Notes under the pieces: model-generated
Told to the model about the DNA's origin: nothing
What the model saw: only the letters and a program-made list of their open reading frames with translations
Database searches by the model: none
Shown here: piece by piece, positions 1-64,000 of the stretch
Position numbering within the stretch: position 1 is the stretch's first letter
Layout of the letters: the number at the start of each line of letters is the position of its first letter
DNA from: Apostichopus japonicus
Lineage: Eukaryota; Echinodermata; Holothuroidea; Aspidochirotida; Stichopodidae
Assembly (NCBI RefSeq): GCF_037975245.1
Contig: NC_092579.1
Location: forward strand, 11,206,678-11,270,677
Length of the DNA stretch: 64,000 bases
Direction of reading: 5' to 3'
Program-made: the position numbers and the translations under genes

Positions 1-85
1 TGTAATTTGTATATTCGATGTTTTTTTAAGAGAGTAGCTATTACTCGTAGTGTACTCGCAAAGATGTTTTTGAGTGTAGTAAGGG

Positions 86-483
86 CAGTGGCGGAGCTAG
101 AGTATTGGTCAGGGAGGGCAAGAATGGTCTGTAGGGGCGCTTTCGACACTATCTAAGCGGAGCGCCACCACAGGTTGGCGCGGAGCGTGCAGAAATGTTT
201 TGAGTAAAGATACTCCCTAGATTGCAGGAAATGACCCTTTCCGGGGCCTTGCTAATTTGCAGATAAACGGAGAATAAATAGGTGTCGTCGCCATTTTGTC
301 GGAAAATTACACCAACAGAATATGACAAATGTCAATAGGTATATGAGAGCGCAATAAAATAGTCAAAAATCGCGAATAAGTAAAAAGTAGTGAAAAGCTG
401 AAAAGGGCGCCAGCAGTCCATTTGAGTCCGTCAGGGGGGGGGGCATCCGCCCCCTGACTGTATATATGGACGCTCCGCCACTA
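86..483 (+). mobile_element. hAT-type MITE, copy 1
   Basis: Non-autonomous element of 398 bp. Its ends are inverted repeats (AGTGGCGGAGC at 87-97, GCTCCGCCACT at 472-482). It is flanked by a perfect 8-bp target duplication AGTAAGGG at 78-85 and 484-491. The TIR sequence and 8-bp duplication are typical of hAT transposons. It has no coding capacity. Homologous copies lie at 5481-5865 (inverted) and 62792-63347. Confidence 0.88.
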
Positions 484-491
484 AGTAAGGG

Positions 492-1590
492 GATGTTGGA
501 GAACTGGCTGAAATGAGGCAAGTCATTGGCCTAAGACGAAGTTGTGTTACGCTTACCGGTACTCACACTCACTGCTTCCACTTTTCACGGGGCGTGAAGA
601 CGCGGTTGGGGTGACAATGTGGTCTATAGCCAGGGGACGGGCCGAGGGTCCCCCAGCAATTACTAAAATTATTACACCTATAGAGTATACGTGTGCATCG
701 GACAGATCGACAAGTATGCATTGAAAAATGGGCAGATGCACGTTTCGGAGCCTTGGTAAATATTGGGGGGGCTTATCATGCATTTGCCCCCTCAACTTTT
801 TTATTGGGGGGGCTGAGCCCCCCCAAGCCCCCCCGGTTCCGCCGCCACTGGTGTGAACCAAATAAGTTATATCAATATCTCGAGACTGTTAACTGGAATT
901 TAATGCCAAATTCTTCAGGATGTAGGTCCATCGATAAGTCGGGGCAAGGTGAGGAGGTGCGGTGTGGCCCGTTGATACTACCGGCATGTTGCCAGGGGTA
1001 ACGTAATACCCTGCATCACACCTGCCTATAAAGTTAGCTACTTAGCTACTTACGGGGCGTGCAGGACGTCTGGTTGTCCAGCTATTGTAATCATGCAACT
1101 AATCATATAGAAAATGTATGAAAGCAGTGATGATACACAATATAGTGATGATGAAAATACTTATTATGAATCGTTAAAACTCACTGAAATTACATAACCA
1201 TATAGTTCATTTTCTAATATCTCTCAACTAATGCCATGCTCAACACGAACGTAATACAATTAAGAAGTAATGCAGCTTGTTAACTCAAATTTGTAATTAA
1301 CATGGCATTCTTACCAATCAATAACGGCGGCGTCGAGAATGGGATCGGGCCCGGAACATTCACGCCACCGAGCCCCATTTGGAAATCACCGTTTTGCTCA
1401 AGAGTATTCCGGGGTTCCGTGGATATCTGCCCCTACAGCCCCCCGACCCGTCACCCCTGTGGTCAGGCCTATCAACGACGGCAGAATTTCAGCCCAATTT
1501 TTGTTAGAAGCACATATTTATTAGGCCATGGTATGTTTTTGCATATAAGTGCTCCTGTTTGTATTACTCGTTTGCTTGTTTGTGTCAAGT
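492..1590. other. gene-free stretch with a G/C-run transposon end
   Basis: I see no convincing gene. Around 760-853 there is a C-run and G-run segment ending in CCGCCGCCACTG, which resembles the terminus of a hAT-like element; I could not locate a matching left end. Short ORFs here have no recognisable domain. Confidence 0.5.
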
Positions 1591-1603
1591 ATTGGACATT
1601 TTA

Positions 1604-1971
<368 letters not shown>

Positions 1972-2237
1972 CAAAGTTAGCATTCAGACTTATATACTGA
2001 TTTAAAATACTGTCCTGTGCTTTCTACTCCCTAAAAGCATTCCCGGAACATCAACGGAGAAAATTCGATAAAATAATTAAATAGGTTATGGTGAGAACAA
2101 GTGATTCGATGACGGCAGTAAACGTCTGATCATGCGTACAACCATTATTTGTCCTTCAAGCGCATATTTATGAGCTTGGGGCCGCATACATGCAGATCAA
2201 AACATATAAACTGCTATTGGTCTAATTTAGGTCTTAC

Positions 2238-3359
2238 CTAAACATCTACGTCACCGTTCTGTTGTATACAACTATCATTTTCCTCAACGACATTCGACCC
2301 CAAATTACACGTGACAGTTGTCTTTTTTGTTTGATATCCATCTTTACCATTGTCTTCTCTACACCTGAATACATCATTCAGGTACCGGCGGAAGTTGGCG
2401 CCGACCACGTAAACTATACACGGATTAAGCAACGACAGAAGGCAGAAAAAGATTAAGCGAAAGTTCTTCAAGTGACCTAACACGATATTGGAACAGAAAA
2501 ATTCCGGATTATAAAAAAGAAATCGAAACACGTAGAAAGGCAACCATCCTATGGCAAATACTACGACTAGAAGAAAAACCATAATTGCGAGCCGTCTGCG
2601 CCTCTCTTGAGCTCGCTTCCCTGCCGTATTAATCCTAATTTGACTGGCTAATTCTCGAGTCGTTCTAAGGCTTTTGTACAACGTTGTAGCCATGATAGTA
2701 TAAAAACATGCAATGAGTAACAAAGGAAGCAAATATATCAAAATAAAACGAAAAATGACGAATATATTCATAAATTTCCCCCAATCCTCCGCATAATAGA
2801 ACTGGTCATGGAAGGATTGGCAAATTTTGATCACGGGAAGGGACGATGAAAGAGCTAAGATCCATACCAAGGCCAGTGTGAAGTAACAGATAGATTTACG
2901 ATGCGGCTGACGATTCCGTAAGACCTTCGAACGCGAAATGCGACATCTCTCGAAGCTCATCACAACCAATGAGAATATAGTCACCGTTGGGAAAAGTGTC
3001 TCTGCTACAACATGAATTCGACAGACATGTCGAGATGTGTAGATGTTACCTTCCCAATAACCGATCCATTTTGAAATCTCCGGAACGAGAACACCGACAC
3101 AAACAAAGATGTCGCTTATCGCAAGGTTCCCTATCATGACGACGCTTACGTCACGCCAGAGTTGTCGAATGTAAATTATGTATAAGACAGTACCGTTTGC
3201 TAAAACCGCAGCCACAACTATCAGGCAGAATATAGTGACGTAGACGTTACGTAAACTCTTTGTTGAAGCAAGCTGGTCGTCGCAGGATGCTAAGAGACCC
3301 TCGTAGGATAAATTGAAAGATTCGCTCATTTTGATAACCCACTCATTATTAACAAGCAT
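2238..3359 (-). CDS. Rhodopsin-family (class A) GPCR, peptide-receptor-like, single exon
   Basis: Intronless 373-aa seven-helix receptor. The extracellular N-terminus is short, with an NLS glycosylation sequon near residue 16. TM1 carries N55. TM2 carries the N-L-A-x-x-D motif (N78, D83). C113 at the top of TM3 should pair with C180 in the second extracellular loop. TM4 has W166, TM5 P212, and TM6 ends with F-x-x-G-W-L-P (W272, P274). A basic segment (QERRRR) precedes TM6, and a Cys at 333 after helix 8 could be palmitoylated. Two activation motifs are atypical: ERC replaces DRY (137-139), and the TM7 motif is NPCIVY, which puts Val at the usual NPxxY tyrosine position. It resembles peptide-type receptors, but I cannot name a ligand. 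The start could also be Met11. A perfect CRE octamer lies about 42 bp upstream. Confidence 0.9.
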   Translation of the reverse strand: MLVNNEWVIKMSESFNLSYEGLLASCDDQLASTKSLRNVYVTIFCLIVVAAVLANGTVLYIIYIRQLWRDVSVVMIGNLAISDIFVCVGVLVPEISKWIGYWEGNIYTSRHVCRIHVVAETLFPTVTIFSLVVMSFERCRISRSKVLRNRQPHRKSICYFTLALVWILALSSSLPVIKICQSFHDQFYYAEDWGKFMNIFVIFRFILIYLLPLLLIACFYTIMATTLYKSLRTTRELASQIRINTAGKRAQERRRRLAIMVFLLVVVFAIGWLPFYVFRFLFYNPEFFCSNIVLGHLKNFRLIFFCLLSLLNPCIVYVVGANFRRYLNDVFRCREDNGKDGYQTKKTTVTCNLGSNVVEENDSCIQQNGDVDV

Positions 3360-3400
3360 TTCACGGTAGTATGCCTGATTACAATACCACAGCTGATTGA

Positions 3401-3408
3401 TGACGTCA
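3401..3408. promoter_or_regulatory. CRE octamer upstream of the GPCR
   Basis: Perfect palindromic TGACGTCA about 42 bp upstream of the receptor start codon. It is a candidate CREB/ATF site. A chance octamer cannot be excluded, and no transcription start site is visible. Confidence 0.4.
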
Positions 3409-3440
3409 ACAGAAACTCACATTGTAGCATTCGTGTGTTA

Positions 3441-3775
3441 AGTTCCATCAACGAGTATCAAACGAATAGAATCATCGTATTTGGCGTTCAAAAGTCCTTG
3501 ATATCTCCCTTATAATATTTAACGGTATCGTGTCAATTTATGAAGAAACGTTAACATTTACCGCATGACGATTTAATCGAATCGAAACGTCCTTGCAACG
3601 TTACTAATGATGCACTAAGTCATATGTAGGTTCCATCTACGAGTATATTAAAAACCTATTTGGCGTCCCAAAGACCTCGATGTCTCTCTTATTGCACGGT
3701 ATGGTGTCCAGTTATTAAGACAAATTAACATTGCATGACCAGATAATCCAATCCAAACGTCATTAGTCACGTGAT
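3441..3775. repeat. diverged tandem duplication upstream of the GPCR
   Basis: Two copies spaced about 188 bp apart, starting near 3441 and 3629. They share blocks such as GTTCCATC-ACGAGTAT, TTTGGCGT, GATATCTC/GATGTCTC and CGAAACGTC/CCAAACGTC. The second copy is shorter through deletions. The pair occupies the proximal 5' flank of the receptor gene and could have duplicated regulatory sites. Confidence 0.6.
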
Positions 3776-5472
3776 TTAACCTCAGTGATATTTAATAAAA
3801 AATCATCGCCCAATTGTAAAATTACTCCATGTCATCTGTCAAGGCCTGCTATACAAATTTCAAATACAATCTTTCCCTCATTAGAAATAGGCAAGATACC
3901 TTGTTCTTGGATTACTTGGAAGTGAAATATCCCTGTCACTTTTGTAGCCTATTCGTCTAATCGTTGTCCGAATGTTATATTTATTCATGTGTTCAGTCGA
4001 TAAAGTGATGTAAATATCAACATTCTCTAAAGCCCGTCAGTTATTTTAACATTAATTGATTTTAACTTACACGCATAAATATTTAATCAGAAAATTTTGA
4101 CATTCACATTTCCTTCATGCCGCAGATTAATCTGACAGTGACATAAATTTGAAGACGTTATTAAAAATTTTAAGGCAATTTTTCAATGTACCTGTCGCTC
4201 AATCAGTGAAATGCTCAATAACAGCTGTTATTTTCATCGAAATTCCTGTAAGAACGAAAATGTACATTACAATCAATCCCAAGCGTAAATCCTGAGATGT
4301 CGTCGTCCAAAGAAAAATTCTCGCGACAAAGAAATCTATTTTGATTTAGTAATTATTATTGCGTTCACATGTTTTGTTATCAATACACATTGAGTTTCGA
4401 ATCCAAATGGATATTACTTAATTTTACTTGGTAGCGCTAACTTCCAATTGATTGAACCAACTCCACTCGCTCATACGAAATGCCTTTCCATTCGGCAAAA
4501 AAGCTCCATTTACTCTTTCCCGACCATATGTTTAGTAATTTCCACCAAGTAGTATTTGCTTTTTTCTCTGCGCTCCAACCATCTTTCGAAAACACTGTTA
4601 TATGAATAAACTTTATATCCTTCACATAAAATCATCGACATCAAAATTGTAAGTCCATAGATCTGGGATTACTTTTATTTCCAATATATATTTTTCAGTA
4701 TGTGCAAACTTAATGCTTGAAATCTGTAGGTAGTACTGCGTTATATAGTCCTTCCATCTACCGCAATTGGCATCTTTATTAGTTTCTGTACTAGGGTCAA
4801 ACCTGGCGCTATTCATCCATCAAAACCTATTTCGTTGCAACTGCTTGTAATGCAGAGATGTTAAGTTCGTTTATTTTCCAAGTTGAAACCAAAGGTGAAA
4901 TGCACTTTACGATGGGCTGACATTATGTATACTGATATTGTTGGACCTATATATGATGACAGGTGGTACTTTATTTTTAATGTATAAACCATTTGCTCGG
5001 CAAACTTGCATTTTTGTCTTAAGTTACACTCTTTTTTTTCACAAACCCACTAATGCATAGAGTCGAGGACAGTATCATGGATTATTTTCATATGTCAATT
5101 GATATGTCATCGAAAAATCCATCACCGATTTGTGGCGTTACGTAGAAATGTTATAAATTAAAATAAAATTATGAGAAATCTCAAACCAAGGACAAAATCA
5201 CTAAAGTGAAATTGATGAATTCTTAATAAAGTTACCGTCACTTTATTTTAAAATCGCATTCAAGGTAGCACACTATATGGATAAAATATGATCACTTTGG
5301 GTTGTAGATCATTAATCCAGGCATCCCAAGCTATGGGGGGGGGGAGGGGGCAAACTTGTAATACGAGTACAGCAACATGAGTACTAGTAAAATTCCTTCG
5401 ATTAGTACGAGTACAAAGTGTATTAACTCGAGTACGCTACGTGAACGTAACCCTAAAATTACTATTGACAAT
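3776..5472. other. intergenic, no gene seen
   Basis: AT-rich sequence with only short ORFs that lack recognisable motifs. A G-run lies near 5334-5349. Confidence 0.5.
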
Positions 5473-5480
5473 GTTCCGAG

Positions 5481-5865
5481 CAGTGGCGGAGCGTCCATAC
5501 AGTCAGGGGGGCGGACCCCCCCCCCCCCTGACAGACTCAAATGGACTGCTAGCGCCCTTTTCAGCTCTTTACCACTTTTTACTTAGTGTAGATTATTGAC
5601 TTTTTTATTGCGCTCTCATCTACTTATTGACATTTGTCACATTTTGTTGGTGTAATTTGGCGATGACACCTATTTATTCTTCGTTTATCTGCAAATTAGC
5701 CAGGCCCGGAAAGGGTCATTTCCGGCAATCTAGGGAGTATCTTTACTCAAAAAATTTCTGTACGCTACGCGCCAACCAGTGGTGGCGCTCCGCTTAGATA
5801 GTGTCGAAAGCGCCCCTACAGACCATTCTCGCCCATCCTGACCAATACCCCTAGCTCCGCCACTG
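5481..5865 (-). mobile_element. hAT-type MITE, copy 2 (inverted)
   Basis: Same family as the element at 86-483, in the opposite orientation. Inverted termini are CAGTGGCGGAGC and GCTCCGCCACTG. It is flanked by a near-perfect 8-bp duplication, GTTCCGAG (5473-5480) and GTTCCGCG (5866-5873). The interior is non-coding. Confidence 0.88.
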
Positions 5866-6051
5866 GTTCCGCGCAGAAGTACAAATTCACGAAAGCGTGT
5901 AGCACAAGTTCTGGTAACTATGTTAGGATACGGAGCATGGACTCGAGCTCCCTAAAAGACTGGCCGGGATGGCGTTCCGTAAAATGGGCGACCAAGGTTA
6001 TGCAGTCGGTTGCGAGCCAGGTTCCAATAATATTAAAGTAGGTAATAGTTC

Positions 6052-7068
6052 GAGGCACTGAAAGAGCAAGACATCAACACTAACTACATCAAAGTAATCA
6101 AAGATATCTATACTGGCAGCACAACTACTGTTAAGTTACACAAAGAAAGCAACAAAATACCAATAAGGAAAGGAGTGAGGCAGGGAGATACCATATCTCC
6201 AAAGCTCTTTACAGAATGCTTAGAACACATCTTCAAAGACATCAATTGGGAAGATAAAGGTATCAATGTGAATGGGGAGAAGCTCAACCACCTCCGTTTT
6301 GCTGATGATATAGTCATAATAGCTAACAACTTCAACGAAATGGAGAGCATGCTACAGGACTTGGACATAGCAAGCAGGAAAAGAGGACTGAAAATGAATA
6401 TGAAGAAGACCAAAGTAATGGCAGACCAATCAGTTAAACACAAACATATCATCATTAATGGAACAAAATTGGAACATGTATCTGAATACATTTACCTGGG
6501 ACAAAGGTTCACTCTCACCGAAAGGAATCAAGATAATGAAATAAGGAGGAGGATCAAAGCAGGGTGGCAAGCATTTGGCAGATACAGCCACATCATGAAG
6601 GGCAATCTACCACTATGCTTAAAAAGGAAAGTGTATGACCAATGCATCCTCCCATCAATGACATATGCATCAGAAACATGGACACTAACAATTAAAATGG
6701 AAAGAAAGTTAGCAGCCGCACAACATAACATGGAGAGGAGTATGCTTAACATAACATGCAAAGATCACAAAACCAATAAGTGGATAAGGGAACAGACAAA
6801 GGTACAGGATAAAATGGAAATAATCAAACATCGTAAATGGACATGGGCCGGCCATGTCACTAGAAGGGGAAGATGGAGCACGCTAACCACTGTATGGACA
6901 CCGCTTGACGGGAAAAGGAACAGAGGCAGGCAAAGAAAGAGATGGAGAGATGAAATACAGAAATTCTGGAATGAAACCAATTGGTACACACATGCAAGGG
7001 AGAGAGATAGTTGGAGATATCATGCTGAGGCCTTCATCCAGCAGTGGATCGACAACGGCTGAAGAAGA
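6052..7068 (+). mobile_element. 5'-truncated LINE (RTE-like) with intact C-terminal reverse-transcriptase ORF
   Basis: The open frame runs from the truncated 5' end to a stop at 7060-7062. It shows the RT segments R-Q-G-D-T-I-S-P-K-L-F and the catalytic F-A-D-D-I box, followed by K-K-T-K-V and Y-L-G-Q blocks. After these comes the C-terminal domain common in invertebrate endonuclease-RT elements (W-A-G-H-V-T-R and G-R-Q-R-K-R-W-R-D). The finger and N-terminal endonuclease regions are missing. A 12-bp direct repeat, AGGTAATAGTTC, flanks it (6040-6051 and 7069-7080). That marks a target-primed insertion, with a very short 3' tail of GAA repeats right after the stop. The lack of frameshifts suggests a recent insertion. 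RTE-like is my best clade guess. Confidence 0.85.
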
Positions 7069-7080
7069 AGGTAATAGTTC

Positions 7081-10000
7081 AGCCAAGTGTCCTATGGAGC
7101 ATGCATTTCATGCGGTGAAATGTTTATTTTACTATATATACATTTTTTGGGGGATAACTGTCTGTATGTATGATGTTGTCAGTTTACTAATTCGTTCAAC
7201 CTGCGATCAAACGCAATAAAATCAGTCAATTTGCATTGTAATCATGCAATCAATCTCTAACAAGTAGGTCCACATATTTGGCGCTTTTATAGGAATTTTA
7301 TGACAAATTGATGGGCGTCAGTATATACTAGCCTAGGAAATTCACAGCATGGGTCGCCATGCTAGAAAAGAGTTTTGGGAAACAGCGTCTTGGATCTCGT
7401 CATATTTTGTGCATCTAACGTTTCTATGTTCTTTACGCTACCAACAAGTTGGCATTTAACACAGCATGAACCTCATAAACCACGTTCGCATAACGGAAAG
7501 AGTTAATCGAGGGAAGAGTATCAGAGATAGCAACGGCTCTGAAGAATATATGTGTAAAGGAAGTAATTGTAAAGGACGCACTCTATTTAAGCCTTCATAA
7601 CGTATCACCACAGAGTCGGAAAATAGACAAAACTGCCCTACTGTGTTGATTTGTTTGGGTATTTTCTGAGTCATTACCATTCTGTTTTTTTGCTTGGATG
7701 TTGAAGACGATGAAATAAAGTACCGATGGTCTAAATTTCTGGAGGATTGAAGGTGATTTATGGTACTTTAGAAAACCTTGGGTGAAACAAGAAAATTCCT
7801 CAGCGACTGCTGGGAAGCACTATGATATACTTTGAGCTCTTCAAGCTCAAAATTTAAACGGTCATGGTGGCAAAAATTGAATGTTTTATTATAGCCCAAG
7901 CCATTAGCTATCATACGGTGGGTAGGACATGTCAGTTGAAAACTTCTATCTATGCTCTATCGGCTTTTGAAAGTGGCTAGTTTAGTGTGTAAGTCAATGG
8001 GAGCAATTCATTGTGGTGCGGTACCTCAAGGGGCAATGTCCTGACAGAGCGACACCTTAATATACCGGTTAATTAAGATATGTAGAAACGCGAACGTGAG
8101 TTTATCATTCTTTTTAATTTTGCGATCTATAAAGCGATAAAAGTAATTATAATGAATCAGCTGTATTAGTTATATACATTTTCCATGTGTATACTTCTAT
8201 CAACCACACTACCCACTCACTCAACCTACACTCTCCCCCCCCCCCCCCCTCCCAACAGAGTCGAACCGGTAAGATAACATATGACATATATTTGACACGC
8301 TTACCAAATTCTCTTTTCAATAACAATAACATGACAAAATAATGTATTGTATGACGTTGTACATTAGTTGAAAGGCACTGCTCTGGCGTGATGGATGGAG
8401 CTCTTGCAAAACTATCTGCATTGTTCTTGAGTCAGATCGGTATGACTCACATACACACAAACATTCATACAAACACACACACATTCACATGAAGATCACC
8501 TGTTACTTTAGATGATATCAAATAATATGCCTCTTCATAAATGGCGAGTTGCATACATTATTATTAAAATATCTAGGAATATATACTTTACCACTATGAC
8601 TCTCATCATGTGATTGTTAAATTACATTATTCATCATATATCTTTGAATTATTTAAATTATTAAAAAAAAAACATTTCTGGAGGAAATGGCAGAGTAGCT
8701 TACAGAGCAGAAATGGCAGAGAGAATACAATTGAAAGCAGACAATGCTCATGAATAAACATAACTGTATCATATTTACATTATCCAACCTGGTTTACATA
8801 GACTTAAAATATAACAATCAATGCACAAATATCATCGTAAATATTCTAATAACAAAATAAAATGAAAATAACTGTTATATCTTGTCTGTTTGATTAGTTT
8901 AACTGCTTGAAAGTATCAATAGCACTTCTTTGCAAATTATTCATCTGCTTCTTCTTGATATTATTCTCTTATTTTTACCATCAAGGACTAGAAATACACA
9001 AAGTCATAAACAAACGTTTGAATTTCTGTACAAAGTTCACCTGTTTGAAAGGGATGGAAGAGTTTGAAGTAGATATAGACACATGCACCATTGAGAAAGG
9101 TTGAAATCCATTAAAAACAGACCACCAACTTCATACAAATTTAAGAATGTCAAAATGTTTTACAACATTTTGTATCTACATTCTCCTATAGCTGAATACT
9201 TATTTCATCAAGTTTGCAGAATAAAGAAACAGGGCTACATTACACGACTGTTCTTCTAGCATTTGTAACTGCTTCTATGTTACCTAGGTGACAGTGCTCA
9301 ACAAAATATGGGTTAGGTGTTCAGGCCATTCGAAGATCTAAAAAGTGAAGCTGGTAGTTATCTCTTTCTGAATTCCAACTTAAATAAACTTTTTCCAAAA
9401 GTTAATCACTTTTATTGGGAAATTTAATTAGCATTTCACCTTTTTTAATTCTTTAATTTATGAGTTGTTATAGAATTGTTAATAAAATGATTTAAAAAAA
9501 AATTGAAAATCTCAATAATGACTAATTTTTAATGTAAACATTGAATTATTACCGAAAGTATAAAGTGTACCTATTTGACCATGATATACTGTGAGTACTC
9601 TCCGAGACAATTCAAAAGTGACAAGCTTTGTTCAAGTTAATAGTACAAATAATTACTTCAGCATGTGGCAAATTTAAGTTGATACTACCTAATAAACTAG
9701 AGACATTAAAAAAATAATTGTTTTTTCCATTGTTCAAATCCACGAACCTTTGCAATACCCCATTACAATAGAATTCTTTAGAGGACGTGGAGATTCGTTA
9801 GAATCACATCTGAGGACCTAGAATTCTTTTGTTGAAGTCCTCAATCAGAATACAAAATACACACACAAATACATTGGTTTCCTTTTGAAATTAAATCTTG
9901 AAGTCATTAAATGAATGGTACAGTATTCATCGCTGTATGTACTGTACTCGTACTGTAAGCGGGTCAAATTAAAGATATTACTTTCTCTCTTGTATCTTTT

Positions 10001-10165
10001 ATAAATCCATTCTTACAGGGCCACAATTACATGGTACCTGTACAATAATACATTATTCCATAACTGCCTACAATTTTCAAATGAAGGTACAAATTAAATA
10101 ATAAAATGAAAGATTAATTGGGATTTGCATTTTTTTAAGTCATTTTGATAGTTTGGAATGGTTGC
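7081..10165. other. intergenic, no gene seen
   Basis: AT-rich sequence with a C-run at about 8227-8250, an ACACA-rich stretch near 8450-8490, and short unrecognisable ORFs. The part nearest 10.2 kb may include sequence just past the 3' end of the galactokinase transcript. Confidence 0.45.
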
Positions 10166-10171
10166 TTTATT
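10166..10171 (-). terminator. candidate poly(A) signal for galactokinase
   Basis: AATAAA on the minus strand, about 290 nt past the galactokinase stop. Other A/T-rich hexamers exist nearby, so this is only the most plausible candidate. Confidence 0.35.
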
Positions 10172-10459
10172 GGTCACAATAATGAAAGAAATCTTGCGGT
10201 GTCAACCAGGGTATCCCAACTTTCCTCTATCATGACAGACAACATGAAGTGACATACCGTGAGTTGGTTTATAAATCCTCGTTCAATAATGCTAAAACTT
10301 GTACTCTACTTGATTACCCCCACCTTGTAATGTTAACATGTGTTTTGAAAATTTAAAAAATAAAGCTTCTTTAACGATTTGGTAGGAATCAATACAATCA
10401 CATGATACCGTTTAAAGTTATAGAAAATTGTAATCCAGCTGGCATCTTCTTTGGATTCT

Positions 10460-13400
10460 TTACAGTAGCAGTTTCTGGGCACCCTTCGACGCAACGGCTA
10501 GGTAATATGTCGCTGTGCCCTTGTACTTGCTCTGAAAAGGAATGAAGAAAATCAATGATACCATTTAAAATTTCCAGTGTCTTACCTTTGTTGAACCCAA
10601 ATGACCTGTACTCTCCACCAAAAACAATAGGGATTTTGTACTCATTATAGAGAAGCCATAGCCATACATACCAGCTACTGCAGTTTTCTATCTGGAAATA
10701 TCGTATCTACATAGTGTTCGAGTTTTGACACCTGGTGACCTTAAATGAACTCTGACCTACATCAAATTGTGTACAAACTATTCAATACATAAGGTTATCA
10801 TACCATGTAAATATGAGCTCCTTTCATGTTCTGGTTCTGGAGATATAGCACTTTTGATATATTCACATATATTCAAATGACCTTTGACCTCCACCAAAAT
10901 CAGTAGAGTTCGCTAATAGAATTACAGGAAATCAACTTGACAAATAAAGGAACTGCATAAGCGACCTTACTTGAGATATCAAGATTTTCACACCTTTTCC
11001 CTCTGTTGACCTCAAATGACCTTTGACATTCATGAGAAAACAATCCAGACCGTCTACCTAACATCGACAAGCTACAAACCATGTTTGAACCCCTAGAATA
11101 CCTAGTCTGGCAAATGATGAATTTAGAGCCATGCTATACTGAGACTAGTATACACTGTACAAATCTGACAAGCAGGCTATCCAATTCATAATGGAATAAA
11201 ATTCTCCTTCAACTACCAAACACCATTTTTAAAATCATGGATAAACAATCTGGATTCCTTCCTTCACAAATCCCAAGACACCCAACTGGTGCATTCTGAG
11301 AACAGATGAGTATGTATTTGTGTGTTTGTTGCCAGTAGTAAAGTAAAGTTGCAATGAAATATTCATGATTATATACTATAATATAGGCCAACGTTTCATT
11401 GCAATGCCAATCTCACATTAATTTACTCCTTAGGAATGTTATATTACCCAAGTTTATATCATGTGTCATATATTCAGACTGAGAGGTTGGAATATTGTTT
11501 TTGGTTAGGGGTTTGGGTCTAAATTTGAACATATTGGGCTACTAAAAGTTATTAATTTATAATAATAATATGCAAATATTTATAGAGCGCTTTATGCAAA
11601 GGCCTCAAAGCGCTTTTAAAGGCAATGCCTAACATCATGTACTTATATTACCCTGAAAAGTGTTTTGAGATATTCTTTTAGTTAAAGCAGTTAATGTAGT
11701 TATTTGTCTCTTTTGTTATTAATGCTCAAAGCTAACTGTTGTATAATAACTTCAAAAATTCTATAAATATTTAAATATTTGTATCCTTACAATAAAGCAT
11801 GCTATCTCAAAGTATCATTAATCTACTGATGTGGAAAATTACAACAATTCTATATATTACCACTCAAATATTCCTAGTTCATTATGATCTTCCCGGCCTA
11901 TAGCAAATACCACCTGAGTCCCCTGTTTTTGGCCAAAAATACACACAGTGTACTATTTCAGTGGTTAATCCAAATTTGTCTTCACACAAGAAAGTAGACT
12001 TGGCCATTGAGTTTACAATCATACGGTGGCTGGTCAATTAATTAGGTGTGCTCAATGATGACCCCTATAATGGCAGTACTTGGGGTAGTTTATGCTATCA
12101 AGTAACAAATTATTGATGCTTGAATGAATTTGAGGACTGTTTTGTCTATAGGCGGTCCTGCCAGTCATGTTGTATTACCTTCATCATTGCCACTGCTTTT
12201 GTCACCACTCGACTCCGCAGCATAGTAACAGTGCACCCACCAAAGCCTGCCCCAGTTAATCTGGACCCAAGAACACCCTCCACCTCCATGGCTGCAGACA
12301 CTAGTTGATCTAATTCTGCACAGCTGACTTCGTAGTCATCCCTGACATATAATAAAATAAAATAAAGTAAATAATTGAATACAAAAGTAACAAAATTTTG
12401 TTATCTTTCATCAAACAGACATACTGGTATGCTATTAATATAGCTGTGCAAGATATGACGGTGATAATACTTTAATACGATTGCAATAAAATAGAATCTG
12501 TGAAATATACAGGCATAGTGAACAGAACAGTAATGAATTGTCGGTGGTCACAAAGAATTTACAGACTCCTGTCTAGACAAGAAAATCCAGACGATACAAA
12601 GATTATAAAATATAAAATAATATAAAATATATTTATCTAATAAAATAATAAATATATATCTATCAGGGAATCTAAAAAAGTTGCAGGAAAAGCTGCACTT
12701 TTGCAGTTCTCAATGATAATAATAATCGGCCAAGAAGAAGGTATGTGCGACAAGCTGAATAGCTTGTAACTTACACTACATATACAAGGTTGCTATTCAA
12801 TTTACAGTTTTAGCTCGCTTTGGCTTTGGTACAAGTTTAAAAGACCATATCAGATGGGAATTCCATGAATTTTTCCTGGATGAAAAACCTTACCTTGGCA
12901 GACCAGGGTTCAAACCCACTACAGCCCAGATGGAAGGGTTTATTGCTTCTAATGCATTCAACCAAAGGAGAGTATTAAGTAACATATATGGAATCACAGG
13001 ATTTTATTTCATTGCAGTATCCAGCAGGTCTTTTCAGCTGAGTTTTTGCAAAGTTTTTTCAATAATATGTAAATATGCTTTTGAGTGGTATTTCGTGGGT
13101 ACGGTCAAGTTGCTTTGAACTAAGTTGAAAAAAGAAAACACACTTTTAAAGAGAAACAAGACTTCAAGATCTGGTGTTCATCTAATATTTAACAAAACAA
13201 ATGTGGAATAATGCAGGTTTTTGACATGGTATCTATGATTTAATGTGGTTTATGATTTTATGTATTCGTACCTCATGGATTTATGATTTAATGTGGTCTA
13301 TGATTTTACCTATTCATACCCAATGGAATTAATGTGGTCTATGATTTAACGTATTTGTACCTCATGGAATTAAGATTTAATGTGGTCTATGATTTCACAT

Positions 13401-16400
13401 ATTTGTACCTGATGGATTTCTGATTTAATGTGGTCTATGATTTTACGTATTCATACCTGAGGGAATTATGACTCTCGACCATCAGTTCACCAAATTTTTC
13501 ATAGTCTCCATCTGCAAGGGCTTTGCTAGCTGTCTGCGTTCTTGATATTTCTCCGATGACATGTCGAGCTCTACGATAGGTCACTTCATCCATCTTTCCT
13601 TTATTTTCTTTTAGTAAAAATACCCAAAAAAAAGACTACAATCATTAAACAAAGTATATTTTTATAGAAATTAATTAACAAAATTAATTTTTATATACTA
13701 GCAGAATTTCTTCCATCTGAGCAAATTACATATAGATCTACAAAACCTATTAAGAACGTCATGTGTCTGTCATGTCCTCAAATGAACTGTTTAAAAGTAG
13801 AAAAAATTTGTCAAGGACAAATGGTGATTTACTTTATGAGTCTGTTCAACTTACATGATGTCAAAAGAGCTTAATCTAGAAAATTGTTTGTAGCCCAGAC
13901 ACTGTAGCATGTTATTACCTCTCTCATTTTGGTAAAAGCTAAACTAGAAAAATCTCAAGATCTATGTTTAATGTCTACTTTATTATTTACGATGAAATAT
14001 GACTAGTCATATTTCTGATGAAGTATGACAAGTCGAGGAGGTAATGAACAGAAAATGGTAAGAGTACTTGGTACCGAACAGCATCCAATCATTCACAAAG
14101 AGCTCTATTTTTAATTCACAAAATAGTTTACCTGTCCAATGAGAATTTGCCGATTATCTCTCCATCCAAATAATGTCAGGCTTTACGTAAAACCAATGTG
14201 CAAACAGTTTAAAATGGGTTAGACAAAACTAGTAATTTCTAAGTCTCCTGTTTAAGATCTTCAATTCTTGTCCACTACGCTGTACTGACCTTCTAACTCT
14301 TCCATCGTCGCATCACGGAGGCTCTTCTTCCCAAGGATGCCTGCAACATCGTAGCACTGCTTCCTCCTAGCAGGGTACTCACTCCCTGTCAGCTCATGTT
14401 TGACATTTGAGTTAGTAACCAGTATGACGATGTCCGGATTGGTAAGAGGTATCAGCTTCGACTCCAGGGATCTAAAACAAGAGGAAAGGATAAAAGTAAT
14501 CTTGAAGTTAGCAGCAGTAGCAGCAGGGAGTCACATAGTTACTTTGTGTTGCTATTCCTATTAAAGATATTTCCACACAAGACCAATAGAAATATGCATC
14601 TATAGATAGTACTCAAACTGCTAAGTGGAATAGTACTCTCAATTCATTTTCCTAAATAGGAACTTTGCAAATTTGAGTTCTGCCATTAGATTTACCATTG
14701 AGATATGACACTCAAATTCATCCAACCCTAACACCTCAGACAAAACAAAAATGTATTGCAAAGTTTCCAAGGAAACAAAAATGGAAATGTAACTTACTTA
14801 TCACTGCAGATTGTATGAATGTCAACTTATGTAGGAACCTTATTTTGCACCACTGCTGTGTGACCTCTAAAAACACAACTTGTTTAGTGTAACGTATGGC
14901 ACACTCATTGGCAAGCTTATTACACAATTTACATGACTTTAGCTTTATCACAAAACTATAAAGTACTTTTATCATGACGACACAGCTGAACTAAAATAGA
15001 GTTTAAAAAGATTATCCAAAAGGCGGACAAGGTTAGTATTCAGGACCCTGAAGGTCAGGGGGTCTATATGTGAACACTTTACAGGTATTGAGACACACCA
15101 AATTTTTATTTCGGTTTGTTGTTCCTACATAACTTCATTGGGGGAGTGGGGGGGGGCAGCATATAGTGCTTTAGGGCCTCAGAAGGTGTAAATTCTAAAA
15201 CTGGGAAGGGGGTAGTTCAATTTTAAGATACATGTTGGGAGGCACTCCTAACCTTATAAATAAAAATACTATTCTCTACACCCTAGCACATAATTTCCTC
15301 CACCTAAAACAGCAGAGGTCAAATTTATGCAATTTCCTTACTGATGAAAAAAAAAAAATTATTGAAGAATGTTCTGAACGAACCTGCAGTCAATTAATAG
15401 TGCATAACCTTCCTCCCCCATTGAGGAAATGAACTGATCCATTATCCCACATGGCATTTTGGGAAAATCATGTTCTGCTTTCTGACAGGCTAAAGCCCTG
15501 GCTTTAGGATCAGGAGATGGAGATGAAGGATCCATTTGCTCCAAATATGTGTAGGTGGCCACCTCTAGCGATGCCGAGCTGGAAACTCCTCCTCCCAGAG
15601 GTACAGTGCTGGCGATGACTGCATTGAATGGAGCCAAGGTACCTATCGAGTCACAATGAGCACATTATTAGACAGTATGAGCACAGTATGAACACAGTAT
15701 TAGTACAGTATGAGTATGGTATGAGCACATTATGAGTATGGTATGAGAACAGTATGAGCTGAATCCAGCACCATGCATTTAACTTTTTTCAATAAGTACT
15801 CACTTCACATGAGAAAGTCAGGCTAACAACCCGTGGCTAACAAGTTTTTCATTTCAAATATGTTGCATTTTGGAGAAAATACTTCAGGATGTACAGTATG
15901 CATCTACACGTCCCTGTACTACATGCCCCTTCCCAAACACATTTACTATACGTGTATAATTTGCTACAATGATGGGCTGCTGAGCACTATTTCTAGACAA
16001 ACACTAGAACTTATCATTTCATAGAATTTCAAATAAACCTATATGTTGATTATAAGGTCTAATTATTTTCTACCCTTATGTTTCCTTAAATTGTAAAAAC
16101 ATCCTCATTAACTATGAAATACCAGCAATAACTATGACAAATCCCTGTTAGATTCTACTTAGTCACACTACCCCCTGGGTCATTCCATGCCAACTCAACA
16201 AGGGCCCGACACCCACCGTCTCAGATTTTCACCAAATTCGGTGTGGAGTTTCATAATATAAAGATAAGAATCCACGCCAAATTTTAGCTGAAAATATCAA
16301 TCGGTTCGTGAGATATCGGCTTTCAAAAATTGGTGAAATTGACCCCAAAAATCCAAAATGGCGGCCATTTTGAATTGACCTAAATTAAAACCCCCGGACT

Positions 16401-19400
16401 TTTTCTTCAATAACTTCTCTTCTGAGTAAGCTACAGACATGAAACTTGGGATTATAGTAATTTAAAGCATGGAGATCCTCAATATGGACATTAATTTAAT
16501 GTAGGAGGGTAATAAAGGTAAGTTATGGGGATTTTGAATTTTAATGAATGAAAATTAATTGCGAAAAATTTATTTTCACACCTTCTCATACATATGAAAA
16601 ATTTTCAATGTGGGACAGCATCTATGAATCTGAAATTTGGCACATTGATAAAGCATATCACAAAGAACTGTTATGCAAAAAATTTTGGGCATTTCAAGGT
16701 CAGAGTTGGTCATAATTAAAAGGGTTTTTCTTGGTTTTCAATACAAAACTAGTAAGACATGTATAGTTATGATGCAAAGAATAAGTTAAAACATCTTTTT
16801 GACAGTTTTTTAATGATCAGATGAGCAGCTTAAAAGGGCATATAGGTACAAAATAGCCCAAAATATTGGTAAATTGTGATTTTTGAGGGCGCTGTTCTCA
16901 TGCATCGTTGGGCATATGACCCAGAAAGTGCACTTTATTGCGAGTCCTTATGCTAGTGTACCACCCTCTTATTTGCTAAGCACCTGTATGCTAAAGCTTA
17001 GAAGTTGTTGTTATTTGAACTGCTCAAATCGGCTTGTACAAGCATTTCCATACAGTACATATGAAATGCATGATTTTCACAATTTTCGAGTCGTAAATTT
17101 GAATAGATAAAAATTAAATACAAACTTTTGACTTCAGTATTTAAAAATATGGTTAATACACTCCTGGAATATGGTGTTTAAAGAAATATTGAAATTAACC
17201 CACAGGCCCAAATTGGACCCCCAATTAGGGCCAGAAGTGAGATTTCTTAAGTTTGAGGGCGCTGTTCGTAAAACGTACGACCCGCTTGACCTTCTTTTGG
17301 CACTTTTCCTGTACAACTGGCACTGAACAAGGATCCTATGCAAATTAAATCTCAAACATGCCTTTGTTTGTGAATATAAAGTACCCTCAAAGTAGGGCCA
17401 TATTAGGCCCCTATCTCATTTTCTGCCATTTTAATTACTTGTTACAAAAAATTGGGACCGTAAATTTTCCTCAAAATTAGCTAAACTAGAAGAGTGGTCA
17501 CATGTCTTCCACAATATCTGCAAATTCAGACATAAAATCTTGTTACCTATGCCGAAGGCGGAATGTACATAACGAATATCAGCAATTTCAGCCAAAATTT
17601 GTGAAAATTTGCGACATTTTGCTCCAACTTCAGAAATATTTCCATTTAGAGAGAGAGTACCATCACAATTTTTTGCATAACAGTTCTTTGTGATATGCTT
17701 TATCAATGTGCCAAATTTCAGATTCATAGATGCTGTCCCACATTGAAAATTTTTCATATGTATGAGAAGGTGTGAAAATAAATTTTTCGCAATTTATTTT
17801 CATTCATTAAAATTCAAAATCCCCATAACTTACCTTTATTACCCTCCTACATTAAATTAATGTCCATATTGAGGATCTCCATGCTTTAAATTACTATAAT
17901 CCCAAGTTTCATGTCTGTAGCTTACTCAGAAGAGAAGTTATTGAAGAAAAAGTCCGGGGGTTTTAATTTAGGTCAATTCAAAATGGCCGCCATTTTGGAT
18001 TTTTGGGGTCAATTTCACCAATTTTTGAAAGCCGATATCTCACGAACCGATTGATATTTTCAGCTAAAATTTGGCGTGGATTCTTATCTTTATATTATGA
18101 AACTCCACACCGAATTTGGTGAAAATCTGAGACGGTGGGTGTCAAAATCAAATTTTGCTTGTTGATTTGGCATGGAATGACCCCCCTCCCATTCCCATGG
18201 GTGCACCCCTCCCCCTGCCACACAAATTGGGATTGGGAACAAAATGTGCTAGTATAGTTGATAGATGATTTTAATTCAGTATGTTATCAGACTTGTACAT
18301 TATTAGTCAATATCTATTTAGCACCAGTTGGTGCCATCTGTTTAATTTGTCAAGACTACAGTAAGTAAGTTATTATGGCACAGAGCTTCTGTCAACAAAC
18401 TGTTGAATTAACCTGTAGCATTCGAATGGTCATATCATTACCTTTGTAGTTTTGAACTACCCCTTTGACATAATTGGCCCATTTGGGTGTTCCAGGTTGT
18501 AGGGGCTTTCCTTCAGAAGGAAGCAAAAACTGAACCTCCTTTGGATCATCGGCTCCATCAGTTGTCGTGATAACGGTACATTCCTCTGTTGGTGATTTTG
18601 AACCCACCACTACTGTTACTTGAGGAAGGGCCTGTATACAAAGTTAGACAATGTAATTACAACATATCCAGAAAGCCAAAAAAAAGAAAGCCAAATTAGT
18701 AATTCGATGCCATGGCACACCTGAAGATTTTTGCACTCACTATGGATCCACATGTAAAGTATAAAGGTCATCCAAGCTTTACTTTTGATGTTAACTAAAT
18801 ATTGTGTTTACAAGGATTTCAAACTTTGATCTCTGTCGACCTCACATGAATTGTAAACTTCAAAAGAAATATAATAAGTTTCTTGTAATAAGTTGAATCC
18901 ATATACCAAATATCCATCCAACAATTAGCAATGGCATATATTCACTCACACATCACAATTTGCATAGATTCTTTGGCAATAAACCCCTGAAGGTTGTTAG
19001 TCAAAGATTTACTGTATAGGCTTAGTCCTACCATGATAATCACGCCTACCTGCAGAACTGCACATGCAATGACTGGGTGCACAGAATAAATAATTGCTGC
19101 AAGATAAGCAGAGGAGTGTGTTTGTTTATGGTTAAAAATAAGTAATCTATATACTCAAATTCCTCACAGATCTACTGTATGTATATACAGTAGAGACAGT
19201 TACTGTTTAATGTAGCATGCACTAAATGGTGTTAAAACATTCACATACATCATATTGTAATTTTATCCTTGAATGAATAATTGTGACAAGTTTTCCCTCG
19301 CAGGAAAAAAACAACACACACACTTGAACAATATACTGTACAGAAAGTAGCAACAGCTGTTCACTGATATCTCACTGCAATATCAAAAGCAGAGTATTTA

Positions 19401-20444
19401 AACACATGACCTTTGATATTTTACATAAATCAATATCATACAGACATCATGAGCCTGTAGCCTATAGGCTGTACAACAAATGATGTGTACCTGCAAAATG
19501 TAGCATGGTGGGCTCATAATTGACGCACATAAGGATTAGATTAAGGATGTCTATCAACGAAAAATCCAAATTGCTCAACTGTATGCATATCTCATATGTG
19601 TACTGTAGTTCCTCAGAAATGTAATGATCGCAAAATATTTATTGTTCTGCGCCTACACAACGTACAATTGAGCAGAACTTGACAACAAAATGTATGCTGT
19701 GTCAAGTTCTTTCATACCCATTAATTGACACATTCGTTGATAGGCTAACTGTAGTGTAGGCCTAAGTATACATCCATTGACTTTGGATGCTGTTTGCTAT
19801 GCTCTGAGTTTGAGCCTCTATAAGCTCAGACAGGTTAGGTCCCAGAGATGTGTGGTATTATATTGAGGTAATGTTGGTTATTTTTCGGGAGTAAGATTCC
19901 CAAATGCCAAAAACATGTGGAAAACTGGGGGAGGCAGCTTAAAGCTTAAAAACACAACACACAATTTGATCAACATACACCTGGGATGGATTTAAACTCA
20001 TGAAATATATGACTCTGCTTGACTGCAAAAAGTTTAGGTTGCCTGCTGTATTGTTGTGCAGTAATATTTGAAGGTGCGTCAATTACGAAGGTGCGTCCAA
20101 TATGAAGCCTTTACTATACTGCAGTGATAACTTTATTTTCGCCAGCCTAGACTTTTGATAGACCTGATACAGCAATGCTAATGGCATTATTGATGAAGCT
20201 TATACTAGCACCAAGTAATGCTCAGTTTTCAGGGCTACAAATTACAGTCTAATGAAATTACCATTGGGAGGACAAATCCATCATTGTAGTCTGTATGTTC
20301 GCCGATAAGGTTGACACGCCCAGGTGCACAGGCAGCAAACTCTGGGTAAACATTAAATCGCTTCAGGTATTCCGAAACAGCACCTTTCAGAACATCTTCC
20401 ACACTGGCGACTTCGGTTATTCCAGTTATTTTAGAGGTATCCAT
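10460..20444 (-). CDS. GALK1: Galactokinase (GHMP kinase family), 7 coding exons, 399 aa
   Basis: Phosphorylates alpha-D-galactose with ATP, the first committed step of the Leloir pathway, in the cytosol. Coding exons from 5' to 3': 20262-20444, 18442-18631, 15384-15642, 14290-14471, 13457-13607, 12179-12341, 10460-10531. All junctions are GT-AG and phases agree, giving 399 residues against 392 in human GALK1. Exon 1 carries the signature [14 protein letters not shown] at 41-54, where R43, E49, H50 and D52 match catalytic and substrate residues. Exon 3 has the ATP loop GGGVSSSAS (141-149) and the catalytic base D193 in GIMDQF. Exon 6 has [15 protein letters not shown], and exon 7 ends KGTATYYL. 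The exon 5 acceptor (13607) is weak and was chosen for length agreement with human; the alternative at about 13599 removes three residues. The gene looks intact. Confidence 0.95.
10871..11040. repeat. dispersed repeat with nuclear-receptor-like DR1 motifs
   Basis: Lies in galactokinase intron 6. Successive related segments read roughly as a run on temperature- or pain-like phrases of GATATAGC/GATATC, then TTTTCACACC, then TGACCTCAAATGACC. A perfect TGACCTTTGACCT (DR1, AGGTCAAAGGTCA on the other strand) sits at 10878-10890, with a near match at 11018-11030. Another perfect copy lies at 24830-24842 in GGH. Confidence 0.5.
11556..11627. repeat. SINE-like fragment with GCGCTTT motif pair
   Basis: An AATAATAAT run is followed by TAGAGCGCTTTATGCAAAGGCCTCAAAGCGC. 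This resembles the 3' tails of the SINEs at 27580-27869 and 55180-55440. It is short and has no promoter boxes. Confidence 0.4.
12770..12965 (-). repeat. tRNA-related SINE remnant, family C, copy 1
   Basis: In galactokinase intron 5. It shares with 46455-46620 and 59045-59260 the blocks ATATCAGATGGGAA, CCTGGATGAAAAACC and CAGGGTTCAAACCC. The last block is an inverted Pol III B-box-like sequence. The order of blocks fits a minus-strand tRNA-derived SINE. Confidence 0.5.
13226..13478 (-). repeat. minisatellite built from the galactokinase exon 5 splice-donor region
   Basis: Five tandem units of about 48 bp (one of 41) read on the minus strand as ATTCCxTxAG, then GTAxxAATA, then CATAGACCACATTAA. 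The unit nearest exon 5 contains the genuine donor (GT at 13455-13456). Four further units carry GT at 13407-13408, 13359-13360, 13318-13319 and 13270-13271, each preceded by a diverged copy of the exon's last bases (ATCAG, ATGAG, ATTGG, ATGAG). The repeat therefore spans the exon-intron boundary and multiplies a 5' splice site. Confidence 0.85.
15650..15762. repeat. short tandem repeat beside the galactokinase exon 3 acceptor
   Basis: About ten degenerate copies of a GTATGAGCACA-like 10-12-mer lie directly upstream of exon 3 in the gene's orientation. They occupy the place where a polypyrimidine tract and branch point would be expected. Confidence 0.65.
16177..18183. mobile_element. fold-back element with roughly 510-bp terminal inverted repeats
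   Basis: The left arm (16177 to about 16687) and right arm (about 17667-18183) are near-identical inverted copies. Both end in GGGTCATTCCATGCC and differ only at scattered bases and in one short block near the termini. The central segment of about 980 bp has no recognisable coding sequence. A CCCT on both sides may be a short target duplication. The element lies in galactokinase intron 2, about 260 bp from exon 2. High arm identity indicates a recent insertion or arm homogenisation. I cannot assign a superfamily. Confidence 0.9.
19511..20109. mobile_element. possible TIR element in galactokinase intron 1
   Basis: The left end reads GGCTCATAATTGACGCAC at 19511-19528. The right end, read inverted, gives GGCTTCATATTGGACGCAC at 20091-20109. 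The two are similar with a few differences. The interior is non-coding and I found no clear target duplication. Confidence 0.4.
20262..20444 (-). CDS. GALK1: galactokinase exon 1 (start and galactose-binding signature)
   Basis: Encodes residues 1-61. The ATG at 20442-20444 opens a short variable leader before the conserved galactokinase block. The exon ends in phase 0 after LPM at a GTAATT donor. Residues 41-57 form the family signature that contacts galactose. Confidence 0.95.
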
Positions 20445-20754
20445 AACTAGTGTTCTTAACTTTACACTTCAAAGTAAACAAACGTTTGAAATTGAATGAT
20501 ATCGGACTCGGAGAAGCGATAATTTCTGTCAAGCGATTATCAGGTAAGGCGACAAAGGTGTGTTGTGTTTAATCGCCTCATTGAAGGTAGAAGCCACTAA
20601 GAGCAGACACATCCACTAACAGATTAGGGACAGTAAGACATGACACACAGTACTGCCACTGCGGTCGGGTGTGTGTGTTATAACTTATATTATAACTGAC
20701 ACTGCGGTCGAGTGTGTTGTTCAAATATGTGCATAAATAAGAAATAAATCGTTT

Positions 20755-21150
20755 TTCAAAATCGACTTATTTGAGTTATCGACCTTATTGAGATGTCCAT
20801 TAAGCACCACATTTAACAAGAAATGTTCCTCTTTTACGTGGTATACCTCTAATATCGGTAACAAAACCGATTTCTTGACTAAAAGTGGCCTTAAAGTTTT
20901 AACCCCGATACGGACATCTCTAACTAAACGCGATGTATATACGAAATGTGTAATGATCCAAAAATTGATTTAATTTTTTCCTTCAAAATCGATTTAATTT
21001 GAGTTATCGACCTTATTGAGATGTCCAGCACCACATTTAAGTAGACATGTTCCTCTTTTACGTGGTATATCTCTAAAATGGGTAACAAGACCGATTTCTT
21101 GACTAAAAGTGGCCTTAAAGGTTTAACCCCGACGGACATCTCTAAACTAT
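20755..21150. repeat. direct duplication just upstream of galactokinase
   Basis: Two copies of about 170 bp (near 20755-20930 and 20985-21150) share GAGTTATCGACCTTATTGAG, TGTTCCTCTTTTACGTGGTA and CCGATTTCTTGACTAAAAGT. Each copy is bounded internally by GAGATGTCC and GGACATCTC, so the unit may itself be a small inverted-repeat transposon. It occupies the 5' flank about 300-700 bp upstream of the start codon. Confidence 0.7.
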
Positions 21151-21154
21151 CGGT

Positions 21155-23730
21155 AACAAAACAAGTCCAGAAATTACATGAAAGAGCAACATCTCATCTT
21201 TCTAATGGTGCCATTTTTGGCCATTTACAGTATGCATAGCGTTAATTATTATCGCTTTAAAACAAGTAAGAAAAGGGAACCGTCTTGTTATTTTACGCTA
21301 ATTTAGTCTGCCCTTAGTGGCTGCTGGGGATCCAGTTACCCGCAACAGCGTACCCTGCGCTCGTCACAGTGTACAAACATCAATGATCAGCGGCGCGTAA
21401 CGTCGATGTACATACACTATTGTTTGCTCTTATAAATGGCTGCTACCTTCAAACAGGTGTAAATCGACCATAAGTGCTTTGACATTGATCAGCTTGCCAG
21501 TTTACACAAAGTAGTCAGAGTTGGCTCTGACCTTCCGGATTCGTAATTCCATGGACCCATACCCAGTTTGAAGCTAGCACACACAAACAGCAGACAATAA
21601 CAGCAGCCATTAGTGTATACCTTAGCGTTGCGCACGGTTCGCCAGTGATTCGTACGCTAAGACAAACCGGCTCAATACAGAGCATAATAAAAGTCCCCAG
21701 GCTGAAAGAATGAACAATTTGGATTCCCCCCACTCGCATTCAATGCGAACGTCAAAGCACATAGTGGGTTGCAGTGACTTATATACCCAATTTACAGTTT
21801 AAATATGCATTAGAGTGCAGGCCTACCATGTGACATCCAATTTTTTTTTTTTCTGGTGAAGGACCCCCAACCCCCTACATTGCAAACGGCTTCAGTGACT
21901 CCAGGGCAGCACTGGCGTCAAATATAAAATCCCAGGGGCGTCGCAAGCTATTTGGGATTGGTATGTCAGATCAGAGTGTGGCCATCTATCATAATTATCG
22001 GGGGGACGTGTGGTAGGTCAAACTACGCTTCGCGCCACCATGGTTGGTGCGTAGCGTAGTTTGGAGAAAATTTTGAAAGAATGTCTCCCAGATTGCAGGT
22101 AATGGCACTTCCCGAGCTTGACAACAAGACCCCTGCTACCCAACTAATCTTCTGAAATACATTTTGAACTAGTTTCATTTTGGTTCTTTATTTTTTGCCA
22201 GTTCTTTTTCTTAGTCCTACTCTTTTTTCTTTTTAGCGCCTTGAATATTGGTCCGGCATTCGCCGGACCTGCAGTATCGGCTCCGAAGCCCCTGAATCCA
22301 ACCTCTTTCCAATTTGCTTTTGCCCTCCCAGTCAAAGTTCAAGACCTTAACCTTATAATAAGCCGGGTTAAACTTTTGAATATCCATTAGCACTACAATC
22401 TTGTGTTTAGAGCTACTTTCATATAGCCATAAATTATAAACTAAATATGCTTCAGAATACACAATTTGACGTTTATAATTATTAAAAAATTGACTTTGAC
22501 GTTATCTACTGGTAGATTAAATTTCAGGTTTGTTATCATTTCCTTTAAAAGGTAATTATGAGGCACCAGAGTATAGCAGAGATTAACAGCAATTTGAAAT
22601 TTGTCCAAGTGACAAAAATCGAGATGCATCTTGCCGAAACGTCAATATTCAGATCTTTGTAATTTGACTAGTCAACTTGTATCTCAACAATTGAAACACC
22701 AAGTTTCAAATTGTTGACATTTTGACTAATGATGGAAACTATATCCTTTATTGAAAAAATAATGGATGACCAGGAATGGTCACATGATGTCATGTCAGCC
22801 AATCAGACAAAAGAAAAAAAGTAAGACACAGAAATTGTAGAATCCAAAATATCATTTTTCTTTCTATGGTGCAAAGTTACAGGATCCATTGTATAAAATA
22901 TGTAAATCCACATTAAAAAAATATAGTCAATTCTCCAATAAACCATATATATTCTACAACACTAAACTCCATACAAATTGAGTTCATTACAATTAGAATT
23001 ATTGTAGTAATTAGTAAATATATTATATTATTACACACAATTAACATATGGTTACCCGATACCATAGTTGTTGTTCTAATTATATTTCAGCAACAATAAA
23101 CGATAAGCGGTTTAGTTTAAAATATACCTGTCAAGAAGTATAGGGTGAATATGATCAAATACTAAATATACTGTATAATGAATCATAAAAAATTTAATTA
23201 ATTAATTAATGTCATGGCAACATGTTTCAAAACCCAAACTCCATTTGAGTTGACAATAATGTAAAATATCAGAGAACAGGAAGCTTAATAGCAAAAACAC
23301 TTACATTTAAGAAAATAGAGAAATACAAAGATTTTGGGAAATATCTATGTTTTGTGCAAATATAAATGTTACATTTATCTTACTTTACATATGAAGTGTC
23401 TTTAATTATTGCTACATTTTCTTTAATCTAGCCTCTCTTGTGAAAGATAATACCCTTTCGTATTCTTAAAATAATGCTACAAAACAGAAAAATATTCATG
23501 ACCATAAAAAGAAAAGAAAAACAGAAACTACAACCTCAAAATAATTCAATGCACATTTTTGCCTCCACCAGAAATATTGTAATAGTATATTTACACCGTT
23601 AGTGATTATAAATTTACGCTGCTAGTGAAAGACTGCCCCATGCTTGCTCATTACACATTTTAGAAGACATGTTGTGTGATTTCAGTCATCAAGTTTGATA
23701 TCCATCAGACGGCTCATATTTCAATATGTT
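21155..23730. other. intergenic between galactokinase and GGH
   Basis: I see no gene I can support. Near 22015-22120 there is a diverged relative of the hAT MITE interior, sharing the GCGCCACCA and AGATTGCAGG-AATG blocks. A poly-T run lies at about 21841-21851. AT-rich sequence at 22.7-23.5 kb may include the 3' UTR of the longer GGH isoform. Confidence 0.45.
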
Positions 23731-23737
23731 GAAATTC

Positions 23738-23874
23738 TTAGTGCTGCTTTGGATGAAAGAAGTATACTTGAGTAAAATAATGAGATAGAGGATCGGTGAA
23801 GACAGGCTCAAAGTTGTAAATAAGGTACTTATGCTCTGTTGTCGGATCCACGAATCTGTGACGACTTTTTCGAG
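23738..23874 (-). CDS. GGH: GGH alternative last exon 8b
   Basis: A second complete terminal exon 1.4 kb downstream of 8a, with an acceptor (TTTAACTTTCAG) in the same phase 1. It encodes ARKSRHRF, KYLIYNFEPVFTDP and VYFFHPKQH, then TAA. About a third of positions match 8a, including ARKS, H, F, LIYN and the final aromatic run. The open frame, intact splice site and family motifs suggest that it is functional; a transcript would decide. Confidence 0.8.
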
Positions 23875-26800
23875 CTGAAAGTTAAAGCGAGAGAAGAGAT
23901 TTGACTAATGTATTTTAAATTTGCAAAATGGATCATAATTTATATTCAAGCACCTTCCCACGACTCTATAGGTAAGATGTATCTGTTCTAAATCGGATAG
24001 GATTTTACAACTGACATGCCTTAGTATTGTCACAGTATTGATTATGCTAGGAAGTCATATAATGGTCACTAGCTTTCAAAACCTCAACAAGCATTTTACT
24101 GCCTCCTCAAAGCAATTTGTTCCTCTCTTCAACATTTCATTGTTTTAGCAAACACTCTTTTTTTATCTGAGAATAATTTGGAGAGAAAATCAGAACCTCC
24201 AGGAAAGTAGTTGTTGGTAAACTTTGAGCAACTTCGCAACTTTTGGTGGCAATCCTGGTGACCTTTCAGTCTACAAATTTATTACGCATACACTGAAGAG
24301 GCCTAATTGCAACCAGAAAGGAAAGTTCGATATGCCAACTTGATGGGATACAAAGTTTATGTTCTGTAATGAATTTAAATGGGTATTAATAGTCCAGGGG
24401 TGGTGAAATGATTGCAACCAAAAGAACCAAAGAAACCATATAGGTTGGTAGCTGCACAGAAATGATGACAAAGCACAGAAAAAATAACTGATAACGAACA
24501 CAAATCTAACACCCAGCAAGCTGCAGTATTCCAATTGCAAGTGAATTCTGACATTGCCTGTGGCAAACAAGTAGATTCCAACTGCTTGTGGCAAACAAGT
24601 ATATTCTTACATTGCTAACGACTTATTAAGCTCCACTGCCTGTATATCACTTGCCAAATAAACTTAACACTCCCACCCCCCTACCCCCCATACTTTCTTA
24701 CTTATACAGGTGCATCCAATTGATAAGAGAATGCTGTGACGAATTCTGATTTCTATCAGACTAATTTGCTCAAAACCTGAGTGAGTATACAGCTAATATA
24801 GTCTTCTTTGGACAAAAAGAAATATTGAATGACCTTTGACCTCATATTTATGTACACAATCTGTTACCTTCTACTAATTGATTAAAGAGCTGCCAATTTT
24901 GGTTAAAATAGAGTTACAGCTGTACAGACAAAACAAAACAAAAAGGTGTATCACATCATTTTGATACATCACAACCTTAATTGGCCTTTTATTTTTGGAC
25001 TTCAAAGATCTTTGACCTAATGTTCAAATTAATCTTGACCAACATCTAGAATCAATTTGAAATATATCAAATACTCAGTGATTCATGCAGGTTGAAATAG
25101 ATCTACTTTGCCTAAAAAATTCAGGAATTAATGAAAAAAAGAAGAAATTGCTGACAAAATGATGCGGCGAATTGTGACCACTGCAAAAATGCCAAAAATG
25201 GTGCTTTTTGAAATTAAATTGTAGTAAAGCCTATACAGGTTGAAATTGCTATACCTGTACTATTTCATGGATTGAAAAAGAAGCACTGGTTGATATGAAA
25301 TACTCCTTTTGTGTAAGTTTCATTGTAATTGTAGATGAGAGCAGCACTCTCAGCTTCTGGGCTTTGGAAGGTGTGCAAACTTTTACGTGCTGAAGAAACA
25401 AAACAAAAACAAAGCAAGTGATGTTAGATGATAGAAAAGAAATAGCAATCCCTGAAGAGAGATGTGAGAGAGTAAGAGGTGGGTGGAGAGAGAGAGGTCG
25501 AGAGAGAGAGATAGGTGGTGGGGGAGGGGAGGTGGAAAAATGGGTGAATTGTTCTTAATCAATAATCCTCCTCGTGGACTGAATAGGGTATTCTAACCCC
25601 AAGAGAATGATGGCATCACTAAATGAAATGTAGAAAATGTTGTGAAGAAGGGTATTACTGTCCTAGGGTATTCTAACCCTTAGAGGAAGATGGCATTTCT
25701 CAATGAAATGTGGGTTCATATTTTTATTCTTTCAATCGCTAGGGTATCCATTCGATGGCCAGATAGGGTACTGGGAATAAAGTCTTTACGCCATCTATAT
25801 TAAATCAATTTGCAAAGAAGACTACTGGCTGACAAGAATCATGAATTGCAAATACCTTCACTGACAAAGAAATTTGCCAAGTACTGTGAGGTCTTGATGG
25901 AGACCTCATCATGCTTCAGGTTGGTGTCCAGGCTCCATTCAAAGATTGGTTTCTCTGGGTGAAACTGAACTGCATAGAACGGGTACTTCTTACCTGCAAA
26001 AAAGAAAAGAAAAAAAAGGAATCAATGAATGTATGAATCAATGAATGAAAAGAAGGATGAATGAATGTATGAATAAATGAATGAATAAAAGAATGAATGA
26101 AAGAATGAATAAGGAAATAATTAAATAAATAAATGAACTATTTTCCATCCATCCTTTCATAAAATAAAAATAAAAATAAGAAATAAAAGTACTACAATCA
26201 TACAATATCAAATATTATTCCCTGAAATTTTCAGGAGAAAGAAAGGTAAGTTTGACACCATGAATTAATTTATTCACTGTATTTGAGAAGAAAAGGCGCT
26301 TGGCCCTCGGACATCTCTTTAAATTATGAACTAACTTGAAAAGTTCAAATAATTTTATTTTTTAGCTAGAACAGGGATTCACACCAGTGACTTCAGGGTA
26401 AGCTTTTGTGCACACAGAATATTGGAGAAGGCCAAAACATTAACAAACATAAATGCTTGAAGGCTACAGAAAGGATTTTGATTAAAGAGATTCAACAAAG
26501 GCATATAAACTGTGAGCTCTACTGATATCCTTGTGCATGCATAGAATTTCACATATTAAGCCATGTAATTGTTGACAAAATGCATGTGCTTATAAAGTCT
26601 ACTGTCTAACATCAAGTTCACATTGCCATCCTCATGAAATAACATTAATGCACATCAGTTACTGAACAGGGTATTAAGAGCAGCCCAATAACATTTGCTG
26701 ATGTTATCATCAGTGATTGAATATAGCTAACCGACTTTAACCATGTGTTTATGTTTCTAATGTCCACTAGCAGAATAATGCCTTATGCCAGTGCCTATCT

Positions 26801-29800
26801 GTTTTTTCTCCCAGCAAAATCCACTGGCATTTAGCCAGTAGATATAGCCCCAATTTCAAGGCCTGATGTCTGAATTTCTACTCCCGACACTACCTCATTA
26901 CAGCTCTAATAAACGGTTACTCCGTCTTCATTCAGTGATCAAACAGAGGTCACTTGATACACACATTTCAATCTAATTTGTGTATATCCAATACTCAATT
27001 ACAAAAGTTTGTACGGTACCATCCATCCATTGGTAGACTTACCCTCCATCATTGCTATGAATTCTTTCCCGTTATCAGTTTGGCTTGTTGCAACGATGTT
27101 AAAATTATCCTTTAAGCCTTCACTATTACTGAAATTCTGTGAAGAGAAGATTGGAGAGTATTCTTAAGACATAAAATTACTTCCACTGTAAATACCTTAA
27201 ATGGTTTATATATCCTTCATCTGTTCTCTTCAGTTAACGCTATCAAAGCTGCCATTAGTGTTTGATTGTAACTTTACATCTTTTGGTCCAAATCCAGGAA
27301 ATATTTCCAGTGACATTCAAACTTAGAGATCTATGCTCAGCTCCTTATTAGCCAGACACTTATGCAACCACCATAATCGGTCTATGTGATACAGATAATT
27401 ATCATGAAAAAATTCCCAAAGGGCTTAGCAAAATCTCATTCCATTTGGGCGATATCACAGATTCAATGTTCCTTCATACACAACACTGAAAACTTGATCA
27501 AGTCGAAATATGACACCAGTTATCGCATATTTTGCTTTAAATTACAATTATTTTCTTTAATTGATATACTAATATTAATGTCACATTTTTATGGCGCTTA
27601 TACCAAGGTTTCAAAGCGCTTTACAGACGTCATATTACCCCTGGTCAATGATAACCTGTCCCAGAGACAATGCCTCCAGTTGGCAGCAGTTATATACTGC
27701 GCCCAATGACAAGTAACCTCACAGGTACTCATTTAACCCCTGGGTGGAGAGAGGCAAGTGAGATAAAGCATCTTGCCTAAGGACACAACGTAATGAATTA
27801 TGCAGGAAACGAACCAGCAATCCTTGGATCACAAGTACAACGCCTTAGACAATTTGGCCACCATGCTCTCTATCAATACTACCAGATTGAAACCACTTCA
27901 ACATAAAATGTAGCCATAACGGGTTAATACTGAGTCTGAGACTTAAAATTATAAGTTTTCAAGATATTTTCATGACAAAGGAATCAGGGCAATTATATTG
28001 TTCGTTGTTGAAAACCATTCAGTTAGTTACATTGAATAAAGAATAGACACCTACAGTACGTGTCACTGGAAAGAATATCACACCAATTTCTTTTGAAGTT
28101 TTTCACACCTTTTAACAGAAACTCTCAGTGTGTTCCATAATACAATACTCAGCACTAACATCAACCTATTAACAGGGATGTAAGTGCAGCCAAAAAAAAA
28201 AACCGGAAAAATATTCGGAGACCCCAGGTGAATGCCGTCCTAACACATCCTACTCCTAGCTCTGACTACTTACACACTATCGTTATGTTAGGCTAGCTTA
28301 GAAGTATTAGCGCTAACACATCCTACCCCTAGTTCTTACTACTTACACACTATCGTTATGTTAGGCTAGCTCAAAGTTACGAATACGTCGGAGCGAACTA
28401 CGGAATAAAAAACAGTCTCACATTCGAATGCGATCACAAATATCGACTTTCATATGCGTATCCCGTAGATTTCCGCCGCTCACAAATATCACAAGCGTTA
28501 ATTCCAAAACTTATGTCGAGCACCAGCAGTTACGAAGATATTAATTAGCAGTCCAATCAACATGAATTAGGCAAGGTTTTTCAACGACAGAAATGAGCTA
28601 TAGCGATTTGAAGTTCGCACGTACGCAACGATATTCACATGGCACAATGTTGTACAGTGCAATGCGATGATGCGAAACTGGAAATGGTATTTTGAGTGAT
28701 CGATGAGTGAAAATTGAAGTTAGCTTGCTGCAACGGGCCAGGCATTTTTGCCGCGTTGTGTCTTTGATATTCGAACAATTTTGTGGAACTTTATTGGAAT
28801 TAAAAAAAAACGGATTTCCGTAAAAATACGGAAGACTTATTGGAATTAAAAAAAAAACCGGATTTCCGTAAAAATACGGAAGACTTACATCCCTGCATTA
28901 AAAAAAGGAGCACGGTGGTCAATGGGTTATAATATTCTCAAGATATTTTCAAATGATTTTAATTAAGTTCAGCTACTTTGCAGCATTCAATGGTTTTAAC
29001 AGTTTAAACAGAAACTTCCTTTCTGTTATTATCATACTTGATTACCCAAAAGGGTTAGAGAAGGTCAAAGGTAACATCATCTCTCAAGGTGCACTAGTGA
29101 AGAATCTACAGATGCATAGATGAAACTTTCCAGATAAAAACAGAGATCATCAATGATCAAACACCGACTGTGGATTTACTTACTGTCGGAGTTACACTGT
29201 AGTCATGGAAGTTATACGTCACAGCTTTCGTTTTCAAAGCAGTCAGAATTTCATCTGGTGCATTTCCTAAGATCCTGCTCTTATTGTAACCTAGAAAGAT
29301 AAACAAAATATTTCGGATATCAAGTGTTGGCATTGTTGAAAGCATGTATGCACCTCTAAGGATGTCCTATCAAGGGCGTAGGAACCGGGGGGGCTGGGGG
29401 GTGCCAGCCCCCCCGTGAAAAATGTGGAGGGGCGGAATGATCATTCCGCCCCCCCCCCCCCCCCCCGCTTGGCAAGTCAGAAAACCCCTTTTTCATTTCC
29501 AAATAAGAAAAAAAATCTCATTTGGAGCACCAAATTGCATCTAAGGCCAGGTGAAAATACGAAATTAAGTTTACAAAATGGAGTGGGTGTTGAAGTGTGT
29601 TATATTGCAGCAAATTGCATCTGAGGCCACCTGGAAATGCCAAAAATTCCAAAGGGGAGGGGGACACCCCCTCCCCTTAAAGGGCCATCAGTCTTCAGCC
29701 CCCCCAGTCAAAAGTACCTTCCTACGCCACTGTGTCCTATATATTATAGTAAATCATAAATATTGCTAGAAATGCTGATATGATCACAAGGAAATGGATT

Positions 29801-32800
29801 CATAAATAAAGTTTGTACCTTTTTGACAATTTTGCAGTATATCTATTTGAATGGTATTCATTGTAGTAATTTTTCATACTGCTTACTTTTGTAACACAGA
29901 CAGACCAATGTAGCTTTTGATTTAAGTTTCGTATGTGATGGGGGAGGGGGGAGTGGGGGTGGACAAGCCAGAGCTACAGCAGGTTAGCAAAGTATAAAAC
30001 TAAAGCAGACTAGAAGATGAAGGAGGAAAGAGTAAGAGTACAGAAGACAAGCAAGTAATTTCAGATTGAAAGCGTTTAAGCCAAAAAAAGAGACAAAAGT
30101 AAAACTAATGACAGGGCCCTGAGAGGTGCCCAGTCCTGGAAATACCACCCTCCCATGAGTACCTACAGTAGCCATAAGAAAGAAAGAAAGAAAGAAACAA
30201 GAAAACAAATTTCATTCTAACAATGTTGCTCTTATGAATGGAGGGCGATACCAACAAGCTACTATCACTTTTGGGGGCAGATTTTATTTTTATTAGAATA
30301 TGGATTTTCTGAGTTTTGCTTAAAGTGTTGAACACTTATGGCAAAATAAGGTAGTCGTCCATCAGACAACCTAAGCTGGGTTTTAGGTTGTTTGACGTGA
30401 TTTTTGTTCGTCTCGTAAGACAAAATGCAGACAGTAATGAAACGTGATACCTTGTTATCTTTTATCTAGACCTGAGAGTTCAATCCCTGCTATGTACACT
30501 GTGTTGTGGGTATTGACCATAGCTGTATGTATTGACTGTACACTAGTGTCTAATTATTGACGGTAGCATGTTGTGTATGTATTTTCTGGGATTGATGGTG
30601 GTGTCTAACACTTCTGTTACATCTCATTCGAAACTAGGTCAGATTACCGGCATGAGACATTTCTTTGTGCGCGAGTCTTCAATGCCTTTAAGGGTGTAGC
30701 GGAAGCAGCATATTTCTCCTGTTTTGAAAAGACACGTACCAACTTCCAGCGTGACATTAAGATTCTCTCTAACTGCCCCCATGGTAGCTAAAATGTTCTT
30801 CCCAGCTGTAAGAACTGACATCAACTGAAGTCCTTGGCAAGTTCCCCAAATAGGGAAGTAGTCACCCTTCTCATAACTCTGCGAAAGAAGAAGAGACTTA
30901 CTTGAAAGAATTGCACGTTGTGATTACTGACAGCATGGCCAAGGACAGCTGCTGTGTTGCACCTTGTATACTAATCCAGACTAGACTGTTAACTTGTCTT
31001 TCACAAAAAGGGGTAGTTTTACCATTTTCCACCGCCCCCCCCCCCCTCCAGTTGTGAGATAAGGACAAAAAAAGGAGCTTTGTGCAAATCCAACTAAAGA
31101 AGATAACTTTATCAAAACTATATTAAAAGTAACTTTTTTTGGGGGGTTGACACATCACCTCTGCAATAATAAACAGCTACATCATAGTTATTGCGGTTTT
31201 AATGCTATAGTACACAGCAGAACACAATGGCACTCGTGCATTTAAACAATAATCGCCCACCCCCACCCCTTCCCCCCCAAAAAATGACATGGATATTCTC
31301 CATTTTCTCAATTGCAGGTTAAAACACACATGTACCCCATTTGTGATAATACACAGACAGGGAATAGCTTCGCATCACAAAATGCTATGCAGAATGGTCA
31401 AATTGCTATTAAAGTGCATAACGCAGTTTCGTATACTGGAAATACAAAGTACTTGAAAATTTTTTACATAACAGAACATTAAACTTTTTCCCTGACATAT
31501 TGTCCAAACTACAGTACCAGTATTTCTCAAGGGTTTGCAAGATCCCTATCTGACAAACAAGAGTGTACAGTACCTCAGCATGTGACCACTCTCTCAAACA
31601 CTGAGTGAGGTTACAGTATTAACCCATCCATCATCACTGCACGAAAAACAGCAGCCATGGTGAATGTTTCGGAGCTCCATCTCCCAAATCAGGCAAACCA
31701 AATCAATTGATGACTCCATACAAATACACTGCACGGCAGCAATAAATAATAGGTCAAGAGACTGTATTTCCTGGTGTGGCTTTGAATAAGAAACCTAGGC
31801 TGGTGGGGCAGACAGGCTCTAACTAATATGTACACCCACCCCTTCACTTGTTATAAAGTCCTGCCAAGGCATGTATGTTAATGTCATGTTAGTTCTTGAG
31901 TGATCTCCACATGAATAACTCCATGTTTATAATGCAATAATTAACCACCCATTATGACAAAATAATTAAAACAAAAAAATTGTTTTCTACCTGCTTGGCA
32001 AGTTCATAGAATATTTTACCAGCTCTACCATATCCAGACTTGAATAAACTATCAACCTCTCCACCTGGCCATAACATTCTGCAAATAGATAGAAAGGAGA
32101 GTTCATTTGATCAATATGTTAAGGAAATTATTAGGGACATTTTAACGATGAAAAACTATATCTAAAACATGAGATCAAGTACTACTTCACTGGGAAACAA
32201 AAGTGATCATTTCACCCAATTAAATGCTTTTTCTTATTCCCCTGAGCAATACCAACCAAAAGTGTAAAACCAGTAGTAAATATCGGCCTACTGTAGTAAA
32301 GTTGAACGATTGTTCCTTATTTTGATGTAGGTTGGCAGTGGTGACCATCTACATAGAATCTTTCAGTACTTGAATTGCATAAACCAAATGACAATGGGAT
32401 TCTAGAATCCTACATTAAACTGATCTCTGACGTTGATACTGAAAGCCATTTATACAGAGGCACAAAACTATATGTTCAAATGACCACAGTTTCAAACACT
32501 TAAAACACACTTTTCAGCTTATATGTTAAACAATCTTTGGAATGCAATTTCTTTTTTATAAACTTCTCAAGTATTCCCAAGTTTCTGGTTTTTGTCCTAC
32601 TCGGTCTTCACTGACTTTTGGTACTATCAAGCAATGCCTAAGTTTTGTTTCATCTCACAGTATGTTTGATAAAGTGAAAAATAGCTAACACTGTGAATAA
32701 CAAACCCATTGAGAGACTGGAACATCTGTTTGTAATAACTGTCTGTTTGATTCACTAGTATTGGAACAACTCTGGCACCAGCTGATTCAATAAACTTCAC

Positions 32801-34363
32801 ATATGAAGCAGGAATGTAGGTTGGTCCAAACTTTTTCAGGCTCTCAACAGATTCTTGTGAAAGAATACCTGCGATGGTATTTAGAGAGAAAAAAGAATTT
32901 TGCAAGATATACAGTAGCAATGTGTGATGCAACATGATCCCCTTTTCGAAATGTAAGATCAAATTAAAAGGAAACGTTTAACATAAATATATGATATAAA
33001 ATGCTCATGTGTTATGAATTATTTTACTAGGGCCTACATACAGCACAACAACATTTTATTCAAGTTTATATAAAATCCAAATCAATCTCTAAGGATTGCT
33101 TTTCATTGGAGCTAAAACATAAAATTTACAACCAAAGAACATAAATACAAAAAAAGTACAAAAAATAAGGAATAGAATATATAAGCAGTATAGAAAGTTC
33201 AGATAGCCAATAAAAAATTAAAAAGAATGTAAAAATAATAAAACATATATATCGTAAAAGTGAAGATTGCATTATAAAAATATTGAGGCACATTTTGAAG
33301 AATGAAATTTGCACGCTTAGTTTTGAATCATCTAAGACAATGGGAGTTTTATATTTTGTATGGAAGACTGTTCCAGACTCTGGCTCACAATGTATTAGAA
33401 GGAATCCTTGTGGACCCTTTATACATACACATCTAATTTGGTAAATACGTTGGCCTTATAGTATGAAGCAAGACCATGAACAATCTTCCACACTTGAAAA
33501 CAGATATTATAAATTAAAACGCTGGTTAAATTTAATACTCATAAATGTGAGCTCTTCAAGCAGGTCTTTGGCATGGCTCTGGGAGTGACTGTTAATAGTA
33601 TAATCACATACAATGATTTTGAACACACTGTATGTAGTTTCTCTGGAGGGACACCAAACTGGTGAGCAATAGTCAGCATGAGGTAAAATAATTAAGAGTG
33701 TTATAAATACAATTTTTTTTCCAGGTGTCAGACTGTATAAAGGATGAAAGGGGAGACCTTTTTAATTTTAATATCTGATTTTCAAAATGTGCCCTGAATT
33801 GAAATTTGTCATCAACTACAACACCAAGATACTGTAGGTAGACATTTGGACCTGATAGGATCATTATTAACTGACAGTGACAGATTTTCCTCAGGAAGGG
33901 TAGTTTTTTCTTTTACTGCAAATGAGGATCGACTTAGCTTCACTAACATATTTGCAATGTATCAAGTAATGGGCAGAAGAAAGTCAGACTTCACCCCATT
34001 GGCTTCTGAGGTATGGAGTCTGCAAGAAACTCCCAAACTCCTTTCAATGCCACATATTCCAAAATCAGACAATTGGATGGTCAACAGTTTCAAGTGCCTT
34101 TTTTAGTGCAAGGACAACCATATTTTCCTGGTGAAAAGCATACTGTATCAATCACTATCAATTGCACATAACACCAGCTATATCTGTCAGTCACTTCCAA
34201 AAATGCATTAGGCCTAGCCTACCTAGTACATAATTAAAAAACACGATAATTAAACCTAATTGACCAACTTACCGACAATAGGACGATCATTAATATGTTC
34301 GCATTTTGCGTACAATACCCCCAGAGAGGCTAAAGCCAATGTCAGGAGCACTGATGGTGACAT
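23738..34363 (-). CDS. GGH: Gamma-glutamyl hydrolase (folylpoly-gamma-glutamate hydrolase), 314 or 318 aa
   Basis: Lysosomal or secreted C26 peptidase that trims polyglutamate tails from folates. Coding exons 1-7: 34273-34363, 32706-32868, 31991-32078, 30740-30878, 29184-29290, 27043-27136, 25856-25993. The last exon is either 25265-25389 (8a) or 23738-23874 (8b). All junctions are GT-AG, though exon 2 uses a weak GTTTGT donor, and all are in phase. Residues 1-19 form a hydrophobic signal peptide. Family blocks follow in order: RPIVG, ASYVKFIESAGARVVPI, a PGGEVD loop, then the nucleophile C128 in WGTCQG. The catalytic H239 is in VQFHPEK, with E241 two residues on. Human GGH has 318 residues. 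Several N-glycosylation sequons are present (NQT, NVT, NFS). The protein appears catalytically intact. Confidence 0.95.
25265..25389 (-). CDS. GGH: GGH alternative last exon 8a
   Basis: The acceptor after TTTGTTTCTTCAG joins exon 7 in phase 1. It encodes ARKSLHTF, LIYNYNETYTKG and CFFFNP, then TGA, matching the C-terminal block of human GGH (ARKNNHHF, ALIYQF, QQCYIFD). It contains an N-E-T sequon that exon 8b lacks. A possible AATAAA lies at 24988-24993 on this strand. It is nearer to exon 7 than 8b, so it is probably the default end. Confidence 0.88.
25440..25760. repeat. GA-rich tract and about 110-bp direct repeat in GGH intron 7
   Basis: A GAGAGA/GGTGG tract occupies about 25457-25535. 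It is followed by two copies of a segment containing AGGGTATTCTAACCC, GATGGCAT and AATGAAATGT, near 25585 and 25665. Confidence 0.65.
26018..26135. repeat. (TGAA)n-type simple repeat
   Basis: Imperfect AATGAATGAA/GAATAAATG array directly upstream of GGH exon 7 in the gene's orientation. Confidence 0.85.
27580..27869 (-). mobile_element. tRNA-derived SINE, family B, copy 1
   Basis: Read on the minus strand it begins with a tRNA-like head, GAGCATGGTGGCCAAATTG. A box A-like TGGCCAAATTGTCTAAGG and a box B-like GGTTCGTTTCC follow. The body then contains the block TGGGCGCAGTATATAACTG, and the tail carries paired GCGCTTT motifs. The copy at 55180-55440 (plus strand) shares the body and tail. It lies in GGH intron 6-5 space (between 27136 and 29184). 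Confidence 0.75.
28173..28895. mobile_element. TIR element (CAGGGATGTAAGT ends)
   Basis: The left end CAGGGATGTAAGTG and right end GACTTACATCCCTG are perfect over 13 bp. The 723-bp interior is non-coding. It contains a tandem duplication of about 76 bp (CTAACACATCCTAC blocks at about 28230 and 28313) and a second duplication near 28795-28880 with GGATTTCCGTAAAAATACGG. Flanking 8-mers do not match well, so the superfamily is uncertain. It lies in GGH intron 5. Confidence 0.65.
29371..29733. mobile_element. hAT-type MITE, second family
   Basis: Ends are CAAGGGCGTAGGAA and TTCCTACGCCACTG. A perfect 8-bp target duplication TGTCCTAT lies at 29363-29370 and 29734-29741. The interior is rich in C- and G-runs, including a C-run at about 29450-29467. 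It lies in GGH intron 4, about 75 bp from exon 5 (29290). Confidence 0.87.
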
Positions 34364-35140
34364 ATTCTTGTCTTTCTGCACGGAAAATCAACTAGAGAAA
34401 TGCAGAAGGACTCTCCTATAGTAATGTTGCCCGAACTTCGATATAACCTAATAGAATTAACTTTCAGTGAGGTTGACAGTACCGTATGTGTGATATCCGG
34501 TGGTACGGCTTCCGCTAGATTCAAGTTGCCCCTACAGTATCTCTAGGCTGAAGCCAGCCAACAGCCTGCTGAAAAAATTAACACAGTCTACCTCGAATAG
34601 GGTATTGAAAGTCGTGCATATTACCCACATTTACTCATTCGAGCGGTTGTCACGTTACTGCCAGGTGACCGCGTTATACCTACTTTTGAGTATTATTTTG
34701 CTGTTTGCTAGCTCTGCCTGAAATATTCAGTCCGGTGCCCCTATCAAACCGGAAGACTATTGTTCAAATCATGTGACTTCACGTTATTGTTATGATAAAA
34801 CTGTTATGAAATTTGGGATATAAACAACGTGCTGACTACATTGCCTACCACAAAATATGCTAGATGAACTCAATAAAGTTGAAGTGACGTCACTTGCAAA
34901 TACGCCATACGTGACGTGCTTTGTTTGGATTTCGACCACGATCAGTAAGCGTTGTAAAGATGACTATTGCATAATCGCCAGTCAAGATTTGTGTGGTAAC
35001 TGCAGTGACGTATTAGCGGTATTAGCTCTATAATATTAATAGTGCAATCTAGCACTGATGATGCCCAGCACCGCTGTAACACGACCCAGGACCATTTAAA
35101 GTCTCGCTCTCCAGAGTGTGAACTGCTTCTCTTAAATTTA
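34364..35140. promoter_or_regulatory. candidate divergent promoter, GGH (-) and small-ORF gene (+)
   Basis: The region contains a 14-bp perfect palindrome AAGTGACGTCACTT at 34882-34895 with a full CRE core. CGTGACGTGC follows at about 34910 and a further GTGACGT near 34994. A possible 5' non-coding exon of the + strand gene ends at the donor-like TTTAG/GTACGT near 35139. No transcription start can be fixed from sequence alone. Confidence 0.45.
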
Positions 35141-35835
35141 GGTACGTTTTCGATGAGTCAATTATTGAATTGGCCAAGGTCTTATCACTTCTTAGTCGTC
35201 CAAAGATTAACAAGTGAGGATTTCATTATTTAAATATTCGCTTAAGTAGCCTGATATAGGCCTAGGCTGCAGGCCTAACTGTGATACTACTGATAGGCTA
35301 CAGTAGGTTAATCGCCTACTTATCAAATACTGACATGTGTTACCAAGCGTAATGCCAATACCACTTTACCAGTTTTAACACTAGTTACAAGGATTGGATG
35401 TTCGGTTGTTGTAGTAAAAATGTTAGCAATAGCAGTTCAGGGATTGCAGTAAACAACATGCAAAGGATAAGAAGAAAGTCATAAGTGATCTCCAGCTTCC
35501 AAATATAACATTAGCTTTGGCTTTAATGTTATACTTGATGACATGAAAGACCCCACTTGAGGCCAAATACGAGATTTCATGTATACTAGCGGCAGTCACC
35601 AAAGGCATTATATTTAAATCGTGACTCAACAGAAGCCAGTAGCTCGACAACCTCATGTGTAATTACTTTTGTTAAATATGCTAACATGAAGATTTTTATC
35701 AACTTAACACAACAATTTCATGTGATTATTACAACCTAGCAAATTCAATCCTTTTGCAATTAAAAGTATGCTATGTCTCTCTGAATGCTTCTGTGTATAA
35801 TAAATGAATACAACTAGTTTAAAGCAGATTATACA

Positions 35836-37950
35836 ATGAAGCCTAACCAACATTTTTATTTCTATACATTTAGATCATCTAATCACAAAAGAACGTGGGA
35901 CTGCATTAATTCTCTCATCAAGAACAAAACCTCCACTTCTTCTGTCACTTTGTTGAAATTGGATGAAAATTGTGTTTCTAATCTCTGTGATATTTTTAAT
36001 GCATTTAACGATTACTTTACTAATATTGGTCCAAATTTAGCCTGTGATATTTCGGTTGGTATACAGAACCCCCTAGACTATATGTGCCAAGCTAATTCCA
36101 TGAATTCTTTCTTTTTAAATCCTACAGACGAAGTGGAGGTTTTAGATTGTATTTCAAATTTAAAAAATTCAAGCTGTGGTTATGACAACATTAGTCCCAA
36201 AGTTGTTAAATTATCTAGTTCTGCTATTTGCACAACTCTCGTGCATATCATTAATTGCTCTTTTTTTCAAGGTATTGTTCCGTCTGACTTGAAAATAGCT
36301 TGTGTAGTTCTGGTATTTAAAAGTGGCATGCGAGAGAGCGACAGTAATTATAGGCCTATATCTGTCTTACCTTCGTTTTCAAAGATCTTTGAAAAACTTG
36401 TATTTAATCGTTTATATTCCTTTTTAATGAAACATGATCTATTATATGATTATCAGTTTGGCTTTCTGCCTCAACGTAACACGTCCCAGGCTATTTTAAG
36501 TCTTGTAGATTATATTATTGAATCTTTTGAAAGTAAATGTCTAGTTGGGTGGATTTTTTTAGATCTCTCCAAGGCTTTTGATACGCTTGACCATTCAATT
36601 CTGTTAAAACAGCTTGATAAATATGGCATAAGGGGGCTGCATTATCTTGGTTTAATAGCTACATTCATAATAGATTCCAATATGTTTCTTTATCTGGCGC
36701 TAATTCTTCGAAGCAGGCAATTCATTGTGGTGTTCCCCAGGGCTCTATTCTTGGACCCTTATTGTTCCTCATTTATATAAACGACCTTCCTAATGTCACT
36801 CCAAAATTTCACTTTATTTTGTATGCAGATGATACTAATTTACTATATAAAGGTTGTGATATAAATACTCTTGTTAACGATATCAATACTGAAATCCCCC
36901 AAATTACTGCCTGGTTCAGATCCAATAAACTTCACTTAAATTCTATAAAAACTACCACCATTATTTTTCATCCCAATTAGTGACAAATAGTTTCTTCCAA
37001 CCTTACGATTATAATTGATAGAACGCCAGTACCTTTCTCCCATTCCACAAATTTTCTTGGCATTACCCTCTAGAGATGAAAATCTCAGTTGGATCCCACA
37101 TATTCAGAACTAAAAAAGAAAAGTGTCCAAAGCCATTGGCATTATCAATCGTTAAAAAAAAATTGTCCCCATTAAAACTCTGATAACTTTATACGATATT
37201 CTTATCTTGCCTTTTTTATCGTATTGTTGTATTGTGTGGGGTTACACTTATCCTAGTCATATTAATAAGCTCTATATTCTGCAAAAGAAAGTGTTGCATG
37301 CAATTTACGATGTTCCTTACAATAGTCACTCGTACAGCCTCTTCTGTGACATTAAACACTTAACGATATTTGAATTAGTCAAGTACTACACCTTAATCTT
37401 TGTATATAACTTCTTTCATGACAATCTACCAAGTAGCTTCTCCTATTTTTTGTATCAAATAATTGTTTTCATGCTTACAATACCCGCAATGCAAATTTAC
37501 TTTCCGTTCCCCATTATTCTCTTGCAAGTAGTCAACATTTTGTCAAATACTGTACTCTGCTATTTCTTATTGGAATTCCGTACCAACTGCATTGCATTCA
37601 ATTAATAAGTTATCCTCATTCAAACGTAATTTAATGCGTTACCTTCTTTCGAATAGAAATGAATGATTTAGTCTAAACTTCGGGCCACGTCTTAGTTAAC
37701 GTTTTTTTTTTCCCTTCTCCCCCACACTTTTTCTTATTATTATTATTCATTTTCTTGTAACATTTTTTGTTGTTGTCATACTTTGTACCTTTGTTATACT
37801 TTGTCAGTTTGTATTTTGGGGATACCTCACTTATAAGTTCTTATGAACTTTTCGAGGATCCCCACAACCATATACTTTGTATACATGTATATACTTGAAT
37901 TATGTAAAATGTTGATAACGTTGATGGTTGAAATATAGTTGAACAAACAA
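35836..37950 (+). mobile_element. decayed LINE (CR1/L2-like) reverse transcriptase
   Basis: The ORF from about 35836 carries N-Y-R-P-I-S-V-L-P, the Q-F-G-F block and motif A (F-L-D-L-S-K-A-F-D-T). Near 36645-36650 a frameshift moves the frame; the next frame holds G-V-P-Q-G-S-I-L-G-P and then Y-A-D-D-T. A stop follows at 36978, and a third open piece (37207-37605) holds the C-terminal L-S-Y-C-C-I-V-W-G and L-Q-K-K-V blocks. The 3' end around 37810-37950 has the GGATACC/GGATCCCC inverted pair and a GTTGAACAAACAA-like tail. It is 5'-truncated and inactive. Confidence 0.85.
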
Positions 37951-38304
37951 CAATGATGACCTTGGTAGTAGGACCATAGTTTGTAATACTTGTGTCTTTA
38001 CCAAAATGGCATATTATGGTGAAAGGTGGATTTCATTATCATATCAACACTGCTAGGTTATTGTATTGACTGACAGCAGAGAAAAGATGTAATGTGTATG
38101 GCCTCAGGTACTCAGCTTGCCCAAAAAGTGGTTTATATTTTGCAACAAAATATCATAAAATCAGGCAATTTGTGAAACACTTTTGTTCAGGTTTTGGTAC
38201 TGTATATATATTGACACTTATGGCCGTCATCATTGTTTCATGTCATCCTATTACCTGTTGTTTTGTCATCTTTCAGTATTTAACTCGATTACAAGGCTGC
38301 AACA

Positions 38305-38463
38305 ATGGACTATGGAGAAACAGCCACCATGTTCAGTGTTGATGGAAGTACACTTGATACCACGCTAGCACCAGACCCAGAGGATAACCTTGTTTGGGGA
38401 GTTCTCGGCTTACTTGCAATCTCATCCATCCTCATCTTTCACTATTGGATCAAGAAACTATGA
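38305..38463 (+). CDS. small single-pass membrane protein, 52 aa, unrecognised
   Basis: ATG in a good context (ACAATGG) opens a 52-residue frame. The acidic N-terminal half contains APDPEDN. One hydrophobic helix follows at about residues 30-47 (VWGVLGLLAISSILIFHYW), and the tail is IKKL, like a C-terminal tail-anchored protein. A splice acceptor (TTTTGTCATCTTTCAG, ending about 38276) lies just upstream, which fits a coding last exon after a non-coding first exon near 35.1 kb. The decayed LINE would then sit in the intron. I recognise no family. The KK at -2/-3 suggests ER retention, though it is not a canonical KKXX. It could be a chance ORF, but its composition and context favour a real gene. 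Confidence 0.55.
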   Translation: MDYGETATMFSVDGSTLDTTLAPDPEDNLVWGVLGLLAISSILIFHYWIKKL

Positions 38464-41283
38464 TTATGGACATACGCTAGTGTGCTACGTTGACATTGAA
38501 CTCATATCTTCTTCCTGGTCATTTGCATGGGTGCCAACAACCTGATTCAGTAAATAGCAGATAACAAATATCTCACCATGACAATGATATTTGGATTGAA
38601 CTTTATGTAAACTAACTATATAGAGCTGTAGCCTGCTTTCTCTTAGTTTAGGACTTTGCTCTAGAACTTATTTCTGCAAATATTTCTTCTAACAAGAGTA
38701 TTCCTGTTATTCTACTGTTACTTGGGAGATAAACTGCCATTTGTAATGTTTCTTGAGAAGATTAACTTGTTGTTGGAGGGGGGGGGAGGGGTGGTGAGGA
38801 GGATAAAATATTATAAATTATATATTAACTATTCTTGTTGAAATGACACAAGTTTGAAAAGTTAAAGCTCATAAGAAGTATTCTTGTCAACTCTTGAAAG
38901 ACATTGTTGCTGCATCTCAAAACCAGGCTCAGAATGGACCTGCTAAGGCTGTCCAGATACTGTATGTAGACATCAGAGAAGAATTATGTCTAGAAAGGAG
39001 ATATCTCACCAGGACCAAATTTTAATTTTAGCACTTGAGTTCTTTGTCGTCCTCATAACATTAGTCATGGCAGCTCGGTGATTAGACTATAACTTGAGAC
39101 AGTTGCCGTTATTTCAAAGGCTGGCTGTCGAATAGAAATTGTCAGCGTTCACTGTTGTCTGATGAAGCTGTGCTACAGTGCACTGAATAAGGTATGACCA
39201 CGGAGAGCATCAGCTGTACAGAGGGCTCAGTCTTTGTTATCAGCTTTATTGGTACAGGGATTGTTGAGTCTCATCATGAGAGTCTTAATAAAAATGTAAT
39301 CAATGTTTGCAGAATTTATCATTTTGTTCCATTTTTCCAAATGACAATTGTTCATCCAGTTTCCATTCTTCCAAAATAAATGATATGAAAATAATAATAA
39401 TAATCCAATAATAATAATAATAACCTAAATCCAATCATAATAATATTAATAATAGTCCAAAATAAATAAATGATATCTTCCTCTGTGTAAAAAACAATAT
39501 CAAGTTGTGTTTGAAAATGTTTCAAAGAGAAATTTTTCATCATAAATGATAAGAGGAATAAATAAATTATATTTTATCAGTAGTATATTTAAGTCTGTTA
39601 TGTTCATCTTTAGTCTGTTTATGTAACTTACTTTAAAAGCCATCACTGTTGGCCCCCAATTATAGCATACTACACTTTCCATAAATATTTTTTTCTGGAA
39701 GTTCAGATTGTTCACATTAGTAAAATACAGGCAAATGCTTTGCAAGTGGTAGTTAAATGCATCTGGTTGTTCAAGCACACGTTACCATAATTTCACATTA
39801 CAGCATACATATTTGGGGACAAACTTAGGTTGGCTCCATTTCCACCTCTGGCACCGAAACCATTGCAACTCTTGTTTTTCCTTGCAGTGGGAATTTGGGG
39901 AGGGGAAGGTTCTAGGTTTCAAATACAAATGTCAATTTATGAATATGCAATTCCTTTACAACTATTGAATGATTTCTTTAATTATGGAATGACTATTAGA
40001 TTAAATTGAAGAGAAACTGATAGATGTAAGAAACTAGCACATATTACCAGTTCACTAGGCTCTAAAAGCACAAACAAACAAAACATGAGAAATAATTTCT
40101 TGTAAAAGAGTCATCCATTTATTTCAGAGATAATTGATGCAAAGATTTTCCATTCATTTTCTTGACTTAAAAGATAATTAATTTCTATTGATAAACAAAG
40201 TTTGCCAAAATATGATAAAAAGATGAAACTATTACATAAATGTACAAGATGTCATTGAATTTTGATGCCCAAAGTTTAGAATATTTCCAAAAAGGTTGCC
40301 CAACATATCCAAGAAAATCTGGTGAGCTTCACTTAAATGTTCTGAAGATCCACACCCATTGTCTAGCAACCACCTGGATCCATTGCCTAGCAACCACCAG
40401 ATCTTCATCAATGGAATACAATTGATGAAACTTACAAAACCATTTTGTGGTGTCATTTTACAAAGGGAAATATAGTATACCTTCAAAATATCACAACTGC
40501 TTGAATTTAAAAGGGGTAAAAAGGTTAACTGATGGGATGCATTGGTACCAAAATATCACTTAAAGAACGTCTGTTTCCGTCGGTTACTATGACTACAGCC
40601 AAGACTAAAAGTTCTCTCACAGCAATGAATACAAGGTGAAGTTACTTATGCGACACACTAGAAGAAATTCTCAGTGAGTGAAAATGTTTTAAAGTATTGT
40701 GGTCATTTTAACATATCAAGCAGTTTCACCCACTCTTGATATTTCCTATCCAGGTCTTCAGTGTTAACCACAAATATGCTGTACACATTACAATTTACAT
40801 AACATTTGGTCAGGATTTATGACATAGAAATATAAACCTACCTACTTTGAATCTCTTCTGGGTTTAACTTGGAAGTGTAAGGAACCATCAGGAATGCACA
40901 AATTTATAGCAAATTATAGCTATTTAGCTAACTTTTGGTGGCAAATTTTCCAGCTTTAATAGCTTCATTTATGAATATGGATAGATCTTAGTCTTCTTAG
41001 AGTCAATAAGTCATGGTCAGATTACCCCTAAGTTACGATGCTAAAATTGAAGAAAGTTTCCAAATCTCTTTTATTTTGAGTATTTTTTTGTCAAGGTTGG
41101 TAAACTGGAATGAAAAGAAGCTCCTTTTTAAATGAAAGAGTTGTTTGACATTAATTTACTTATCTCGTTAGTTAGTACACTGTCCATGTGCATTTGTCTG
41201 TCACAGATGACCATAACTAGGGCCTTGTTCAGTGTGTCAATATTGACAGAATTTGTGCAGTTTACTAAAAATGTGTGTCAGCA
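38464..41283. other. tail-to-tail intergenic region
   Basis: It likely starts with the 3' UTR of the 52-aa gene; a candidate AATAAA lies at 39287-39292. It includes an AAT microsatellite at about 39390-39470 and a short duplication of TGCCTAGCAACCACC near 40350-40400. I see no other gene. Confidence 0.5.
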
Positions 41284-41297
41284 TTTATTTCTTTATT
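41284..41297 (-). terminator. candidate ATAD5 poly(A) signals
   Basis: Two AATAAA hexamers on the minus strand (41292-41297 and 41284-41289) lie just past the 65-bp minisatellite, about 270 nt after the stop codon. Confidence 0.5.
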
Positions 41298-41315
41298 GTA
41301 TGTAAAGATCTGGCT

Positions 41316-41648
41316 TCTGAAATGCCTGCTTCATCATCGATGATATCTACATCGCCTGCCTCTTGTTTCATCTCCTGCCTTCTGAAATGCCTGCTTCATC
41401 GTTGATGTTATCTACATCGGCTGCCTCTTGTTTCATCTCCTGCCTTCTGAAATGCCTGCTTCATCGTTGATGTTATCTACATCGGCTGCCTCTGGTTTCA
41501 TCTCCTGCCTTCAGGAATGCCCACTTCAATATCGATGTTATCTACATCGCCTGCCTCTGGTTTCATCTCCTGCCTTCAGGAATGCCCCCTTCAATATCGA
41601 TGTTATCTACATCTGTTGCCTCTGGCTTCATCTCCTGCCTTCTGAAGT
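41316..41648 (-). repeat. 65-bp minisatellite spanning the ATAD5 C-terminus and 3' UTR
   Basis: Five units; the shared anchor (TTCATCTCCTGCCT on +) begins at 41367, 41432, 41497, 41562 and 41627, exactly 65 bp apart. The unit nearest the gene body is coding. Because 65 is not a multiple of three, the next unit is read in another frame and supplies the stop codon (41563-41565). The remaining units form the 3' UTR. Confidence 0.93.
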
Positions 41649-44600
41649 GCTCTGCAACTGAAGCTAGCTGGACTTGGTCAGTTACTTTCAATGGCAATGA
41701 AATTGCATCAAAGTAGTGCAGAAACCTGTAGAGTTAAATATACACAATTCAATTCAAATACTAAAGCATCCAACAGTAGCATATATGGAACAGCATGAAC
41801 CTTACATTGTATTACCAATTAACATCTATCCGTATATATGCAAATAACCTTAAATATTCAGCAATTAGTGAAAACATGCTGCATTAATGATACAGAGGAT
41901 ATTCAAAAATGGTCATATTTAATACCACAACAAAAATTCATCGCAGGCCTCCTAAAGCCATCAAGAATGGAAATTCTCTGAAACTTGAGACCTACTGTAG
42001 TACCTGAAAGGTCAAACTACATCAGATGGGCTTGGCTGAAACTTATCATATTGCAAATAATATGTTTGTGAAGTTTTGTGGCTTACCGTCTCTTAAGATG
42101 AGCTGCTTCCCTAAGTTGTTCACTTCTGCATATGGATCGCATGGTAGGCAGGTAATCTAATGATACGTTATGATGATTGCACCTTATCACCCGAGGAAGT
42201 TTCCTAGCAACGATCCCATAGAGACCGCTTCTAAAAGATCAATCAAAGAATGGAACAAACCACTTTGAATACAGGAAACCTCTTTAATCAAGAATTCTTG
42301 CAAACAAAGCAGTATATATATTGCTTTTTTTTTAAATATCTGTTATTTATTTCTTTTGGAAAAGAATAGGTCTCAAACTTAAACCAGTCACTTTTCAAAC
42401 ATAAGAAATTGGAATACAGTTAGCAGCAGCCCCATATATTGTTATAGGGGGTATGTTTGGGCTGAAAAAAACAACAACATGGTATTGTTTTATTCAAGAT
42501 TGAGTTTGTAAGTTCCTTCTCGACATTTTCAATATTACAGTAAACTGTCACAATACCAGTTTTAATCCATTTGAATCTAGACAAAACCCTCTACTTTTTT
42601 CCCCATTGTCTTTTCTTGGTCCTGCATAATAAGCAGTGTTAACACAATGGTTTCCTACATAAATTAAGGAACAAACTAACGCTTAGTGGTCACCATTACA
42701 CTTTAAATTCATTCTTAGTACAGTAACATTTCTGACTGTACCATTAATGTACCTACAGTACACCAATGTCTGAACATTTACGTTTAAACCATTAATGCAA
42801 GCAACAGTTTTATATTTTATCAAGGACCTACTTTAATAAAATAATTGCCCTATTAGATTGTCGACGACTAACTCTACTAGATGATGGTTAAAAATACTGA
42901 TGAAAACAAGGATAAATGTGTGAAATCGTACAAAAGTATACGTACATTTCTCGTGACTGTCTGCAATCTGATTTCAGAAGACTGTTGGAGCTCTGATCTT
43001 TCCCGAGTTTGGCTTCTGGCGTCGACGAATTCAAGTCCTCGTAACTATTCTTGATCTGCTCCAGGTTTCTTTTACAAAGGCTAAAATTTTCCCATTCTAA
43101 AACACTACAAAGATCCTCATTAAACTCTCTCCTACTCCATTGTGTCATTCTGTCATCTGAAACGTTGTCTAGACCCGCGTACACATCTACACCCCACCAA
43201 TGCCCCTCCTCCTTGTCGACGTTACCATTGTTCCAACCAGCAGTGTTCTCCAATACGTCCAAAGTGCACAAATTATCCGTGTAACTGCTCAGTTTCTCAA
43301 CAAACTTCAGGTCCAATTCTTTACTGTCCGTTACACGTTGAAGTTCCTCATCGTCCAGTTTTTTTGGACGATTCACAATTTGAGGACTCTCTGAATGCGT
43401 CCGGTTTGGTGGAGAATACGAACAAAATGTCTGCAAAGTATTCCTTTCCAAATTACGAATTGAATCTTTACCGTATCGCAAGAGTTTTCTGATAGAGTTA
43501 TATGAAGTGATGGATCCACAAGGTGCTTGTTTTGTATTCTGAAAATAAAGTAAGACCAACGAGAACAAAAAGAACAAAAACAGCCATGAAATTCAAGATA
43601 AAATTCCATCAAAATAAAGAGCAACAGAAATGTAAGCACAATGATGATTAATCATTTCTCTAAACAAGGAAATAACAGCAACTTTCCCTTGATTAAACTG
43701 AGCTGATGAAAAAATGAACAAGGTTTGTCAACCACTGAATAAATGATGTCAGAACAGCTGGGTTTTTCTTGTGCCTCGATTTCTTTTCCTTTCATAGGAT
43801 ATGTATTGCTTTGTGTCGAACAAATGGTATTTCTAACTGTTCTGATCAATGCTTATGTGGAATATTAAGGAGTGGTCAAGTGCAGTATTCAAGGAGACCT
43901 CACTTTGTAACTTTTACCAACATATCAATTGGATTTTGACTGTTGTTGAGAAAGTAATCATCTGATTACTGAATTTGAGAATTTGAGAAAAAAAAATATT
44001 GGCAAATATAGTGGTTAAGGATATTACTATACATGTATAAAATAAAACTTCCCCCTCATGATCAAGTTTATGCAGCGGAACCTACAGAGACATTAAAAAC
44101 TCAGAATTCTTTTCATCTAAAAAAGTTTAGCTGTTTACCTGAAAAATAGCATCCACAGAATGAACTGTTCCACATCCTAAAAGGCTAAGCAAACTGTTCT
44201 TATTCAGTTTCGGCAACGAGGAATTTTCTGTTCGTTCCTTCGCATTTTTCCTCTCATCATCTGGTGAGTTCTTTTTAAGGAGGCAGGTATAGTCTGATGT
44301 TCCTTTTAATCTCTTCAGGGAAAGCTTGCAGACTCTTCTGTAAGGAGAAATGTCCCCGGCTTGCTGCCATGGCGACAGCATTGCGCCAGTATTCACCCAT
44401 GCCTGTAGGCTGTGGAGGCTGCGCCTAATATCGTTTCCATAGTAACTGACTAGATTCTTTACGTCTTGGTGATCAGTCAGCACATTCTCAGCTAAGCATA
44501 CCAGCTGCATACTTGTAGCAAGTCTAGACTGTTAGTGAAAAGTTGCCATGGAAACAGGTCATAATTCATAATAAGTAACTCTCAACTGGTACTTCATAAA

Positions 44601-47600
44601 GTAATCTGTAATTTCAAAACTACATACTTAAAAAAAAAGGCACACATTGATCACATTACTCACTTCTTAGTAGCTTGTTCCATTGCAAAGATGTAAAAAT
44701 TCTGAAATTATTACATATATTTTTTGATAAGTACATTGCAGAAGAATAAGGGAAGTCATACATGGACCATGCATCAACAGTCTTTGCATTAGTTTTATTG
44801 TTTTCACTGATGCAACTGACCACTGAAGAAGTAAAACCATTGTTTAACTTGAACACATCTTTATACCAAGCATAAATGAAAGATTTATGACTAACCTAAG
44901 TTTAAACAATCAATAATTTACAGTCTACTTACTGTATCTGGTTTCCTTAACACAACATGTTCAATTTTTCCTTCTAGGCAATCTCCAAAGTGGTTATCTG
45001 TTAACAAAAAAAGTCCATTCTCACATTAATCTCAATGAAGTCATCATGTGTCTGGGTCAGGGGGAGGGGGTACTTCACAAATTAGAAGCATACTGGATGT
45101 AACATTTAGCAGGATTGAGCAAAATTAAATTTAAAGAAGATAATAAATATAATTACAAATCCTTTGGATTTAATAAAATATCAAGTCATAGTTCACTTGT
45201 TACTAATTGTTCACATCCACTACACATCAATGCTCACTCCTCATAAACATTGGATCCAATCATTTTCATTCCAACTACAGGTCCAGGTTTTGTGCCACTG
45301 AGTTCTGTTTCTCTTTAATATTCTAAACTGAAATGGGGTTCTGTCGAGATTTATCAGTCTAGGTGTATATTATCTTTATAAATAACACACAAGCTGTAGA
45401 GCTTATGCTAACCTTCTTCCAATTTATAATCCCGTAGTGACCTGGCATAGTAATGGACGTTCTCGGTTACTAAACCTACCATCACTTTCAAGTACTACCC
45501 TGGCATAGCAAGGAAGTTCTTAGTCCTCGTTTACTTACTTACTAAATATCGCTATCAAGTATACCCACCTGAAGTTGTAAGGATGATGGGTCTTTTCGTA
45601 CTTGCCATAAATGTACTAATAGCACTCAAGAACCCTTTGTCCTCTTCAAATACGAGATCTACCTGTGAATGAAATGAAACCACAGAGAAATAGTTTCAGC
45701 GTTTGATAGATGCTTGATGCTGGTTGGCAGATTGTCCATGACGGCTGAATAATATAATGGACCTGGCAAACCTAATGCACTGACATGTAAGCTGGCTTCA
45801 AACAGGCTTTGTATGTGCTATCTAAAATGAACTGATTATTACGCAAATCAAGGTTGAACAGAATCAGCCTAAGAAACCCTGGAGACCAGCTGAAGATTAG
45901 AGAGCCCATACTCAATGAATTTGATTGAATTATATACTTTCCATAACCCACCGGTTTCTCACCTTACAGCATTAATCCCATACCGTAACAAATTGGAAAC
46001 CTGGGAATATTTGACATAAAATTGACAGATTGAGATAAAGAACCACATTCATTTTTCAAATCTATTTATCATATCTTGATAGCATGTATGTAGCATCAAA
46101 AGTGTATTTATGTAAGGTTATCAGGAAGAGAAATATCAGAATAAAATGAAAGAAAGAGGAACCAAATTTAATGGAGAAACGTCTCACAATCAACAACCAG
46201 GGAAGCAGCTCAGATCAAGTTCGTACCTCCACAAGTCCTAGCTAAACTACTTTTCTTGCCCTTCTCTTCCCTCTTTCCTAACCACCAAAAGGAGAGTAAT
46301 TACAATTGATCCACCACTAAACATAAAATAGATAATCAGCCTGGCAGGCACTTAGTTTACAACTCTAATCAGCCATATAACTAAGAATGGCATGGAAGCC
46401 AGAATGGCATGGAAATTAAGCTTCACATCAGGTGACTGTACAATTTACAGTTAATGCTCATTTTAGCAATTTGAAAAGGCCATTTCAGATGGGAAACACA
46501 CTGTGGATTTCTCCTGGATGCAAAGACAACCCACCTTAGTTATTTTGGCCAGCCAGTGATCTCACTCATAAACCAGCAGCGGTCAGGTTTCATTACTACT
46601 AATGTGCCACACCTTTAATCTCCTCCAGCCTAGCACTCAGACATGGTGTGTCTAAACATTATATCTGGTTTGGAACTAACAGGTGGTAGCTGTACTGTTC
46701 CATACTTTTGAAGAGCAGCGTCTGAGATTTGTTTTCATCCCAAAGATTTAATCTTGTAAAACCCCTTTGTTACTTACTTCATCGAAGAGAATGAGGGTTG
46801 CGCCCGAGACAGCAGACTTGATCTTCTCTGGAACAGAGGGCTTCATTGCTTGTGACCCCATCTTTCCATTTCCAGGGCTCTTGGCTGATTTTGTCTTCGG
46901 GGACGATCTACCCTTCTTAGGGGTTAAGTTCTTCGCGGACGGTCTCCCCTTCTTAGGGGTTAAGTTCTTCGGGGACGGTCTACCCTTCTTAGGGGTTAAG
47001 TTTTTCGGGGAGGGTCTACCCTTCTTAGGGGTTAAGTTCTTCGGAGACTTTTTGGGTGAGTCTTTTTTGACAGCTGTTTTCCTTGGTGTCGTCTTCTTGG
47101 ACGGCTTTGAGTTAACTTTTTCAGACGATTTCTGACCAGCTTTGACGAATGCTGCAAAAGCTTTATGAATCTTTGGTTTTGCTTGTTTGACCGGTTTCTG
47201 CAAAACAAAGCAAAAGAAAAACAAAGACAAAAAATTATTGACTATGTTTTCTTTTTCCTTCTCAAAAGTGAATAATGAACCAGGAGACCGCAGACATTCT
47301 TACCATCGTAATTTAAACTGTTTTGATTCTTTAATATTATTTATATTCCTTGAGACTTGAATACATTAACATACATTTTGACTTCTGAACATGATGAAAG
47401 AAGTACCCCATTGGTTAGTAATGTCCTTGTAAACACTGTTTACTTACAAGATTATTTGGGTTGACAGGATACCATATTATGTGTATCCTGTTCTATATAA
47501 AACATCCATGTGATGGCAGCTCACACCATGTTGAAAATGTTGACTGACATTACCACAGTATTTGGTTCACACCTTGTCAATATGTTACTTTGCAAATGTC

Positions 47601-50600
47601 CTCTCAAGCTAATAATAATCAAGAATAAAATTATCACCATTGGGCTTCAGGTGCATAAATAACACTCAAATTTTTCTAAACTATGTCACAAGACCAAACG
47701 GCAGGTCCTTACAGAGGTCAAAAATCACATGGCAGGACATGTTCCCCGCATATTTTATGTCGGAAGGATCACTCCGTTTTGATATCAACTCACCTTAACC
47801 AGAGCAGGTGGAGTCTTCAATTTAAAAAACCTTGCAAGGTCAGCAGATTTGAGACCTGCCTGACCGGTTAATTGATGTGACTGAGTGGCCTCACCCAGGT
47901 CATCCAATATCTGCTTTCCAACTCTTTTCGACGAAGCGTTCACTTCAATAACCTGGAATAAATTAAAAGAACTGTTAAGTTTTTGTCACCCTTAAATACA
48001 TATCAATGCTACCATAGGCACATAGTCATGCCACCATATCTAAAGTACTCGTAATGACGAGAAATAACTTAATTATCATAAATCCATGTGATCCATTTCT
48101 GAGAAATGTTCTGGGTAATGCTTTCAAAAATAAACACAGAATTTGTTTTAAAACAGTGTACCCTTGTTTGCTGCTCTTGTTCTTTCAAATCTCAATTGTA
48201 TTGGAAAACAAAAAAATATCGATTAAATGTTCTTTGTTTTCTGCAAGCATATGCAAATAAGTAATTGTGTTATTAGTGTTAGATCTAGTATAACAACAGG
48301 TAATATGTCAGGCAGTGAACCTATTATCAGAGTCTACTTTGGATCGTTCCCAAATCACCGACATATTTCACTTGCCAATATACACAGAGTATTTTTTCTT
48401 AAAACAGGGAAGGAAATATATGCCAGAGAAATGTCGTGTGTTGTTCATGGAACTGCATTTGCCTTCAGATATATCCTTAGATTCATCATACCTAACTGTG
48501 GTTATAAAGTGTTGAATCTTTGTGCAATTTAAATATTCATGGTCTTTACCTTACTGAACAGAAAAATTAGAGAAAGTAAGTAGAAGGAAAGCTTGCTTAT
48601 ATAGTGTTATTCCTATTGCTATGATATGGAGTTAGGAGTGTTAGCTCAGTGGTTAACGCCGGTGCCTTTCAATCATAAGGTCCCTGGTTCGAGTCACTCC
48701 AAGATTAACGTATGTCGTCCAGTTACAGAGTTGTTGACAATTCATAATCATGGACGTTAAATATGAATGTAAGAGACTTCGGTCAGCTTGCGGCTTTGAT
48801 AAGCCAATGAGGCTTCTTCGCGAGTTCCTGCTTGCAGGAAGATCTAAAATACATACATACAAACATGATATGAGGCTATCCACAACAATATATGAGGACC
48901 TGCACCGCCTGACTTGCATATTACAGAAGGAGCTGACATTTACATTCTTTCACTGTATACAAACCTTGAATCCCATTTCCTTGGCACAGGCGTAGACCAT
49001 GGATGTTTTGCCTACTCCGTGGGGTCCTGTGATGAGGAAGGTATTACAGATGCCATCTCCTTCATCCTCACTTCCGGAACAACCTCCGTCACTTGGTTCA
49101 AAATCACTCTCACTGTCTTCTCTTGTTTCAGCTGGAAGACCAGAAATGAAAATTATTTTCACAAAATCTTCAGAGTAACAGCCACTCATTGCCATTGACC
49201 AAAAGTCTCCTCTTACCAATGACTTGATAAACACTTCAATTAAGGATTGAGAGAAGCAAGGCAAATTCTTCAGAGAAAGTTAGGATTTGCCTTGCATTTT
49301 CATTGAAGTATGGCAATTTTGTACAGTCGATACCGTTGGCAACGGATGGTTAATAGGGGCGTTTAACTACTAGAGGTAGTGTAGGGGCACCGACAACAAT
49401 TAGCCATCTGTCAGGTGTCAGTGAACTTAAGCCCTGCACTTGATCTGCGACACAAGTTTCAGAAGGACATGAAAACGCTGTTTATGTGAAGCTCAGGATG
49501 CATAAATACATTCAGTGACCATTATTATATTTTTATAACTTATCATGGCCACACCAGGCAGGCAGGGAACAATACAGTGCTAGACAAAGGCACATTTGAC
49601 ACCATGGCTGACACAAAAGTTGTTAATTATACATAAATCAGAATGAACAAGTAAAGGATATCTGAAGTACAGGTCAGGAAAAAGGTTATGGATCAACCAA
49701 TACCATACAGCAGGGGTGAGCAACCTTCTTGAATGAATGGGCCAGATATAGGGAGTGAAAAATTGACTGGGCCGCAACTAACCAACAACCTGCTGTTGAT
49801 TCCAAACCTTTGATTCTAAGCAGCTAGCTTGTTTTTTGTGATGATGTAAAATAGATTGATTTTTTTTCTTTTTCTTGAGACATCTCATGGGCTGCAAAAA
49901 AAACTGGCCCTACAGCATCATATTGGTTTTGATTGCTGGTATTAATGAACTATGCTGCGCTGAACAAAACTGAAGCTTCTTACCTGCGGTATAAATGAAC
50001 CATGCGTTGAACCAACTGAAGCTTCTTACCTGCGGTGTTAATAAACTATGCGTTGAACAAACTGAAGCTTCTTACCTGCAGTGTTAATGAACTATGCGTT
50101 GAACAAACTGAAGCTTCTTTCATGCGGTATTAATGAACTATGCGTTGAACAAACTGGAGCTCCATACCTGCAGTGTTAATGAACTATGCTTTGAACAAAC
50201 TGAAGCTTCTTACCTGCGGTATTAATGAACTATGTTGCGTTGAACAAACTGAAGCTCCATACCTGGGGCGTTGAACAAACTGAAGCTTCCTACCTGCGGT
50301 ATTAATGAACTATGCTGCGTTGAACAAACTGAAGCTTCTTACCTGCGGTATTAATAAACTATTAATGTTATAGAACCATGCGTTGAACAAACTGAAGCTT
50401 CTTACCTGCGGTATTAATAAACTATTAATGTTATAGAACTATGCGTTGAACAAACTGAAGCTTCTCACCTGCTTTACACCCTCTTTGGGCTTTGGCTTCC
50501 TTCTTCTTTATCCTTTGTATTTTGATTTTCCAATCTGAGAGCCAACCGCCAAGTTTCTTCACAGATACTGCATTACCGAGAACTTCTTCAGAGCTTGTAG

Positions 50601-53600
50601 GTTGATATTTATCACTCCATAATAGATCGGTCGGTGGAAGTTTTTCTGTTGACAAAATATAAAACTATCATATAAAGAAAAGGCGCAAATACCACCAATC
50701 AAACTCATCTGGGTTTAGGTAAGTCTGCCTCATACACATAACTTGAACATTCAAGGCAGGAAATAAGTTAAATTTCTCAGACTCATTGCAGAAAGACTAA
50801 GATTAAAAACATGTTTATGAACGTTAAACATCTGAAGGGGCTTACTCAAGCCTTACTGAGGATAACTGAATTCAATGCAAGCCCAGACCAGTGATTGCCT
50901 GAAAAAAATCAGTTCAAATAAAAAATAGAGTGTGTTTTGTTTAGGGATGCTTAAAAGGGCTATTGTATAACACTATTTTGGGTACTCTGATCTCAAAACA
51001 TTGTTTTCTTTGCAAATTAATAAAGCTATGATAGATTTCTTCAACTGTTTGGTGAATACGGTGGTCTTTACAATAAGATACCACCAAATGTACATGTCAT
51101 TGAGAGGTAGGAATGCCACATACCTTGTGATAGATAACCTGTCTAAATTAAACTGACTGTAATTACCATGATATGGGTTTTATGTGATGCTATGTGCATC
51201 AGATAAGTGTATCAGGTGCAAATTGTCCAGAGACATTTAAGCGAGCAAACAGATAATTTTTTTGTGAATATCACCCCTTTTTACATTTATGACAAGACCA
51301 CAGAATCTGCTCACCCTTAGGTTTACCCTCAGACTTGATATTGTCTCTCTCTTCATCAGCTGCTCCCTGTTTGTGGTCCTTCACTGACTGACCTCGCAGT
51401 GACCTCCTCCTGACCTTCCTCTGAGTGGGGTCATCTTCACTCTCTGTTTTTCTCTTTCGAGAACCTTTCCCCAGCTGTGTCTTGCTTGTGGTTGTATGAC
51501 TCCCATCTACATATAAAGTGTGCACAATAACACAAGGTGGTGATACATACATTTAGGGAGTGTTTGCTCAGTGCTTAACGCCGGTGCGGTTCAATCATAA
51601 GGTCCCGAGTTCGAGTCACTCCAAGATTAATGTATGTCGTACAGTTACAGAGTTGTTGACAATTGACAATTCATAATCATGGACGTTAAAAAATGAATCT
51701 AAGAGACTGACTTCGGTCAGCTTGCCGCTTTGATAAGACAATGATGGCTTCTTCACGAGGTCCTGCTTGCAGGAGGATCTAAAATACATACATACATACA
51801 TACACACATACATACACACATACATACATTACATGTTGCTAACATGAACACATTGCATTTCTAATCATCTCTCTCTCTCTGTTTTGGTATTACTTTGGAT
51901 TTAAGAAGTATTATCATAATTCAATCAATGGAAGGTCACATGATGGAAACTAAGTTTCTTGTTTTCATAGTGTTTTCATCGATGAATTGTACAGTATTAT
52001 TTGTGTAAAAACACAATCAGAAAATAAAATCGGGCGAGGTGGACTTGAATTAATTGCCATTTAGTTTTTTACTGTTATTAGAAAACAATTTTAATCATTT
52101 ATTAAATTAACTAACAAGGATGAGCACAACATTTACGAACTTTTCAAACAGGAAAAGAAATTAAAACTGATAAATATATAAAAGGGGCATTGTGAAGAAA
52201 TTCTACAATACAGGAAGACATGTATGATACAGGTACTGTATATCTGAAAAAGGTGAAACTTGCACTTCACGAGTTTGAAAATATATATGCATGCATCTTT
52301 CGTTAGACCACTGTTCATTGCACTTGCACAGCTATGATGAAAATAATAATTTCAGATAAGTTTTGCAAACTTGAATATAAAAAAAATGAAACTATCTACC
52401 TTTTGCTTTCTTTTCTTCTAATGTCTCTCCCTTCCGCTTGGCCAGGTAACGCTTGAAAATTCTCTTGACAGGAAACTTGGGATTATGCTTTGAAATTTCT
52501 TCCAGTGCAGCTTTTTGACTCTCGTATGAAAGTTCTGGATGCTTCCCAAACTGGAGAAAATGATAAAACAAAATTCTTCATTGTAAAATGCAAGAACGAA
52601 GTGAAAAAATACGTAAATTAGGCAAACATTTCAAGGAACTACTAGCTTATCCGGAAGCCATGTAATTAATGGGATGAATTAATTTAATCACTGTTGCCAT
52701 TGAACTCACCAGTAGTTAATAGTAACCCTTCCAACTAAAAGTATCATCCATAAGATCAGAGGAAAATTCAAGAAATCAAAATTCGCACAACTATGCAAAC
52801 ATCTGAGGGTCTGATTTTCTTGATCACAGCTGAATCTTTTTCAAAAGCAGCCTTAAGTTCATCAGTTCTCAAAAAATGTACATATCTTCAAAAATATGTC
52901 TTCTGAAGAGATTAAGCAATTTTCAGCAAATTTCAATGAAATAATGTACATTTTTACATTTTTGATTTTTAAGTGTGGGAATTTAGTTATCAACCTTTAC
53001 GAACACAGGACTTTTTTCCTTAGGTGATGTATGTATGTATGTTTATGTGATCTTCCCGCAAGTAGGAACTCGCGAAAGAAGCGTTCGGTGGTGCTTTCAA
53101 TGCCAGTATTATCCCATAGTTTTGTTACTTTTTATCATAATATACCCAGCAAATCAAGCATACCAACCTTAACATTGGGTATCCTGAGATCGGCTTTGTG
53201 ACTACAGGTGAATTTATCGAGTGATGCGTTCCAGTCGATGGCAGGAGGTGGTGTGTTCCCTAGCACGATCCTTGATATTTTTAATTTAGAGTGGTCAACA
53301 TCAGGTAAATTCCAAAAGCTCCTCAGATCACCTGATTCATCTGGGTAGGACGAAAGAGTCACAAGGGATTTATTTATAAGATGTTAAACAATTGAAGGAA
53401 ACAAAGAATAGAAGATATGCAAGGTTCTGAAGGATAAATGCTTCAAAATACTTCCTGAATTCGTTCATTTTCCAAATCACAAAATCATCGTCGGAAGCTG
53501 ACTTTTCAAGTCAAGAATCAGACATCTGTGAATCGTCTTCAGAAAAATTTGTAAACTATACCAAACGTCCGACAAAAGAATTGTACCACTCGAAACTTAC

Positions 53601-56600
53601 TTCTAACAAGCATAAAAGAAGTAAAAACTCAGTTCAAAACCTTGCATAAAAACTTACACTTTTTTTCGTTCTTTTTTTCCATCTCTTTATATACATATTC
53701 CCTTTTGAAATAATTGTATTGTATAAATGTGGCTCCTATACCTCCTCAGAGGATTAAAAAAAGAGCACAATAAACTGGAAAACAACAAGTAAACGAGTTC
53801 AAAATGATTGAGATCACATTGCCATTACAAGGATTTTAGTTGTAGTTTTCACAATCTGCTCTCCACCAAAACCTTGCATTGCGATGCAGTCTCTGATTAC
53901 CTTTCTGCGTCACATGACTAATACTAGGAAAAGGAGGCGAGTAAGGTTCGTCCTGCATCTTGGCTTTGGCTTGCCACTTCTTTGAAACCGCCACAGTTGT
54001 GAAGGGTGAGGCAGTTGCCACAGAGTCATTTGTACACTCATCATCAGAGCTCAGGGTGAGAACCTCCACTACATGTTCTGTCTCCTGCTGTTTCTTGGCT
54101 AATGACTTCAATCCTTCCTTAGTGAACATCGGAGCAAGCTTTACAGGTGGTTTGTTCTCTTTGAATGGACAATTAAAATGAAACCAATTAATATAAGTGA
54201 CCCCCTGTTGACCTTTCTAATGAATAAACGAAACCTTTCTCATCCCAAATGGTACAGAAAACTGAAAATGAACATTGACTTCCACTTGCATGGCTGTTTC
54301 CTTAAAGGAGACACACACCCAGCCATCATGACTGGTCTTATCGATAGAGATAACTGTCATGTAATACCTCCCCCAAGCAACCACGTCAAGTGGTAAAACC
54401 GTTTGGAAGATATCACATTTTAATGTTCCTTAACAAACAAAATTGATGTCTTGATCAAGACTAAATATGACATCATTGTATCAGATGTGCTTCAATTTGT
54501 TGTTTCTCTTTATTTATTTTGATGTTTATTTTCTGTAATGGAGATGAGTTTAAAGCACCGTTTAATATTCTTCCTTGAAAATATGAGTAGAAAAACAAAG
54601 AGAAAGTGAAAGGTTTGAGATCCTCCTAACACTATGACATCAATGATCAAAGATAATTTACAAAATGACAGTGCTCAGACACGACTTTTTAAACTAGCAT
54701 CCCTCACCAACAGGACATTTTCCAAGTTACTTGAGGAAGTTATTTTCACAAAGATCTCTTTCATATAAGCCAGAGATGATGGTTGGGTTTGTGTCCCCTT
54801 TAAACAGGCTAAAACTTGCTAACCAGAAACAACCAAATGGAGATAACCACATAGCTGGTTAGTCAGAAATCAGTATTGTTGTTAGTCAGAAGTCACTATT
54901 TTTGAATTGTCTTTCGATGTTTCCCTTTTCTGCTTTGCAATTATTGAATTGATTCTCGATATCTCTAGAATACTGATTCTATTGGTCCTGCGTATCAAGA
55001 AGCGTGCAATGTGCATCAATATTTTGATATTCGTCAATATTTCCCAAATGGTCAAGATTCCACATATAAGAAGTACCACCCTGGCACACTTGTTCATATC
55101 AAAACCTTCCAATTTGTGCCAGTTGACTGCATCATATAAGAATCTACAGTGCATTTTGTATAAAAGCAAAGAGACTTCTGACTTGTGATCAAAAGGATTG
55201 CTGGTTGGATTCCTGCCTAGTTCATTACGTTGTGTCTTTGGGCAAGTTGCTTTATTTCAGTTGCCTCTCTGGGGTTAAATGGGTACTGTACCTGTGAGGT
55301 AACTTGTCATTGGGCGCAGTATATAACTGCAGCAATCTAGAGGGATTGTCTCTGGGACAGGTTATAATTGATCAGGGGTAATATAACGTCAGTATTAAAA
55401 GCGCTTTGACCTGGTATTTGAACATTATATTATTATTATTACCTTTGTGGTTCTTAATACTGATTGCTGGCTTCTTACGGCTATCCGTCTCTTCTTTTCT
55501 ATTACTCTGACCTTTGACTTCCTTTGGACCCTGGGTTTCCACACCAAGATATTTTACCGTGATGACCTTGTCCGACAGACCCAACGGATCAAGCCTGACC
55601 CTCAAGGTACGTTTGTTTGGTTGTCCTTGTGCCTTCTGACCGGTGCCTTGATGTGGGTTGCGTTGATGTTTTGCCCTCTTCACGATCTCTCTTGCTCTTT
55701 GGGTGTTTGTCTGACAGTAAGAAGCGGATAAAAAATATGTGAAATGAATGCCATTGAGTGGACTGAAATAAGCCAGAAAATTTTTCAGCAGGGGGTAGGT
55801 GGAAGGGATAGGAGCAGGGCAAGGTGTCATTAGTAAAAACTGACCTACAGTACGCTCATAATATTAATACTATATAAGCTCATTCTACATCCTTATTCCA
55901 CACGCTGTACTTAGAATGCTCTCAAGAGACCCAAACGGTTGCGCCTGTGGCCGATGTTATCTGACAATGATGCTGTCAAGGCACAGTTAAATTTTATGAA
56001 CATGATTCATGATCCAGATTCATGAACATGATTTATGAACATGAGCTAGGAGTGTTAGCTCAGTGGTTAACACCGGTGCCTTCCAATCATAAGGTCCCGA
56101 CTTTGAGTCACTCCAAGATTAATGGATGTCGTCTAGTTACAGAGTTGTTGACAATTCATAATCATGGATGTTAAATATGAATCTAAGAGACTGACTTCGG
56201 TCAGCTTGCGGCTTTGATAAGCCAATGATGGCTTCTTCGTGAGTTCCTGCTTGCAGAAGGATCTAATATACATACATGATTCAATTGGTTAAGAAGTACG
56301 TTATTACATTCAATTCGGACATATGATATGAGTTAAATATTGTTTTCATCATACCTTAACCGGATACTTGCTGACCCTGTTCCTCTTAGACAACTGCCTG
56401 GATTTAGCTGTTCTCACAATTTCAGATTTGTCGAGTTGAACAGAGTTTTCTGCTATCTCGTTACCTGTCTTGTTAACTATCTCATCTCCCTCCTCCCCCT
56501 CCTCTTCCTCTGTTTCGTCGTCGTCGTCAACGATCACCGTCCCTCTAGCTTTTGACCTCCTTGGACGCAGTGTGCGGGTCCCACAGTGATTCTTCTCGCC

Positions 56601-59600
56601 TTCTGATATGACCATTGACCTGTCTGGAGTATCTCTCCTCGGAGTGTCTTTTTTGTCCTCATTTGCAATTTTTCTTGGCCTCCCCCTCTTTGCCTTCTTG
56701 CCACTTTCCTTCTTCTCAGAGACAGCCCCATTATCGTCACTACAAGAAGCCTTACAATCTTTCTGTCTATTATCTGTTTTTCTTGGTCTTCCCCTTCCCC
56801 TTTTTTTAACACCTTCACCCTTCACTTGTTCGTCACCAGCATTTCTACCATCGATAGCATATCCTTTGTCTTTGCCTTTCCTCGGTGGCCCCTGGTCGTC
56901 ATCTATTGACCGGTCATTCTGTTCCTCCGTGCATTTCGTGCCTTTCCCTCTCTTCAAGAAGATGCTGTACACTGGTTTGACCGGAGCGTTGACCACCTGA
57001 ATAAGACTGATAGAATTGTCAGCGTCATCCAACGCCACATTGGAAGTCCTTCCGACCGATTGCAGCATCTGAACCTCATCGCCTATGACCTTTCCACCGG
57101 TTGGTACCCCTGGTGACGTGTGGACCATTGCGGCCACGACCAACTTTGGCGATTGGTACAACGGCTCTGGGGTTGGTTTCGTGGGAGTTATAATGGTTGA
57201 GGAATCATCCAGTTTTTGATCGGTCTTGCCGACCCCTATCATGTGATCGTGACCACTTTTTTCACCACTTGAGGAATCCATCGCTGGCAGTTTCTCAATG
57301 GAACCGTCTACCAATGGTTTGACATCACCGTCGAATATGTCATTTTCAGACTCTTCAAGAGATGATTCCTCTCCTATTGTTTCTGACTCCACTGAGTGTG
57401 TTCCACCACCAGGAGATATCATCACTACACTGTCTTCTTCACCGCTTCCGTAGATAATCTCCGCATCGCTCGCGGTCTTCTCGTTCCTGCCATTCTCCGC
57501 CTTCGAGTCTTTCCCATCTTCCTCAGCCACATCCATCCCCGAATTTAAAAACTCTTCATAGGAAATCACTTCCATGTTACTTTTTTCATCCTTTCCATCC
57601 TTAATGATTTCTAATGGTTTCTGGTCATCGTCGGCCACATCCTTCGCCTCATCCACTGTATCATCAGTTACGTTACGATCCAGACGAGGTGATGTGTTTT
57701 CTCCCCGATTACACTCCTCCTCCTCCACCCTCTCTGGTTCCTCTGGTTCATCTCTCACCCTTTCCTCTTCCTTCCAGGTAGCCGTGTCATACCTAGCCTC
57801 GACATTACAGTCCTCTCTGTCACTATCTGAAAGGGAGAAGACCTTCTTTCCAGTATTGGACTTCTTGCCGTCAACTTTTGGTCGTTTGGGTCTTCTCGAC
57901 GGAGGAGGGGATTCAAAATCATCAGCGCTTGAGCCTGGCGAAGCGATCTTTTTCCTCTTGCCTTTAAGTTTACCTCCTCCTCCTTTCCCCTTGTTACATG
58001 GTACAGCCGATTTACTGGCCGCCTCTAAAGGAGCACGGCTATCAGGGCTTCTCGGGATCTTGGTTTTCTCTTCATCTCCTGTCTGCAGCTTTGAGGATTT
58101 TTTTTCCCTATCTGTACCCTCTTTCTTCTCTGTCTCCTTTCTGCCATTACATTTGGTAATCTTGCTGGAATCTGTCTGCCCTGTTTTCAGTTTATGATTC
58201 TCTTCTGAGAAATTTTTCGGACAAAAATATCCCAGGAGGTCGACTGGTTTCTGAATGGCAGCTTTTGGAGGAGTCTTGAAGAAATCAGTGAGTTTCCTAT
58301 TATTTAATTGTTTCTTCAGCTTCAAAGATTTGTCCTACAAAAACGGGCAGAGAAAAAGGGCACCGTTACATCATTTCATTTTCACAGATGACTGAAATCG
58401 GTGTTATTCATGAAGAAAATGACATTATGATATGAGTGTTTATGATCATACTAGATTGCATAGTTTGCAAGTTCATAATTTAGGTGAAATACACGACATG
58501 AAAGCTTGGCTGTTGAACGATAAATCATGTGGCATTTATAGGGACATTTCGGTGGCTGAAGTTGATTGCTTTGTGGAAACAAGAAGGAAAGTTTCCGATC
58601 CTCACAGCATTTTGCAAAGTGAAGAGTGCATTTTTTCCCTCCAAATTTGTGAATATATCTAAAAAAATCTATAAAAAAAAATCTAAAAAAAAGAAAAGAA
58701 AAGGGAATAATGTCATCCACCGTAATTGAGCTGTCAACACTATTCCTTCTACCTATTAATTTTAAATCATATCTCCACAAAGACAAAAAACTTTCTACAG
58801 AAAGTTGCATTATGGGAAAATTCTAAATACAGAGAATATCCACTTCAAATCTAGATATTCTCAATTCTCAATGATGATACATCAAGCTGATGATAAATCA
58901 AGCTGAAAACTATAATTATAGGAATCTAAATACTTTGAAGTTCTTTTTAGACCATGGATAACAGCACAGATCACCTTAGAATGAAGATCCATTTCTTAGG
59001 GTAAGGGAGTGTTTTCCCACTCAAAATAAGTTTCACTCAATCAACCAAATCTCAAGGGCTTAGGGATTACAACTTTCCCATCGATTGGCTTCCAATTCAA
59101 CATTTTAACTCAAATTTGTAATCTTTTCCATCCAGAAAGTCATTTCATATTGGAAAACCATACATTGCTCTTGGATGAAAAACCCACATTACTATGACCC
59201 AGCGGGGGTTTGAACCCTGAACCTCCCAATTGATAAGCCCTTATTGCTGCAAATGCCACCGCCTTTTACGGCTCCCACGCACCCCTCCCCTCCCGGCTCC
59301 CTCGCCATCCCGGCTCCCTCCCAGCTCCCTCCCGGCTCCCTCGGCCACAGCACCGATTTTAGTTGAATAATTACCAGAGATTTTCCTGGAGAGGAGTCTT
59401 TGACCCAAATCACTATACTATGGGGAAAATCACTTCACCTCAGGAATCTGGCGACTCAAGTCATCACTAAGTTGTGACAACAATGGTTTAAGGTGCTACT
59501 ATGGAATATCACTTTGAGAATGGTAAACATATGGGGAGTCTAGTTTGTCTCTATATAGCCAGAAGATCATTGAAACGACTTATCATATTTAAAGTTACAA

Positions 59601-60209
59601 ATATAGCAAAAAGAGTTCACAGGTGGGCTTGTGACCGTTTTTCATGTTTACAATATATACAGTATATCTGGATACCAATGAACAAGACTTGGCTGCCAAG
59701 GTTTGGTTTTTAATCTGCAAAATTCACCTCTCATTACTGTACTTATTATCCTACTAACAACAGCTTCGGTATTGCATATATAGTTCTGGCAAAATTTCAG
59801 TTACTTGTAAAGTGTGTATTACAGACTAAATTTATCTGATACTGTACAGCCGATGCATGCATGTAACATAACAATATACCCACATTTTAATGCAAATGTT
59901 CACAGTAAATTTGGAACACTGATGAACCTACATTTTTCTTCCATACTATTTTATAAATAAATTTGGGACACCTCACTATTTGCTCATTATGCAAAATATT
60001 AATTTTAACTCAGTTAATTCTGCTGCGGAGTACTGTAGGGTATATGTACAGTATGTCAGTACCAATCGGTCAGAGTAACAAGAAGTATCAGCCTGTCAAA
60101 TATATACATGTGCCATCTAGCCCATAGGAAACCTTACCTCTGAAGAGCTTCCATTCTCAACAGCAGGTAAGCTCAGAAGTGCAGGAGGTTCTTCCATGAT
60201 ACCCAACAT
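41563..60209 (-). CDS. ATAD5: ATAD5/ELG1, PCNA-unloading RFC-like complex large subunit, 17 coding exons, 1821 aa
   Basis: Nuclear AAA+ protein that, with RFC2-5, unloads PCNA and promotes its deubiquitination. Coding exons from 5' to 3': 60138-60209, 56355-58334, 55443-55710, 53901-54158, 53168-53340, 52400-52550, 51315-51506, 50469-50645, 48965-49131, 47794-47952, 46778-47197, 45569-45662, 44933-44997, 44139-44528, 42946-43538, 42087-42230, 41563-41725. All are GT-AG and in phase; human ATAD5 has 1844 aa. Order: PIP-like NRKLTDFF (36-43), SYEEFL (282-287), two AT-hooks, LLWSDKYQP, Walker A GPHGVGKT (K1132), VIEVNASS, Walker B LILFDEVD, sensor 1 TTSD (1368-1371), DIRRS (1425-1429), and C-terminal LPTMRSICRSE and FLHYFDAI. 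The protein start is the first ATG in the exon 60138-60234, and an upstream non-coding exon is expected. Confidence 0.93.
46455..46620 (-). repeat. tRNA-related SINE remnant, family C, copy 2
   Basis: Lies in ATAD5 intron 11. It shares the TTTCAGATGGGAAA, CTCCTGGATG, TTTTGGCC and TTACTACTAATG blocks with 12770-12965 and 59045-59260. It is diverged. Confidence 0.45.
46778..47197 (-). CDS. ATAD5: ATAD5 exon 11, basic insert with repeated AT-hook-like unit, then Walker B
   Basis: Encodes residues 1200-1339. A Lys/Pro/Ser-rich insert lies between Walker A and Walker B; human ATAD5 also has an SPKK-rich insert there. In this species it contains four near-identical 12-residue units, KNLTPKKGRPSP, at about 1252-1299. 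They are encoded by a 36-bp minisatellite at about 46905-47050. The exon ends with TLILFDE, and the following exon supplies VD to complete the Walker B motif. Confidence 0.92.
46905..47050 (-). repeat. 36-bp coding minisatellite in ATAD5 exon 11
   Basis: Four tandem 36-bp units on + show the shared string CCCTTCTTAGGGGTTAAGTT with only a few substitutions between units. Unit length is a multiple of three, so gain or loss keeps the reading frame. Confidence 0.93.
48635..48864 (+). mobile_element. tRNA-derived SINE, family A, copy 1
   Basis: The 5' head reads like a tRNA gene: GGAGTGTTAGCTCAGTGG (box A), an anticodon-arm-like CCTT/AAGG hairpin, GGTTCGAGTC (box B) and the closing CACTCC. The conserved body contains CTTCGGTCAGCTTGCGG and GCGAGTTCCTGCTTGCAGG, and the tail is (CATA)n. 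It is antisense to ATAD5, in intron 9. Confidence 0.9.
48965..49131 (-). CDS. ATAD5: ATAD5 exon 9 with Walker A
   Basis: Encodes an acidic Ser-rich linker, then CNTFLITGPHGVGKTSMVYACA, split here as CNTFLIT plus the P-loop GPHGVGKT (1126-1133). K1132 should bind the ATP phosphates. Human has GPTGVGKT at the same point. The exon ends in phase 0, and exon 10 (47794-47952) continues with VIEVNASSKR. Confidence 0.93.
49940..50469 (-). repeat. minisatellite built from the ATAD5 exon 8 splice-donor region
   Basis: About ten tandem units of 31-63 bp lie immediately downstream of exon 8. On the minus strand each reads GCAG, GTAAGAAGCTTCAG, TTTGTTCAACGCA, then a TTAATA-rich end. The genuine donor is GCAG/GTGAGAAGC, with its GT at 50467-50468. 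Copies with GT lie at 50404, 50341, 50292, 50261, 50212, 50165, 50074, 50028 and 49982 (+ coordinate of the complementary A). The unit near 50120 has lost its GT. Most copies read GTAAGA or GTAxGx, closer to consensus than the genuine site. Confidence 0.9.
51557..51830 (+). mobile_element. tRNA-derived SINE, family A, copy 2
   Basis: Same family as 48635-48864, with box A-like GTTTGCTCAGTGCTTAACG, box B GAGTTCGAGTC and a long (CATA)n tail. It lies in ATAD5 intron 6, only about 50 bp from the exon 7 acceptor, and antisense to the gene. Confidence 0.88.
53022..53092 (-). mobile_element. SINE family A 3'-end fragment
   Basis: Minus-strand fragment matching the family A 3' body (CTTTCGCGAGTTCCTACTTG) and its CATACATA tail, in ATAD5 intron 5. 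The promoter head is absent. Confidence 0.75.
55180..55440 (+). mobile_element. tRNA-derived SINE, family B, copy 2
   Basis: Matches 27580-27869 in inverse orientation: GGATTGCTGGTTGGATTCC (box B region), TGGGCGCAGTATATAACTG, GGGATTGTCTCTGGGACAGG and a tail with AAAGCGCTTTGACC and (ATT)n. It abuts the ATAD5 exon 3 donor (55443). The tRNA head is mostly missing. Confidence 0.72.
56049..56278 (+). mobile_element. tRNA-derived SINE, family A, copy 3
   Basis: Same head, body and CATA tail as copies 1 and 2, again antisense to ATAD5, in intron 2 about 75 bp from the exon 2 donor. Confidence 0.88.
56355..58334 (-). CDS. ATAD5: ATAD5 exon 2, disordered N-terminal regulatory region
   Basis: A 1980-nt exon encoding residues 25-684. 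It starts with the PIP-like box NRKLTDFFK. VDLLGYF follows, matching the human NILDYF segment. An acidic/Ser-rich region comes next, containing VISYEEFL, which is conserved with human and lies near the known USP1-UAF1 recruitment region. Two AT-hook cores RGRPRK lie at about 538-543 and 574-579, and an acidic run (DDDDETEEEEGEEGDE) is near the end. Most of it is low complexity and should be intrinsically disordered. Confidence 0.92.
59045..59260 (-). repeat. tRNA-related SINE remnant, family C, copy 3
   Basis: Contains CATTTCATATTGGAAAACC, TTGGATGAAAAACCC and GGGTTTGAACCC (inverted B box), shared with 12770-12965. It lies in ATAD5 intron 1. A CCCGGCTCCCTC tandem run follows at about 59285-59342. 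Confidence 0.5.
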
Positions 60210-60683
60210 GACTAAATATGTAGGAATTGCAGAGCTGAAATAAAATCCAAAGAGGATATGGAGCATATTTTAGCAATGTATCAGAGTCTCATCTTCAGGA
60301 CCTTTCAAGGAAGGTTTGGTTGTCTTTCTAACTATTTTCTTAGGCCAAACAAAGGCACAGGCCTTAGAGTTTACAAATTTTAATCAAGTTCATTGCAAAA
60401 AAGCAGGATAGCCAAGCCTAGGTCTACAAAATAATTGGACCTAAAACTCAATGCCAAACTACACGTTTGGTAGAATGAACACATAAATGGGCCTGTATAA
60501 TTAAATACCTAGGCTGTATTGGAGGTCTGTAAAATGATAAAACACTCAGTAAAATAATTTCAGATTAAAACACCAAACGCATATCCTTTGTTGCTACAAA
60601 TGCACGACGAACTTGAGCTGCAATTTGGGGAACCAAAAAAAAGTTATATATATTCCTCTTAGGTTTATATGTTCATTCGGAGT

Positions 60684-60826
60684 AATTATAGAATACAGGG
60701 CCACTCGATGATTCTATCTGAGCATCCGGATTTTAGAGGGCGTCATACGTGTATGGACATGTATACAGACACACCGCGCATCTGGATGCTAGGAAGTGTT
60801 AATGAATGGCCCTGTATTCTATAATT
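60684..60826. mobile_element. 143-bp palindromic MITE or hairpin
   Basis: A perfect 20-bp inverted repeat, AATTATAGAATACAGGGCCA at 60684-60703 and its complement at 60807-60826. Imperfect pairing continues inward (AGCATCCGGAT against AGCATCCAGAT). It lies upstream of the first ATAD5 coding exon, within its 5' intron or flank. Confidence 0.75.
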
Positions 60827-61873
60827 GTACCGGCCCATTTTTTGGCTTGTGATTGTTTAACATCATTTCTCCTTTGCAATTTTTTTTCTTTATTCTAATT
60901 ATTTATTTTTTTTTTTTGGTGGGGGCGAGGGGGGGGGGTATGGCTATATCTAATCTAAAGGTAGAAACTTCATTTTCAATATAAACAAATTTTTGTATAA
61001 CAGTTTAACAGTACTACTATTACTAGGTATAGCCTAATTTAGGGTCTGATGGAAAGACAGACAGCCTAGGACGTTTTAGCTGGTTTAATTTGAGAATGAG
61101 GAATGAGGGCCTAGATCGAGTAACAGCAGAAACTATCTGGGACTGAAACAAACATCTGTCAGCTACTTTCTTCTATTGCATATTGGCAAAGTTAACTAGT
61201 AATAGTAATACAGACATGAACCGTTGAGCTGGAATCTTACACCATTTGCAAGGTGATGTGGTCGTGGACAGAACATTCCTACCTCCATATATGGTTATAA
61301 CCCTATACTAAAAAAAAAGGGTAGACTACTAGGCCTAGGCCTACTAGGCCTAGTACTTGCTTCAAATTACAATGCAATGTCCTTCCTGTGCTATGTGGCC
61401 TTCTCACATTTGCGTAAAAAAACAATGCACACAACAATATGTCTAGGCGATAGCCTAACTTACTGCAGGCCTATCTTAACAAATAACATTCTAACAGTAA
61501 GCCCTAGCCTAATTTGGGCTTAGCCTACTGTAGCCTAGGCATATAGCCTGGTTAAGCCTAACTTATCATTCATACCATTTTTTTCGTTTTCAATCTTCAC
61601 TTTCTGTGGACCGCCAGTTGCTGAAACATTATCTTAGACCTATCCATTATACTGGTCCAACGTCTAGAACAGGACCGAGTGAGCGACTTGAGTGTAACAG
61701 ACCGGTGAGTGTGCTTACGAAGTCATCCCAGTGTAACTAGAGTAAGGCTATATTACTGAATCGACAACTGAATTAACCTGCGTACAGACTTATAACTAAA
61801 CGGAGCCAACTTTGTTTGGTAGCCTAACAAACTAACTTCACACTCACTCACAGAAACATACAAATCGCGAATC

Positions 61874-61884
61874 TCCCGCGCGAA
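61874..61884 (-). promoter_or_regulatory. E2F-like site in the ATAD5 promoter region
   Basis: TTCGCGCGGGA on the minus strand matches an E2F/DP site. It lies about 1.65 kb upstream of the first coding exon, in the most CpG-containing part of the region, which is where the non-coding first exon is expected. S-phase control would suit a PCNA unloader. Confidence 0.45.
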
Positions 61885-61889
61885 GTTGT

Positions 61890-62783
61890 AGCAGAGCGGG
61901 GTAATTACGTAATCCGCAACAGAAATGCTTTATATCGAACGCCGTACAATTCACAAGGAGCTTGTCATAAAGTCATTTACGAAAAAGGTAAGGAGATCCT
62001 TTCCAGAAGAGGCTATAGTATATATGGCTTACATAGGTTACATCTCTGACCAAGGTACCCAAATCTTGACTAGTCCAAAATCACACCATTAAAGGTTCAC
62101 AGAACCCACGCAGCAATATTTACTGAGTTCTTCGTCCGCATTGACTTTGCACATGAATGAGATCTCAAAATAAACTAGAGTCCGTGATATTGATACACTT
62201 GAACACCAGTTCAAACCCTATAGTTCCGTGAGAGGTTGCAAATGTCGAAAGCCCCCAGTCCCAATCACTCCCGGTATGGTATTCATACTTCATGAAAGCC
62301 TAGGGGAACATACTAGATTCGGGCCATGCCTTAGTTCGGGTCAAATCTCTAATTTCCATGACGCACGAGGCCCTGAATGCATATGCCAAATATGCTAATT
62401 ATGTTTTTGACTTTAAAAAAATCAAACTTTTTATTAACTTTACATTAGAGTTAACATGCGCGATATGATGGAAAGAGGGATTTGACCCAATCTAAGGCCT
62501 GGCCCGAATTTCGCATGTACCACCTAGCCGTTCATGAAATCAATATCTTACCTGTGAATGCTAATAAGATTGGCAAGGCAACAAACAATGACAAAATCCT
62601 ATCTAAATTTAAACATTTTGTGATGTATGATTGGTTGGCCTGTCCATAGTAGGTCAGATATCATGCCATATTAAAGGTGGGCTCGCTCGTAAATTCCTCG
62701 TTAATTCTGTCCTTCACACCACCCGATTCAAAAATAATATCAATACTACCCTCTATCGGTTCGTCGCTGTTGTCTCGTAATTT
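61890..62783. other. intergenic, no gene seen
   Basis: No coding sequence, RNA gene or clear repeat that I can support. Confidence 0.45.
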
Positions 62784-62791
62784 CTTAGCAA

Positions 62792-63347
62792 CAGTGGCGG
62801 AGCTAGGGGTATTGGTCAAGGGGGGCAAGAATGGTCTGTAGGGGCGCTTTCGACACTATCTAAGCGGAACGCCACCACAGGTTGGCGCGGAACGTACAGA
62901 AATTTTTTGAGTAAAGATACTCCGTAGATCGCTGGAAATGACCCTTTCCGGGCCTTGCTAATTTGCAGATAAACGAAGAATAAATAGGTATCATCGCCAT
63001 TTGTGATAACTCGGAAGTTTATATGGGTGTTGAAAGTACATGCGTTTCATCACAATCCCTGTGGTATCTTAGTGGGTGCTCATCATGTTTTCGTAGCCCT
63101 GACACGTGCCTGTTGTGCCTATTAGGTATTTTGGACCTGTAAATGCCAACAATACCACATCTTGTCAGAAAATTATACACCAACAAAATGTGACAAATGT
63201 CAATAGGTAGATGAGAGCGCAATAAAAAGTCAATAATCGCGAATAAGTAAAAGCTGGTAAAAAGCTGAAAAGGGCGCCAGCAGTCCATTTGAGTCCGTCA
63301 GGGTGGGGGGCATCCGCCACCCTGACTGTATGGACACTCCGCCACTG
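62792..63347 (+). mobile_element. hAT-type MITE, copy 3, with about 160 bp extra
   Basis: Ends are CAGTGGCGGAGC and the slightly changed ACTCCGCCACTG. A perfect 8-bp target duplication CTTAGCAA lies at 62784-62791 and 63348-63355. It is collinear with copies 1 and 2, except that about 63002-63162 has no counterpart in them. Confidence 0.9.
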
Positions 63348-63355
63348 CTTAGCAA

Positions 63356-64000
63356 TCCCGTATTTACGGCTAGTAAGCAATAAATGGGTTTGGTTACCTG
63401 AAGCGGTGGCCTTGACGAAATTCCTGCATAGTTTCTTGTCTGTGGCAGTGTCAGTAGTATCCGGTAAATTATTACGCCGCGTTTTCGTGTGTGTTGTGTG
63501 ATACAAAACTCTGTGGTTTGTTTTTACGTTCAAAACTTTTCACAACTAGTGGGCTGTATATACATGCAGTATAGGTTACGGTCGAGCTTTGCATCAGGCG
63601 TAGGCTTTTAGTTTGACCAGGGAGCTTTACTCTAGCAGCTCCCTGGTTTTACTATTTTAGGCCTACATGGTGAGCAGTCGAAGTCCGAACTGTTCGGGTG
63701 CCCTAGTTTCGTAGTTGATTCACTGATTAGGAAAGCTCTGCATGCTTTATGCTGTATCGAATATCAGAAGTTTAGCCTATAGAAGTAGAGTAACCCAATG
63801 CTATTTTACTGTAAAAAACCAATGTGTTTCAAACTTTTACAGATGCGCCAGTCTTGTACTAACCTGAGTAAAGTATTTGAAATATTGTAACCGAAGTCGC
63901 GAGTCGACATTCTTTCACAGCTCAAGAAACTAATAGTGAACTTTATATGTCTGATACACACTGACTCGTGTCACAAAAATACAAACGCGAATGAGTGAAA
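63356..64000. other. right flank, no gene assigned
   Basis: A perfect 11-bp inverted repeat ACCAGGGAGCT/AGCTCCCTGGT with a short loop lies at about 63616-63647. No ORF with recognisable motifs. A neighbouring gene may begin beyond the window. Confidence 0.45.

Follow-up and report, generated by a model that had tools for sequence, protein, structure and literature searches.

The question this locus raises is why an intron should begin with a series of near-copies of the splice site that opens it. The window analyzed here, 64,000 nucleotides of Apostichopus japonicus DNA (NC_092579.1, positions 11,206,678 to 11,270,677), had been described in a sequence-only reading that noticed about ten donor-like copies at the start of an ATAD5 intron, held most of them to be closer to the consensus than the genuine site and proposed that they could tune the splicing of the exon before them, while cautioning that they might be a neutral minisatellite. 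We find that the array is most probably of this last kind, and that similar arrays occur at other genes of the same genome.

A donor-bearing array at an ATAD5 exon

The gene is indeed ATAD5, as had been proposed. When its joined exons were searched against the PDB with phmmer, human ATAD5 was the best match (8ui7 and 8uii, E 7.7e-24 and 1.5e-23), whereas a clamp-loader relative of another name reached only 2.5e-9 at best with the same query, which carried three surplus residues at the join. The end of the upstream exon (50469) and the start of the next (49131) agree with each other in phase, and they also agree with human ATAD5; the intron between them opens with GTGAGAAGCTTCAG right after the exon end (Table 1). 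The gene model is rough, and one false exon was placed inside the array.

The array occupies positions 49938-50472 of the minus strand, where the sequence-only reading had located it, and consists of 11 head-to-tail units: that of the genuine donor, where the exon ends CAG/GTGAGA as had been claimed, followed by ten copies. Units run from the last four exon bases, GCAG, and have a basic length of 46 bp; in order, they measure 63, 63, 49, 31, 49, 46, 46, 46, 46, 46 and 50 bp, the last excluding 8 flanking bases. TRF reports a period of 46 with 7.0 copies and 86% match over 49938-50265. A 30-base core, searched with up to three mismatches, has ten matches, all within the array (the genuine unit is counted and the last unit missed), and none in 100 shuffles. 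GT is kept in nine of the ten copies, the number first read: six carry CAG/GTAAGA, two GTATGG and one GTAGGA, and the tenth reads GCATGA. The whole 535-bp array has one match in the 671-Mb genome in a search that skips very common words, which does not fit a transposable element or dispersed repeat present at many loci.

Table 1. Positions, in the window, of the array units and of the exons and intron that surround them.
Feature	Position	Strand	Basis
ATAD5 coding exon, 177 nt, directly 5' of the P-loop exon, ending ...AAAGCAG	50469..50645	minus	phmmer; acceptor, frame and donor
Array-bearing intron, 1337 nt, the array being its first 531 nt	49132..50468	minus	phase-compatible acceptor TTTCATTTCTGGTCTTCCAG/CTGAAAC
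Next ATAD5 exon, 5' part, with P-loop GPHGVGKTS	48950..49131	minus	Pfam AAA, E 7.7e-5; PDB ATAD5
Unit 0, genuine donor CAG/GTGAGA with the last 4 exon bases GCAG, 63-bp form	50410..50472	minus	sequence
Unit 1, copy CAG/GTAAGA, 63-bp form common only to units 0 and 1	50347..50409	minus	sequence
Unit 2, copy CAG/GTAAGA, 49 bp	50298..50346	minus	sequence
Unit 3, truncated copy CAG/GTAGGA, 31 bp	50267..50297	minus	sequence
Units 4-5, GTATGG copy and GTAAGA copy	50172..50266	minus	variant order as in units 6-7
Units 6-7, GTATGG copy, then GCATGA copy without GT (50080-50125)	50080..50171	minus	sequence
Units 8-10, all CAG/GTAAGA; array ends ...TTAATACC, then AGCA	49938..50079	minus	sequence

Differences between the units suggest part of their history. 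The 63-bp form is confined to units 0 and 1, so that these two most likely stem from the latest duplication. Position +3 is A in unit 1 and the other nine copies and G in the genuine donor; since all ten copies have A, the G would by parsimony be the younger state. The order of two variants in units 4-5 recurs in units 6-7, which points to a duplication of two units at once. Finally, AGCA is common to the exon end (AGCAG) and to the sequence right after the last unit, a four-base match that fits a microhomology-mediated first duplication and, as a single case, is only suggestive.

The name mirage was given to tandem repeats lying across exon-intron boundaries in amphioxus Adh3, and such repeats were later reported from amphioxus globins (PMC3087553). 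They are described at both 5' and 3' boundaries, with a length difference between haplotypes and somatic instability at Adh3 (PMC3087553); in the amphioxus mirages, among them those of Adh3 and of the globins BflGb6 and BflGb9, AG/GT is reported to be kept in many copies, with concerted turnover among units (PMC3087553; PMC3902484). A paper on PGBD5 adds a mirage in TnC and likens its own repeats to mirages (PMC3902484). The amphioxus mirages resemble the ATAD5 array in having units of exon end plus splice site, in retaining AG/GT and in turning over with shared variants; they differ in the gene concerned and in unit length, which is 150-160 bp in the globins, 10-72 bp in Adh3 and 46 bp in ATAD5. 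Neither the GFP family (PF01353), of which amphioxus has many genes, nor the molluscan haemocyanin domain gave a match in this genome; since the control genomes (14 in the GFP search) were silent as well, the missing GFP match speaks only weakly against an amphioxus host. The ATAD5 unit spans the exon-intron boundary of a coding exon, and its units, tens of base pairs long, share features in the manner of minisatellite turnover (units 0/1, 4/6 and 5/7). In its anatomy the array is a mirage.

Other duplications and repeats of this general type have been tied to splicing. For potato RdRp, the gain of an intron by tandem genomic duplication is reported (PMC4974935); tandem duplication within a gene with consequences for splice sites is common to both cases, but in ATAD5 no new intron is evident and the copies lie inside an existing one. 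ABCA7 has an intronic VNTR described as affecting splicing (PMC5954066); it too is an intronic tandem repeat in a gene, but its unit is not known to copy the gene's own donor. No genome-wide count of mirages was found in the literature searched.

The window holds several further repeats. In the same intron, at 49690-49935, lies a stretch that has the look of an interspersed repeat; at 49690-49920 it carries CAGGGGTGAGCAACCTTCTTGAATGAATGGGCC and resembles the ends of hAT-type elements. A 65-bp tandem array of 5.3 copies (41310-41655, minus strand), whose unit length is not divisible by three, apparently runs from the last coding part of a minus-strand gene into what follows; its reading ...FLHYFDAISLPLKVTDQVQLASVAEHFRRQEMKPEATDVDNID... 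we take to be possibly the ATAD5 C-terminus. A third tandem array of the ATAD5 region is a 36-bp in-frame coding repeat of PKKGRPSPKNLT units in an exon at 46894-47048 on the minus strand. Elsewhere, an 11/33-bp repeat at 15656-15759 (minus strand) lies near the 5' end of a GHMP-kinase (galactokinase-like) exon, a short way upstream of it, and is possibly a mirage-like array on the acceptor side. Nearly perfect ATC repeat fills about 360 bp at 1604-1966, and two reverse-transcriptase fragments (Pfam RVT_1) lie on the plus strand at 6049-7062 and 35818-36780.

Strength, products and constraint of the donor copies

The sequence-only reading had GTAAGA closer to the consensus than GTGAGA. Letter by letter this is correct, but it does not carry over to strength, and the copies are not supported as better donors. 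With a donor weight matrix and a U1 end entered by hand, on which all bit scores and duplex energies rest, the genuine GTGAGA scores 11.51 bits with a U1 duplex of -11.1 kcal/mol, the GTAAGA copies 11.11 bits and -11.0 kcal/mol, the GTAGGA copy 9.25 bits and -10.7 kcal/mol, and the GTATGG copies 9.41 bits and -7.7 kcal/mol. The copies therefore equal the genuine donor or fall below it, and none exceeds it. Beside six other donors of the rough gene model (5.55, 5.94, 7.41, 7.48, 7.70 and 12.32 bits), the genuine site is a good one for ATAD5. Most of its copies are hardly distinguishable from it in strength, so the first copy would have to be chosen by its position, as the one that bounds the exon.

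Reading through the exon end leads to a TAA after 12 residues, GEKLQFVQRIVL. An exon extended to any of the ten copies meets this same stop, including the four GT copies that add a length divisible by three. Since every extended exon ends at the same TAA, longer protein isoforms are excluded, and ATAD5 protein is predicted to be obtainable from the first donor only. The expectation that use of a decoy would yield a nonsense transcript thus extends to all ten.

Compared with the consensus, the nine donor positions of the ten copies differ in 7/90 cells and the rest of the unit in 28/370 (gaps counted). Base changes counted with the genuine unit included number 8/99 in the donor motif and 14/389 elsewhere, a difference that points toward less conservation of the motif (Fisher p 0.10). 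The donor motif in the ATAD5 copies shows no sign of being kept. In other arrays of the genome the rates point both ways, and there the test is biased, those arrays having been found by that very motif; the ATAD5 array alone, noticed in the sequence-only reading, is free of this bias.

Donor-motif arrays elsewhere in the genome

Similar arrays were sought genome-wide with patterns of three donor motifs spaced 15-46 bases apart, overlapping matches being counted. The patterns gave 519 and 864 matches, against 330 and 764 when read backwards, and a narrower pattern gave 124 against 229. By these counts donor-motif arrays are not generally commoner than arrays of backward words, and the backward control is no chance baseline, TGARTGGA being a commoner word than AGGTRAGT (59,166 against 44,102).

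Among the matches listed, the first 100 for each pattern, a first set comprised 17 array places, located on contig C1 and in the initial part of C2; 16 of them were examined (C2:5596254 was left out). In five of the 16 arrays the start coincides with the donor of a protein-supported exon, three more offer nothing beyond an open frame and an acceptor-like site, and eight have no recognizable donor at the start. The supported exons are of the YJU2/SAF4 family (Pfam 2.8e-12), TIL (Pfam 1.1e-9), glycosyltransferase 21 (1.3e-10), tyrosine phosphatase (6.2e-10) and the SPTLC1/LCB1 subunit (PDB 8.8e-6); the glycosyltransferase is presumably UGCG-like. The YJU2/SAF4-family array has about 30 units, and AGGTGAG is kept in 12 of them, the genuine unit included.

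The narrower pattern yielded a second set, which among the matches listed holds 16 array places over C2-C18, one of them already in the first set. Ten further arrays were examined, and five places of a single 51-bp C9 family were left out; the sole supported case was an array at a DDX42 exon donor (PDB 4.5e-13). Altogether, 6 of the 26 systematically examined arrays begin at supported donors. This count omits C1:3939066, C2:2297031 and C2:301431, where the evidence goes no further than an open frame plus an acceptor-like site and where we took weak PDB matches for chance; an array at an amino-acid transporter exon donor (2.5e-9) was a chance find outside the 26. Scaling up the first 33 Mb, with its five supported cases, gives about 100 for the whole genome, and the true size of the class may be several times below this, as the narrower pattern over C2-C18 added one supported case.

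Some arrays of these sets have features of their own. A 40-bp donor-motif array (L049/L038, G000:C1:4703609-4705402), about 70-90 nt 3' of a TIL exon, is in two pieces that flank a reverse-transcriptase-like frame, as if a retroelement had interrupted it; its places C1:4703609 and C1:4704988 were counted separately and may be one array split by that frame. Another (L117, G000:C18:15461670-15462650) lies about 140 nt after an exon that by eye is SPAG6-like and opens TTCATTGCAG/GTAAGT, with an acceptor-like end abutting a donor as in recursive splice sites. The 51-bp donor-motif repeat (L113, G000:C9:28736100-28737160, and five more C9 places) is a dispersed tandem family, present at no fewer than six places (at least 6) on one contig, rather than a single-locus array.

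Whether arrays favor genuine donors was judged against the first 39 AGGTRAGT sites listed on C1, of which 30 had an open frame of at least 22 residues and were scanned. Pfam support was found at 5/39 isolated sites, one of which (L107, AIG1) may lie within an exon rather than at a donor, and at 8/39 when three that looked exon-like by eye are added. For the first set, the arrays stand at 4/16 on Pfam only (p 0.42 against 5/39) and at 5/16 with the PDB case (p 0.13 against 5/39); with by-eye cases on both sides, 8/16 against 8/39 (p 0.048) hints, though the criteria were lenient and not equal on the two sides, that arrays start at genuine donors more often than chance. For both sets together the values are 6/26 against 5/39 (p 0.32) or 8/39 (p 1.0), and 9/26 against 8/39 with by-eye cases on both sides (p 0.25). 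The comparison is uneven, array exons having been trimmed by eye and isolated sites taken as the longest open frame, and enrichment of arrays at genuine donors is not established. The 44,102 occurrences of AGGTRAGT stand against a Markov expectation of 37,500 to 41,800, an estimate not precise enough to yield the proportion of true donors. Because arrays (6/26) and isolated sites (5/39 or 8/39) differ unclearly, random seeding suffices, and any chance duplication that spans a donor seems able to start an array.

Origin of the array and its meaning

The ATAD5 array is, with good probability, a near-neutral minisatellite of the mirage kind, seeded by duplication across the exon-intron boundary. 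A short duplication, possibly aided by the AGCA match, would have produced a second copy of some 46 bp of sequence that starts four bases before the exon end and reaches into the intron, and unequal exchange or replication slippage would then have added one or two units at a time until there were 11. Each copy carries a donor because the unit starts at the exon end. The first copy would have stayed the working donor and the other ten would be near-neutral intronic passengers. We infer the order and mechanism of the duplications, this neutrality and the exclusive use of the first copy; against neutrality, nine of the copies keep a donor close to the exon, six as strong as the genuine one and three somewhat weaker, and these could well cost some mRNA. 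The neutral minisatellite, raised at first as a caution, is the best reading given the anatomy, the lack of extra conservation of the motif and the similar arrays elsewhere.

The regulatory role that had been suggested fares less well. Here the copies would bind U1 and either define the exon or divert transcripts into nonsense products, so tuning ATAD5 output. In its favor, seven of the ten copies lie within 0.4 kcal/mol of the genuine site's U1 duplex energy, all ten share the stop 12 residues on, and splicing of a PAH exon has been tied to U1 binding downstream of the 5' splice site (PMC5933811). However, conservation of the donor motif does not exceed that of the rest of the unit, the motif is altered in four of the ten copies, one of them without GT, and similar arrays lie at unrelated genes. 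The published analogues also appear to splice normally: Adh3 data and globin RT-PCR suggest that mirages leave splicing undisturbed (PMC3087553), and the lancelet Adh and TnC mirages are described as being without aberrant mRNA (PMC3902484). We consider a regulatory platform of this kind decidedly unlikely.

Very improbable is the use of the copies to make extra isoforms. Transcripts of human IFI6 (6-16) are said to use two downstream units of a minisatellite as donors, and by its description the layout is similar, a donor-bearing repeat adjoining the genuine donor (PMC4526556). The downstream copies of IFI6 are thus reported as used, whereas none of the ten ATAD5 copies gives an open product. 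There is also a minute chance that the copy number is an artefact of collapse or expansion, since the count comes from one assembly; nine of the 11 units (all but 1 and 2), however, are each marked by a substitution, insertion or truncation not explained by simple duplication during assembly, and many other donor-motif arrays exist in the genome. Scarcely credible, finally, are recursive-splicing points with acceptor and donor back to back (CAG/GTAAGA): the copies read ...TTAATACCGCAG/GTAAGA and nine of ten keep AG/GT, but the pyrimidine tract is poor (acceptor scores of the unit ends in a toy model 0.36-1.39, against 3.17 and 2.23 for two real acceptors), the intron has just 1337 nt, and sites about 46 nt apart would seem to leave too little room for an intron.

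A near-neutral mirage at ATAD5 is an ordinary example of a little-known kind of repeat, and its interest lies in the class. A broader proposition, which we put forward tentatively and regard as unlikely, is that donor-anchored arrays recur here, perhaps outside amphioxus, at tens of genes (up to about 100 if the first 33 Mb are typical) that include splicing-factor genes (the YJU2/SAF4 family and DDX42); that position alone lets the spliceosome pick out the first donor from as many as about 30 similar ones; and that copy number tunes the share of nonsense transcripts between individuals.

Work on how the spliceosome selects among 5' splice sites of equal strength generally relies on engineered duplicates. 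This genome offers a natural set of them, at ATAD5 (with nine extra GT copies), the YJU2/SAF4-family gene, the UGCG-like gene, SPTLC1, DDX42 and others, on which the selection of the first among many equivalent donors could usefully be examined. Near-exclusive use of the first copy in RNA would mean that position outweighs strength; any other outcome would mean that mirages exact a measurable price in nonsense transcripts. The set also extends mirages, reported so far from a few amphioxus genes, to more genes and perhaps to another clade.
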